Shown here piece by piece: positions 1 to 64,000 of a stretch of 64,000 nucleotides of DNA. The stretch comes from Siphonodentalium dalli (Eukaryota; Mollusca; Scaphopoda; Gadilida; Siphonodentaliidae). Within the stretch, counting starts at the first letter, position 1. Each line of letters opens with the position of its first letter. The position numbers were made by a program, and so were the translations under genes. The notes below the pieces were generated by a model. The model saw only the letters and a list, made by a program, of their open reading frames with translations. It was not told the DNA's origin and made no database searches. The stretch covers positions 196,502,052-196,566,051 of the forward strand of contig CP136067.1 of the NCBI GenBank assembly GCA_032622095.1, in the 5' to 3' direction.

Positions 1-4
1 CCAG
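1..4 (+). CDS. THSD7A: THSD7-like: last bases of the preceding exon (E0)
   Basis: The window opens with CCAG followed by GTGAGA, a consensus 5' splice site. Exon E1 needs two bases from the preceding exon; AG joined to the first base of E1 gives an Arg codon, so the phase fits. Only four bases are visible, so this is a consistent inference rather than a proven exon end. Confidence 0.5.
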
Positions 5-66
5 GTGAGAATTGTGTCATATATAAATCACCTATTTACTGTCTTGGATTGGAATAGCGAGAGCTA

Positions 67-368
67 CAATAATGCCATAAATAATCAACTCCTTAACCAC
101 AGCAGAATTATGGGTAACTTTTCATGATTTAGTCGGAAATATGGCTTGTTGCCATTCACTGAGAGCTTTCCGATGAATGTCAACAAGCCATATTATGGAC
201 TAAATCCTGAAAAGTTTTACTCATATGAAATATGGCTTGTTGCCATTCATCGGAAAGCTCTCACAGAGCTTTCCGATGAATGGCAACAAGTCATATTTCC
301 GACTAAATCGTGAAAAGTTACCCATAATTCTGCTGTGGTTAAGGAGTCAATTATTTAGGGCATTAATG
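67..368 (+). mobile_element. TA-flanked foldback MITE (CAGTAATGC family), copy 1
   Basis: The ends CAATAATGCC ... GGCATTAATG are flanked by TA, and the arms are near-complete inverted repeats (TTAACCACAGCAGAATTATGGG). This copy is longer than the others (about 300 bp instead of about 200) because the central hairpin ATGGCTTGTTGCCATTC is duplicated. Confidence 0.5.
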
Positions 369-592
369 TATTTACCCTCGATGGTTTCTTCTGATCGGCA
401 AGTAATAGTCCTGCTTGCTATTTTAAGGACACCTTGCATCAAGGGTAAATAAGTCTGGCCATTCCACCCCAAGGGAGTCAGAAAGTGTATATTATGTTTT
501 GTGTCTTTTGAACAGCAAGAAGGACGATTGATGGAGGCCACGGTCAATATTCCTGATTGTTGTTCAGAAGACACCATCGAGGGAAAATAGCT
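369..592. repeat. Degenerate hairpin with CCCTCGATGG ends
   Basis: ACCCTCGATGGTTTCTTCTGA at 373-393 and its near-complement around 570-590 form inverted ends of an element of about 220 bp adjoining the MITE. It looks like a decayed short TIR element; there is no other copy in the window. Confidence 0.5.
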
Positions 593-853
593 CTTGTTAT
601 TCTGTACATAAAGTTCAATCATTGAGGGTCATACTGTCTATTGATTGGATGATGCGCGATCACATGTCAGAGAGTAGTTTTGACCAATGCACGGAAAGCG
701 AACTGTCACCTGGGCTATAGTCTTTTAACTATTATTCGCTGACTTCACGGTTGGCATAGTCCTACTTGGTATTCTACCCCATTGCAGTAAAAAGCAACTG
801 TATTGATAATCTATCATTGAGCGTATAATAAATATATTATCATTTTCTGACAG

Positions 854-1111
854 ACAATGTACAGAGAGTTTACCCGGGATCATGCCCCGGCGATATCAAG
901 CTTGCGTCATTCCACAAGATTGCACCGTATCACAATGGTCGACATGGCAACATGTCAACAACAGCTGCATAGATCATCGAAACATCAGTAAACCTGGAAA
1001 CATGGTGCGGACACGTCACGTCAAACAAATTCCACTCGGACAAGGAAAGCCGTGTCCGAGTTTAGAAGGCCACTTCGGAGTGAATGGACAATCGACAACC
1101 AGATGTCCCCA
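854..1111 (+). CDS. THSD7A: THSD7-like exon E1: A-type thrombospondin repeat
   Basis: Acceptor TTCTGACAG at 845-853, donor GTGAGT at 1112; 258 nt, phase 2 to 2. The peptide starts QCTESLPGIMPRR, which closes the previous repeat. It then carries ACVIPQDCTVSQWSTW, the core of an A-type TSR with one WxxW motif (the family's usual C-mannosylation site). The RTRHVKQIPLGQGKPCP segment gives the family's R-x-R strand and the G-x-PCP turn. The second Trp layer is atypical (WSTWQHVNNSC), with an insertion before the next Cys. An ATG at 882 inside this exon is not a start: upstream codons are in frame and family-like. The exon is followed 21 bp later by a mariner-type MITE and by a 28-kb intron. Confidence 0.5.
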
Positions 1112-1132
1112 GTGAGTATTTGTGATTAACTA

Positions 1133-1349
1133 CAGTAGAATGCCCTTAATAATCGACTCATTAACCACAGCAGAATTATGGGTAATTTTTCAGGATTTAG
1201 TCGGAAATATGGCTTGTTGCCATTCACCGGAAAGCTCTCAGTGAGCGCTTTCCTATGAATGGCAACAAGCCATATTTCCGTCTAAATCCTGAAAAGTTAC
1301 CAATAATTCTGCTGTAGTTAAGGTGTCGATTATTTTTAGGGCATTACTG
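1133..1349 (+). mobile_element. TA-flanked foldback MITE (CAGTAATGC family), copy 2
   Basis: Full-length copy with TA on both sides, CAGTAGAATGCCC ... GGGCATTACTG, lying 21 bp after the donor of exon E1. The arms pair over nearly their whole length. Confidence 0.5.
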
Positions 1350-1380
1350 TAGTTCAGTCTGATGGGTCCTTTGTTTACTT

Positions 1381-1525
1381 AACCCTTTATTCACTAAATG
1401 GATTCTCCCACTCAGTTATAAAAGTATACATTGGAATAGTCTATTATTCATCTGGAGTGGCGTTCAGAAAATATAAGCAGACGACATACAGACAAACAGA
1501 TTATACAAGTGCTGAAGGATTCCAA
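1381..1525 (+). repeat. Dispersed repeat with CTAAATGGATTCTCCC core
   Basis: Begins TTAACCCTTTATTCACTAAATGG and continues ATACATTGGAATAGTCTATTATTCAT; related copies lie near 2960-3030, 3680-3760, 8057-8145, 27430-27925, 44907-45150 and 62455-62600. Several begin or end with TTAACCCTTT or AAGGGTTAA, suggesting another TTAA-inserted family. 1526-2456 contains nothing I recognise. Confidence 0.5.
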
Positions 1526-2460
1526 TTAATTAGTGGGCAATGTTCCAGTCCTTCGATTCTGTAAAATGCAGGAGTGTGGTTGGTCACTCGCCTCACCTGA
1601 AACCCAGGCGTGTGATTTTGGTGGATATTTCGGGGGTATAAAATGACAAACGAAGACTCAAAATTAAATCAATTTTATCACCGTTGAAGTAATTAAAACT
1701 CCATTCTCGAATTGCGTCGTAATGGTTCCGTTGGATGTAAGTTGTTATGAAATGCGGTCAGAGACCACGTAACCACGTGAGAGTTTCCTGTTGTGTGAAC
1801 TCTATCGATATTTTAAAAAATAATGTTTGATTGCCCGAACTCAAGTTTCAATTTTTATTCATCTTCACTGTCCATCGGGGCGGCTTCTTTTAGAACGCAA
1901 CACATGGTACCAAAATTACATTGCATTGGTGATGGGGTGCACGGTGGGATTAATTTAAATATGTCATGTTGGTAACAATATCTAGCCGAGAATTCCTCAG
2001 ACCTACATACGAATGCGACGACATCGCTAAACGCACCTGACTATAATAATGTTCTAGCGCATGCGCAAAACTTAAAACAATTACTTCCGTCGTATACGGC
2101 GTGTTCGTCAGTCTTCTCCAGCAAACAAGGTTGATCGTTATTATAAACCCTTTTTCAATCGTGCGCCGAATATCGTCGAGGAGTGTGATTAATTACTCGC
2201 CAAGATATACTTTCAGGCGTGCTATGGTGCGCGAGCGCGATCGCACGCCTCATAATCGAAGGCCTGATGTTCAGATAATAAGTTAAGATCAACAAACATG
2301 GCCGATTGTAAGGGAACTACTCGTCAATGAGAATTTAGTATAGAAAGTTAAATTAAAGTCATTTTTGTTACATCCCAGTCCAGTTCTGGGGATCATAATG
2401 GTTGATAACTACATTAAATACTCTCATACAGATTTTATATGCTGCACAAAGACTTATTAA

Positions 2461-2853
2461 CCCTTTACCCAACAGAAGGGCCCTGTGCCAATGCATTCTC
2501 TTATATATGCGAGTCGACCATAGGTCGCCTCGCATATATAAGAGAATGCATTGGCTTAACACATTAAAAATTATAAAATTGTTAAAGAATGTAAGAAAAA
2601 AATGGTCAAAAGTGTTAAAAAAATATTTTTTTTAGGCCAATGCATTCTCTTATATATGCGAGGCGACCAATGGTCGACTCGCATATATAAGAGAATGCAT
2701 TGGCACAGGGCATAACTGTAACTATCACAATGTGGTCAAGGAGCCGGTTCCAATGATATCCATATTTGTATGGTTCTATTGAGACAGACCGAAGATATTT
2801 TAGACCGTTGAAGCTTTATTTGCCCGGTTTTGGCCGTTTTGTTGGGTAAAGGG
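2461..2853 (+). mobile_element. TTAA-flanked foldback MITE (CCCTTTACCCAACA family), copy 1
   Basis: TTAA at 2457-2460 and 2854-2857 flank CCCTTTACCCAACA ... TGTTGGGTAAAGGG. Inside are two long palindromes built on GCATTCTCTTATATATGCGAG. TTAA duplications with CCC ends are the hallmark of piggyBac-type insertion, so this is a non-autonomous piggyBac-like candidate (inference). Confidence 0.5.
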
Positions 2854-3076
2854 TTAAAGGGACCCAAGTATATACTTCTAGTACTCTATCTCAATATCTT
2901 TTATGTTATAAATGTATTATCTTGGATTAGAGAAAAAGGCGTGTTCGATACTAAATGGATTCTCCCATCAGTTAAAAAATCAGACATAGGAATGGCCTCT
3001 TTTTTATTTGGAGGGATGCTCAAGATAAGTTAGCAGATGAAGAAAAGATAATGAGTATCTAGTATAGAAAGGTTAA

Positions 3077-3468
3077 CCCTTTACCCAACAAAAGGGCCCT
3101 GTGCCAATGCATTCTCTTATATATGCGAGTCGACCATAGGTCGCCTCGCATATATAAGAGAATGCATTGGCTTAACTCATTAAAAATTATAAAATTGTTA
3201 AAGAATGTAAGAAAAAATGGTAAAAAGTATTAAAAAAAGATTTTTTTTAGGCCAATGCATTCTCTTATATATGCGAGGCGACCTATGGTCGACTCGCATA
3301 TATAAGAGAATGCATTGGCACAGGGCATAACTGTAACTATCACAATGTGGTCAAGGAGCCGGTTCCAATGATATCCATATTTGTATGGTTCTATTGAGAC
3401 AGACCGAAGATATTTTAGGCCATTGAAGCTTTATTTGCCCGGTTTTGGCCGTTTTGTTGGGTAAAGGG
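3077..3468 (+). mobile_element. TTAA-flanked foldback MITE (CCCTTTACCCAACA family), copy 2
   Basis: Near-identical to the copy at 2461-2853 and flanked by the same host sequence, so it arose by tandem duplication of the locus rather than an independent insertion. Confidence 0.5.
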
Positions 3469-3809
3469 TTAAAGGGACCCAAGGCACCATGTTTACTCTG
3501 GATGATAATTAGCTATTAGCCGTGTCACAATAAAACACTGAATATATTCATTGAGTTCCAACATGCCATACTATTGTATACATTGCTATATGTCTATTGT
3601 ATATATACTTCTAGTACTCTATCTCAATATCTTTTATGTTATAAATGTATTATCTTGGATCAGAGAAAAAGGCGTGTTCGATACTAAATGGATTCTCCCA
3701 TCAGTTAAAAAATCAGATGTAGGAATGGCCTATTTTTCATATGGAGGGATGCTCAAGATAAGTTAGCAGATGAAGAAAAGATAATGAGTATCTAGTATAG
3801 AAAGGTTAA

Positions 3810-4141
3810 CCCTTTACCCAACAAAAGGGCCCTGTGCCAATGCATTCTCTTATATATGCGAGTCGACCATAAAGAATGTAAGAATGTAAGAAAAAATGGT
3901 AAAAAGTATTAAAAAAAGTATTAAAAAAAGTATTAAAAAAAGAATTTTTTTAGGCCAATGCATTCTCTTATATATGCGAGGCGACCTATGGTCGACTCGC
4001 ATATATTAGAGAATACATTGGCACAGGGCATAACTGTAACTATCACAATGTGGTCAAGGAGCCGGTTCCAATGATATCCATATTTGTATGGTTCTATTGA
4101 GACAGACCGAAGATATTTTGGCCGTTTTGTTGGGTAAAGGG
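3810..4141 (+). mobile_element. TTAA-flanked foldback MITE (CCCTTTACCCAACA family), copy 3, internally deleted
   Basis: Third unit of the local triplication. It lacks the second arm of the first palindrome and has a short run of TATTAAAAAAAG repeats instead; ends and TTAA are intact. Confidence 0.5.
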
Positions 4142-4684
4142 TTAAAGGGACCCAAGGCACCATGTTTACTCTGGATTATAATGAGCTATTAGCCGTGTTA
4201 CCCATCAGACCTCAAAGAAAAATGTGCGGAGATTTGATTCCTGTTGAATGCAGAAATCCTCGCTGACAGTTAAATATGTAGATAGGCTCTTGATTTCAGC
4301 TAATAACACAGATTGCTCTAAGATCTATGTCCAAAATATCACCAATGACCGAGTCGGCTGCCAAGAATGTTTAGGGGGGATTATCTCTCATGGGGGAAAA
4401 ATCTACAGGTACTTCCCTATCATTAGCTAATTGGATATGACATCAATTAGGTGGAATTCTGGGAGGTTCCTGTACTTGATGGTGGTGGAAGACTCCCTGT
4501 CTAATCGTATGTAAGACTACGCTGTCTAATCGTGCGTGTGATGCAGAACAATCAATATGAAGTCATATCTCACGGAAGTCCTGTGTATATCGGAAGTACT
4601 GTGTATATCATTTTATGTGCACAAATAGAATTTCCTTCACTCTAACGATTCAGTAACTGTAGTAATCGGATTCCCCAATGTAGT

Positions 4685-4760
4685 GGTAAAAGCTGGTAAA
4701 AGTGTACATTAGAATGTGTTTTATTAGTGGTAAAAGTGTACATTAGAATGTGTTTTATTC
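4685..4760 (+). repeat. Two-copy direct repeat of about 34 bp
   Basis: AGTGTACATTAGAATGTGTTTTATT with its preceding AGTGGTAAA occurs twice in a row. The rest of 4200-5076 holds nothing I can assign. Confidence 0.5.
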
Positions 4761-5080
4761 ATTCATTTGATAATACAAGTGCAGAAGATATGGGATTCCT
4801 GTTCAGATAGTATGTTCAAGAAACAGCTTTTTGTTGAACATTATCTGAACACTTCCAAAGTGATCAATTCATAAATGAGTATTTAATCAGCAGATGACTG
4901 GCAGATAAACACTCATTCCCATTCATTCATCTGTTGTAATGTTCAGGTTATAAATTTAGAATGCCCCCCATGTAAATTCGTCATCTGAGATCGGATGTGA
5001 GTGACCTTTAGAATATCCATGAACTTATGAATGATGTCCACATGCTACAGGTTTTGTCTGGTCATCACAGGCTGTATTAA

Positions 5081-5472
5081 CCCTTTACCCAACAAACCGG
5101 CCAAAACCGGCCAAATAAAGCTTCAACAGCCTAAAATATCTTCGGTCTGTCTCAATAAAACCATACAAATATGGATATCGTTGGAACCGGCTCCTTGACC
5201 ACATTGTGATAGTTACAGTTATGCCCTGTGCCAATGCATTCTCTTATATATGCGAGTCGACCATAGGTCGCCTCGCATATATAAGAGAATGCATTGGCCT
5301 AAAAAAAATCTTTTTTTAACACTTTTTACCATTTTTTCTTACATTCTTTAACAATTTTATAATTTTTAATGTGTTAAGCCAATGCATTCTCTTATATATG
5401 CGAGGCGACCTATGGTCGACTCGCATATATAAGAGAATGCATTGGCACAGGGCCGTTCTGTTGGGTAAAGGG
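5081..5472 (-). mobile_element. TTAA-flanked foldback MITE (CCCTTTACCCAACA family), copy 4, reverse
   Basis: Same family in opposite orientation, flanked by TTAA at 5077-5080 and 5473-5476. The poly-T and TTTACCATTTTTTC segment is the complement of the A-rich centre of the other copies. Confidence 0.5.
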
Positions 5473-5936
5473 TTAATCCACCTCTGAAAATTAATAAATC
5501 ACTTAGTGATAGGGATAATGGCATACATTGTGTGTTGCACTTGTTCAACTTATGCTAAACATAAAAATTATGCTGAATTATAGGCTATCCACCCACCCTC
5601 CCATTTTCATATTTTCATATGCTGGATTCTGAATGTTTTGGAGCCGTATGCCAGATTCCGCCTGTATCATTTGCCAGATTCCAACTGCATAACTGGAATT
5701 TTACTCCATATATATTAACATAATTTGTTCCCACATGTGATACGGTAACTAATTCGTATTATGTTATCTCCGCCACCAGGCTGTTGGATGGAGATCTTGC
5801 CGAAAGTGCTCCGTGAATTATATATACACTAAATATTGGGAAGAAAATTTCTGTCATTGCCATGGTTTAAAACTTTAAATTAACTGTTCTTTTTCTCCAA
5901 AAGAATTCCTTATTCCTTATTGTTAACCCTTTCATG

Positions 5937-6092
5937 ACTGGAGCTTCCTGTAGGGAGCCCCATACAGGTGGCAGCTTGTATTGCTCAGTGTCGTCTGCTC
6001 ATGTATGCGAGTCTCCCATACTCTCATAAATAAGAGAATGCACTGGCACAGGGTCTTTAATGCTGCACCAGCGCTGATCCCATCATGAAAGT
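5937..6092 (+). mobile_element. TTAA foldback MITE (CATGACNGGAGCT family), shortened copy
   Basis: TTAACCCTTTCATGACTGG at 5933 starts the copy. The internal palindrome GAGAATGCACTGGCACAGG is present and it ends near ATGAAAGTCTTAA. 5477-5932 holds no recognisable feature. Confidence 0.5.
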
Positions 6093-6136
6093 CTTAAATT
6101 CTCAAAGTGGATCCTGGATTCCTTGTCTTTGTTTAA

Positions 6137-6497
6137 CCCTTTACCCAACAGAAGGGCCCTGTGCCAATGCATTCTCTTATATATGCGAGTCGACCATAGG
6201 TCGCCTCGCATATATAAGAGAATGCATTGGCTTAACACATTAAAAATTATAAAATTGTTAAAGAATGTAAGAAAAAATGGTAAAAAGTGTTAAAAAAAGA
6301 TTTTTTTTAGGCCAATGCATTCTCGCATATATAAGAGAATGCATTGGCACAGGGCATAACTGTAACTATCACAATGTGGTCAAGGAGCCGGTTCCAATGA
6401 TATCCATATGTGTATGGTTCTATTGAGACAGACCGAAGATATTTTAGGCTGTTGAATCTTTATTTGGCCGGTTTTGGCCGGTTTGTTGGGTAAAGGG
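6137..6497 (+). mobile_element. TTAA-flanked foldback MITE (CCCTTTACCCAACA family), copy 5
   Basis: TTAA at 6133-6136 and 6498-6501. One palindrome arm is shortened (GCATTCTCGCATATATAAG). Its right TTAA is also the left TTAA of the next MITE. Confidence 0.5.
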
Positions 6498-6501
6498 TTA
6501 A

Positions 6502-6755
6502 CCCTTTCATGACAGGAGCTGCGTTGGTGCAGCATTAAAGATCCTTTGCCAGTGCATTCTCTTATATATCCAAGTCTCCCATAGGGAGCCTCACATATAT
6601 AAGAGAATGCACTGGCTTACAAGGTCAAGGTAAATATTGTTAGGCCAATGTATTCTCTTATATATGTGAGGATCTCTATGGGAGACTAGCATATATAAGA
6701 GAATGTATTGGCACAGGGTTTTCGAAAATTTCAGGAAGCTCCAGTCATGGAAGGG
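6502..6755 (+). mobile_element. TTAA foldback MITE (CATGACNGGAGCT family), complete copy
   Basis: Flanked by TTAA at 6498-6501 and 6756-6759. It has two internal palindromes around CTCCCATAGGGAGCC and CTCTATGGGAGAC, and ends GCTCCAGTCATGGAAGGG. It abuts the previous MITE with a single shared TTAA. Confidence 0.5.
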
Positions 6756-6837
6756 TTAAAGCCGGATCCAAGGGGTAGGGAGTAGGGAGGTGATACCCTC
6801 AATTATGAGTTTTCGCTTATCTATTGTATGAGTGCTA

Positions 6838-7310
6838 GATGTGTGTGATTCCCTCGTAAGACGAACGCCCTGTCCTGTTAGATGTGTGTGATTCCCTCGT
6901 AAGACGTACGCCCTGTCCTGTTAGATGTGTGTGATTCCCTCGTAAGACGTACGCCCTGTCCTGTTAGATGTGTGTGATTCCCTCGTAAGACGTACGCCCT
7001 GTTCTGTTAGATGTGTGTGATTCCCTCGTAAGACGTACGCCCTGTTCTGTTAGATGTGTGTGATTCCCTCGTAAGACGTACGCCCTGTCCTGTTAGATGT
7101 GTGTGATTCCCTCGTAAGACGTACGCCCTGTCCTGTTAGATGTGTGTGATTCCCTCGTAAGACGTACGCCCTGTTCTGTTAGATGTGTGTGATTCCCTCG
7201 TAAGACGTGCGCCCTGTCCTGTTAGATGTGTGTGATTCCCTCATAAGACGTACGCCCTGTTCTGTTAGATGTGTGTGATTCCCTCGTAAGACATACGCCC
7301 TGTCCTGTTA
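6838..7310 (+). repeat. 43-bp minisatellite, about 11 copies
   Basis: The unit GATGTGTGTGATTCCCTCGT plus AAGACGTACGCCCTGTCCTGTTA repeats every 43 bp with few substitutions. A diverged single unit recurs at 7726-7768. Both are followed by GAGAATRGCA and then a shared 90-bp flank (7310-7400 and 7765-7870), so a larger segment was duplicated. Confidence 0.5.
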
Positions 7311-8056
7311 GGATTAGGTGAGAATAGCAAGAATGCTTCTACATGTAGTTGGATAATAGCCTCATCAGAGGCAGTCGCCTGTCGTATCTGACACATGTTG
7401 TGTCTGGGAGTTCTGGTTCTGGGTATTGGAAACCAGTCCTATTTAACATGAGTTAGGTCTGGGAATCTTCAGAACATGACTGCTGATGGACTATTGAGTT
7501 CTCACAACAGTAGCTTGGTCCGATTAACGATGTGTGGCTGTTAGGCTGTACGCTGTTAAAATTTTCAGGTCCCCTGGTGCGACAACCCCACCAGGAGTAT
7601 CTTAATATATTAAGGTAGATACTCGTGCCTCGTGGTGGGGGGTTGTGGCAACAGGGGACCTGTGGTTGTGACCCTTGGGCAAGGCTAATAGTTAAGCTTG
7701 TATGACATATATTGTTTGAGTGCGAGATGTATGTGATTCCACTGTAAGACACCATGACCTGCCAGGATAAGCTGAGAATGGCAGGAATTTTTCTGGATGG
7801 ATTAATAGCCTCAACCTACAGAGGCAGGCACCTGTCGTTTCTGACACATGTTGTGTCTGGGAGCACTCGGAGCATGAGTATGAGACACCTGTCGTATTTA
7901 ACATGAGTTATGTCTGGGAATCCTCAGCTCATGAGTACCTGTACCACCCAGGTACGCAAATAGAAAGGAAACCTACCCACAATCCAATATTAAAGATATC
8001 AAACGTGCTTTGATATGTCTGTGTGTCTGATCTTTGTTAATTTACTGTTGGCCTTT
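7310..8056. other. Intronic segment with diverged duplication, no gene
   Basis: Contains paired blocks GACACATGTTGTGTCTGGGAG (near 7390 and 7845) and an inverted GGTCCCCTGGTGCGACAACC ... GGTTGTGGCAACAGGGGACC (about 7568-7660). The two short - strand open frames share this duplication and resemble no protein. Confidence 0.5.
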
Positions 8057-8134
8057 TAACCCTTTCTTCATTAAGTGGATTCACCCATTTAGTTATAAAA
8101 GTATACATTGGAATGGTCTATTAGTCATCTGGAG

Positions 8135-8335
8135 GGGTTTTCAGGAATTACATCATGCCATGAATCTCTACTCTTGCTAACGCCCGTAGAGATCATATTC
8201 CACCAGTACAAAACCTTGGAAAGTGAGAGCTTTCCGATGAATGGCAACAAGCCATATTTCCGACTAAATCCTGAAAAATTACCCATAATTCTGCTGTGGT
8301 TAAGGAGTCGATTATTTGGGGAATTACTGCATATG
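8135..8335 (+). mobile_element. Half copy of the CAGTAATGC MITE joined to another repeat end
   Basis: 8135-8222 (CATGCCATGAATCTCTACTC ... AAAACCTTGGAA) matches the inverted ends of the 32.65-34.28 kb element. It runs straight into the right half of the TA-family MITE (GAGAGCTTTCCGATGAATGG to GAATTACTG). This is a chimera of two truncated elements. Confidence 0.5.
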
Positions 8336-8339
8336 TCAG

Positions 8340-8645
8340 TACTGGGAACAGGCGTAAAATGTCATGCTGTGTGCTAGACATCCGACTGAGTACTGACCTA
8401 CTTCAGCACACTAACAGTCAGCCATTATTCATAACTGAAACTCAGAGATTAGTGCTTCGGGACAACTGTATGTCAAAGTTTCGAACAGTTTATGATGTTT
8501 CACGATTGTGGATGATAATAGCCTTTCAACTGAGTCAGTTTTATGGTTTTCATGATACTCTTGTTATATTTTCCACTAGAAAATGGCCATAACGTCACTA
8601 GCCCAGCACTCAAGGTCATAACGTCATTAGCAGTGAATAGGTTAA
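8340..8645 (+). repeat. Dispersed repeat shared with 63290-63535
   Basis: CTACTTCAGCACACTA, ATTATTCATAACTG, CTCAGAGATTRGTGC and GGTTTTCATGAT occur in the same order in both places, about 55 kb apart in the same orientation. The open frame across it is not family-like. Confidence 0.5.
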
Positions 8646-9023
8646 CGTACCTCTTTCTCAGTAATAATTAGGCTTGTTTGACCTCCTGGGATTCAAAGGA
8701 GATCAGGAGGAATGCTTTTACCTTTGTAATCACTCTACCCACACATGTCCGATCTGACAGGAGTTATGTACGATAAAAGGAGATTATCAGTACCACCTTT
8801 ACAAACTGGCATCCAGGGTTAGTTAACTCAAAGAGAAATGAACTTCTGAGCATGATGAGAGAACATGTTTTATGGCATGCCTCAGATCAGACTTGTGCTG
8901 TCGCGGCTAATTTCACTATTGCATTTTTCACAGCTTGCTGAATAAGTGACGAATTGTACAAGTGTTGGTTGAGGTACTGAGCTGGTATTATTCCTCTGAA
9001 TTGATGACAAGCAACAGAAATTT

Positions 9024-9195
9024 GCAGAAAGAGGTCCCCAGAGGGTTAATTTAGTGATGCTATCCCGCATCATGGGCTAGCATCATCAAATTCACCCTCT
9101 GGGGACCTCATTCTGCTTAGACCTCAACTGCTTATGGGACACCTAGGATCAGATTGAAGTTCACCAGTTGAAGTTGGTGATGTTCACCCTTAGTC
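9024..9195 (+). mobile_element. Foldback repeat (GAGGTCCCCAGAGGG family), partial
   Basis: Core inverted repeat AGGTCCCCAGAGGGTTAATT ... TTCACCCTCTGGGGACCT with a GTGATGCTA loop, then the tail GATCAGATTGAAGTTCACC also found at 49.1-49.4 and 53.2 kb. Confidence 0.5.
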
Positions 9196-9269
9196 ACCTC
9201 AATATGTTGTGGAAAATTCAGCATTTCCTGAAACTGTCAGCAGTACTTCAGCAAAACAGAACTGCTGTC

Positions 9270-9655
9270 AAAAGTGCTGTCGGAAGGGGTGGGGGTGTAA
9301 CTGTGCTGTCGGAAGTGGTGGGGGTGTAAGTGTGCTGTCGGAAGGGGTGGGAGTGTAAGTGTGCTGTCGGAAGGGGTGGGGGTGTAAGTGTGCTGTCGGA
9401 AGGGGTGGGTGTGTAAGTGTGCTGTCGGAAGGGGTGGGAGTGTAAGTGTGCTGTTGGAAGAGGTGGGAGTGTAAGTGTGCTGTCGGAAGGGGTGGGAGTG
9501 TAAGTTTGCTGTCGGAAGGGGTGGGAGTGTAAGTGTGCTGTTGGAAGGGGTGGGAGTGTAAGTGTGCTGTCGGAAGGGCTGGGAGTGTAAGTGTGCTGTC
9601 GGAAGGGGTGGGAGTGTAAGTGTGCTGTCGGAAGGGGTGGGGTGTAAGTGCTCTT
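9270..9655 (+). repeat. 29-bp minisatellite, about 13 copies
   Basis: The unit GTGCTGTCGGAAGGGG plus TGGGAGTGTAAGT repeats every 29 bp with variants at GGGG/GGAG and CGG/TGG. Confidence 0.5.
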
Positions 9656-9879
9656 AAAGGCTCACTTGATTTTTTTTTTAAGTGCCTTGATATATGGTTT
9701 TAATAACAATGGATGCCATAAAATATGATTAAAATACTATAATTCATCACAATTTGAAACGTCTGTGTTTCAGAAGATGTCCATAGAGAAATATAAAACA
9801 GCTGAAATCATAGAAAGATTACCCCATTTTGGCTCCCAGAATACAACAGAATTCAAACTAAAAATGTATTTCCAATTGA

Positions 9880-9926
9880 AGGGGAATAACTCTATCTTTA
9901 AGATAGAGAGTTATTCCCCATCCATT
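9880..9926. repeat. Short perfect hairpin
   Basis: GGGGAATAACTCTATCTT followed by its complement AAGATAGAGAGTTATTCCCC. The remainder of 9656-10703 is unassigned; a 118-codon - strand frame (10219-10575) has no recognisable family. Confidence 0.5.
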
Positions 9927-10703
9927 GAAAATAATACAATCTAGACTACAAGCACAAAAACATGTCAGTAATTCAACAAAAACATGTTCACAGTTTATTG
10001 CACCGGATAAGTTGATAATACAATGTTTTGGAGCTTCCTCTTTCAATTGGTATATAATATGGCATATATGTGATCTGGGGGTTCGAAAATTAAGTGGACC
10101 TTTAATTTAAATCTTCACAGAAGTAACACATGTAATATGAAATATCAACTGTTAAATTCCCAAGACAGCAAAATATCACCATGTGGATAGTTTAACTTGA
10201 ATTTGCTCTTTAAATATATCAAATGCCTAATATATGCCATTTTTTCAGTAGCACAATAATAGTCTTTTTATCATTTATGGCCCCTTTCTTGAAATTTGGC
10301 CCCCTTGCTAACTGCCATTCGATGCTTCCAGTGACTTGGTGTTTATGATCAATGTAGTACTGCAGTACCGAAGATATGATTTTAAAGTATTGATCCAGAT
10401 CTTTTTGATGAATGGAGATTGTATTTGGGTGTGACAGAGTGGTTAATAATTGACTCGATGAATGCTGTAAAAGCGAACCTCGTGCTCTAATGTTCATGAA
10501 TGGAGAGAAAGTTGCGCAAAAAATAAAGACAACATAAATGATGATTGGTTTGATAATAAATTGGTTTTGTAACATCAGATTTTTAACAGGAATGTTGGAG
10601 TATCGAAGTTTAGGTCTGCGGCATTGCAGTTGGCAGGACCAAAATTTTCTCTTGTCAAAATTGTTTTAAAAACAAATTTATTTTTTCCTTGATATTGCCA
10701 CTT

Positions 10704-13700
10704 TAGTAGAGTCGCTTATGTACTTTCGTGGGAATTGTTTGAACAAATGTAGAGACTATGATATTATGATAGTGTATGACTTACTTTGTCGGAAAAAGTT
10801 TGTTAGACTTCATGGATCCGCGACTGGAGAGAATTATGACGTCACAAAGATGACGTCATTGTCAGTTCAGTTCAGATATAGGGTTGTCCTAAGAACTGTT
10901 GAATTCTGCGTATATTTCTTAATATTTATACATTTGTTTTCAGTTAGGGGCAATTCATCAATAGTATGTTCTCAAAGTACAGTACCCAAATTCACGGGAA
11001 AATATTATTCCAGTCAAGGATGGCTGCCAAAATGGCACCAGAAAATCACAAATTTTGCGATTTTCAAGAATATCATGTAAATGACCTTTCGTTTTGTAGC
11101 GACTGCGAATTGTGACAATTCTGTGTTTAATTATTGCTTCAGCAATGTATTGCTGTCATTGTATTGTACAAAACATGTTCGATCTGTCAAATAATCCACT
11201 TTAGACAACCGAATTATAGCATCTTGTCAAATGTCAATTCCGATATTGTAGCAACAGATTTAAAGAAATGAGCGGAATTCAGTGATGGGAAAGAAATATT
11301 CGTGCCACATACGGAATTATTATCACACTTCAACAGAACTGTTCAGGTTCATCCAAGATGGCTACCAAAATGGCAGTCAAAATACAAAAGTCAGTTTTCG
11401 TTAGAACACCAAATATCGCCCTGTCATTCCATCATGGGGAATTAGGTTAATCGGCTAATTTTAAGTAAATGAGCATAGCTTTAATCTCTTATACAAATTG
11501 GCGATATATGTTTGGAGGGTGTTGAAGAGACAATCCAACTAACTATGTGAAATTAGAAAGTATCATAGACCGCCATCTTAGCAGCTTGAGTGACAAGTAT
11601 TACCATCCCAAAGTCTAGCCTTCTGTAAGACAGAGTAATAATTGAGAAATATTGGTGGTTACCATATCAAATGGCAACAGATGATGCAGATAAGCATTGG
11701 TGTATCATATAAGGTAGCAATACACAATAGTTTATTGTGATACCTATGAAGTGGGATTGTACTTCTCAGCTATACCATGCATCTTGGCAAGCAAGAAACA
11801 ATACCTTGTTTATCAGCACAAACAATAGTAAAATTAATTATAAGGCTGTCACTTCGCCTACTTGTCTCTATGTTAGTTGCACTGAAACATTTAATTAAAT
11901 TTGCATGGTAACACCATTTGAACCACGTTTAGCTGAACTTAGCAGGTTTCAATTGTATTGATAACCACGGCAGATCAAAATAGAATAGATGTGGGTAATA
12001 TATCCGTATAAGGGTTAGCGTCCAGAATCAAGCTTAAAGTGATAAATTGTGAATAACAGGCTCTGAGATATGGATGATGGTATTCAACAAAGTAGCCCAA
12101 TCAATTTCATAGCATATGTGGAGTTTTGAGAAATTTCTATATAAAAGTTATTGACCTCCCAGGACATGTTCATTCAGTTCAAATGAACATTATCATACAG
12201 CAGGCTAGATCCCCGAAAACAGGCGAAGTGGTGTGTCTGGTTCTTGGATTTCCTCTTGTTTGGTTCGGTTAATTGGTGGTGGCCACACAAGGTGATCGCC
12301 CAATATACGAAAGGTGTCTTGGTATGAACACAGTAGGCTGGTATGGACCATTGATAGTATAAAGCAAACTAATAACCCATATTGATTTCTATGATTTTGG
12401 CATGTCAATAGTTTAGTGAGGCAATGCATTCTTGGCAACGGTTATGATTGTGCAGCCGGTTGCACGTGATTCGTGATTATTTTGAAGTGTATCGAAATCA
12501 ACAGGGACTGCGCAACTGCTCTGCGTGTCCAACCCTGCATCTTAGATGACGAAATAATGTGAATGGTAAACGAGCCAAAAATAGAGAGGCGATACTTACT
12601 TTAATACTAATTCCCGCGTTTTGATGAACCTGTTTCCCACACGGTGAAGAATCCATTAGTGGTGATGTATTCTGGTGTCATGTCATCAGTTTGATTTACT
12701 ATATCCATTGTCCAATATACTCTGGAATCCAGGTTCTGAATACTGAATGAAATCATGGGGGAACGCAGTCCACTAACTTCTTACAACATAATGTGAAGTA
12801 ATAGTTGGAGTTAATAACAGCTCGTGACATGCAATGTTGATTCTGGTTAGAACGTTATCATGAACCAAAGGAAATGCGGAAATGGAGGAAGTTGAATTAG
12901 CATGTGTAACTACGGAGGTGGCCATAGTTCACTATAATAATGGCATCTTTCAGATCATATTATATAGGCCGATCCATATATATCCCAATCCCTCAAACTG
13001 TTCTAATTCTATTCGACTAGGAGTTATCAGATCAGTCTGGCTATATCCCATAAATTGTATATATCATGCTGCATTCGTGCATCATGATAATCTACCCCAA
13101 CTATGTGGCATATATAGATTAACTTCAGCAGAACACGGTCATGGTGAAGCTACGAAGAGCTCTAAACATTTCCACGTGATAAGCAATCCAGTTTGATCAG
13201 ATAGACCTTAGTTTATACAATATTTATTCCTTGAATAATACAACAACAATAAGTATACGTTTAATCGTAGATCGGATTCGACATCCACTGTGCAGGCTTA
13301 TGTGAGTCATTTCCGGGAATCATTTATATTCACATCACCTAACAAGAGTGCTATGGTCCAGATACACATTAGCGCTACGTGTATATGAGACGAACTAATT
13401 ATATACATAAATGTAGTGATACATAAATATTCTAACATCGCTGTAATACAAGTAAATATATTGCTTGAGTTCTAGTTCAAATTTGTCACGATCCCATCTT
13501 GGTTGTCAATATTATTGCACATGTGGAAATGAACTGGTGATAGGAAGCCGTTTAAGCATGAGGCAATCGTCAACATTTCTTCCTAAGCAAATGTGTTTGT
13601 TAGAATGGTAGAAGGGATTGTCCGATCATTTTGTGTCGATTTTCCATTCCATTCACCCATACAAGGATTAATTTTACGAAGACTTATGGATATTATATCA

Positions 13701-15285
13701 GAAAACGTCCATGTAACTTCGACAGACTATCCAACCTCGTTCATCTACCAAGCCTGTACCAGCGGTATACATGTGCCATGGTGAAATGGAAAAGATTAAA
13801 GTATGGTTATAATTTCTGGACGAGGTCTCCTGGTTTATATTTTCAATTTCAGGCTTCAAAAGCCAGTTACTGTTAGCTATATACAGTAATCTGATTGTGT
13901 CCGTCGCTTGACCTTTAAGTATACAAGTAGATATAGTCAATCTTTATCGATATGCAAGAACGTATGGCGATCACATGCACCATTTGAGCGTTGGTAGCTG
14001 CTGACAGCGCCTGAATTTGGCAACTTCACAATTCTCTCCACATACCATGTTGGTCTCTATGAAAATATTTATATAATATCATAATCTTGTTTGGCACAAG
14101 TCCATATACTTAACGTGCTTGAACACATATTTCGGTTTTATATAGTGAATGGTATGTTCTCGTCGAAAGTCCATGTATGATAATGATATGCATATATTTC
14201 ATTCTTACACGCTGGGATATATTGCGGAAATATATGTATTTTAATGTTAAATTTCGACATTTCCGCCACATTGGCGGCCATCTCGATTATAATAAGGTAT
14301 TAATAACTCCGGATTATCTAAATCGGACTCCATTCATTAATACATCTAACACCGAGATATCGTTCTCCTGTGATGGACATGTTATTTGACGTATACTTTT
14401 GTTTGGCGAATTTTCACGATGCTTTTTTGGACAATAATTGTCATATGAACTCGCATTTTTGTATAACAACTAATAGGAATGTGTCATAACATGGTGATTA
14501 TTTATTTGAAAGATGAAAATTAGTCTAATAAATTCTCCTTCTACATGACAAAAACGTAATTGGGTGAAAGAGGGTAAAATTTGCATATTATCGTATTTTG
14601 GCCGCCATCTTGGAAGCCATCTTGGATTAAGTTGACAGTTTCTGGATCAAATTAGATGTAAATACGTTATCTAATGATCCTAGTCATTTCCATCACAGAT
14701 TAATTCTAAATTTCTATAAGGAAATAGTTAGAAAATAAAAAGGTATATTTTGGCGAAAATTCATACCACTTCCTTTAAATCATCGCATTTGGAGAAGACA
14801 ATCAAGATTATGATCCAAGAAATCAACTAAAATGATGCCTAAGTGGTTTCTTATCGAGATTGAAGAGAAGAATATTCCCTAATCGTCACCAGTTCGATAC
14901 AATCGGAAATACTGTAGGCGAAATGTATGGAAAACCATCAATATTCCCACTTCCGGTCGCCATTTTGGTGGCCATCTTTGATCGAGATAAAAATTTATTA
15001 TACATAATTATAACATGGCGTCACGCGATACAATGTACAAAAGGATTGTCATATATTAATTATCACAATTATATTTTTATCATGAAATCCAACAATAGCG
15101 AACTTAAAAAAATGAGCATGGCGGCCATCTTTGTGACATCATCGGACCACCCAGTCGCGACCCCAGGGTGTCTAACAATTTTTTTTCAGAAGTAGAGACC
15201 ATATACTGGCCCATGAACATGGTCTCTATATTTGTTCATGAATTTCCCACGGGAGCCCAAAATCGGACATAAGCGACTCTACTAC
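10704..15285. mobile_element. 4.6-kb TIR element without coding capacity
   Basis: TAGTAGAGTCGCTTATGT, the CGTGGGAA block and AACAAATGTAGAGACTATG at 10704-10760 are matched in inverted form at 15195-15284 (ATGGTCTCTATATTTGTTC ... ACATAAGCGACTCTACTA). Between them no open frame above 120 codons and no transposase motif is visible. Blocks of GCCATCTTGG / CCAAAATGGC recur at about 11019, 11355, 11571, 14268, 14600, 14957 and 15117. A pair of TGACGTCA palindromes lies at 10837 and 10851. It is a large non-autonomous DNA element by inference; target-site duplications are not clear. Confidence 0.5.
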
Positions 15286-15413
15286 TTTCCAATTGTTGAA
15301 TACTTCACTGAAGAAACCGTCATGTACTTATAATTTGGTATGATGTAAAGTTATTTTTATGATGTATCATCCATTTATTACTTTTCTGGTGAGAATGATT
15401 ATTTAACCTTTAA

Positions 15414-15886
15414 CCCTTTCATGGCGGGAGCTGTGCTGGTGCAGCATTAAAGATCCTTTCAATGTGCATTCTCTTATATATGCAAGTCTTCCATAGGGAG
15501 CCTCGCATATCTAAGAGAATGCACTGGCTTACAAGGTCAATGTTAATATTGTTAGGCGAATGTATTCTCTTATACAATAATGCCCTAAATAATGGACTCC
15601 TTAACCACAGCATAATTATGGGTAATTTTTCAGGATTTAGTCGGAAATATGGCTTGTTGCCATTCAACGGAAAGCTCTTATTGAGAGCTTTCCGATGAAT
15701 GGCAACAAGCCATATATCCGACTAAATCCTGAAAAATTACCCATAGTTCTGCTGTGGTTAAGGAGTCGATTATTTATGGCATTACTGTATATGTGAGGCT
15801 CTATATGGGAGACTCGCATATATAAGAGAATGCATTAATGGCACAGGGTTTCCGCAAAATTTTAGGAAGCTCCAGCCATGAAAGGG
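15414..15886 (+). mobile_element. TTAA foldback MITE (CATGACNGGAGCT family) split by a nested MITE
   Basis: Starts after TTAA (15410-15413) with CCCTTTCATGGCGGGAGC and ends AGCCATGAAAGGG followed by a mutated ATAA. It is interrupted at 15575-15787 by a CAGTAATGC-family MITE; removing the insert restores the palindrome arm ATTCTCTTATATATGTGAGG. Confidence 0.5.
15575..15787 (+). mobile_element. TA-flanked MITE (CAGTAATGC family), nested copy 3
   Basis: CAATAATGCCC ... GGCATTACTG flanked by TA on each side, inserted into the ATTCTCTTATA arm of the TTAA-family MITE. The hairpin centre AAAGCTCTTATTGAGAGCTTT is intact. Confidence 0.5.
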
Positions 15887-16141
15887 ATAAAAAGTACTGT
15901 GTTTGTTGACTTGAAGGTATTTGGCTTTGTTTCATGACTTTCATTATACGGAGTCTCACCCAATCATAAGTAATCGATTTCAAGGAATGTCTAACAAATG
16001 TCTCATTATTCTCTAAGAAGCATGAGGACTATTTGTTTGTCTGAAGAGGAATCAAATCTCTTTGTACATCAAGAGATGATCAGGGTAACTAGAGGGTTTA
16101 CCAGTTCTGATTTGTTGTGTTTATTTTTGTTTGACAGTCGA

Positions 16142-16635
16142 TATTAAAGTAATGTGAAACACTCAGGTTGGCTGATCAAATAGAAAATGAGAAATATCTT
16201 GCTCAAAGTAGTTATTTTTTTTTAGGTGATCAAATAGAAATTGAGAAATATCTTTCTCAAAGTAGTTATTTTTTTTTAGGGCGATCAAATAGAAATTGAG
16301 AAATATCTTGCTCAAAGCAGTCATTTTTTTTCTCACGAATATTAATCCAAATTGACAACATACACCATCATTCTTATATATTAATTAAATGCAATGACTT
16401 TCGATGGCGAAATCATTTGTGTTAGTTTATCGCTGATAGATGCGTCCCGAATCGAGATGTAAATATTTACAATTGGACGTAGTTCAAATGATGTTTTCTA
16501 TGGAGTGGTATGGTTGATTTCTTTTAATATTTCAGTGATGTTAGTAAAATGCTACATTCCCCAGGTTGGCATAGTGCCTGAGTACAAACTTATCAATTTC
16601 ATGCACCCGAACAAGTCCATAATATGTCTTCAGAC
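16142..16635 (+). mobile_element. Dispersed element (AAAGTRATGTGAAACACTC family), copy 1
   Basis: Starts AAAGTAATGTGAAACACTC and has three tandem subunits GATCAAATAGAAATTGAGAAATATC at its left end. It then carries the body CGAATATTAATCCAAATT ... CCCGAATCGAGATGTAAATATTTAC, and ends near AAGTCCATAATATGTCTT. The same body occurs at 40568-40935 and, reversed, at 53655-54000. Confidence 0.5.
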
Positions 16636-17117
16636 TTTAATTATAGCAAAGTCTTTTCATATTAGTGAATGGACTACTTGAAAATATAGATGGCTGACAA
16701 ATCTGTTCAGTTTGATGAATTTTTGACAGTTATGACATTTTTTATGTAGAATTTTCCAATTATTTTGGTTTCCGGTTGATAATTTTATCTGTTATTTTCC
16801 ATTTGCTTTTAAATTATATACCTGTATATAGCTTACTACTGCTGAAGGAGTCACTCTCACCAAAAAAAGTGCTGAAGGGTCCACAGGGTTTGTGATTGGC
16901 ATTAACACCGTTAATTAAAATTGTGTTTCTGAAAGTTGACCTGGCACCTAGCTATTAGCAGTTTGTTTTCAGTTCATTTTAATGTTCATTGGAACGTAAA
17001 CAATTATTCTCTAACAGAAATCACAACAGATACGAAAACCAAATGTCAATTAGAATGGCATTTCAAAACCTCTGTACCCTTCAGCACTTCTTTTGGTGAG
17101 AGTGACCCATTCAGACT

Positions 17118-17481
17118 CAGGGACCAGCCTAGGGGGCGACGTGGGCGAAATAGTCGCCCTGTGTGGCCGCAAGTCTCCCTGAAATGACGTCAGGGAGAAG
17201 TGGATGTCTCCCTAAAAAAAAAAAAAAAAAAAAATCTCTTTGAAGAATTGGTGACTGGATGATCTACTGCTCAGCTTAACACTTCCAGTTTATCCTCACC
17301 CATGTAGAAAATCTATTGTGGACAATGATAACAGCTAAAACAATCAGTTCTAATGAATAGTTACTAGCGACAAATAGTTGCACTAACGCTCCACTTCTCC
17401 CTGGTAAGCCCTCACTTCTCCTTATTTTTCCAAGAGGGAGAAGTCACTTCTCCCTATATTTTGACCCTAGGCTGGTCCCTG
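17118..17481. mobile_element. hAT-type MITE with 8-bp target-site duplication
   Basis: CAGGGACCAGCCTAGGG ... CCCTAGGCTGGTCCCTG inverted termini flanked by identical TTCAGACT at 17110-17117 and 17482-17489. An 8-bp duplication and CAGGG termini are typical of hAT elements. Non-autonomous (364 bp), with an A-run at 17215-17234. Confidence 0.5.
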
Positions 17482-17599
17482 TTCAGACTACTATGAAATT
17501 AAAGGTGAATTTTGAATCTGAGTTCAGTCTGATAACTTTTGCCAGAGTTATGCAGCATTTCTGCTTCACTGTTTGCCAATTTCATGGCTTTTATTACAT

Positions 17600-18440
17600 T
17601 CAGACTCACCCAATCATAATAGATTCCAAGGAATGGCTAGTTGGAGTAAATGCCTTGTTATTCAGCTCTCAAGCATGAGAAATATTTGTTTGTCTGGATA
17701 GGTTTCAAATGCCTTTGATGCCAGGGCTGATCAGCATTACTGTAAGATATATACTCCAATTCTTACTGCCTCACCGAGTGTGTCATCTGCATCAGTGGGT
17801 GCATCATCAGCCTGTCCGCAGAATATATGTCCTGAATGCTGCCTACATTAACAAGTTTGAAGCGTCTTTCTATGCATCAAAAAATATATCTCAGATCCAG
17901 ATTTGTTCAGGATTATTTTTAGCACATCCCTTGGTGCCCAAACTTAAAGCTTCACAAAATGTTCATACCCCCCCCCACCCCACAATTTAAAAACTTAAAC
18001 TTAAAGGAACACACAGGCATCACTTAGTCACACAACAAGTGCTTTCATAACAGAAAAGATAATTATATTCAGAAAAATTCCATAGAAAGTGAAAGAATGG
18101 TTATTTTCAATAGGATCTCAACAGGATACCAGTCTATACATTTAGGCATCTTGTGTAATATCTGACTTCAGAGTGAGAAGTAATTGAATTAATCTTCCAT
18201 GAAATCACAGAGTATAGATGGAGTAAATGCCTCATTATTCATCTTTGAAGCATTAGAGATATTTGTTTGTCTGGAGAGGTATTCAATGCCTTTGATGCCA
18301 GGGCTGATCAGCATTACTGTAAGATATAGACTCCAATTCTTACTGCCTCACTGAGTGTGTCATCTGCATCAGTGGGTGCATCATCAGCCTGTCCGCAGAA
18401 TATATGTCCTGAATGCTGCCTACGTTAACAAGTTTGAAAC
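17600..18440. repeat. Low-copy segmental duplication
   Basis: Blocks GGAGTAAATGCC, ATTTGTTTGTCTGGA, TTTGATGCCAGGGCTGATC and TGTCATCTGCATCAGTGGG occur in the same order at 17600-17860 and 18215-18440; a more distant version lies at 15950-16090. Confidence 0.5.
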
Positions 18441-18840
18441 ATCAGCATTACTGTAAAATATACACTACAATTTTGTTTACTGCCTCATGAAACATGTCAT
18501 TTTACATCAGTGGGTGCATTATCAGCCTGTCCGCAGAATATATGTCTTGACTGCTGCCTACATTAACAATTTTGTTTACTGCCTCATGAAACATGTCATT
18601 TTACATCAGTGGGTGCATTATCAGCCTGTCCGCAGCATATATGTCTTGACTGCTGCCTACATTAACAATTTTGTTTACTGCCTCATGAAACATGTCATTT
18701 TACATCAGTGGGTGCATTATCAGCCTGTCCGCAGCATATATGTCTTGACTGCTGCCTACATTAACAATTTTGTTTACTGCCTCATGAAACATGTCATTTT
18801 ACATCAGTGGATGCATTATCAGCGTCATGCATCCACAGAA
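18440..18840 (+). repeat. 99-bp minisatellite, about 4 copies
   Basis: Period 99 bp (ATGAAACATGTCATTTTACA at 18487, 18586, 18685, 18784). Because 99 is divisible by 3 the array stays open as a 141-codon frame of repeated 33-residue units, but there is no splice, start or homology evidence for a protein. Confidence 0.5.
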
Positions 18841-19354
18841 TTATATACATTATTATGTCTTGATTGCTGCCTATGTTTAATAACAAGTTTGAAACATCTT
18901 TGTATGCATTAACTAAATTACTCAGATCCAAATTTTTCAGTATTATTTTAGCACATCCCTTGGTGCTGAAACTTAAAGCTTTACATATTGTTCCTACAGC
19001 CCCACAATGGCAAAATTTAAAGGAACACATACGCATCACAAATCCAAATTCCGAAGATATGAGTATTAAAAGTCAATGTAGAAAGCATTTAAATTTAGTC
19101 ACAAAAAACCAGTGCTTTCAGAACAGAAAAGACAATTATATTTGTGATATTCAGAACAATTCCAAAGAAAGTGAAAGATTAGTTATTTTCAAAAAAAATA
19201 TCAACAGGCTACCAGTCAATAAATTTAGGCATCTTGTGCAGCCTGTTAATTAACAGAATTCTGCCAAGGCCAGAAATTGTTCTTCAGCTAAAAAGCCTCA
19301 GATCCACATACATGTAGTTGCATTCTCTGCACATATAACTTTAGTTTACAATTG

Positions 19355-20805
19355 GAACTTGAACCATTATCATACCATACCATGGTAAATGGACTGCAGA
19401 CTTCCACTGAACTTGAACCATTATCATACCATACCATGGTAAATGGACTGCAGACTTCCACTGAACTTGAACCATTATCATACCATACCATGGTAAATGG
19501 ACTGCAGACTTCCACTGAACTTGAACCATTATCATACCATACCATGGTAAATGGACTGCAGACTTCCACTGAACTTGAACCATTATCATACCATACCATG
19601 GTAAATGGACTGCAGACTTCCACTGAACTTGAACCATTATCATACCATACCATGGTAAATGGACTGCAGACTTCCACTGAACTTGAACCATTATCATACC
19701 ATACCATGGTAAATGGACTGCAGACTTCCACTGAACTTGAACCATTATCATACCATACCATGGTAAATGGACTGCAGACTTCCACTGAACTTGAACCATT
19801 ATCATACCATACCATGGTAAATGGACTGCAGACTTCCACTGAACTTGAACCATTATCATACCATACCATGGTAAATGGACTGCAGACTTCCACTGAACTT
19901 GAACCATTATCATACCATACCATGGTAAATGGACTGCAGACTTCCACTGAACTTGAACCATTATCATACCATACCATGGTAAATGGACTGCAGACTTCCA
20001 CTGAACTTGAACCATTATCATACCATACCATGGTAAATGGACTGCAGACTTCCACTGAACTTGAACCATTATCATACCATACCATGGTAAATGGACTGCA
20101 GACTTCCACTGAACTTGAACCATTATCATACCATACCATGGTAAATGGACTGCAGACTTCCACTGAACTTGAACCATTATCATACCATACCATGGTAAAT
20201 GGACTGCAGACTTCCACTGAACTTGAACCATTATCATACCATACCATGGTAAATGGACTGCAGACTTCCACTGAACTTGAACCATTATCATACCATACCA
20301 TGGTAAATGGACTGCAGACTTCCACTGAACTTGAACCATTATCATACCATACCATGGTAAATGGACTGCAGACTTCCACTGAACTTGAACCATTATCATA
20401 CCATACCATGGTAAATGGACTGCAGACTTCCACTGAACTTGAACCATTATCATACCATACCATGGTAAATGGACTGCAGACTTCCACTGAACTTGAACCA
20501 TTATCATACCATACCATGGTAAATGGACTGCAGACTTCCACTGAACTTGAACCATTATCATACCATACCATTATCATACCATACCATTATCATACCATAC
20601 CATTATCATACCATACCATTATCATACCATACCATTATCATACCATACCATTATCATACCATACCATTATCATACCATACCATTATCATACCATACCATT
20701 ATCATACCATACCATTATCATACCATACCATTATCATACCATACCATTATCATACCATACCATTATCATACCATACCATGGTAAATGGACTGCAGACTTC
20801 CACTA
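19355..20805. repeat. 54-bp satellite (22 units) with nested 16-bp array
   Basis: Twenty-two apparently identical 54-bp units (each with CCATGG and CTGCAG) from 19355 to 20542. Then comes an array of about 14 units of ATTATCATACCATACC, itself a piece of the 54-bp unit, and a final partial 54-bp unit. All frames divisible by three stay open on both strands, which explains 511-, 429- and 406-codon frames; these are not genes. Confidence 0.5.
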
Positions 20806-21517
20806 TGCAAATTTAAGACTATGTTTCCAGGAATTTGTTTCAATTTTGCACAAAACATCGACAGGCTCTTCAATTTGCCTAGGCTGAATAATAGTCAAAG
20901 GAATAACTAACTTCAGAGGCAATTTAGTGGTGTTTTTGCAATCGCACAAACAGAAAGCTGTTAATTGCTATAATCAAAAAATAAATTCAGAAAAAAATAG
21001 TCATATTCACTTCTATTCTAGTTGGGGCAGTAGGATTCTATCATAACTAATATAGGTTACACTGGTGTAAATATGTTTTGGAGTGACATCTAGTGGATGC
21101 GGGAGGAATATATAGGAGAGAATAAAATAGACACTGCATGGGCCCTAATTGGTCAATAGCCTTGTGTGTTTTTTTGCATAAAAAAAATCATCACACACCT
21201 TCCGTTGATTTCCCGTAGGTAAATAGCCATTTGGTACAGGAATTAACCCTTTGTAGTGAAGTTTGAATTTTGTGGTGTGATCTAAAATATCACATTATTT
21301 TTTAGTGCAGTTATGACACTAGTTACGAAAACACAAGATTTAAAGGTGAATTCCTTGCTAGACGGACATGATTTTATTTTGCATAAAAAGTTTCCGCAAA
21401 TGTCAATCTTTCAGATTTAAAGAAAATTTTGGACCTAGGATTTATATTGTAAAAAGTATACGCTTAAACGTTTACACTGAGGCCTATGGAAAACATTTAC
21501 ACCATGCAGTGTAACCT
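20805..21517. other. Unassigned intronic segment
   Basis: No repeat family, RNA or coding feature recognised; AT-rich single-copy-looking sequence. Confidence 0.5.
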
Positions 21518-21525
21518 ATAGCAGT

Positions 21526-22983
21526 TAGAGTTTAATATATTCCCGGGAATTGAAAAAACAGGAACCGGGAATGAAACCCCTTCAGAACCGGGAACCGGGA
21601 ACGTTCCCGGGAAATGTATGCACAAGTTATACAACTAAACAGTCTATATATAGTTCGATGAAATGTGTAAACTGTTTCGTGTCATGATCGATATTTTAAT
21701 TTTATCGGGAGTCGGATGTAGTCTTGAAAAGTACATTCGGAGCAACACCAAGTCACCCAGTGACTTGTCAGTCTAGTAGCCATTGTGCTGTACATTATGT
21801 CTATGTTTGGTAACTTGCGTTATATCGGATAATCGGAAGCTCGAAATGTATGGGTATAATACTCTAACTGGACTCTACATTCACATGACTCACAAGTTCA
21901 CAACTTGCACGAAACTATTTGCTCTCACGGAAATTATAAATCAGCAGAAACTGCACAAGCATCAGTCTATTCACGGCATACACCACCCATTCAAGCAACT
22001 GCATGGGAGTACAGTATGTGCATTTGTCTCTAAAAATAGCACGAGATTGCTGATGCAACATCGCATCAATTGATAATTTGATACATGCTGTAAAAGTCTT
22101 GTTTCCGCACGAACGGTTCATGCCACTATATTTACACACTAAGTGTTGTCATCACTAAATCCAGCATTCTGATTGGTCGGCGCCCACGTGGCTAGATGCA
22201 GTTATTTCTCGGTGAATGCGCAACGCCTCATAACACCAAGCTAATAACACAATCGATACGTCATTAGGTTTGGAAAGACGAACGCGTAATGTTTTGGGCG
22301 CATTTGGACTCGCGCAGGACTGACTTAATACATCATCGGGTTTCAATATGAAGAGAAATTGTTCCTATTAACTTTTGCCAAGGGTGCTATTGGGTATTTT
22401 GGGCTGATCTTGTCACGATACACTTTTCGATTTAAATAAATTTACAAAAGTGGCTTTTTCGCTAAATGTATATAAATATAAGGATTAACTGTCATGTGGA
22501 CTATTTTTATGGAGATGTAACGGTGAGGTAAGTGGTCATAACTTGTATGTAAAACCCTTCGGGTTTTACACAAGTTATGTCCACTTACCTCACCGTTACA
22601 TCTCCATAAAAACAGTCCACATGACAGTTAATCCTTATATGTCATGACTCGTGAGCTCGTGTCGTGAAGCCATGGCTGTGCTTGGGCCACGAGACCAAAC
22701 CTTAAGTCGTTAACTCTTGGACGATATCATGGTCTATTCTACTTACACTTAATGTAGAATTTGCAGATATATACATGTAACATATATAATGCATTGTGCT
22801 GCCGTACTGCCGTGCACAGATAAATTAAACTAACTTATGCGCCGTTGGTGTCTCATGATGTACAATATACCAAGTGTTAACAATGCACCCCATTCCCGGT
22901 TCCTACAAATCATATTCCCGGGAAACGGGAATGAGTATTGGACCCGGGAACCGGGAATTTCTCGTTCCCGGGATTAAACCCTA
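21526..22983 (+). mobile_element. hAT-type element, copy A (TAGAGTTTAATATATTCCCGGG ... CCCTA)
   Basis: Starts TAGAGTTTAATATATTCCC and ends TCCCGGGATTAAACCCTA; both ends are rich in GGGAACCGGGAA. Left flank ATAGCAGT, right flank CTCCTGAC. It contains a perfect foldback at 22482-22640 and a CCAAT-box-like ATTCTGATTGGTCGG (22166). No transposase is recognisable in its 1.46 kb. It forms the left side of an inversion with the copy at 23071-23234. Confidence 0.5.
22482..22640. repeat. Long perfect hairpin inside the hAT-type element
   Basis: ATAAGGATTAACTGTCATGT ... is followed by its near-perfect complement with centre AAACCCTTCGGGTTTT. Arms are about 75 bp, differing at a handful of positions, consistent with a young foldback insertion. 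Confidence 0.5.
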
Positions 22984-23070
22984 CTCCTGACTGGTTTGCC
23001 CCTTTGGTGCTTCCGGCATCGATCTTGTCAAAATGACATTCTTTTCTTATGACGGGCTTCATACTGCTAT

Positions 23071-23234
23071 TAGGGTTTAATCCCGGGAACGGGAAATTCT
23101 GTCACCCAAACTAGCCGAACCCGTGTTGTATAACTTGTGCATACTTTTCCCCGGAACGTTCCCGGTTCCCGGTTCTGAAGGGGTTTCATTCCCGGTTCCT
23201 GTTTTTTCAATTCCTGGGAATATATTAAACTCTA
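23071..23234 (-). mobile_element. hAT-type element, copy B, short, inverted
   Basis: TAGGGTTTAATCCCGGGAAC ... AATATATTAAACTCTA: the same two ends as copy A but in reverse order and only 164 bp. Left flank ACTGCTAT and right flank GTCAGGAG are the reverse complements of copy A's left and right flanks. Confidence 0.5.
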
Positions 23235-23756
23235 GTCAGGAGGGCACTTTTTGGGTACCCACTGGACTCCCCTGGGGCAAGTTCCCTTGCATGCCCCCCT
23301 TCTCCGGCATCCCTGCATTTTGAGATACACTAAATATTTGTAAACAGTTCTTGTGTACCTTCCCTTTGGTACTGAATATAAAAGGTGTGCCTTTGTTATT
23401 GTTATTACCACTGCATGCCTGCATTAATAACAGCCGGTTGATAGAGTTATAAAATACCCCTCAGACTGGGATAAGAAATATGATTTGCAACACGGCAATC
23501 AAGCATTCGCCTTACAGAATACTATGCAGAATAAGAATATTGATTGTGGGTGTCGATTGCAGTTCTCAGCATGTTCGTTGTAACAGCAAGAAATAAAAAC
23601 AATGAAATATCAGTTTCTGTGAAATTGAATTCGTTCAGTTTTACCAGATATGATTCCCATGAGAGGTGATAAGATACATGTTATGTCTGCTCTCTCAACA
23701 TTGATTTGTCTGCCAGCTGGGAAAATTGCAGTATTCCTTTCTGCAGGATGCGTCTT

Positions 23757-23818
23757 AACCCATTCATGACAGAGCTACGCTGGTCACTGCGGCTGGTGCA
23801 GCATTAAATATCCGTATG
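23757..23818 (+). repeat. Fragment of a TTAA foldback MITE (CATGACNGGAGCT family)
   Basis: TTAACCCATTCATGACAGAGC ... GGTGCAGCATTAAA matches only the left end of that family. The remainder of 23243-24375 holds nothing recognised. Confidence 0.5.
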
Positions 23819-24375
23819 TTAGGAGAAAATAGTATTTTTTTGAATATCTTTGCAAATACAATTCTGTTATGTATACTTGTTCTGTCTGAACATTTACCAA
23901 TTATGAATAAACGTACGTTAGTTTTGATTTTGAACATACGACGTTTGGTCAGTTAAGATACGCGACACTAACGTGTAGTTTATACGATAACTTCATGAGA
24001 TTGCAGTCAAATACCACGAGTGTGGCTTGTATGAATAAGGAATATTAATTGAATTCAATCAAGGCATCGCTCGCTACGTATTGGCTAGATTTATCTTGTT
24101 TGAAATAATTTTAACCATGAGAGTCTTCAGACCGTAAGTTGATTGAAATGAAACATGGTCTGAGTTTTGTTAGACTGACTGAAATCCTGCTTTCAAATGT
24201 TTTGGTTGCCATTGAGTTGAGGTGGATGAGTTAATATCCCTCTGTGACTTGAACCATGTTCAATAATCAATGAAATACAAACCTGTAATTGTTTGGTTTA
24301 GCCACAACTCAGTTTGGAGCTTTCTCCAACAATTTTCATGGCTTCCAATAACTTTGAAATTTACCTGAATGTTTG

Positions 24376-24785
24376 CGAACATGAACTATCATCAGATGTA
24401 AGGCTTATAACATGAACTATCATCAGATGTAAGGCTTATAACATGAACTATCATCAGATGTAAGGCTTATAACATGAACTATCATCCGATGTAAGGCTTA
24501 TAACATGAACTATCATCAGATGTAAAGCTTATAACATGAACTATCATCAGATGTAAAGCTTATAACATGAACTATCATCAGATGTAAGGCTTATAACATG
24601 AACTATCATCAGATGTAAGGCTTATAACATGAACTATCATCAGATGTAAAGCTTATAACATGAACTATCATCAGATTTAAGGCTTATAACATGAACTATC
24701 ATCAGATGTAAGCCTTATAACATGAACTATCATCAGATGTAAGGCTTATAACATGAACTATCATCAGATGTATAAGGCTTTTAAC
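24376..24785 (+). repeat. 31-bp minisatellite, about 13 copies
   Basis: The unit AACATGAACTATCATCAGAT plus GTAAGGCTTAT repeats with period 31 bp and minor variants (AAGCTT, AGCCTT, TTTAAGG). Confidence 0.5.
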
Positions 24786-25517
24786 AGCTATCATCATATT
24801 TAAGGCTCTTTGTAAGTATTATGTTATACCTTGGCCGGAAATAAAAGGAAATATTTGGTATATACCTAAAAATACAGTTTACCTTAGTGTACAAAGACAT
24901 AAAACTGGTATAACTCGATCAATCTATATAACATCTGCGTTCTGTGGGATTTGATTAACTGATCTATTAATAAACAGAATGTTGGCTTAATACCTGTAAA
25001 CTTGAGTACACACATATGTAATTATTATCAAAAACCACCCATAATGCCTCACCTAGGACACACATTTCGTTGTTTTTCTAATTAACACGCCTCTAATTGG
25101 AACCACCGTATAGCATTCCTTGAACCTTATATCCTCTTGATAGACAGCTAATGATTTTGTCCTTCACGCTTATCTTCTCTTGGCTTTGAAAATTTGGCTT
25201 TTTCTTTAACTATGCGGATTTCCAATTGTTTTCAAACCCAAAGGGCGATGACCTAATTTCATTGGTCGGTTTTATTAACAGATGGGGGAGACACATTGTT
25301 ATGTGCAAATAATTTTCTTTTGTGAAATCGTCTTTCATTCCATGCATGATCCACCCCCAGTCGCTCAGTCTGTAATCTGTATACATATATGTTCAAGGTT
25401 TCAGCTAGAGAGCATGCCCAAATTTCTCCTCCTTAAACATACTATAGCTTCCCATTCCAAAGATTAATGTTTATATATATATATTTACATCATGTATACA
25501 ATACAATCATTATGCTT

Positions 25518-26332
25518 AGGCCAAAAAAAAAGGTTTTTGATTCTCAGGCATAGCCGCATCGAAAAAAAAATTAGCCCGCGTTGGACCATTTTATTTCGAT
25601 TTACGATTCTCATGTAGTTGTAAACCAGTAACATGAAAATAGGAAACTGTCACAAGGAAATTAGTTATGTTTCAAATATCGAATAGGAGTTAAATACAGT
25701 GGTGTATGTGTGGGTATCCAACAAAAGACCATAGGTAATGATAACAACCTGACCTTGGTGACCTTTGCACAGTAAGTAAGTAACCCTGCAAGGTTGAGTT
25801 TTTCCCTTTGCTATGCTATTGTGATCGAAGATTACGAAAACCGGAGCAAACTGACAAGCGGTTTACGTGTATATGGCCATGTTTATGATGGTTATTTGAA
25901 GTTTTATTTTTATTGTCTATCATCCATTGCGGTACATATACAGTCTCCAATTACTCAGCGGAATAAGTGAATCAAGACTTTCTATGATAGTTTGGAAGAT
26001 CATTTTATCTTTTCATTTCGACTGTATTTACATTCCATATTTTTGTATGAATCAGATATGTAGTTCTGCGTTCTTCGTTCTGATATTAAAATCATATAAA
26101 AAAATATATCATGTACGGGTAGTACAATTAATGTCATAATTTGTCATTCTTTATATAGGTTTAATTAGTTTATATCCATTACAAAGTTCTCCCTACATCT
26201 TCTGGACCTGGGAAATAATAACCCATGCTTACTATGGTCAGAACAAAATAAAAAATAAAATAAAACCTGCGTGCCCACATTGATTTAAAAAAAAATTGCC
26301 TGAGAATCAAATAAAAAAATTGGTTTGGCCTT
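25518..26332. mobile_element. TIR element with TTAGGCCAAA / TTTGGCCTTA ends
   Basis: TTAGGCCAAA, TTTTTGATTCTCAGGCA and the GCCCGCGTTGG block at 25516-25590 recur in inverted form at 26255-26332. About 815 bp, without a transposase; the frames inside are short and unremarkable. 24790-25515 is unassigned. Confidence 0.5.
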
Positions 26333-26527
26333 ACGTATATAAATACACTATATCTCCCACTAAATAGAACCAACAGGAAATGGTAAACAAATGTGACCAC
26401 TGGAGAACCATTTTATGGAAAAATTATTCTCTCCAAGCCAAGGATACACACATTGACAATTATTACATTGAGGATATACATATCAATTTTATATGTTGCC
26501 AATGAAAACTCCCTTGCATTACTTAAC

Positions 26528-26713
26528 CCTTTCAGTGCCAAGTCCGATTTTTGTATCAACCCATATTTCCTTGATCATTTTTCAAATTTATTGATTATAA
26601 TAATGTGAAACATTGATGTATCACCAATGTATCACATTATTATAATCAATAAATTTGATAACTGATCAAGGAAATATGGGTTGATACAAAAATCGGACTT
26701 GGCACTGAAAGGG
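26528..26713. mobile_element. TTAA foldback MITE (CAGTGCCAAGTCC family), copy 1
   Basis: TTAA on both sides; CCCTTTCAGTGCCAAGTCC ... GGACTTGGCACTGAAAGGG; arms are fully complementary through TATTGATTATAATAATGTG. Further copies are at 41290 and 49439. Confidence 0.5.
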
Positions 26714-26827
26714 TTAACTTTGTTGTAAATAAAACCACAATTCCAATACCTGACATTATATGCACTTACAATACAATTGAAGTTCAGAATTTAGGCTTTT
26801 AATATATGGGTTGATTCACAAATACTA

Positions 26828-27024
26828 TAGTAGTGCCCTAAATAATCGACTCCTTAACCACAGCAGAATTATGGGTAATTTTTCAGGATTTAGTCAGAAA
26901 TATGGCTTGTTGCCATTCATCGATGAATGGCACCAGGCACCAAGCCATATTTCCGACTAAATCCTGAAAAGTTACCCATAATTCTGCTGTGGTTAAGGAG
27001 TCGATTATTTAGGGCACTATACTG
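26828..27024. mobile_element. TA-flanked MITE (CAGTAATGC family), copy 4
   Basis: TAGTAGTGCCC ... GGGCACTATACTG, flanked by TA, full length with a shortened loop. Confidence 0.5.
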
Positions 27025-27043
27025 TATATCATGGGCTGATGTA

Positions 27044-27234
27044 CAGTAATGCTCTAATTAATCGACCTCTTAACCACAGCAGAATTATGGGTAACTTTTC
27101 AGGATTTAGTCGGAAATAATTGGCTTGTTGCCATTCATCGGAAAGCTGGCAACAAGCCATATTTCCGACTAAATCCTGAAAAGTTACCCATAATTCTGCT
27201 GTGGTTAAGAGGTCGATTAATTAGAGCATTACTG
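27044..27234. mobile_element. TA-flanked MITE (CAGTAATGC family), copy 5
   Basis: CAGTAATGCTCTAATTAATC ... AGAGCATTACTG, flanked by TA, only 19 bp after the previous copy. It belongs to a subtype (AATTAATCGACCTC) shared with the copy at 61949. Confidence 0.5.
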
Positions 27235-27429
27235 TACTAAAGATAGTCGCAGATGGTTGCATGGGCTGAGATCCCCCCCCCCAATGTTTTTAGGGTCCCG
27301 TCCCCCAGCCCCTAGCAGAAACCCTTGTTGCCAAACCCTGGTTGATAGAGTTACCTCCCCAGACCTGTCTGTACTTATTGGGTGTTGTCCAAAATGGTGA
27401 CGCCTTGCAAATGTGGATGAACGTATATC

Positions 27430-27922
27430 AAAGGGATTTTAACTCTTTCTTTCCTAAATAACGAGTAGTTTCCTTAGGAAATGTTCAGATTATGTACAAG
27501 CTTTGAAATAGTGTGTCTGTCATTTGCAGAATGAGGTCCCCAGAGGGTGAATTAGTGATGCTACCCCTCATAGCGGGCTAGCATCACCAAATTCACACTC
27601 TGGGAACCTCATTCTGCTGAGGTGTATTAAAGCAGAATGAGGTCCCCAGAGGGTTAATTTGGTGATGCTAGCCCTCTATGTGGGGTAGCATCACTAAATT
27701 CACCCTCTGGGGACCTCATTCTGCAAATGACACACACTATTTCAAGGCTTGATTACGTATCTGAACATTTCCCACCAAAGAATATGAATCCTTCTCACTT
27801 GTATTATCTATTTGCTGTCTGCTTATATTTTTTGAACGCCCCTCCAGATGAATAATAGACCATTCCAATGTCTAATTTTATAACTAAATGGGAGAATCCA
27901 TTCAGTATTAAAGCAAGGGTTA
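27430..27922. mobile_element. CTAAATGGATTCTCCC-type element with nested GAGGTCCCC foldbacks
   Basis: The outer arms (TTTCCTAAATAACGAGTAG ... GGAGAATCCATTCAGTATT, GGAAATGTTCAGAT ... ATCTGAACATTTCC) enclose two head-to-tail GCAGAATGAGGTCCCC palindromes at 27530-27605 and 27633-27725, flanked by the TCAAGCCTTG / CAAGCTTTG ends of that family. Confidence 0.5.
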
Positions 27923-28147
27923 AGTTTGTAGTTCTACAGAATAATGAAAACTATGAAGCTGGTTCAACACAAAAAAATGTGCCTAAGCTACAATATATAT
28001 TAACCGTTTCTATAGTAACTACTCATTGGCGAGTAGTTATCCATTAGGAAATGTTCAGATAATAAGTTCAACGAATAACCGTACTTATTATCTGAACATT
28101 TCCCAACAAAACTTAGCGAAAACCCTGTGCCAATGCATTCTCTTATA

Positions 28148-28390
28148 AAGTAATGCCCTAAATAATCGACTACTTAACCACAGCAGAATTATGGGTAATT
28201 TATCAGAGTTTAGTCAGAAATATGGCTTGTTGCCAATCATCGGAAAGCTGTCAGTGAGAGCTTTCCGGGAAAGAAATTATTAGTAAGAGCTTTCCGATCA
28301 ATAGCAACAAGCCATATTTCCAACTAAATCCTGAAAAATTACCCATAAGTCTGTTTGTGGTTAAGGAGTCGATTATTTAGGGCATTATTG
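28148..28390. mobile_element. TA-flanked MITE (CAGTAATGC family), nested copy 6
   Basis: AAGTAATGCCC ... GGGCATTATTG inserted in an ATTCTCTTATA arm of the TTAA-family MITE, the same motif used by the nested copy at 15575. Confidence 0.5.
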
Positions 28391-28530
28391 CATGTGAGCT
28401 GTCTTCCTGCTTCACATAGGGAGCCTTGCATATATAAGAGAATGCATTGGCCTAACAATGTTTTTTTTACCTTGTAAGCCAGTGAATTATCTTATATATG
28501 CTAGGTTCCGTATGGGAGACTCGCATATAA

Positions 28531-28906
28531 CAGGGGCGCCGGAAGCATCCAAGGGCAGGGGGGGGCAGAGCCTACAAAAGGGGCACTTTTCCGCAAAAAA
28601 GGGCATTTTCTCCGCAAACTCGGGAAAATAACCATAAATTCATTGTGGCAAAAATCCCTATTTTAATGGTATTTGTCGGTTTTTATGGCCGTTTTGTGAT
28701 AAAATTGACAAAAAATTCATATTCCTTGTGAAATTGGTGGTATTTGGACCAAAAAAGTCACATTTTGCTATAAAAACACGAGATTAAACACACAAAAAGC
28801 ATTTTCTGTCTCCAGAAAAAGGGCAAGTCATGCCCCCGCTCGCCCCCCTTGGTCAAGGGCAGGGGGTTCAGCTGCCCCCTCTGCCCCCCCCTCTTCCGGC
28901 ACCCCT
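28531..28906. mobile_element. CAGGGGCGCCGGAAG TIR element
   Basis: CAGGGGCGCCGGAAG at the left and CTTCCGGCACCCCTT at the right, with extra inverted GGGCAGGGGG / CCCCCTCTGCCC. It sits in the CATATATAAG arm of the host MITE with CATATA on both sides. Probably hAT-like, with an imperfect duplication. Confidence 0.5.
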
Positions 28907-29062
28907 TCATATATATAAGAGAATGCACTGGCACAGGATCTTTTAATGCTGCACCAGCTCCCGACATGAAAGGGTTAATGCAGGGTGGCTATTAATAGGT
29001 AGGTAACATATTATTTAACCACAACAGCCCTTATCATAAATTCTGTATTTCTTTGTTTTCAG

Positions 29063-29169
29063 AACAAAATGGCTCATGTCAGAATGGTCGTTTTGCCGTA
29101 AGGCACCCGGTGTAAAGCAATGTGGTGTCGGTGTCCAGCACAGGAAAGCTATATGTGTCGAACTCAATG
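29063..29169 (+). CDS. THSD7A: THSD7-like exon E2: B-type thrombospondin repeat
   Basis: Acceptor TTGTTTTCAG ends at 29062, donor GTAGGT starts at 29170; 107 nt, phase 2 to 1. The peptide TKWLMSEWSFC ... KQCGVGVQHRKAICVE is a B-type TSR with the CGxG turn and the R-x-AxC strand. Joining to E1 restores a Gln codon across the intron. The 3' half of this exon together with its donor is repeated twice downstream (29200-29260 and 30071-30135), described separately. Confidence 0.5.
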
Positions 29170-29199
29170 GTAGGTACCTCATTTACATACGATATATAA

Positions 29200-29260
29200 A
29201 GCAATGCGGTATAGGTGTCCAGCACAGGAAAGCTATATGTGTCAAAGTGGATGGTAGGTA
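29200..29260 (+). pseudogene. Partial duplicate of exon E2 3' half plus donor, copy 1
   Basis: The sequence matches E2 from the codons for QCGVGVQ through the donor (GGTAGGTAC), with substitutions: GVG becomes GIG and VELNG becomes VKVDG. There is no acceptor of its own (preceded by ATATATAA), so it is an exon fragment, not a usable alternative exon on its own. The frame remains open and conserved. Confidence 0.5.
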
Positions 29261-29299
29261 CATCACATTTACATGTACATCTATTATATATTTTGGAAG

Positions 29300-30065
29300 A
29301 TCTGTGTGTGTGTGTGTGTGATTGCGATGGACTCGAAAACGGCCTAGCCGATTTCGATGAAACTTGGTATGTGGTGGTATTTTCGGCCGGGGACTGGCAT
29401 AGGCATATTAATTTTCAGATCCGAGGTCAACTTTTCACGTGCCGAGGTCAAATCTGTTTTTACGCTGTGTTACGGGACTTTCATTTGAGTTCGGTGCTTA
29501 CAAATCGATTCGAAACAGCGCGAATAATAAAATGCCAGTCATAATAATGACACTGTGAGAATCTTTCGTGTTTCCTCTTTCCAACGATATATAATGCGTG
29601 TGTATCCGTTTTAGTTATCTGCCTCAATTATCAAGAAGAAGTGGTACTATCTTCCATCAGGATAAAAACAATGCGTAACTTCTATGACGTCGTTAGAGGT
29701 CATAACTTTAGATCACGTTAACGCTTAACCGGCCGATGCATTTGACTGTTTCAGACGTCTTGGCGATATCTCGGGCACCCATGGTAATTTATCTTTACGT
29801 TGAAACTTGATAATTAATGAGCGTGTGTATATGAGGCGCGTTTATATACTTGAGTGGAAATCAAATCGGGTTAAACTGGCGGATTTTTACGGACGAAATT
29901 TGATGCATAGGGTATCTCGGTATCCGTTGGGCCGATTTCCCGGTATCCGCTGGGCCGATTTCCACCATTTTTGGGGTGTTGGTGTTTGACCCCACCTGAC
30001 CTTGACCTTCAAAATGGTCAATTCAAGGTCAAAGCCCGGACGAAGTCGGGTCACCTTCTAGTATG
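29300..30065 (+). repeat. Long dispersed repeat (GACTCGAAAACGGC type)
   Basis: Starts in a (TG)n run and GACTCGAAAACGGC, continues with GATGAAACTTGGTATG, and ends GACGAAGTCGGGTCACC. It resembles long non-coding dispersed repeats I know from marine invertebrates. No credible protein is encoded; the 109-codon frame here is fortuitous. It lies between the two E2 fragments. Confidence 0.5.
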
Positions 30066-30070
30066 ATATA

Positions 30071-30135
30071 TAAGCAATACGATATAGGTACCCGCACAGG
30101 AAAGCTATATGTGTCGAACTGGATGGTAGGTACCT
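30071..30135 (+). pseudogene. Partial duplicate of exon E2 3' half plus donor, copy 2
   Basis: A second fragment of the same E2 tail, more degraded at its 5' part (CAATACGATATAGGTACCCGCAC replaces the CGVG region) but retaining AGGAAAGCTATATGTGTC and the GGATGGTAGGTACCTCAC donor area. It is separated from copy 1 by a dispersed repeat of about 760 bp. Confidence 0.5.
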
Positions 30136-30682
30136 CACCTTTACTGTATGTACAGTCTTCGCATTTAGCTATGGCAAATGCCAAAGCGATTTGCTGAAGT
30201 AAATGGCGCCGACAGTGGTTTGCATAATTTTTTGGTAATTAATTGATTCTGATAACTAAAGCGTCTTTTGAAGAAATGTTGTTGTTGGAATCTGATGATA
30301 CGGGGACCATAAAATCGGATTGTGTACCTTTAAGGAGCAGAAAGCCAATGCCGTTTGGGAAGTCAAAAATAAGTGACAATCAATGTTTATGATCTGCCCT
30401 TTGTCAATCTGACAGTCCCTGATAATCGTCAATGTCGGCTTCTTTGAAGGTGCCCCGCGCGTTGCAAGAAAGTAACACTCAATAAACAGAATTTTAGTTA
30501 CAGAGTAGCAATTGCAGCAAGCCTGGCTACACTGTGTAGCAAACAAGTACGCACATGTGAATAGATCACAATGTGTCAAAGAGAGATATCGGTTAGGGTT
30601 CTGTGACTGTGTCGTAGACTTGACAAATAGACACAATGACTGGGGCATGTGAGCAGTACAACAAAAGAGTTTGATGGAAGTA

Positions 30683-30895
30683 CAGTAATGCTCTAAATAA
30701 TCGACTCCTTAACAACAGCAGAATTATGGGTAACTTTTCAGGAATTAGTCGGAAATATGGCTTGTTGGCATTCATCGGAAAGCTCTCGGGGAGAGCTTTC
30801 CGATGAATGGCAACAAGCATTATTTCCAACTAAATCCTGAAAAGTTACCCGTAATTCTGCTGTGGTTAAGGAGTCGATTATTTAGAGCATTACTG
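30683..30895. mobile_element. TA-flanked MITE (CAGTAATGC family), copy 7
   Basis: CAGTAATGCTCTAAATAATC ... AGAGCATTACTG with TA on both sides; hairpin centre AAGCTCTCGGGGAGAGCTTT. The segment 30136-30682 is unassigned. Confidence 0.5.
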
Positions 30896-31433
30896 TAGGT
30901 CAGCCAGCTGCTGATATGTACCATGACAATCTATCAAGGTGAGCAACTCGGTTAAGTCGAGTTATATATATAGTATAAATTCCAGTTAATGGCGTAATGA
31001 GTGGCAACACATTGGAGACAGATAACTCATACCTCAAGTTTATAGTGCTCATGCTGACAGTCAATTGGATTTAACCAATCGAGTGAGCCAATTCATTTTG
31101 AATTGGGGGAAGGTGGGGTCTTCACAAATCACACTAATGATTGAGGTGCGTGAGTGATACATCTGACGAGCCGGTGCCTGCATTGATGTAACGTTTGACG
31201 ATTGTTGTCACAGAGTTGTCTTACAGATTATTTATTTACGGTTGAATGTTAATGGATGATCATGCATGTTTTTATGTCCAATCGGCTGAGGGCACATAGC
31301 TTTACGGCTGACAAACAGGTATGATATGTCTCCATGTCCTTATGGTTAGTGATGAAGTTAGATGTATAAGGAATCTGCCATTAACAGCAGTATTAGTATT
31401 AGTATTAGCAGAGTAAATTGCCGTTGAATAATA

Positions 31434-31490
31434 CAGTAATGCCCTTTCCGATGAATGGCAACAAGCCATATTTCCAACTAAATCCACAGT
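31434..31490 (+). mobile_element. TA-flanked MITE (CAGTAATGC family), deleted remnant
   Basis: CAGTAATGCCC is joined directly to TTTCCGATGAATGGCAAC and stops at CTAAATCC; both outer arms are mostly gone. 30896-31433 and 31491-32057 hold no other recognised feature. Confidence 0.5.
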
Positions 31491-32057
31491 CAGTCATAGT
31501 CATTCAGATGTAATCTATGGGAGACCACTCTATTTCTTAATGATCACAGCACTGGTGGCCGTCAGGGCTTGGTGGATTCTGCCATAATTCAATAGTTGAT
31601 TGATCCCAGGGCCCTGGTTCTGGTTACTGATAGTGGGTATTATATATGAGATTAAATAAATCCAGGGAAGTTATAAATAGTACACATCTTCTTGTCAATA
31701 TTTTAAGGATTGGTCATAAAAGTTTTGACAAAACAGCAGTTAAGGAGGAGGTCAAGTGACCAATATTGAATGCACATATTTCCATGCAAATCTCTACAGC
31801 AAAAGTTGTAAATATTTCTGGTTGTGACTTTGTGCGGTTTTGAAAACAATACACATTTATCTGTTGGGTCGGCTTGGAATTTGTTCCATAAGAATGTTAA
31901 TTTATATATCTTTTTATTTTGTATTATATACTTGCCCATGAATTATAAGGTTTTAGCAGTGAGATATAAGTGATATCCCACTAGTGAGTGATATCAGCTT
32001 GAAATTTCTGATGTATTGACATTCATTGGGGGGCATAGGCAAGTAACTAAAGTATAT

Positions 32058-32222
32058 AATAAACAGAATATCTACACTTTTTCAGTGGATATGGGTTAAA
32101 TCTCATTCGTGATGTCAAAACATTTGAATTTCCACTCGTGGCTAAATTCAATGTTTTGTCATCACTCATGAGATATAACCCATATCCACTGAAAAAGTGT
32201 GGATATCCTCTATTTATTGATT
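32058..32222. repeat. Foldback element (CACTTTTTCAGTGGATATGG arms)
   Basis: Arms AATAAACAGAATATC / GATATCCTCTATTTATT and CACTTTTTCAGTGGATATGG with its complement enclose AACATTTGAATTTCC. About 165 bp. Confidence 0.5.
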
Positions 32223-32650
32223 TTTCAAAATTAGGTTAAGTATTGTATTTCCAGATCAAAATTCTCAAAAATAAATTTATTGCAAAAATTGCTTATTTAC
32301 CAAGCCCAACGGCCAATTAAATGTTAAGTCTGTTTAATGATATGGCTGCTTCAGTTCCCAGACAACCGCTTCATATATAACTTTTGCTGTGGAGATTTGG
32401 ATGGAAATCGTCATTAATTATTGGTCACTTGACCTCCTTCATAAGCCACATTATTTGAGAGGATGTAAAATTGCCGAAGTCACTGCCAAAGCACATCAAT
32501 TTGGCTAAGGCATTCTACTACTGTAGCAAGTAAATCTGAATTGCAAGGGCTGTTTACATATGATATATTAACCCTTAGGTTACTGAATAGGCAATCATGT
32601 TGGAATGGGCAATTTATTTTATAGGAATGTTCAGATATTATAAGCAGCCA

Positions 32651-34275
32651 ACAGGCTAGATCATGCCATGAATCTCTACTCTGGCTAACGCCCGTACAGA
32701 TCATATTCCACTAGCACAAAACCTTGGAACTTTTTGAAATTTTGACAGGGACAGTGTTCACGCTGGCCCAGAAATTCCTTTTGCCATTCTTTTAGCCAAA
32801 TGCCATTTTTTTTAGCCACTTTGCATTTTCTTTAGCCTCTTATTTTGGAACATATTTTGAGATAAATTGAATGTTTATTACATTTTATTTTCAAAGCGAA
32901 ACATGAGCAACAAAATTAGATGTAAATAACAATAACATACTTAAACATTCTTAAACATTCTACGGGTTTTTACATCTGACCATTTCGTAAACGCACATTT
33001 GAAATCAAACTCTTCCCTAGATGGTCCCTCTACAGATATTTTCATCAATATATTCAAATAACCCGATGACAGTCGATTCCTTTGTTGACACGATATGAAA
33101 TCAACACCAATGCACACCTCTTACTAATTGCTCCAAGCACATCGGGTCGTATAACATACACGAGGTGCCGACGCTTTTGTTTTGCGGATGTTAGCTGCGC
33201 ATGATGTAATTAGACTGAGTACTAAGCTGGCGTGTTTATAATCGCCTCCATGTCTGGACACAATTGGGAGGAAATTATTTTAGCCATTTTTTTCGCAATA
33301 TGTTTTGTGTTTTTTTTGCCATTTACAATTTATTTACCGCCGTCGAAAAATAACTTTGGGAATATATTTCTTAGTTATTATCGGTTCCTTAGTAATGAAC
33401 TTCACTGTAGGTGAATGTCCCAATTCAAAATTGCATGCTTTTCCGTGGTATATATAGATAGAACCGCATGAGTGTCTGAATTTAGACGAAATTATCGCAC
33501 GAGATTTGTTGGCGGAGCGATACCTCGAGTGCAGGATGCAGTCCCGCACGAGAGGTATCGCGTTCCGCCAACAAATCGAGTGCGATAATTTCTTCTAAAT
33601 TCAGACACTCATGCGATTCTATTTTTATTACATATCTACGTATCATAGTAAGTTGACTCACAATTGTACATCTCCGGTACAGAAAATGTGAATTTAATTG
33701 AGTTTTAACGGTATTTTAGGGTTAACGCAACAATCAGACAGGGAGCCCGTCTATCCGCGAGTGAACTTGACCCATCTTGACCCGCGCAAAGGTGTTAATT
33801 GGGTTGTCGCCCTTGCGTTGAAAAGTTAAAATAGTAACGGCGAAAACCAGTCTAACAACACTGAATGAAATAGTTCCGTCGACAGATTGCACTAGTGCGA
33901 TTCTGAGAATTATCACACGCCTGGAACGTTGTGCGATCATGCGAATTACGTTGATAGATATGTAATAAACGAGCTGGTATCGCAATAAACAATGAATTAA
34001 TTAACCAGGAGAAATTCCATAATTGTAAGCGACACAACGCAAAATCGCTCACAAATTTATTTAAATCGTGAAAGTTCAAGTTGGGACCTTCACCAACAGT
34101 GAAGTATATTATTAAGGAACATATAATAACTAAGAAATGCATTCCCCGCGTTATTTTTTCGACATTATAAGGTTCCCTGTCAAAACCTCAAAAAGTTCCA
34201 AGGTTTTGTACTGGTGGAATATGATCTCTATGGGCGTTAACCAGAGTAGAGATTCATGGCATGATCTACCAACAG
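32651..34275. mobile_element. 1.6-kb interval bounded by inverted 100-bp repeats
   Basis: CATGCCATGAATCTCTACTC ... GACAGGGA at 32663-32751 is matched in inverted orientation at 34176-34264. A third copy lies at 8150-8222. Inside are a hAT-like start CAGTGTTCACGCTGG (32752) and a perfect hairpin at 33462-33622. The bounds may be two independent insertions rather than one element. Confidence 0.5.
33462..33622. repeat. Perfect hairpin (TTTGTTGGCGGA arms)
   Basis: CGCATGAGTGTCTGAATTTA ... ATTTGTTGGCGG and its complement, with arms of about 75 bp around GTGCAGGATGCAGTCCCGCAC. A foldback element; no other copy in the window. Confidence 0.5.
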
Positions 34276-34743
34276 GCATCTGAATTTTTTTCATTATAAA
34301 GTATGACAGATTCAATATCCTTTGGTTGGCTAAATAATTGTGATGGCAGATATTCGTCAAAATATACATTAAATGACATATGATGCCATTGTTTTGGTGA
34401 GAGTTAGCTATTATGCTGCCTGAAATTTCTTCGCCCATGTTGACAAATATATAAAGAGCTTTCTCAGTTAGACATTTCCTGATATGGTAAAAATAAACAG
34501 CGTTTGCATCACCGTCAAAAATTGAAAATGGCTGGAAAATTGCCAAGTTGGTTTCATAGTACATGTATATATAACACCTTTTCGTGTATTTATCTTCAGC
34601 CTCCTTCACAAAAATATATGTTCTCGCATCCGCTAACAGATTTGTAAGCGCAGAGTAACATGGACCTATGTGTAAATAAAGTGGATGCGTTACATGGACG
34701 TATATAAAAGCAGCTTTACAAAGCACTTTGTTGATATTTTCAG

Positions 34744-34926
34744 AACACGATAACGAAAGACCTGTGGAAGACGAGAAGTGCATTGAACCGAATCCAGTTA
34801 CCTCACAGCGATGTAAAGTTGAGTGCCATTTCGACTGCACGGTTTCTGAATGGTTAGAGTGGAGCGTGTGTAAAGTGAAGGATTGTGAAGATTATGCTCG
34901 GAAGAGGCGCACTGAATCTCATCTTG
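34744..34926 (+). CDS. THSD7A: THSD7-like exon E3: end of B repeat and start of A repeat
   Basis: Acceptor TATTTTCAG ends at 34743, donor GTAAGG at 34927; 183 nt, phase 1 to 1. It encodes the spacer EKCIEPNPVTSQRCKVEC and then FDCTVSEWLEWSVC, a complete WxxW A-type core (WLEW). The last residues ARKRRTESHLG lead into E4, where the strand is completed. A 229-codon open frame on the opposite strand overlaps this exon but is not supported as a gene. Confidence 0.5.
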
Positions 34927-35154
34927 GTAAGGAAGAATTTACTCATTTCATTACATTATAATAATAATGTTGTTTTACATCATTCATAGAGTAAATTAGT
35001 GTATTTTTCACTCATTCCTGACTCAAATTAATTCATTTGTTACATAGTTTCTATTGAATATAGTAGAAAATGCCCCCATAAATAACTGGATTTAGGTACA
35101 GTCTCCTTTTAACATGTACTGAAAGAATCAATACTTCCTCTCTAGACTATTCAG

Positions 35155-35325
35155 ATATAGAGGATCTCCAACGAGTTATGTCGGGATATAAGATTTTATG
35201 AAACGAGTTTGATAAATTTGATTCACAACGAGTCGTAGAAGAGTTGTGAATCAAATTTATCAAACTCGTTTCATAAAATATTATATTCCAACATAACGAG
35301 TTGAAGATCTTGTATATCACATGAA
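35155..35325. repeat. Foldback element (AAACGAGTTTGATAAATTTG arms)
   Basis: Arms around ACAACGAGTCGTAGAAGAGTTGT. Half of the same element occurs at 43103-43195 (GATATACAAGATCTTCAAC ... ACAACGAGTCG). Confidence 0.5.
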
Positions 35326-35762
35326 AAATAAACTGGAGCTTTATGCCTTTTTAACAAATCAAAATCTTTAAAAGAAGCTGAAAAAATGGCTGAGACACTT
35401 CACAGCCATATACGACAGTATTGATCGCTCTGCCTTACAACGAAACATATAGTCCCCCAATTTGCCTCATTGTTTTGTGCTTAATTTCATTAGTCCAACG
35501 AGGTTGGACAGTAATTGAACTATAATGAACAAAGCAATCATTTTGTAATGTCTGATATTGGTGTCAAGCACGGCTTTTTTAAATAGTATTAATCCGCGCA
35601 GTAATTTACTTGGCGCGATTCCAAGTATCCTGGGAAGCATCCATCGATTACTCACTAGTGAGAGATAAGAAAATATCTAATCGATTTTTCAATGATATTA
35701 TAGGGTTTTTATGTGATATAGAATAGCATACCTGACTGGCACTATAATTTTCTTCTTTATAG

Positions 35763-35968
35763 GCCAGCGATACCGGACGAGAGAGATTCTCACGTTTCCT
35801 GGGAACGGAGGAACAATGTGTCCCCATCTTAGTGAGATGCAGGCGTGTGAGCCCAAGCCCTGCTATAATTGGAACATTACTAACAGTAACTGTATGATAT
35901 ACAACGAGAAGCATTCATGTGGATCAGGCTTACTCTATAAAACTATAGCCTGCGTTGATAGATATAAT
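35763..35968 (+). CDS. THSD7A: THSD7-like exon E4: end of A repeat and B-type repeat
   Basis: Acceptor TCTTTATAG ends at 35762, first donor GTGAGT at 35969; 206 nt, phase 1 to 0. The peptide GQRYRTREILTFPGNGG then MCPHLSEM is the A-type second half. CYNWNITNSNC ... SCGSGLLYKTIACVDRYN is a B-type repeat in which the usual second Trp is Asn-rich, giving possible N-glycosylation (NIT). The terminal 12 bases plus donor are the seed of a 34-bp minisatellite with 23 copies of the donor (35957-36734), so the exact donor used cannot be fixed from sequence. The first is chosen because E5 begins in phase 0, which it satisfies. Confidence 0.5.
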
Positions 35969-36734
35969 GTGAGTACAAGACTAAGGGTGTGATAGATATA
36001 ATGTGAGTACAGTACTAAGGGTGTGATATATATAATGTGAGTACAGTACTATGGGCGCTATAGATATAATGTGAGTACAGTACTACATGCGCGATAGATA
36101 TAATGTGAGTACAGTACTATGGGCGCGATAGATATAATGTGAGTACAGTACTAAAGGTTTGATATATATAATGTGAGTTCAGTACTACAGGCACAATAGA
36201 TATAATGTGTGTACAGTACAAAGGGTGTGATAGATATAATGTGAGTACAGTACTAAGGGAATGATAGATATAATGTGAGTACAGTACTAAGGACATGATA
36301 GATATAATGTGAGTACAGTACTAAGGACATGATAGATATAATGTGAGTACAGTACAAAGGGTGTGATAGATATAATGTGAGTACAGTACTAAGGGCATGA
36401 TAGATATAATGTGAGTACAGTACTAAGGACATGATAGATATAATGTGAGTACAGTACAAAGGGTGTGATAGATATAATGTGAGTACAGTACTAAGGGCAT
36501 GATAGATATAATGTGAGTACAGTACTAAGGACATGATAGATATAATGTGAGTACAGTACTAAGGGCATGATAGATATAATGTGAGTACAGTACTAAGGAC
36601 ATGATAGATATAATGTGAGTACAGTACAAAGGGTGTGATAGATATAATGTGAGTACAGTACTAAGGGCATGATAGATATAATGTGAGTACAGTACTAAGG
36701 ACATGATAGATATAATGTGAGTACAGTACTAAGG
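35957..36734 (+). repeat. 34-bp minisatellite built on the exon E4 5' splice site, about 23 units
   Basis: Period 34 bp: the junction GATAGATATAAT|GTGAGTAC of exon E4 recurs at 35969, 36003, 36037 and on to 36717, separated by AGTACTAAGGGTGT-type spacers. Units vary mainly in the spacer (GGGTGT, GGACAT, GGGCGC, GGGCAT), while GTGAGTAC is kept in nearly all. A higher-order pattern of three units (GGACAT, AAAGGGTGT, GGGCAT) appears from about 36250. Confidence 0.5.
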
Positions 36735-36803
36735 ACCCACCCTCCGATTTGACACCGCATTATCTTAAAACTTTCCTAAGGTTATTTGCCAGGTAAACAT
36801 ATA

Positions 36804-37131
36804 ATAATGTCCTAAATAATCGACCCCTAAACCACAGCAGAATTATGGAAAAAAATTCAGGATTTAGTCCGAAATATGGCTTGTTGCCATTCATCGGAAA
36901 GGTATCGGGGAGCAATCAGAGGGTTGACATTAGCTCACTTAATCAATGCTAATATACAGAATATACACGTAAAATTCCATGACAATCAGCCTCAGGATTC
37001 TTGAGATACAGTATAATATGTCAGGTGAGAGCTTTCCGATGAATGGGAACAAGCCATATTTCCGACTAAATCCTGAAAAATTTCCCATAATTCTGCTGTT
37101 GTTAAAGGGTCATATACTTCAGGCATTACTG
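36804..37131. mobile_element. TA-flanked MITE (CAGTAATGC family) with 115-bp insert, copy 8
   Basis: The left arm ATAATGTCCTAAATAATC to ATCGGAAAGG and right arm GAGAGCTTTCCGATGAATGG to GGCATTACTG are separated by foreign sequence at about 36905-37022 with no similarity to other features here. Confidence 0.5.
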
Positions 37132-37789
37132 TATAATAATGGATAAAATAAAAATACTTGTAAGCATACTTGTTATGGCGAAAAGCCACAAAATCATCCA
37201 TAAAGTAATACGTTAAAAATGATCAGAAAAGCTCATAATTGAGAAGCTCTTTATTATCTACCGCTTGTAGGCAATGGAAGCATGTAGCTGTTTTTTTGGG
37301 AAAATGCATTTTTAATCATATTTGGGGAAAAAGTATAAATAGATAAGGGCTGTGAAAGGAAATAAGTATAAAGAAGAGTGTTCAAGATGCCAGAAGGAGA
37401 TAGATGGGAGTTCTGGAGTTCAGTTCACCATTTTGAACACTGTAAACTGACACAGAGTGATGTGTTTATGGTAGGTTTTAATATAGTAAAATAGTCCTTT
37501 GAAACTCTTCACCAGTCCTTAAAAAGTTATTAGAAAGTGCTTAAATTTGATTCCTAGGAAAGAGTATCAACCCTGTAATTAATCATTCCTGTTTCTAATG
37601 ACATTACCACATTTTGACAGAATGAAATTTGCATTCGTTATATATTAAGAACAGGAGATAGTAAAAGTGGAATAACTTAGGCAATCATAAGCCATATGTA
37701 TTGTAGAGTAAAACAATTTTTAATATTTTTCCAAAGTTATCTCCGAGCTACTCCATCTTTTACATGATCATTGTTTAACCTTTTATTTG

Positions 37790-37968
37790 TTTAACTCCCA
37801 TAGGGAGCCTCACATATAAGAGAATACACTGAATTACAATGTTAATATTTTTAGGCTAATGTATTCTCTTGTATATCCAAGGCTCCCTATGTGAGACTCC
37901 ATATATAAGAGAATGCATTGGCACAGGGTTTTCACAAAATTTCAGGAAGCTCCATTCATGGAAGTGTT
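37790..37968 (+). mobile_element. TTAA foldback MITE (CATGACNGGAGCT family), 5'-truncated
   Basis: Begins in CCCATAGGGAGCCTCACAT and ends GCTCCATTCATGGAAGTG before TTAA. 37132-37789 contains nothing else recognised. Confidence 0.5.
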
Positions 37969-38015
37969 AAATTAACCATTGGAACTGAAATTGATCTATA
38001 TATTTTTCTTTATAG

Positions 38016-38211
38016 TTACGGGTAACTGATAATTTGTGTGCTGAAGACAGCCCCAAACCAGATGAAGAAGCCACATGTTATGTGCCATGTCCAAATGACT
38101 GCGTGATATCCAAATGGTCGAAATGGACAAGCTGTCCTGAAGTCTGCCAGTTGGAACTAACAACGTCCATACGCCAGAGACATCGGCAGATACTAGCCTT
38201 TCCTGGTCCAG
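38016..38211 (+). CDS. THSD7A: THSD7-like exon E5: A-type repeat
   Basis: Acceptor TTTCTTTATAG ends at 38015, donor GTTGGT at 38212; 196 nt, phase 0 to 1. The peptide LRVTDNLCAEDSPKPDEE ends the previous repeat. CYVPCPNDCVISKWSKW is a textbook A-type start with WxxW, and SIRQRHRQILAFPGP gives the basic strand. The donor deviates from consensus (GTTGGT) but is the only GT that keeps frame with E6. A long dispersed repeat follows within the intron. Confidence 0.5.
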
Positions 38212-38214
38212 GTT

Positions 38215-39185
38215 GGTGTTTTTATTTGTACCCATACCATAGTATGGTACACATAGTGTCGATGTCTGGATTGACCACTTGTCATTCATCCGTCCATCCG
38301 TCCGTCCATAGACACTTTATGCATGGCGCGATAACTCAAATATTTTCTATCCGATCAGAACCAAATTTTGTCTATGAATTTCTCAGCCCGAAATACAGAT
38401 CGAGTTCTAATATGATCAGATCAGAGTTATGGCCCTTTTTTTACTTAGAATTCACGCATGCTGCCATAACTAAAAAAAAATATTTGTGATCAAAACCAAA
38501 TTTGGTATGTGAGTTTCTCAGCCCAAAATACAGAGAGAATTCGAATTTGGTTTTGTCCAATATTTTTTAACGGAGTTATGGGGATGGATTTTAGCATCTC
38601 ATTATTCAATCAAGGCGATGGTCATATGTTAAAGTAACCAATTCCTCAAATTTTTTCCACTCCTATACATAGTATATTACTTGAAATTCTTTAATTACAT
38701 GAGCTATTGAATTGTAAAGGGAAATAATTAATGAGTCAAAATTAGATGACATATAAAAAATTAACGAACTTTCAAAGCTGATATTGTTATCTAGTTCACT
38801 CATTTAAAAAAAACAGGACTTCTTATGTTAATGGTCCATTCACTTTTGGTTTCTGGTTGATAACTTGAGATAGCCTCAACTAGAAAGAATAAAAGTTGGT
38901 ATGTGAATTTACTGGCCCGAAATACAGGTAAAGTTCACATTTGGGTTCACCCGTCAATTTTCACCAGAGTTAGGGCCCTTTTTGTTGGAATTTTCACTCA
39001 ATTTTCTTTTCCGGATGATAAGGTTAGTAAATCTGAACTGAATAAATGAAATTAGGTAGTAGCCCAAAAATACACGTCAAGATCGAATTTTAGTTCCGCC
39101 CGCCAATTTTCACCAGAGTTATGACCCTTTATTGGAATTAACCATGGGTGTATTTTTGCCACGCCTAGCGATGCTCTTGTTTCAA
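38215..39185 (+). repeat. Long dispersed repeat (GAGTTATGGCCC / AATTTGGTATGTG type)
   Basis: Follows the donor of E5 directly. It starts near a CCGTCCGTCC run and contains repeated blocks: GAGTTATG-CCC, AATTTGGTATGTG, CAGCCCGAAATACAG and GATAACTTGAG. It ends CACGCCTAGCGATGCTCTTGTT. Related copies are at 59340-59660 and 60055-60995, the latter ending CACGCCCAGCGTAGCTCTTGTT. Confidence 0.5.
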
Positions 39186-39276
39186 ATAGATTATTTTGGT
39201 AAGAAATTTTTATTTGTCTAGAAAACTAGGAAATTCTTTTGGAATAATTGTACCCCATAATGTGCGCCATCTTAAC

Positions 39277-39490
39277 TTTCATGACAGGAGCTGTGCTTGT
39301 TCAGCATTAAAGATCATGTGCCAGTGCATTCTCTTTAGGGAGCCTCAGATATATAAGAGAATCCACTGGCTGACAAGGTCAAGTTAGGTCAATGCATTCT
39401 CTTATATATGCGTGTCTCTCATACATATATTAAAGTAGGCATTGGCACAGGGTTTTCGCAAAATTTCAGGAAGCTCCAGTCATAGAAGGG
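39277..39490 (+). mobile_element. TTAA foldback MITE (CATGACNGGAGCT family), decayed
   Basis: TTAACTTTCATGACAGGAGC ... GCTCCAGTCATAGAAGGG with internal deletions of the first palindrome. Confidence 0.5.
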
Positions 39491-39813
39491 TTGAAGCTAA
39501 AGCAGCATTTTGTCAATTCAAATTGTAGTCAAAGAACATTAACTCTATATCTAGTGCATTCTCAGAGAACTTGTTTTATGTCAATGCTATTCTTGTTATA
39601 ACAATATCAACTGACAGTTAAAGTCAACATAAAACATTGCATATGCGGGGAGCACATGGGGCAATTTACTGAGATATTATGTATAAATGTGTGATATCAT
39701 CAGTTTATATGCATAATTTTAAAGACATATTGTATGCTTATATAATTGAACAAAGCTATTGAGTGCAGTACCAAGGCACACCCTGTCCTTGCTGGCTACA
39801 TTTGCCAACCAGT

Positions 39814-39880
39814 CAAGCCTGAGTTTGCAGAATGAGGTCCCCAGAGGTTGAATTTAGTGATGCTTTCTCGCACCAGATTT
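39814..39880 (+). mobile_element. GAGGTCCCC foldback family, left-end fragment
   Basis: TCAAGCCTGAGTTTGCAGAA followed by TGAGGTCCCCAGAGG and GTGATGCT, then abrupt divergence. 39881-40327 is unassigned. Confidence 0.5.
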
Positions 39881-40331
39881 TTGAGAATTCAGAAATTGTT
39901 GATTGAATAATGCTGTATACTGTATCCATATATTAGGTCAATAGAAAAAATTTGCCTTAACCGTCAAATAAATTTCAATGACCCATTAATCAGTCAATTT
40001 TTATAAAATTAGACAAATTGTTTTGAAACTTGGCACAGTCTGTCATATATTTAGTAGCACGAGAACCTGTGCATCTGTGATTATGGGGTCTGTCTGACTT
40101 TTTCGTGGCCCTTTTCAACTTAGAAGTTTTTCGCAACATGCATAATTTTGTCCGAGCTTGAATTTCCTGTTTTCTTTTGGAAAAACAAATATGTTTATAT
40201 GCTACACTTAATGTAGCCCAATTGCACTGTGGGGGTATCCTTAGTCTCATTGGGACTGTCTCACATCTAGGTTAACCCTGGTCTGATGATAAAAAAATGA
40301 CCTCAACCTAAAAACTAAACCTATGGCTTAA

Positions 40332-40564
40332 CCCTTTGAGTGCCAGGGGCCGATCTCATCGGCCCTAAACCTGCAAAATAAGTCTGTTAAAGAATATAAG
40401 AATAAATTATTAAAATTGTAAAAAATTGTAAAAAAAAAATAATTGTTAGGCCAATGCATTCTCTTATATATGCGAGGCGACCTATGGTCGACTCGCATAT
40501 ATAAGAGAATGCATTGGCACAGGGTATACGGGTTGATACAAAAATCGACCTGGCACTCAAAGGG
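40332..40564. mobile_element. TTAA foldback MITE (GAGTGCCAGG family), copy 1
   Basis: TTAA at 40328-40331 and 40565-40568; CCCTTTGAGTGCCAGG ... CCTGGCACTCAAAGGG. It contains the same GCATTCTCTTATATATGCGAG palindrome as the ACCCAACA family. The other copy is at 62212. Confidence 0.5.
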
Positions 40565-40567
40565 TTA

Positions 40568-40935
40568 AAGTGATGTGAAACACTCCAGGTTGGTGACCAA
40601 ATAGAAATGGAGAATAATATTGCTCAAAGTAGTTATTTTTGCGAATATTAATCCAAATTTACAGAACACTCTGTCATTCTTATATATTATTAAATGCAAT
40701 GACTCTCCATGGCGAACTGATTTGCATTAGTTTACTGCTGATTGTTGCATCCCGAATCGAGATGTAAATATTTACAATTAAGCGTAGTTCAGACGATGAT
40801 TTCTATGGAGTAGTATGGTTGATTTCTTTGAGATTTTTGGCAATGTTAGTAGAATGCTACATTCCAACAGTTGGCATGGCACCTGAGTACTACCTTATCA
40901 GTTTCACGCACCCGAATAAGTCCATAATATGTCTT
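40568..40935 (+). mobile_element. Dispersed element (AAAGTRATGTGAAACACTC family), copy 2
   Basis: Starts AAAGTGATGTGAAACACTCC immediately after the TTAA of the preceding MITE and ends AAGTCCATAATATGTCTT, about 17 bp before exon E6. It has a single left subunit rather than the three seen at 16142. Confidence 0.5.
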
Positions 40936-40951
40936 TAATTAAATTTTATAG

Positions 40952-41269
40952 GTGGAAGGCCGTGTCCTGGTGATAATGAGATATTTCAGAAGCAGACTTG
41001 TCCGCTGCCGATGGAATGTTCAGTGTACATGTGGCGTACCAGTAGCTGGGGTACATGCCATTTGGATCGGAGGTCATATAACTGCGGCCATGGCAAGCAG
41101 ACGCGAGAGGTTGCCTGTTATAACAACAAAGGGCAATTGGTTGCCGAGCGACGCTGTGTTAACAAAGTTCGACCAGACGACTCACAGATGTGTGAAGTAC
41201 CGTGTCCTAAAGACTGTGAAGTGACGCACTGGTCCGAGTGGTCGGATTGCAGCCAGAGCTGCTGGGATG
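40952..41269 (+). CDS. THSD7A: THSD7-like exon E6: A end, full B repeat, start of next A repeat
   Basis: Acceptor AAATTTTATAG ends at 40951, donor GTAAGC at 41270; 318 nt, phase 1 to 1. GGRPCPGDNE closes an A repeat. CSVYMWRTSSWGTC ... NCGHGKQTREVACYN is a complete B repeat. CEVPCPKDCEVTHWSEW then SDCSQSC opens the next A repeat. The acceptor lies about 17 bp after a dispersed element (40568-40935), and a TTAA-type MITE starts about 20 bp after the donor. Confidence 0.5.
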
Positions 41270-41289
41270 GTAAGCGATGAACCCTTTAA

Positions 41290-41473
41290 CCCTTTCAGTG
41301 CCAAGTCCGATTTTTGTATCAACACATATTTCCTTGATAATAATGTAATACATTGATGGAAAGAGCTCTTAGAGCTCTTTCCATCAATGTATCACATTAT
41401 TATAATCAATAAATTTGAAAAATGATCAAGGAAATATGGGTTGATACAAAAATCGGACTTACCACTGAAAGGG
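41290..41473. mobile_element. TTAA foldback MITE (CAGTGCCAAGTCC family), copy 2
   Basis: TTAA at 41286-41289 and 41474-41477. The centre is GGAAAGAGCTCTTAGAGCTC; the left arm is shortened. It starts 20 bp after the donor of E6. Confidence 0.5.
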
Positions 41474-41477
41474 TTAA

Positions 41478-42525
41478 CCCTTTGGCGAGGAGAAAGACAT
41501 ATATGTTGCCGTATGGTTCGCGAGTGGAACGGCATATCTGTCATTTCAGGAAGTGTCATTTTTATGTAGACATAACTTCAATTAATTATCTGATTTATAA
41601 AAGAAATGTAGAGGAGATATTTAGATTAATATAATGTCCCAATGTATAAGTGCAATAGATTATGATAGCACACATAAACAGAAAATACATATAAATTAAA
41701 ACGAATTGTTGGTCCCTTTTGTCCTGAATTTGTTAATAATTATTGCTATGACGTTGACGTTAAACTCACACATGCAATCATGTATATGATGTTATATTAT
41801 ATCTCACGTGACTTTCTCGCATTCTGATTGGTTGCACACTGCTATACCCCAGTAGGATTCCTACATGCCTACTATTCTTTTTCTATTTATAGTAACAAAC
41901 TCATTCCACGAAATCGGTTTACCGCCTGAAGATTCGGCCAATCTTAAACTGTACCGTGTACGATACTTGCAATATAAGCATATCATTAGATTTATTGGTG
42001 AATTGTAATGATCTTACCAATGTCAGATCATAGCTAGCTAATGTATTCAATAGTTTTTTCCGTTTGGTTGGCAAGCGGCCAGTCCTAATTTTGTAGTGCC
42101 AGCGGAAGTTATTTATAACTTCCATTTCCATTCTAATCGAAGTTAAGCCAGTTAACTTCTACAATTTTGCCAAAATATCTTTGCTAATGACGTATTGATA
42201 GCAATAAATGCATGAATTATGAAGAGGTGCTGTTAGATGTAACTAATAACATAGTTATGCCCCCCCCCCCCCCCCCCCCCCCCCTGCCATCGTCAACAGA
42301 TTGTCATAAATTGTAAAATCTGAGACCGATTTCCAAAACACGGTAAATAAAAATGTGACAAAATCAGACACAGATATTGTGTGAGAATTAATTGGCACCA
42401 ATGTTCGATATAATATAATAACTAATGAATGTCTTGTCGTTGACTATGCCAAAATAGTGGTCCTTGAGGAGGAATAGTCAACTCCAAGCCATTCATTATC
42501 TATATAATAGATACTCTCCAAAGGG
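41478..42525. mobile_element. Possible 1.05-kb TTAA element (CCCTTTGGCGAGGAG ends)
   Basis: TTAA|CCCTTTGGCGAGGAG at the left and CTCTCCAAAGGG|TTAA at the right give a 12-14 bp imperfect TIR with TTAA on both sides; the left TTAA is shared with the previous MITE. No coding sequence is recognised. It includes a run of about 25 C (42260-42284). The match is short, so it is tentative. Confidence 0.5.
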
Positions 42526-43298
42526 TTAAAGGCCCTCAATGTGCTCACTCGTTAATAGAATGTTATTGAATTCCATTGATCAAATAATAAATATCAACAT
42601 GTCTCAGTGTCACCGTATTAGCTTATATCACATGAAACCCTATTATATCATTAAAAAAGCCATTACATATTTCCTTAACTCTCACTAGTTATAAATAGGC
42701 GGCACTTGTAAAATTAGTTAATGTCACTATGCATAGGTGGCACTTGCAAATTAGTTAAAGTCACTTGGCATCGCACCAACAAAATGATCGCATGTCTTGA
42801 CATTGTTTTCATTGTTTAATACTATTTCGAAAAGCCACACATGATACCAACACCAGACAATGCAAAATGATTACTTTGTTTAATAAAGTTAACATCTTGT
42901 CCAACTTTGTTGCACTGATGAAATAGACACAAACACAAAGAGGCAAATTGGGGGGAATATATGTTCCGTCGCCAGCCCAGAGCATGCAATATTGTTGTAT
43001 ATGGTTGTGAAGCGTCTCAGCCAATGCTGTAAATGTTTGCATTTTGCAGTTTCTTTTCAGGATTTTGATTTGTTAAAAAGGCATAAAGCTCTTGTTTTTT
43101 TCATGTGATATACAAGATCTTCAACTCATTATGTTGGATATAAGATTTTATGAAACTCGTTTGATAAATATGATTCACAACGAGTCGTCCACGATATTTT
43201 GTCAAATGCTTGGAAAATCATTTGCAAACACTATAATATAATGTTTTCATGTGAAATTGTCTTCAATTTCTGTCAAAATCCTTCTATTTTTATCACAG

Positions 43299-43511
43299 CT
43301 ACGTCTCAGAAAGTTCCGATCCAGTACCGTCACCGCTACATTATCCAGCATGCTCAGTATGGAGGGAAGCCATGTCCGAATAACCTCGCTGATCCCCGAC
43401 AGTGCCTCGACTTACCACTCTGTCACGGCTTCAAGTGGAATCACTCTTCGTGGGGCAGATGTATTGTTCCACGAAAGGTCGGCAGCTGTGAGGAGGGCCT
43501 AAGAGCTAGAA
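43299..43511 (+). CDS. THSD7A: THSD7-like exon E7: A end and B-type repeat
   Basis: Acceptor TTTATCACAG ends at 43298, donor GTAAGC at 43512; 213 nt, phase 1 to 1. The peptide IQYRHRYIIQHAQYGGKPCP is the A-type second half. CHGFKWNHSSWGRC then SCEEGLRAR is a B-type repeat with a potential N-glycosylation site (NHS) between the two Trp residues. The Gly-x-Gly of the B turn is EEG here. Confidence 0.5.
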
Positions 43512-43598
43512 GTAAGCTATGATATAAAGAATCAACATAAACAATAGAAAAGTGATTAAGCCACGCAAAGTCAAATTCCATTTTCTCAGGCCCACATA

Positions 43599-43786
43599 CA
43601 GTAATGCCTTAAATAATCAACTCCTTAACCACAGCAGAATTATGGGTAACTTTTCAGGATTTAGTCGGAAATATGGCTTGTTGCCATTCCTTGGAGAGCT
43701 CTGTGACAAGCCATATTTCCGACTAAATCCTGAAAAGTTACATAATTCTGCTATGGTTAAGGAGTTGATTATTTAGGGCATTACTG
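43599..43786. mobile_element. TA-flanked MITE (CAGTAATGC family), copy 9
   Basis: CAGTAATGCCTTAAATAATC ... GGGCATTACTG, flanked by TA, with a shortened loop (CTTGGAGAGCTCTGTG). Confidence 0.5.
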
Positions 43787-43834
43787 TACATGTTCTCAAA
43801 ATTCTGCATGTGTGCAATCTTTTTTATCCGTGAT

Positions 43835-43955
43835 CAATTTGTTTGATAATTATTTAATCAGTTCGATTTATGCAAACCTGTGAAGTGAGATCAAACAGAA
43901 CTGTATCCCAATTCAAATTTCCGATTCATTATTGTAATTGGTAACTATGTTCAAA
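43835..43955 (+). repeat. Dispersed repeat shared with 63120-63280
   Basis: CAATTCAAATTTCCGATTCATT and GTAATTGGTAACTATGTTC recur in the same orientation near 63228-63275. Confidence 0.5.
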
Positions 43956-44084
43956 CATTGCATTGTGACTGCAATCTCAGTAAAATAAATTTATCAATGA
44001 TACTTATATATTGGTTGATTTTTGATGAAATAAATCACATGGAATTTATCAACTAACATTTATGGACATCTGTTTAGGTAATAA

Positions 44085-44675
44085 TAATAATATATAGCAT
44101 TTAGATAGCATTTCATCCCTGGTGTAGCTCGAAGAGCTTGGGACTCTATATGCAGGTTATATACATGTACAAACATTAGAAGATGTACAGTCACACACAA
44201 GCAAATATGTGGATACGGAACATGATGCAATGTCACTATCTACGGCTAGTTGTGTGCGGGTAAATCTTGAAGAGGTGCTTCTTAAGTCGTTGCTTGAAGA
44301 TGTCAAGAGAATGTGAACGATGAATGTCGAGAGGGATGGAGTTCCAATCACTTGGTGCGGCGTGTGTGAACAGACGACGTTCATTTTTCTTATATTTACC
44401 CACGGGAACAGCCAGAAGCTGTTTTTCCTTGGAACAGAGGTTATCACGGCCTGGTACATACAACGTAAGAAGGTCCGAGATGTATGCTGGAGCAGAGGAA
44501 TGAAAGTAACGATAGCAGAACGTTGCTAACTTGAAATCAATTTGCGTGCGCACTGGGAGACAATGTAGGTTTTTCAAAATTGGAGAAACATGGGTGGATT
44601 TCGGAACACAGACAACTGAAATTTTACCAAGAGCTAGCCGATCCAGAGGTGGAATGATTCGTTGTTGTGTGTCCT
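44085..44675 (-). pseudogene. LINE retrotransposon 3' end (reverse transcriptase C-terminus)
   Basis: The - strand reads in frame from about 44673 to 44236. It contains HVSPILKNLHCLPVRTQIDF, YISDLLTLYVPGRD and FTHAAPSDWNSIPLDI, then SLDIFKQRLKKHLFKIY. This is the conserved C-terminal tail of non-LTR reverse transcriptases (L2/CR1/RTE-like). A stop lies just upstream, so only the 5'-truncated end remains. Downstream on the - strand a short untranslated region ends in an ATTATTATT tail near 44085. The copy is uninterrupted over about 145 codons, so it may be fairly young. Confidence 0.5.
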
Positions 44676-44906
44676 AAAAATAAAAAATAATAACTTAAAG
44701 CCGAGCACTTACATGCGTTTTGGTCTGAGAAACAGGAAATAGAGTGTGCATGGCCTGATTGCGACTTAAAGATGCGCTATCTCTTCCCAGCTCCGCTTCC
44801 AATGACAAAATATCTAGAACCTCATTTTGAAGGCTCTTTGATTTATTATTCCCAAAAACACAAAGAGAAACATCATATGTTACTCAAGTTTCTCTTAAGA
44901 GTGTTT

Positions 44907-45150
44907 TAACCCTTTTTTATACTAAATGGATTCTCCCAGTCAGTTAAAAGGTGTACATTGGAATGGTCTATTATTCATTTTGGAGGGATGTTAAGATGAT
45001 AAAAGCAGACGACAGATAAATAAATGTGTGGAAGGAACCCTATTTATTGAGGAAATGTTTAGATAATAAGTTCAACAAACGACCTATGGACCTATAGTCA
45101 TTTCTGGAACTTATTATCTAAACAATTCCTATGGGATAACTACTCATGAA
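44907..45150 (+). mobile_element. CTAAATGGATTCTCCC-type element
   Basis: Starts TTAACCCTTTTTTATACTAAATGG and includes inverted GGAAATGTTTAGATAATAAG ... CTTATTATCTAAACAATTCC around a short centre. Same family as 1381 and 27430. 45151-45678 is unassigned. Confidence 0.5.
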
Positions 45151-45678
45151 TGCTGCCATAGGAATGTCCGATGGCCCCCATTCACTCAATGACGACAACA
45201 ACAACATATTGTTATGTCGGGTTTCTACACATCTACATACATGGTGCATGTACCGTCAATCCACAGGAATACCCAATAGGAATCTAGATGTTGCATTTCT
45301 TCAGAATTGCTTACATGGCTCAGTGAGAAGGAGGAGAGGTCCTATCTTTGATCGGTACATTACTGAGACGAGAGAAGGCATAAAGAGCGTTTTCTATTTC
45401 TAAAAGTTGTTACTGGCAAGTTGGAGTGGATTCTCTCGTGTTGGATAGGAATCTGAGTGGCTGGTGTATATATATCTATACCCGGAGAAAATGACACGAA
45501 TGTTATTCTATACCCCATCCACTGGAATGCCAACAGCTCCTGGTCTTACCAAGAATAATCATCAAATCTATACTTGTCATTCATATCCCTGTACCCTTAT
45601 TTTTGTAGGTGATCTTGGATGGCATGAAATTTAACAGAACTTGAAATGTACTTTGATTTTCGTTCTATTTTTGACCAG

Positions 45679-45873
45679 ACATCTCATGTGAGCATGAGAA
45701 TGGAACAGTCCACCATCTTGACGTCTGCATGCGTAACATTGGTCCAATACCCTCACTGACGGAGAGATGTTACAAACCGTGTGAGACAGAATGTCGCTTC
45801 AGTGAGTGGTCGGAGTTTTCCCATTGTATTGGTGGTTGCCAAGGGAAACGGGTGCGGCAGAGAAAACTTCTTG
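45679..45873 (+). CDS. THSD7A: THSD7-like exon E8: B end and A-type repeat with altered Trp
   Basis: Acceptor TTTTTGACCAG ends at 45678, donor GTAAGT at 45874; 195 nt, phase 1 to 1. NISCEHENGTVHHLDVCM completes a B repeat. CYKPCETECRFSEWSEF then SHCIGGCQGKRVRQRK is an A repeat in which the second Trp of WSEW is Phe, so the usual WxxW C-mannosylation pair is broken in this repeat only. The exon joins E7 with an Asn codon split across the intron. Confidence 0.5.
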
Positions 45874-46910
45874 GTAAGTTCATTTAGATATCTTTGTATA
45901 TCTTCACGTAATATAACTGAATGTTTTATTATACTAGATGTTGGTTGTCATAAAAGACTGGTCTATAAACGTTTGTATTACTTTTTGGTGCGTGCTTGTC
46001 ATTTTCGTCGGCTAGGTTCCCCCAAAGTAGCCATATATATGAAATTAATAAAAAAATTGAAATAAATCTTTCAGGATTGTTTCTACCACCACATTTGTAA
46101 TGCAATGGATGCTGTTTCTTTAAGTCATGCTTCTTTAAAATGAGATAAACTGAGTCAGTCGATTCTGCATGTTAGTATGCTAACTTTGCATTTTGATGTT
46201 TACAGTACTGATGGAAGTGGCATAACTCTATCTTTACAGATTAAATGCAATCTTCATGTTTATGACTTGAATGTTGTAAAAAAAAAACGCATTTACAAAC
46301 TTTGATTTACTTTGACCAATCGGTGTGAAATATGATCAATCATGTGTGGTTGAAGAGTTACAAACCTGCAAAAATTATGACCGAGTTACTGAGAGATGGC
46401 TTGTTTTATATATAAAGATTGTATCTCATGTGACTTTCTCGCCCTTCTGAATGGCTGAGAGCTGTAACACTTTTCTCTGAGAGCTCATCCATTAGGATGG
46501 TGGAGAATACACCCGGGCGCTACTTGTATGTAGTCCCAGCTATATTTAGTGCGGTCGTCACTTTGTGTTTGCCATTGAATGTGTGTACTTTATGGTTATG
46601 CCTTCCAAAAGTATGTTATTTAAATCATATTTTAGTGTTATTCTAAATTACTTGAATTCATCCAATCAGCAGCATTCCAGAATTTGCTGTTGTGTTTGGT
46701 GTAATAAGCAAAGAGTTTTCTGAGGTGGTAACTTTGGCCTACCCAATATCGAATGTTCCAGAACGTCGCTTCCGCATCTAAGTGTGTCTCAAATAATCCA
46801 TTCCGGTTAGGAAATTTCCAAGAATTCACATCGTATTATTTTTTGTATCTAATGGTAAGCCAATACAGAATCAAATGTTATTTTATTGTTGTGATTATCG
46901 TCTAATAAGC

Positions 46911-47010
46911 CAGTTTGCGGACTGGATTATTGAACACTGTCAGTTTGCAGACTGGATTATTGAACACTATGTCAGTTGCAGACTGGATTATTGAACACTG
47001 TCAGTTGTCT
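46911..47010 (+). repeat. Three-copy tandem repeat of about 31 bp
   Basis: GCGGACTGGATTATTGAACA-type units at about 46916, 46946 and 46977, followed by CTGTCAGT. 45874-46910 otherwise holds only an AT-rich sequence with a weak similarity (CACGTGACTTTCTCGC versus CATGTGACTTTCTCGC) between 41807 and 46428. Confidence 0.5.
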
Positions 47011-47051
47011 ATTCATACAGGTCGGGAGAAATCCTGAAATGGAGGTGTCAA

Positions 47052-47306
47052 CCCTTTCATGCTGGGAGCTGCGCCGGTGCAGCATTAAACCCCATGTGCC
47101 AGTGCATTCCCTTATATATGTGAGTCTCCCATAGGAAGCCTTGCATATATAAGAGAATGCACTGGCTTACAAGCTCAATGTAAATATTGTTAGGCCAATG
47201 CATTCTCTTATATATGCAAGGCCTCCTATGGGAGACTCACATATATAAGAGAATGCATTGGCACAGGGTTTTCACAAAAATTCAGGATGCTCCAGTCATG
47301 GAAGGG
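47052..47306 (+). mobile_element. TTAA foldback MITE (CATGACNGGAGCT family), near-complete
   Basis: CCCTTTCATGCTGGGAGC ... GCTCCAGTCATGGAAGGG; left flank TCAA (mutated TTAA), right flank TTAA. Both internal palindromes are intact. Confidence 0.5.
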
Positions 47307-47335
47307 TTAATTGGTCAAACTACCCTCATGGAGCC

Positions 47336-48441
47336 TAGGGTCCTGCGAATATACGATATTCAATTCGAGATTCGATTCGAAAGTCAAATTCGATTCGAAT
47401 TCGAGTCGAAATTTCCAACTCGAAATTTCGAATATACACTGATGGAAAATTAGGCTGTTTACGGACAAGTATACACGTCGATCTTAGATGTTTTTTAATT
47501 AGAGAAAATGATGTATATATACACCTTATAATTCGTATTGTACGTCGCGATTATATATATTAAATATAAGTGTAGCCAGCAATTAGCCACTTAGGACGAC
47601 TAAATACGTCTGAATTCTAGCTTCAATGAACAAGGTAGCCAAAAGCTCGGAGATCGCCGATGGACCGACGACGCGCGTAAATTATAAGAGATATGAGACT
47701 GAGCAATGGCTAGAGTTGTCCGCCGTCTATCCGACTCAGATTCTGCGTTATGTAATATAGCTGAGAATTTAAACAACACGGTATCGAAAAGTGCATTTTG
47801 GCGGTGTTTTCTTTTGAAGATGACTTTCAGTTTCGGAGCGTTCCTTGACACTTGACAATATGTCGTCTGTTATTCATCTTTATTTTAAACATGACAAAGC
47901 TGCAGGCAGTGCAGGGACTTACACGTGTGATGAATGCAACATGGTGTATAAATCGCAAGCATCTGAGACAATGATCCATCTATGGAATCATCTGTCCAAG
48001 AAGCATCCATGCAGTACTACATAAACAGGCTACCCTGCGACTGTTGTTGCATCTTCAAGTTTATAACAACGGGTGATTCCGAATGTCGATTTGCAATTTT
48101 GCATATACATGCAAACTCAATAAATTTTGCGTGATTTTAGTTCCGATAATCCGTTTAGTGGTTATATATTAATCGTCGTGACGGCCGCATGGATGTTTTA
48201 ATCTGTTTTTTTTCTCTCGACAATTATCAATTGAAGTTAATAGTATTGCAAAGGACGGTTCATCGCCACATCAGTTATGATGGAACTTCGTGCATGTAGT
48301 TCATAGAACGTTTCACAAATCGCCTAATCGTTGACAAAACATGCCCAATTGAGAATGCAACACACATATATGATTCTATTCGATATTCGATTCGATTTCC
48401 TGAATTCGATTCGATCAAAATCTCCAATTCGCAGGACCCTA
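47336..48441 (+). mobile_element. hAT element derivative with 8-bp target-site duplication
   Basis: TAGGGTCCTGCGAAT ... ATTCGCAGGACCCTA inverted ends, flanked by identical ATGGAGCC at 47328-47335 and 48442-48449. Subterminal TTCGATTCGAATTCG repeats occur at both ends. At 1.1 kb it is too short for a full transposase but keeps an N-terminal BED-finger ORF. A solo end of the same family lies after exon E13 (58256-58335). Confidence 0.5.
47860..48024 (+). CDS. BED-type zinc-finger ORF (54 aa), N-terminal remnant of a hAT transposase
   Basis: ATG at 47860 to TAA at 48024 encodes 54 residues. CDECNMVYKSQ and IHLWNHLSKKHP give C-x2-C-x17-H-x4-H, the BED-finger pattern with its typical HLxxxHP ending. 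BED fingers bind element ends in hAT transposases. The ORF lies centrally in a hAT-type element with intact TIRs and duplication, and the rest of the transposase is missing. It could be a DNA-binding micro-protein that titrates transposase, or merely the undamaged first exon of a deleted gene. Confidence 0.5.
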   Translation: MSSVIHLYFKHDKAAGSAGTYTCDECNMVYKSQASETMIHLWNHLSKKHPCSTT

Positions 48442-48459
48442 ATGGAGCCCCTCACAAAC

Positions 48460-48540
48460 ATGAGCAGACAACACTCAGCAATACAAGCTGCCACCTGTAT
48501 GGGGCACCATACAGGAAGCTCCAGTCATGTAAGGGCTAAA
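48460..48540 (-). repeat. Fragment of the CATGACNGGAGCT MITE variant
   Basis: CAAGCTGCCACCTGTATGGG ... GGAAGCTCCAGTCATG matches the reverse of 5939-5990 and stops 64 bp before exon E9. Confidence 0.5.
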
Positions 48541-48603
48541 GAGTAAGATTTCTAGTCAAAAATATTGTTACCTTTAATTAATATATTTTTATTTTTTTTG
48601 CAG

Positions 48604-48927
48604 AAGAAAGTGGTTCAAACTTACAATGTCGAGACAGACTTTTGTACCCACTAGATGAGCACGATAGATGTAAATGTGATATCCTACAACCAGTGCCGAT
48701 CGGGAACTGGTCAGAATGTATCATCGAGCCCCATCATTCCAATAACCGCATGAAAGAGAGGCGTTATATGAAGTCTACTCACCACCGTCTGTTAACAAGA
48801 ATGTCGAGAAATGAGACGTCGTATAGATACGATGAGCAGCTCTGTGGTCCCGGGAAAATATTTAAAGCAATAGCGTGTAAGAATGACTACAGGGATATGG
48901 ATGAGGCATCTAAGTGTTCTCCAGATG
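48604..48927 (+). CDS. THSD7A: THSD7-like exon E9: A end and the PVGNWS-type B repeat
   Basis: Acceptor TTTTTTTTGCAG ends at 48603, donor GTAAGC at 48928; 324 nt, phase 1 to 1, the longest exon here. LLYPLDEHDRCKCDILQ followed by PVPIGNWSEC is a landmark of THSD7 proteins, whose vertebrate members carry PVGNWSDC at the same place. A basic stretch of about 35 residues (NNRMKERRYMK ... RMSRNETS) is a variable insertion before LCGPGKIFKAIACK, the CGxG strand. One potential N-glycosylation site (NET) is present. Confidence 0.5.
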
Positions 48928-49012
48928 GTAAGCTACTGCTTTAACTACCGGTGTAACAATGTATCTTGCCCCCCCCCACCACCCCCTCCATCTCTTCAAG
49001 TCTGCAAAAAGC

Positions 49013-49431
49013 ATGTCTGTCTTTTGCAGAATGAGGTCCCCAGAGTGTTAGTTTAGTGATGGTATCCTGCACAGTGGGCTAGCATCACCAAATTCACCCT
49101 CTGGAGACCTCATTCTGGTTAGGCCTCATCTTATGGGAAGTATCTGTAGTCTCAAATTAACATTGTTTTTTGTCACGTTTTCCCTTCTGTTCGGTTTCTT
49201 TATCCCCTAATTTGCAGAAGATAAAATACATAATCAAGGTGCCCAATGGGTGAACATCACCAACTTCAACTGGGGAACTTCAATCTGATCCTTGGTCTCC
49301 CATAGCAGTTGAGGGCCTAAGCAGATGGTGAATTTGGTGACACTAGCCCATTATGCAGTATAGTGTCACTAAATTCAGCCTCTGGGGACCTCATTCTACA
49401 AATAACAGACACGCTATTTCCAGGCTTGCAT
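49013..49431. mobile_element. Foldback element (GAGGTCCCCAGAGGG family)
   Basis: TGTCTGTCTTTTGCAGAATG ... ACAGACACGCTATTTCCAGG ends with two palindromic cores and the shared central part GATCCTTGGTCTCCCATAGC. The same architecture as 53055-53502. Confidence 0.5.
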
Positions 49432-49438
49432 CTCTTAA

Positions 49439-49645
49439 CCCTTTCAGTGCCAAGTCCGATTTTTTTATCCAGCCATATTTCCTTGATCATTTTTCAAATT
49501 TATTGATTATAATAATGTGATACATTGATGGAAAGAGCTCTGAGAGCTCTTTCCATCAATATATCACATTATTATAATCAATAAATTTGAAAAATTATCA
49601 AGGAAATATGGGTTGATACAAAAATCGGACTTGGCACTGAAAGGG
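49439..49645. mobile_element. TTAA foldback MITE (CAGTGCCAAGTCC family), copy 3
   Basis: TTAA on both sides; full-length arms; centre GGAAAGAGCTCTGAGAGCTC. It inserted only a few bases from the end of the preceding foldback element. Confidence 0.5.
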
Positions 49646-49859
49646 TTAAGGTGTATTTAACTGATGAGGCCACTTGAGCAATCAATTATTATAGGTGCGA
49701 TTGACAGCGCGACGGCTTTCAACTCCATGCATGATTTTGCTCTGAAATAATCTCAAGAGTTTTTCGCTCATTTTAACTTTTGCTTCTATCTGTTACTGCT
49801 ATCTGGGGGTTCTCCTGCGAATGGCAGATTAAATTACAAAAAAATAAGTTTTGTTTCAC

Positions 49860-50285
49860 TTAAAGGTACTCAATCCGATTAAGCACCCCTAAATTACTAT
49901 TTCTTTGGCTTCAGGGGTAAACAATATTTGATTCGAGTCGAGGAACCCACCCATCAAAGCGCAGAGTGATCAGATATTGATTTTTGAAGTTTGTTATTTC
50001 TCGAGATGTGTACTAATAATTGCCCCAGAAACACTTATTCAAACTGACAAAGATGGATAACTCTAAAATCAAATGGTAATAATAACGCAATTTTGACCGA
50101 GACCATCATTTTGACGGCGTGTTTCTGGGCCACAAACAATAGAAATAACAAAACTTCAAAAATTGATATCTGATCACTCTGAGCATTGATGGGTAGGTTC
50201 CTCGACTCGAATCAAATATTTTTTTACCCCCGAAGCCAAAGAAATAGTAATTTATGAGGGTCTGATCGGATTGAGTACCTTTAAG
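49860..50285. mobile_element. Foldback/TIR element (TTAAAGGTACTCAATCC arms)
   Basis: The 140-bp arms AAGGTACTCAATCCGATTA ... GAAGTTTGTTATTTC and its inverted counterpart at 50143-50285 enclose a short unique centre with TTTCTGGGCCACAAAC. Confidence 0.5.
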
Positions 50286-50365
50286 GTTATGAGTTATAAC
50301 AAAAAAGATTGAAGACAAATTTACTAAAATGTACATTATAGAATTTGTCTTCAAACTTTTCAGTT

Positions 50366-50889
50366 ACCTTACTCGTATTTAAATTCGCGCAGTACTATTT
50401 TTCGCTCAGTTTTGAATTCGCGAATTCAAAACTGACAAAAATATTTTCGAGATATTTTCATATATCTTGAAGCTGATGAAAGTTTCGGTTCTTAGTCATT
50501 GCTGGATATAGTATGTGTATATTAAACGCAATCGCGGCGGATTTACATCGTGTTGACAATAAACTAGTGACTACATACATCATAATTTTGTGGCGACCTG
50601 GAATATTAGTAGTTCTTATACAAGCATATCAACAATGTCTATGTTACCACGATTTTCGATTGGCATTGGGAGCAATGGTCTTGATAGCGGTTGGCCGAAT
50701 GTAAATATATACATGTATAGGCGTAATTGTCTATTCACCCGTTCATAATATATGTAAATTCAGCAACATTTTATTTCATATTGACTGCGTTTTAGATTAA
50801 ACTTGGGAGTCATACTATTTTTCGCTCAGTTTTCGCACCCAATGTTGCGCGAAAAATAGTACTGCGCGAATTTAAATACGAGTAAGGTA
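50366..50889. mobile_element. TIR element (CCTTACTCGTATTTAAATTC ends), TA-flanked
   Basis: CCTTACTCGTATTTAAATTC and GCGCAGTACTATTTTTCGC at the left are exactly inverted at 50844-50889, with TA at both outer borders. About 520 bp; mariner-like by its flanks. Confidence 0.5.
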
Positions 50890-51047
50890 TAACTGCAAGA
50901 GACAAGAGTTATTTCTTAAATAAATAGAAACAGCTAAATCCTCATAATGACGGGCTACTCCAGTTAATTTGATTTGTTTATTCATCAAAGATTTGAGGCT
51001 GCGAACAACATGCATCATATAATCTGTCACTTACTCTTGTCTTGCAG

Positions 51048-51226
51048 ATTATAAAGAGGACGTTTGTCTGGTTCTATGCCCTGTGGACTGTGAGCTAGCA
51101 CAGTGGAGCCAGTGGTCTCCCTGTGGCGTCAGCTGCGGGACTAACTTACAAATCAGATACCGAAGGATACTACAATTCCCGGCTGCCGGAGGAAGGAAGT
51201 GTCCCACTCTCGATCATATAGATCAG
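51048..51226 (+). CDS. THSD7A: THSD7-like exon E10: A-type repeat
   Basis: Acceptor TTGTCTTGCAG ends at 51047, donor GTACAC at 51227; 179 nt, phase 1 to 0. LCPVDCELAQWSQWSPCG then VSCGTNLQIRYRRIL is a canonical A repeat with all expected Cys and the WxxW pair, ending GGRKCPTLDHIDQ. The donor GTACAC is weak, and a degraded MITE fragment begins about 10 bp downstream. Confidence 0.5.
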
Positions 51227-51236
51227 GTACACTGCT

Positions 51237-51325
51237 TAATTCTTCCATGACTGGAGCTTCCTGAAATTTTGCAAAAACCCTGTTCCAATGCATTGTCTTT
51301 TATATGCGAGTCTCCCAACGGCCGC
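51237..51325 (-). mobile_element. CATGACNGGAGCT MITE fragment next to exon E10
   Basis: TTCTTCCATGACTGGAGCTT ... ATTGTCTTTTATATGCGAGT, decayed, starting about 10 bp after the donor of E10. 51326-52200 holds no recognised feature. Confidence 0.5.
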
Positions 51326-52205
51326 AAATAAGGGATATTATTCCTCTCTGTTTGGCTCCGCATTTGAGCATTTTTAAACAAATCACAATATTTCAAAGAT
51401 GAGAACCTGCGTAGCAAGAGTGTAGATTTAAGGGGTGGAACCTTTTCAGAGAATTCCTTGGACTATATTGAAATAAAAATGTAAATCTGTTGAACCCCCA
51501 GCCTATGCCCGCTCTTTTCTCGCAAAGGGAGACCCTCGCTCTAAATATAGACAACACCTATATGAAGTCATTTACTATTTTGGGATTTACTAAAACTCGT
51601 TGACACAATGTTGCTGACAGGCATGGTGTTTTGAGTCTGATACCGATTTCATTTATTACTGTTTATCACAAACACATACCGATAACATATAAGTTTATGA
51701 ATTAAAGAAGATTATGTTGACCTTTCTAACGATGTTTTATTTGTGGTATCTATCTATTGTCTCCTATTTTTGATGAAATTTTATGAAAATCACCATACTT
51801 TTTCAGTTCTCACCTATACATACATGAGATATCATTTTTAGGTATGGTACCAACCTTGTATATAACACAAATACATAAATTAAAGGACACCTACTAACGA
51901 TCATAAAATCCTGCAGTTTGCCATATCCAATATCACTCTAAAGGTATTATTGAAGCAATACATCAGGGACACGTAATTTTACTTAGGCCAGCTGTAAATC
52001 CAGGGTTCTGGGATATCTATATCTATATATTCAGTGATGAAAGAGTTAATTATCTACCAGCAAGTTACAGTTAGCAGAGGGTTAATTGTTTATCATATTT
52101 ATATATAGCAGATATGGCACAGTAGCATGTTATATATACGTCTCTGAAACATGCTGAGCATTGCTCTTTGAACATGTCTGGGACTAGACAACACACAAGG
52201 CACCT

Positions 52206-52290
52206 ATTTTGAGAAGCAAATGTAATTTTTGAGACAGTGCAAATTATTTTGGGATTGGATGGGATTGGAACCCCGGCCCATGATGGAGAG
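52206..52290 (-). mobile_element. tRNA-derived SINE, 3' part, reverse copy
   Basis: The complement of this stretch reads GGGGTTCCAATCCC (B-box) followed by ATCCAATCCCAAAATAATT and TTGCACTGTCTCAAAAAT, the same tail as the forward copy at 52302-52428. Confidence 0.5.
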
Positions 52291-52301
52291 CGTGCCTTGC
52301 T

Positions 52302-52428
52302 TCGTTGGCCGTGTAGTATTGACATCGGGCTTTGAGCCGAAAGGCGTACTCACCGGCATGGGCTGGGGTTCGAATCCCATCTAATCCTAAAAAAATTTGC
52401 ACTGTCTCAAAAATGATATTTATTATTT
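52302..52428 (+). mobile_element. tRNA-derived SINE abutting exon E11
   Basis: A-box-like TTGGCCGTGTAGTATTGAC (52304) and B-box GGTTCGAATCC (52367), spaced as in a class II (Leu/Ser-like) tRNA with a long variable arm, are followed by the non-tRNA tail AATTTGCACTGTCTC. The anticodon stem is imperfect, so this is not a functional tRNA gene. It sits head-to-head with the reverse copy at 52206. Confidence 0.5.
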
Positions 52429-52439
52429 TTATATTTCAG

Positions 52440-52573
52440 AGATCCCCGCAGGAATCTCAGTCACGTCTGTGTACTGTAGAATGCACACGGTATAAGTGGC
52501 AAGTCGGAACATGGAGCAAGTGTCAGCTGGAGACGCCAGCATGTGGTCGGGGAATGCAGAATCGGGACGTTCA
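52440..52573 (+). CDS. THSD7A: THSD7-like exon E11: B-type repeat
   Basis: Acceptor TTTATATTTCAG ends at 52439, donor GTGAGT at 52574; 134 nt, phase 0 to 2. RLCTVECTRYKWQVGTWSKC ... PACGRGMQNRDVQ is a B repeat. The upstream flank is the tail of a tRNA-derived SINE that ends about 15-20 bp before the acceptor; the open frame continues back into it only by chance. Confidence 0.5.
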
Positions 52574-53054
52574 GTGAGTGAATTCCATATTGTCATATTT
52601 TTCAAACATATTTGGAGCTTTTCATACGTTTATTGTTCTAAATATTGACGAATGTTGCTACAGATATTACAGGCATGTCATGTCTTAGTTATGTTGCATA
52701 TGGCCGCTATTGATAAATTGTAAATATGAAATTTTAAGGGATTATATGTGTAGTCATATGCTATGTGCAATAGAGAATCACTATACAAAGTAATATCCCC
52801 AAATAAGTCAGTTATAACGGTGTAAACTGCATTTATAAATTACCACATATCTGTTTACTAAAAAATAAGGGATTTCCCGCATAAATTCTTATAAATATGG
52901 GGATCCCCTGCATAAATTCTTGATCTTCACTGATTAGCAGTTTACTGCCAGGGTTCGCATCCAACAAAACACAGATCCCATGACCCAGTGTTCAGTATGT
53001 TCAGTATGTCTGATGGCCAACGTTTGACAACATAATGTTTTCGCTGCAGTATAA

Positions 53055-53502
53055 TCAAGCCTTGAAATAGTGTGTCTGTCATTTGCAGAATGAGGTCCCC
53101 ATAGGGTGAATTTAGTGATGCTACACCGCACAGCGGGCTAGCATCACCAAATTCACCCTCTGGGAACCTCATTCTGCTTAGACCCTCAACTGCTATGGTA
53201 GACCTAGGATCAGATTGAAGTTCCCCAGTTGAAGTTGGTGATGTTCACCTATTGGGCACCTCGATTATGCATTTTATCTTCTGCAAATTAGGGGATATAG
53301 AAACTTCCCAGATGGAAAAATCTAACTAAAAACAACGTTAATTTGGGACTATAGATACTTCACAGAAGATGAGGCATAAGCAGAATGAAGTCTCCAGAGG
53401 GTGAATTTGGTGATGCTAGCCCGCTTTGCGGGATAGCATCACTAAATTCACCCTCTGGGGACCTCATTCTGCAAATGACAGACACGCTATTTGCAGGCTT
53501 GA
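53055..53502. mobile_element. Foldback element (GAGGTCCCCAGAGGG family), complete with direct repeats
   Basis: TCAAGCCTTGAAATAGTG ... ATTTGCAGGCTTGA ends, flanked by GTATAA at 53049-53054 and 53503-53508. Two palindromic cores (53088-53175 and 53378-53475) each with GAATTTRGTGATGCTA arms are separated by a unique centre. This is the best-preserved member of the family here (448 bp). Confidence 0.5.
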
Positions 53503-53654
53503 GTATAATATGACATAAGTGTTTTGGATATATTTGGATATAGATTTCCGAAATGATCTGCAATGATGTCTATATATGACGTGATTAACTAGTATATTTT
53601 TGTCAGTTTGTATTATTAAATTGATGGATGGGATTGAAATATGTTTTGAAGACA

Positions 53655-55235
53655 TATTATGTACTTGTTCGGGTATGTGAAACTGATAAGTTAGCAGTCA
53701 GGCGCTCTGTCAACTGGAGGAATGTAGCATTTTAGTAATATTGCCGAAAATTTCAAGCAAATCGACCGTATCACTCCATAGAAATCAATGTCGGAACTAC
53801 GCTCAATTGTAAATATTTACTTCTCGATTCGGGAGGCAACTATCTTCGATAGATTAACGAAAACGTTTTCATCTTCGAGAATCACCACAATTAATTAATA
53901 TAATATATAAGAATGACGATGTTTGTTGCCAATTTGGATATAATATTTGTAAAAATATCTACTTTGAGCTAGATCATTCTCCTTTTCTATTTGATCACCA
54001 TACCGGAGTGTTTCACATCACTTTAAGATCATTCTCCTTTTCTATTTGATCACCCGACCGGAGTGTTTCACATCACTTTAAGATTATTCTCCTTTTCTAT
54101 TTGATCACCCTACCGGAGTGTTTCACATTACTTTAAGATAATTCTCCTTTTCTATTTGATCACCCGATCGGAGTGTTTCACATCACTTTAAGATCATTCT
54201 CCTTTTCTATTTGATCACCCGACCGGAGTGTTTCACATCACTTTAAGATCATTCTCCTTTTCTATTTGATCACCCTACCGGAGTGTTTCACATTACTTTA
54301 AGATTATTCTCCTTTTCTATTTGATCACCCTACCAGAGTGTTTCACATCACTTTAAGATCATTCTCCTTTTCTATTTGAGCACCGTACCGGAGTGTTTCA
54401 CATCACTTTAAGATCATTCTCCTTTTCTATTTGATCACCCTACCGGAGTGTTTCACATCACTTTAAGATCATTCTCCTTTTCTATTTGATCACCCGATCG
54501 GAGTGTTTCACATTACTTTAAGATCATTCTCCTTTTCTATTTGATCACCCTACTGGAGTGTTTCACATTACTTTAAGATAATTCTCCTTTTCTATTTGAT
54601 CACCCTACCGGAGTGTTTCACATTACTTTAAGATCATTCTCCTTTTCTATTTGATCACCCTACCGGAGTGTTTCACATCACTTTAAGATCATTCTCCTTT
54701 TCTATTTGATCACTCGATCGGAGTGTTTCACATCACTTTAAGATCATTCTCCTTTTCTATTTGATCAGCCTACCGGAGTGTTTCACATCACTTTAAGATC
54801 ATTCTCCTTTTCTATTTGATCACCCTACCGGAGTGTTTCACATCACTTTAAGATCATTCTCCTTTTCTATTTGATCACTCGATCGGAGTGTTTCACATCA
54901 CTTTAAGATCATTCTCCTTTTCTATTTGATCAGCCTACCGGAGTGTTTCACATCACTTTAAGATCATTCTCCTTTTCTATTTGATCAGCCTACCGGAGTG
55001 TTTCACATCACTTTAAGATCATTCTCCTTTTCTATTTGATCACCCTACCGGAGTATTTCACATCACTTTAAGATCATTCTCCTTTTCTATTTGATCACCC
55101 TACCGGAGTGTTTCACATCACTTTAAGATCATTCTCCTTTTCTATTTGATCACCCGATCGGAGTGTTTCACATCACTTTAAGATCATTCTCCTTTTCTAT
55201 TTGACACCCGACCGGAGTGTTTCACATCACTTTAA
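53655..55235 (-). mobile_element. Dispersed element (AAAGTRATGTGAAACACTC family), reverse, with expanded 55-bp array
   Basis: 53655-53980 is the reverse of the body at 40640-40935 and 16330-16635. From about 53985 its terminal subunit is amplified as a 55-bp repeat (AGATCATTCTCCTTTTCTAT plus TTGATCACCCTACCGGAG and TGTTTCACATCACTTTA), about 22-23 copies with small variants (CTACCGG, CGATCGG, CGACCGG). The array ends 21 bp before exon E12. Confidence 0.5.
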
Positions 55236-55256
55236 ACTAATACCTTTCTGCTGCAG

Positions 55257-55416
55257 ATGCACTATATCTCAGGGAAAGAATATAATTCCAAACACCATTG
55301 TTGCCGATGAATATTGTAAATCTGAGCCCCGCCCAGCAGCGAGACAGGCGTGTTTTATGCCGTGTGCAGGACATTGTGTTGTTAGTCTATGGTCTGAATG
55401 GAGTAAATGTTTGCAG
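55257..55416 (+). CDS. THSD7A: THSD7-like exon E12: B end and start of A repeat
   Basis: Acceptor TTTCTGCTGCAG ends at 55256, donor GTGAGT at 55417; 160 nt, phase 2 to 0. It continues the B repeat (QCTISQGKNIIPN ... YCKSEPRP), then CFMPCAGHCVVSLWSEW and SKCLQ opens an A repeat. A 55-bp minisatellite ends about 20 bp before the exon, so this acceptor sits at the edge of a 1.25-kb tandem array. Confidence 0.5.
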
Positions 55417-55843
55417 GTGAGTAGCGTTATAATCTACTTCATTTCCTATCCCTATCAGTGGTGCTGTGGTCCAGTATTGAACATGTATCATCATGGTGTG
55501 AAAATGTTATGCGTTCGAATTCTGCTCTCTGCAATTGAACGTCAAACATTGAGTTGATTACCTTTGGCAAGCTATCTCATACTATTGTTGTCATGGGGAC
55601 TCGCCCACTAACAGAGTACCTTGTCATTAGCTGCAAGGATTGATTCCTCCTAAGCGAGGATTGTTAGTCAATGCCCAATGACTGGGGCAAATAATCATGT
55701 AAAGAGTGTATGTAAAAGTGTATGTAAAAGTATTGAAGCTAATTCACCGTAAAATATGCTATATAAATGAATCATTCATTTGCAAGTTTTTGCCCATAAA
55801 AGCTCCTCCTGAACTGACTTTTTCCACATACTTGCTTGACACA

Positions 55844-56370
55844 CAGGGTTCGCGCTGCCACTTGCCAAATTTGCCAATGGCAAAAATAATTCACATTTGG
55901 CAAAAAATATTTTCATTTGGCAAAAGTTTTGGCAAGTCACTTTTTAATTCCTCAAGAAAGTTGAAAAATATTGGTCAATCAATACCATTCTTTTATGAAA
56001 CTGTCACAATATAACTATATTGGTGGTGTTTTATAAGGTCTAGGAAGAGTTAACACCTTTGTTAAGATGCAGTTAATCTGATAGCATTAGTATTGATGGT
56101 GCGGGATTACCCGCATTTATTGTGGTGGCGGTGTTTACATAGCTAATCCTCTTTTAATGTGCCCTTCTGATGAAGCAACCCTTCTACAATTTTATTGTTC
56201 GGTGATTTGTTTATTGTTGAATATGATAAACCACAAAATAAGACTCAATGTTGCAGAAAATAATACTATCAGGGATAGCATTTGGCAAATTCTAAAAGAA
56301 TTTGGCAAAAAATATTTTCAATTGGCAAATTATTCGGCAAAATTAAATATTGGTCCAGCGCGGACCCTGT
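55844..56370. mobile_element. hAT-type element with 8-bp target-site duplication
   Basis: CAGGGTTCGCGCTGCCAC ... GGTCCAGCGCGGACCCTG, flanked by TTGACACA at 55836-55843 and 56371-56378. Both ends carry ATTTGGCAAAA-type repeats. 527 bp, non-autonomous. Confidence 0.5.
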
Positions 56371-56724
56371 TGACACATTAAAACTCCATGTGCTGTTGTC
56401 ATGAAAGTGTTCGAACTTACTGGAGATATCCTCATATCAAGCTAGATACAGGGTACATAAACTTATCCTCGAAACAGGAAATTACTGGAAAATGACTACC
56501 TGTAATATGAATTCCAGGCTCTTGAATCTCCTGTAAAAATTGACATTTTTTCATCGATAGTCGATGATACTGGAAAACCGAGACAATATTTTATAGCACT
56601 GGCTGTAAGTACCTGGCAGCATTGTTCTGTATTATTCAACTTCTCTTTGATTTCAATTTCATGTCTGTCAAACCTCATACGAAAAGCAGTTTGTTGTTTG
56701 AAATGAAATGATGATTGCTGTTAA

Positions 56725-56936
56725 ACCTTTCATGACGGGAGCTGCGCTGGTGCAGCATTAAATAACCTGTGCCAGTGCATTCTCAAATATATGCAAGTCT
56801 CCCATAGGGAGCCTCGCATATATAAGAGAATGCACTGTCTTACAAGGTCAAGGTAAATATTGTTAGGCCAATGTATTTTCTTAAATATGCGTCGCTCCCT
56901 ATGGGAGACTCGCATATATAAGATAATGCATTGGCA
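56725..56936 (+). mobile_element. TTAA foldback MITE (CATGACNGGAGCT family), 3'-truncated
   Basis: TTAAACCTTTCATGACGGG ... ATGCATTGGCACTG; the right terminal arm is missing. 56379-56720 and 56937-57242 are otherwise unassigned. Confidence 0.5.
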
Positions 56937-57242
56937 CTGACAAATTGGTGACAGAAAGTCTGTTTATTCACGCATGTGCAGAGGCATATTTTGAGAAAAA
57001 ATGTTTGCTTTTAATCATCGGCAAAGGAGAAGAAGTTTGTTGTAGAAATATCGCGATCAAAGAACACATTAACTAGAATTGTGCTTCTACTTGGCACTAA
57101 TGAGTCACATGTTCATCCCTCTGACTTTAGCAGCCAAATTGGTGACACGGGGGGGGGGGCCTGAATCTTCGTACATGCTCAGAGGCAGATTTTGAGAAAT
57201 GCTTTTTATCATCGGCAAAGGAGAAGAATTTCGTTAAATAGG

Positions 57243-57960
57243 TGGATTGGATTGGATATTTTATTCACACAATAATTAGGTTACAACAAAGCAACAATAA
57301 TAAATAAAAAATCAGGTGTAATTATTGTGAGGGAGTGGCATAACCAGGATTGGCTGTCTTCCAGTAACCCTGTTGTCAATATAATAAGTAATTTATCAAT
57401 GGCATAACCTCAAGTTGAGGTGCTAATAACAAAATACTGGAATTTGTAATATCAAAATATTGTATTATGTACATAAACATGTATAGTTATGGTTATATAG
57501 GGATGTGCATGGCAATTAAAGAACACTTTCTAATAGTAAGGTGGACCTTGCTTAACTAACAATGATAATGCGTATATGATATGTAAATCATGTTAGCAGG
57601 GTCCAATAAGGGCGAGTTTTCAGGGTAGTCAGCATTCACGACAGGAGAGGGGGCTGGTTTGTTACTCAGGAGTTAAGTATATGTAGTTTAATTATGAGTT
57701 TTTGGGAGGAAAACATTCTCTGCAAGTTTTATTTTTACATTTAAAGTTTGCATAAGTAAGCGTTGATAATCTTGACCTTTATTTGATATTTAAAGTTTTG
57801 TCGGCTTTCTATTGATTTTAGTGTTTTGTCAGTTTCATTCCATAATCTTGGGAATGAATGTTTGGGCAAAACCTCTGAGAATTTTGTTTATGATTTAATT
57901 TCCCTAGTTTGTCCAGATTGTCTGGTGATATTGCTGGAGCCTCGCCTAAAAACACTTTTT
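57243..57960 (-). pseudogene. LINE retrotransposon 3' end adjoining exon E13
   Basis: On the - strand, HSFPRLWNETDKTLKSIES then RQNFKYQIKVK ends at a stop at 57741-57743. This resembles the C-terminus of a non-LTR reverse transcriptase ORF. It is followed by about 500 bp of untranslated sequence ending AAAATATCCAATCCAATCC near 57243. An in-frame stop about 50 codons upstream marks decay. Its start is within about 10 bp of the E13 acceptor. Confidence 0.5.
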
Positions 57961-57969
57961 ATTTTCCAG

Positions 57970-58236
57970 CCGTGCAGCATGAATTTAAAGAGAACGAGAC
58001 AAAGGTCAATAAGCCGACCTCCAGATCGGAATAGTCGCTACGACTGTGATGCCTTGATTGAGGAGGAACCATGCCAGGAAGGTACCAATTGCTTCGAGTA
58101 TACCTGGCACCTAAACGACTGGCAGTCGTGTCTAATAAACAATGGCAATAGTCAGTGTGGTGTCGGACATAAACAGCGATATGCCAACTGTATCAACAAG
58201 CCCAGAGAAATCGTTGGCGACGATCACTGTGTAGAT
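57970..58236 (+). CDS. THSD7A: THSD7-like exon E13: A end and B-type repeat
   Basis: Acceptor TTTATTTTCCAG ends at 57969, donor GTAAGT at 58237; 267 nt, phase 0 to 0. PCSMNLKRTRQRSISRPP completes the A repeat, with Cys-Met-Asn in place of the usual Cys-x-Gly. CFEYTWHLNDWQSC ... QCGVGHKQRYANCINK is a B repeat. The reading frame stays open upstream to 57826, but that sequence is the antisense of a LINE 3' end, so the acceptor marks the true exon start. Confidence 0.5.
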
Positions 58237-58255
58237 GTAAGTTATTTTTTTACTT

Positions 58256-58335
58256 TAGGGTTCTGCGAATCTATACTTTTCTGCAGATTCAATATCCGAT
58301 ATCGAATCGGGTGGCCAAAATTGAATTGAATCAAC
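58256..58335 (+). mobile_element. Solo hAT terminal repeat after exon E13
   Basis: TAGGGTTCTGCGAATCTATAC and ATTCAATATCCGATATCGAA match the end of the 47336-48441 element. No partner end is nearby. It begins about 20 bp after the donor. Confidence 0.5.
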
Positions 58336-58387
58336 CAGTGCTTAGTCTATGTCCTCAAAGTTTGTCACAAGTTTTTTCCTATTAGGC

Positions 58388-58940
58388 CAGGGGGGGGTCG
58401 GAAAAAAAATTCAGGCACGTATGGCATTTTTTCCCTTTCGATCATTTTTTGTACCCACCCACCCCCACCGCCAAATATTTTTCCGTTTTCGGCAGTTTTT
58501 TCCGACCATTTTTTGACACCCACCCCCCCTTTTAACACTAAAACAGAGATTTGCGGGGGAAATTCACTGTAAACAGCTGTATATGAATTTCTGTGCATAC
58601 TATTTATCATGGATGTTAACATGGACATGTAAATAGGAATGAGTAATTTTGAGGTCATTCGGCCAAAAAAACATGGCTGCCAGCGGCCATCTTGGATTTC
58701 AAAATTTGCAACAAAATACAACACGATAACTGCCTGCAGTCAATTTACCAGTTAGAATTACATTATTTCTCTCATTCAAACTGATTCAAAGTGGTTTTGA
58801 AGCCCAACTCATTGCCAAAACACTAAAAACAAGTAGGATTTTTTTTTTTTAGTTGCGGAAAAAATTGCTTGTTGGTGGCTTTGACCACCCACCCACCCCG
58901 GCATACGTGCCGGAAGAAATTTGTTCACCCCCCCCCCCTG
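58388..58940. mobile_element. hAT-like element with CAGGGGGGGG ends
   Basis: CAGGGGGGGGTCGG ... CACGTATGG at the left is inverted at the right (GGCATACGTGCCGG ... CCCCCCCCCCTG). ATTAGGC flanks both sides (58381-58387, 58941-58947), a 7-8 bp duplication. 553 bp, no transposase. Confidence 0.5.
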
Positions 58941-59339
58941 ATTAGGCATTTCAATAATAACGTGTGTGTGCAAATCTCCATGTATATAATTGATGAAGAA
59001 TTTTATTTTAAGGTTTAATTAAACTAAAATGATTACTAGTATGTTTGGGCAAATGATTTGCAGTTTTTCGGTTAATTATTATTTTCAATATCTCGAGTCT
59101 CATTGTTTGAACAGGACACTTTCATTAGTCCGATATTGCCACCTAAGTGAATTAGTGTTTGGTGACCATGCTCGAAATTCCCGAATATTCAATGCTATAT
59201 ATTTCCACACATATGGTCTAGCAGTTTGCAGAAAAAAATGGCATATAAGGAGTCATCACAGTAAAACAGTCAGACCTCAATATCGACATCAAACCAAATA
59301 TTTGCAGGGCCCTATTTGTCCCCCTAAAAATAAAATCTG

Positions 59340-59660
59340 GGACTATAGAAATGAGCGGTGTCCGTCCATCTCAGATGGTTTCCCAATGATAACTTTTCAA
59401 ATTTTGTATGTGATTACCACACTAAAATACAGGTGAAGTGGAATTTAGGTTCGATCTGCCCATTTTTGCCGGAGTTCAGTCCTTGTCGACTTAGAATTTG
59501 TCGATTATTTTGGTTTCCGGTGATAACTTTAGTTTTAGTTATCTCATTGTTTTAAAATTGTATGTGGATTAGTCACAACAAAATACAGGTCAATTTCATA
59601 TCTGGGTTCGGCCCGCCCATTTTTGCCGGAGTTATAGTCCTTGTCCACTTGTAATTTGAG
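59340..59660 (+). repeat. Long dispersed repeat (GAGTTATGGCCC type), partial copy
   Basis: ATGATAACTTTTCAAATTTTG, CTAAAATACAGGTGAAGTGG and TTTTGCCGGAGTTATAGTCC blocks, related to 38215-39185 and 60055-60995. 59661-60054 holds nothing recognised. Confidence 0.5.
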
Positions 59661-60054
59661 AATTTGGGCCTAGTTCAAATCTGGGCTGCGTCTGATGAAT
59701 TTTGAATGACGACTTATAATTTGAGAACACATCCAATGAATATTGCGTCCATCTTTGCATGATTAAGAAATAGTTAACATAGACAGTTGGAAGCAAAGTT
59801 TGATTCAATGTATGTTCCTAGAATTAAAGTTTCATTTCTAAAAACGCCACTGGTCAAATCAAGTTACCCTATTCGGGGGACATGTTGCCAAGCGGCCTTT
59901 TATTTACTTAATTGTGGCAGAAAATTACATTGCACTTAACTCATCTCTTAGAGGAATCTAAGAACATTGTTTTAAGTGAACATAACTGTCTGCTTTGTCT
60001 TATATGTGTCTGTGTTCCCAATGTATGGCATGTTATTCTAGTTTTTATACGCCC

Positions 60055-60995
60055 TTTTGAAAAAAAGGCCGTATTATAGTATTGGTCTGTCCGTCCGGGC
60101 GGGCGTCCGTCCGTCCGTCCGTTAACCTGTTGTCCGGATGATAACTTTAGTTGGAGTGAACCAAAATTAGTAAAATTTGGTATGTGGGTTTATTAGCCGA
60201 AAAGTAAGTCCAAGTTCGAATTTGGGTTCTGCCCGCCAATTTTGACCGGAGTTATGCCCTTTATTTGACGTTTTTTGACTTAGAAAATCCTTGAAATTTG
60301 TTGTCCGGATGATAACTTTAGTATAGTTTATCGGAATGAATCCAAATTTGGTATATTACTTTCTCCCACCAAAACACAGGTCAAGTTCGAACTTGGGTTC
60401 TGTCCGACCATTTTTGGCAGAGTTATGCCCCTTTTTCGACTCAGAAAATTCAGTTTTTATTATGTTTTTTGGTTTCCATATGATAACTCGATTTTGGAAT
60501 GTTTATACGCAAAACCCGTTTTTTTGTGGATTACATATATCGAAATACAGCTCAAGTCCGAATTTCGTTTTAATCCGATAATTTTTGCGAGAGTTATGGC
60601 CCCTTTTTTGACGTAATTTGACTTAGAAAATCCCTGAAATTTGTTGTCCGGATGATAACTTTAGTTAGAGTGAACCGATTTCAATCAAATTTGGTACGTG
60701 GGTTTATTAGGAGAAAAGACAGCTCAAGTTCGCCAATTTTCACCGGAGTTATGCCCCTTATTTGACGTAATTTGACTTAGAAAATCCCTGAAATTTGTTG
60801 TCCGGATGATAACTTTACTAGAGCTTATCGGATTCAATGATAATTTGGTATATTACTTTCTCCCACCAAAACACAGGTCAAGTTCAAATTTGAGTTCCGT
60901 CCGCCAATTGTTACCAGAGTTATGCCCCTTTTTTACCAGTTTCCGCCGACCCAAGATAGGGCATATATTGCACGCCCAGCGTAGCTCTTGTTGAC
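60055..60995 (+). repeat. Long dispersed repeat with GTCCGTCCGTCC start
   Basis: Starts TTATACGCCCTTTTGAAAAA and a GTCCGTCC run. It contains four degenerate units each built on GTTGTCCGGATGATAACTTT, TTTGGTATRT and GGAGTTATGCCCC (about 180 bp period), and ends GCACGCCCAGCGTAGCTC. It is non-coding; the short frames repeat the same phrase. Confidence 0.5.
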
Positions 60996-61068
60996 ATTTA
61001 TAAAAGCTGGGTGGCCCCCAGAGCTCCAGATAAAGAAGTTATCTTATTTATTGGCGTAGCATTATTTA

Positions 61069-61197
61069 CCTTGACCTTGTAAACCAGTGCATTATCTTTT
61101 ATATGCAAGGCTCCCTATGGGAGACTCGCATATATAAGAGAATGCTCTGGCACAGGATCTTTAATGCTACACCGGTTCAGCTCCCGTCATGATAGGG
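61069..61197 (-). mobile_element. TTAA foldback MITE (CATGACNGGAGCT family), half copy
   Basis: ACCTTGACCTTGTAAACCAG ... CAGCTCCCGTCATGATAGGG before TTAA at 61198; only the left half of the family in reverse. Confidence 0.5.
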
Positions 61198-61281
61198 TTA
61201 ATTCCAATTTGAATGGATTTTTCTGAAATCGTAACTATTTTATTTTTATTACAGTTTTAATAATATTTTCTCTTTTAACAG

Positions 61282-61396
61282 GTACACGGTCCAGTATCGG
61301 AGCCGCTTGTGATGTCATGTGAGGTACCATGTGACGTTGATTGTCTGCTATCATCATGGTCAGAATGGTCATCTTGTAGTCAGACCTGTGGTCTTG
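61282..61396 (+). CDS. THSD7A: THSD7-like exon E14: start of A-type repeat
   Basis: Acceptor CTCTTTTAACAG ends at 61281, donor GTATGT at 61397; 115 nt, phase 0 to 1. VHGPVSEPLVMSCEVPC then DVDCLLSSWSEWSSCSQ followed by TCGLG is a near-perfect A-type TSR start with the WxxW pair. Confidence 0.5.
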
Positions 61397-61948
61397 GTAT
61401 GTTTTTAGTTCAGTGAAAAATTTGACCCAGTTATCTATCACTGAAAAGTGCCCATCATTAAACCTTTCTTTACTATAAAAAATAAATAAAATAATGACCA
61501 GTTTTATATAGCGATTAACCAATTACTTGCTCTAACAGACTTGGTACAATATTACGGTACCCCAGTCATGTGTACAAGCCAATCAATGAACTGGCTGCAG
61601 CCATTGCAGGTGCTGCTCTAGTTTGATCAGAACATGCTCTGATACTCATCAGTATGACAAGCTGACTGGTACTCATTTAACGCATGAGTGATGCGAAGCT
61701 GACACAGTACGAGCGACCTTGCTCAAGGGTCACAGCTTGGATCGGGTTTTGAAACAGCGAGCAATCCGACAATTGCACGTCGCTCAAAGCGGCCAAGCCA
61801 CTGCTGTGTGTAGACTCAATGATCGATGGCATGCTGCGAACCCATATCGATGTGTTTACAGCGAATACAAGTCCGACACACTAACCAATGGACCAATGAG
61901 CTCCACATACTAAATACGTTACTTTACTAAAATACTCATTGACGTGTA

Positions 61949-62160
61949 CAGTAATGCTCTAATTAATCGACCTCTTAAGTACAGCAGAATTATGGGTAAC
62001 TTTTCAGGATTTAGTCGGAAATATGGCTTGTTGCCATTCATCGGAAAGCTCTCGGTGAGAGCTTTTCGATGAATGGCAGCAAGCCATATTTCCGACTAAA
62101 TCCTGAAAAGTTACCCATAATTCTGCTGTGTTAAGAGGTCGATTAATTAGAGCATTACTT
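61949..62160. mobile_element. TA-flanked MITE (CAGTAATGC family), copy 10
   Basis: CAGTAATGCTCTAATTAATC ... AGAGCATTACT, TA on both sides; same subtype as 27044. 61397-61948 is otherwise unassigned. Confidence 0.5.
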
Positions 62161-62211
62161 TAGTTCCCTCACTAAAATGTTCAAATGATAATTTTAACAA
62201 ACCTTTGTTAA

Positions 62212-62331
62212 CCCTTTGAGTGCCAGGTCCGATTTTTGTATCAACCCATATACCCTGTGCCAATGCATTCTCTTATATATGCGAGTCGACCATAGGTCGC
62301 CTCGCATATATAAGAGAATGCATTGGCTTAA

Positions 62332-62366
<35 letters not shown>

Positions 62367-62449
62367 TTTTAATATATTTTATTATATTCTTTAACAGACT
62401 TATTGTGTAGGTTTAGGGCCGATAATATCGGCCCCTGGCACTCAAAGGG
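62212..62449. mobile_element. TTAA foldback MITE (GAGTGCCAGG family), copy 2
   Basis: TTAA at 62208-62211 and 62450-62453; CCCTTTGAGTGCCAGGTCC ... GGCACTCAAAGGG with the GCATTCTCTTATATATGCGAG palindrome and a T-run at 62334-62361. Confidence 0.5.
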
Positions 62450-63119
62450 TTAAACATATTACTTATTATCTAAACATTTCCCTTCGATGAATATAAATCC
62501 TTTGCACTCGGTATTATCATTTTGCCTGTCTGTCGTCTGCTCATTTTATTCCTGAACACGCCTCCAAATGAATAATAAATCTTTTCAATGTATGCTTTTA
62601 TGGGCAAGGAATCGAGTATAAATTCCAGGCAATATCTCTATCACCAAGAAATTCTGAAACTGGTCTAGTGCTGTCAATTTTGGTGAATCTTCGTCAGGAC
62701 CTCATATGCTGTGTGTTGAGATGACGAAAAGCAGTTTGGAGTTTGGGAGTGAGACCCAGTATGATTTGAAAGTGCTGTCATCCCTCTCGTACAACCCACT
62801 TTGATAATGTTGTAGTGCCGCTGAGGAGCGTATGTATAGATTGTGAATATATTCATGTGTGGGTGAGATGTGGATAGGATCGTCATTTTATACACTGGGT
62901 ATGTGAGGCATTGGTTTGATTGGTTGATTCCCTTTGGTCATAAGGTTATGTTTCAAAGGTGTCAAAACATTATTATTATTATTATCCCTATTGAATTTGG
63001 GGGTATCTCCATGTTGGGGTGCAGGTAATGTTTAGTTCTAATTGATCGATGATCTGGTTCAGTTTAGGTCCCGTGAATAATTGTGGGTAACATTGGATTG
63101 TCAGTCCGCACGCATGGTT

Positions 63120-63535
63120 CCAAAAACACTGCAGTGCAACCTTTTTATTCACAATTGATCTGTTGATCGGTACGAAATAATTGTGGTAATTTTTTTATAC
63201 AATTGAAAACAAACAAACATCTCATTTCCCAATTTAAATTTCTGATTCATTACTGTAATTGGTAACTATGTTCAAACATGTGTTAACCTCGTGGCCGCTA
63301 TACGTCAGTACTGAATACAGATGTAAATGTCACGATGTGTGCTATACGTATATACGGAGTATGGACCTACTTCAGCACACTAGCAGTCGAACATTATTCA
63401 TAACTGGAACTCAGAGATTGGTGCATCGGAATAACTCTGGTTTTCATGATATTCCCATTATATTTTTCCACTGGACCATAACATCATCAGCCGAGCACTC
63501 AACATCATAACGCCCTGAGCAGTGAAGAGGTTAAA
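63120..63535 (+). repeat. Two dispersed repeats shared with 43.9 kb and 8.4 kb
   Basis: 63228-63275 matches 43908-43955, and 63290-63535 matches 8340-8645 in order and orientation. 62600-63119 and 63742-64000 contain nothing I recognise. Confidence 0.5.
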
Positions 63536-63595
63536 CAAGTGTTCTATTGCATCTGCATTGTCAGTAAAAAATGTATCGATCATACTTTATTGCAG

Positions 63596-63741
63596 GTATG
63601 ACCAATAGATATCGCCATGTTGTCCAGCAACCAATCGGAAATGGGCGCAGCTGTCCTAAGACCAAGGATCAGACAAAACCATGCTTCAAAGAAGGATGTT
63701 ACGACTGGCTCGTCTCGGATTGGTCAAGTTGCATATCACAG
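63596..63741 (+). CDS. THSD7A: THSD7-like exon E15: A end and start of B repeat (last exon in window)
   Basis: Acceptor TTTATTGCAG ends at 63595, donor GTTAGT at 63742; 146 nt, phase 1 to 0. GMTNRYRHVVQQPIGNGR then SCPKTKDQTKPC completes an A repeat. CYDWLVSDWSSCISQ opens a B repeat that must be completed in an exon beyond 64000. In vertebrate THSD7A the matching position is roughly 200-250 residues before the C-terminus, so the membrane segment is expected downstream. Confidence 0.5.
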
Positions 63742-64000
63742 GTTAGTTGCAAAATATCATTAAATAATCATTTTACTAACTGTATAAATAGGTACTGTCA
63801 GTATTAATTAATTAAAAGATGCCATATCAGAATAGCCACCAAATTCAAAATATTCCACGTACTAGGTAAATAAAAAATTAAAATAAACTTCATTTGAAAT
63901 AATAAGTCATCTTTATTTGACTAAAAAAAACTTTGAATGTGATTTTGCTCCCATGATCGAAATATAATTATGAAAACAGATTCTTTAGTGCTATTTGTAC

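Follow-up and report, generated by a model that had tools for sequence, protein, structure and literature searches.

A minisatellite repeats the 5' splice site of exon 4 in a THSD7-like gene of the scaphopod Siphonodentalium dalli

How is a 5' splice site chosen among identical competitors? The question is usually addressed with minigenes, and exon 4 (E4) of a THSD7-like gene in Siphonodentalium dalli poses it as a natural series of 23 near-identical donors. At stake is whether minisatellites at exon boundaries simply ride along without harm or give rise to heritable changes in expression and to new introns. The gene was studied in a stretch of 64,000 nucleotides (the window; assembly GCA_032622095.1, contig CP136067.1, positions 196,502,052 to 196,566,051 of the forward strand), from whose first letter positions are counted; exons, donors, the stop codon and the arrays beside E4 and E12 all lie on the + strand.

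TRF finds a single array at 35956-36734, with a period of 34, 22.9 copies, 90% matches and no indels. Set in register with the exon, it comprises 23 head-to-tail units at 35957-36734 (778 bp) on the intron side of E4; unit 1 begins at 35957 and straddles the 3' end of the exon, whose last base is 35968. The original prediction, that 20 bases recur every 34 bp to give about 23 donors, nearly all intact, in units of exon tail, donor and about 14 bp of intron, is borne out. Each unit holds 12 nt of exon tail, GTGAGTAC and 14 nt of intron; GT is present in 23/23 units and GTGAGT in 22/23 (unit 8 reads GTGTGT), while GTGAGTAC is intact in 21/23 (unit 7 reads GTGAGTTC) and the whole 20-mer in 19/23. 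These 19 exact copies are the only occurrences of the 20-mer in the 2.23-Gb genome, and the 22 GTGAGT words of the array compare with a mean of 1.1 and a maximum of 5 in 300 dinucleotide shuffles. The predicted native 5' splice site is donor 1 of the series (35969-35976), and copies 2-23 occupy 36003-36724, with GT at 36003 and then in 34-bp steps to 36717.

E4 (35763-35968, 206 nt) carries a TSP1 module, ends in CVDRYN and is entered in phase 1 and left in phase 0, and E5 (38016-38211) opens with the phase-0 acceptor TATAG/TTACGGG, so the boundary predicted for E4 at the first donor agrees in phase with the exon that follows. The joint reads CVDRYN/LRVTDNLC, and the Cys-to-Cys distance across it is 14 residues, equal to that in E6 (CYNNKGQLVAERRC). 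Because reading phase and cysteine spacing of E4-E5 both fit an exon end at 35968, donor 1 is, as judged from the sequence, the coding donor. The joined E3-E6 peptide matched TSP1_spondin (4.4e-22) and TSP1_ADAMTS (3.1e-8) in Pfam, and its sole relative in the PDB at E <= 0.001 was THSD7A (8oxr_A, E 6.5e-6); the 8oxr stretch that aligns over the E4-E5 joint, with one gap, is weak alone (i-E 2.8). TSP1 modules together with THSD7A-like sequence identify the gene as THSD7-like, and it appears to run beyond the window at both ends. A genome search found no close paralogs of E4; the next best match (E 0.07), some 2.5 kb ahead of the window start, probably belongs to the same gene. TSP1 domains are densely clustered at C3:161.60-161.82 Mb and C2:167.0-167.2 Mb.

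What would the later donors yield? Continued past donor 1, the reading frame runs GTG AGT ACA AGA CTA AGG GTG TGA, and since this TGA (35990-35992) precedes donor 2, any transcript from donors 2-23 would include it (22/22) and have the identical truncated end VSTRLRV. The unit length modulo 3 is therefore irrelevant, and the earlier expectation that 34-nt steps would cycle the frame with mixed outcomes had to be abandoned. Predicted U1 pairing is -6.9 kcal/mol in 21/23 donors (unit 7, -5.5; unit 8, -2.4), and 20/22 later donors equal donor 1 in predicted strength; the gene's other native donors that were scored (12, of E2, E3 and E5-E14) range from -4.5 to -13.8. Intron 4 outside the array holds three GT sites that out-pair the native donor, the best at 37025 (-11.1), so U1 pairing alone cannot choose the donor. 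Where 5' splice sites compete, the intron-proximal site is often favoured. Later donors of equal predicted strength should compete with donor 1, and as that preference would here be ruinous, something must favour donor 1.

We think it likely that the array is a mirage-type minisatellite, a passive and probably neutral chance duplication of the E4 splice junction. The exon-intron junction would first have been duplicated in tandem, and slippage or unequal exchange would then have lengthened and homogenised the array within intron 4. Donor 1 alone would yield the full-length protein, with the other 22 as passive decoys. Exon definition from the E4 side would most likely favour donor 1, and rare use of donors 2-23 would lead to the common early stop after CVDRYNVSTRLRV, in transcripts most likely removed by nonsense-mediated decay, which would clear the leakage. 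The array would then most likely be neutral or carry a slight cost, as one among the many that arose in a minisatellite-rich genome. Its far part (units 9-23) looks more recently homogenised, since mean identity is 32.1/34 among these units and 28.8/34 among units 1-8, as is expected of local turnover.

Arrays of this class have already been described, in the mirages of amphioxus and in human IFI6. Amphioxus mirages are presented as minisatellite-like duplications in Adh3 and globin genes that cover intron-exon boundaries (PMC3087553), and the genes named are Adh3, the globins BflGb6/BflGb9, troponin C and PGBD5 (PMC3087553, PMC3902484). Their splicing is suggested by RT-PCR to be undisturbed, with length instability seen (PMC3087553), and regular splicing is likewise reported not to be disturbed (PMC3902484). 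As far as these accounts go, the E4 array resembles them in being a tandem duplication over an exon-intron boundary with many units that carry a splice signal: its units span that boundary (12 nt of E4, donor and intron), they copy the signal (GT 23/23, GTGAGT 22/23), and several genes of the scaphopod genome bear such arrays (7 clear and 1 marginal of the 16 searched, and a small donor duplication at E2). Units of the Adh3 mirages are given as 10-72 bp, a range that includes the 34 bp of E4, whereas globin mirages are given as few copies of 150-160 bp units, against 34 bp x 23 at E4. Normal splicing, for which RT-PCR is cited, and length instability are features reported of amphioxus, whereas the E4 array is known from one assembly. 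No lancelet genome is known to reach 2.2 Gb, the size of the genome that carries the E4 array.

Human IFI6 (6-16/G1P3), with a minisatellite attributed to Turri et al. 1995 (via PMC4526556, PMC2572611, PMC3618361), resembles E4 as described there in that an exon-end minisatellite offers several splice donors. Two downstream repeat units reportedly serve as donors in IFI6 and give three mRNAs and isoforms (PMC4526556), whereas the 22 later donors of E4 all read the TGA at 35990-35992, which leaves no translatable isoform of this kind. In human segmental duplications, minisatellite repeats at boundaries are reported to alter splice patterns and make new introns (PMC2812944). These share with the E4 array their place at an exon-intron boundary, but new introns and exon-retained repeats are described for them, whereas the E4 array contributes nothing usable to the coding sequence. 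An intron minisatellite of 27 bp in an abalone TSSK1-like gene is described as varying in length but has no bearing on boundary arrays. The parts available of papers on earthworm metallothionein introns, sea bream myostatin-2, SRSF1/U1, 5' splice sites (a review) and Drosophila intron gain held nothing relevant, and within the literature searched, with subscription journals mostly outside it and sources seen in part, many such arrays in one non-lancelet genome are unreported.

Donor-bearing arrays recur in the scaphopod genome. Searching the genome for AGGTRAGT three times at spacings of 4-34 bases, with the backward pattern as control, gave 2835 matches against 1608 (matches, not arrays), and all of the forward matches listed were on C1; taken singly, AGGTRAGT occurs less often than its backward counterpart (4 against 19 in the window plus 70 kb, 268,000 strand-bases). 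Three copies of CAGGTAAGTT gave 484 matches against 94 (again matches, not arrays, the backward 94 being one array), and among the matches listed were at least six arrays in five families. Three copies of CAGGTGAGTT gave 265 matches against 7, likewise counted as matches and not as arrays. The 32 loci retrieved (20 + 12) fall into 25 array families once merged by eye (L005/L020, L014-L018, L023/L024, L026/L027); an array at C5:1087915 and some copies of a 26-bp satellite near C1:232 Mb lie outside the retrieved loci. That satellite is long, spans at least 70 kb at C1:231.98-232.05 Mb (L014-L018) and has GTAAGT in many units. L023 and L024 (C3:299.40 and 299.87 Mb) hold one and the same donor array, 0.47 Mb apart and oppositely oriented, an inverted duplication.

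Frames upstream of the first donor, a subset per locus picked by eye, were searched against Pfam in 16 of the 25 families, with PDB sequences searched as well for five of the 16; the nine families outside the search are L005/L020, L006, L007, L013, L014-L018, L019, L025, L030 and L031. Seven of the 16 clearly end a recognisable exon and one does so marginally. The Pfam matches are USP47 (L009; USP47_C, 6.2e-12), an MFS transporter (L029; MFS_1, 4.3e-13), NIDO (L026; 5.4e-8, with the same exon in L027) and MBOAT (L032; 2.6e-6). The PDB matches are PPP1R12A (L021; 1e-5), insulin-degrading enzyme (L028; 9e-6, with the Pfam M16 middle domain at 7.9e-7 just below cut-off) and the F-type lectin FBP32 (L001; 1.6e-7, with Pfam alone 0.12). 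L008, which we take to be SLC41 partly from an SLC41 motif (MgtE 0.0088, below the Pfam cut-off), is graded marginal because an L004 peptide scored better (0.0014) with an implausible family. L004 (0.0014, 0.0055, 0.12) was set aside, as were L022 (0.046) and L023 (0.097), all of them below the Pfam cut-off. No PDB sequence match was found for L010 and L022, and the remaining eight of the 16 families searched showed no convincing homology. L026 (C2:45 kb) and L027 (C2:14.17 Mb) are near-identical NIDO copies, each with a 33-bp boundary array of 7.1 units that differ among themselves.

Protein matches of the clear families end 0-5 residues from the first donor. Since the exon tails match known proteins, the exon predates the array in these genes and was the source of its units; by analogy, E4 would predate its array as well. 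In the nine loci of these eight families, counting SLC41 and each NIDO copy, 57/58 later donors read a stop and the other one shifts the frame. These stops are in part expected, because GTRAGT reads as a stop when it follows an exon in phase 2, the case in 3/9 loci; the other six are in phase 0 or 1. E4 and the arrays on unrelated genes each have one coding answer, the first donor, and an easy read-out in the early stop, and they would set exon definition against intron-proximal choice.

The recurrence may invite the view that 5' splice sites are hot spots of minisatellite birth beyond chance, which we regard as unlikely. AGGTRAGT triplets do exceed their backward reading even though the word itself is the rarer of the two, and at least six CAGGTAAGTT arrays of five families stand against one backward array. 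However, an array that swallows a donor must hold the donor word, and such enrichment would follow from random seeding too. Arrays of at least 3 copies, period 10-100 and score of at least 100, overlaps merged, numbered 15 in 134 kb, seven in seven 10-kb pieces (at 50 Mb of C1-C7) and eight in the window, or about one per 9 kb. If the genome holds about 200,000 donors, as is assumed here, arrays seeded at random at this density with units near 35 bp would swallow several hundred of them, and a splice-linked birth mechanism is therefore not required. On the acceptor side, three copies of the 10-mer TTTTTGCAGG gave 3 matches, equal to one array on C9, with a control of 0, which as a single 10-mer is not a fair comparison. 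This 45-bp array (L040, C9:196142693-196142882), with TTTTTGCAGG in its units, is a possible acceptor-side array; the longest frame in its translated downstream flank is 37 aa.

It has also been proposed, in the original prediction, that the array could tune E4 splicing or saturate U1 binding. In the fuller form of this idea, a controlled fraction of transcripts would run into the common stop and decay, and copy number would tune the protein level; the single stop for all later donors (22/22) and the equal predicted U1 pairing of 21/23 donors (-6.9 kcal/mol) are what such a rheostat would use. Constraint specific to the donors is absent. The variable columns of the unit number 2/12 in the exon tail, 2/8 in the donor octamer, 2/5 in columns 21-25 and 8/9 in columns 26-34. 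The octamer does not differ from the remaining conserved core (2/8 against 4/17, Fisher P = 1), and this comparison gives no hint that the additional donors are under selection; tuning and U1 saturation are without support, since the octamer columns are not less variable than the core, and selection on donors 2-23 was set aside on the same ground. Taken together, columns 1-25, which form the core, are less variable than the tail of the unit (6/25 against 8/9, P = 0.001), possibly through homogenisation or mutation bias. Moreover, arrays of this kind on unrelated genes suit chance birth better, and lancelet mirages are reported to be spliced normally in the available accounts (PMC3087553, PMC3902484). 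We therefore think it rather improbable that the E4 array acts as a rheostat. Were the reading as a dial true, array length would set the output of each gene, heritably and with fast mutation; that such arrays form a class across the genome, carried by dozens to hundreds of genes and working in this way through unproductive splicing under a strict first-donor rule, is just as improbable in our estimate.

Another way to favour donor 1 would be RNA structure, if complementary stretches of different units paired and hid donors 2-23, with the first donor left more open by the changes in unit 1 (AAGACT for AGTACT). Folding predictions give donor 1 an openness of 0.047 against a median of 0.007 and rank it 2/23 at all three window settings, and with unit 1 set to consensus in silico it falls to rank 17, or to 6 and 8 at the two other settings; every predicted openness value is low, however. 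Across nine other loci the first donor is most open in three (L001, L009 and, with two donors scored, L032), second in two (L021, L028) and at or near the bottom in four (L008, L026, L027, L029). With no consistent pattern in these loci, masking is rejected as a general rule and would be locus-specific at most. We hold it to be very unlikely as the explanation, though on these predictions a structural aid to donor 1 at the E4 locus is possible.

That the array came first, as an inserted repeat or mobile element that provided the final codons of E4 together with its donor, is the least credible reading: a genome search with the array gave, among the matches listed, only weak ones elsewhere (64-66%; C1, C6), no residues seem gained as the E4-E5 cysteine spacing equals that of E6, and the exon tails of the sister cases match known proteins.

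The passive, mirage-type duplication proposed for E4 has a small counterpart at exon E2 (29063-29169), whose tail and donor (GT at 29170) recur further downstream; TRF reports the tandem as an 84 bp x 1.9 repeat at 29113-29274. Copies of the E2 tail and donor span 29113-30140, as the 84-bp tandem and a third copy about 0.9 kb further. Donor 2 of E2 (GT at 29254) lies 84 nt on in an open frame, and its use would lengthen the protein by 28 residues; donor 3 (GT at 30126, the third copy ending at 30125) lies 956 nt on, out of frame and behind stops. A 55-bp x 23 intronic array (53971-55235) ends 21 nt ahead of E12, which starts at 55257; it was rejected as a second mirage as it stops short of the CTGCAG acceptor, and it could affect the branch point or pyrimidine tract of E12.

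Other repeats of the window include a 29-bp x 13 array at 9274-9650 with GTAAGT in its unit and no exon noticed alongside, and a 54-bp x 22.5 array at 19355-20571 with 100% matches, which reflects either very recent expansion or an assembly effect. Intron 4 of the THSD7-like gene also contains an inverted repeat at 36799-37134, with 108-nt arms that are 81% complementary, which may be a fold-back mobile element; similar sequence occurs within the repeat at 26829-27236.
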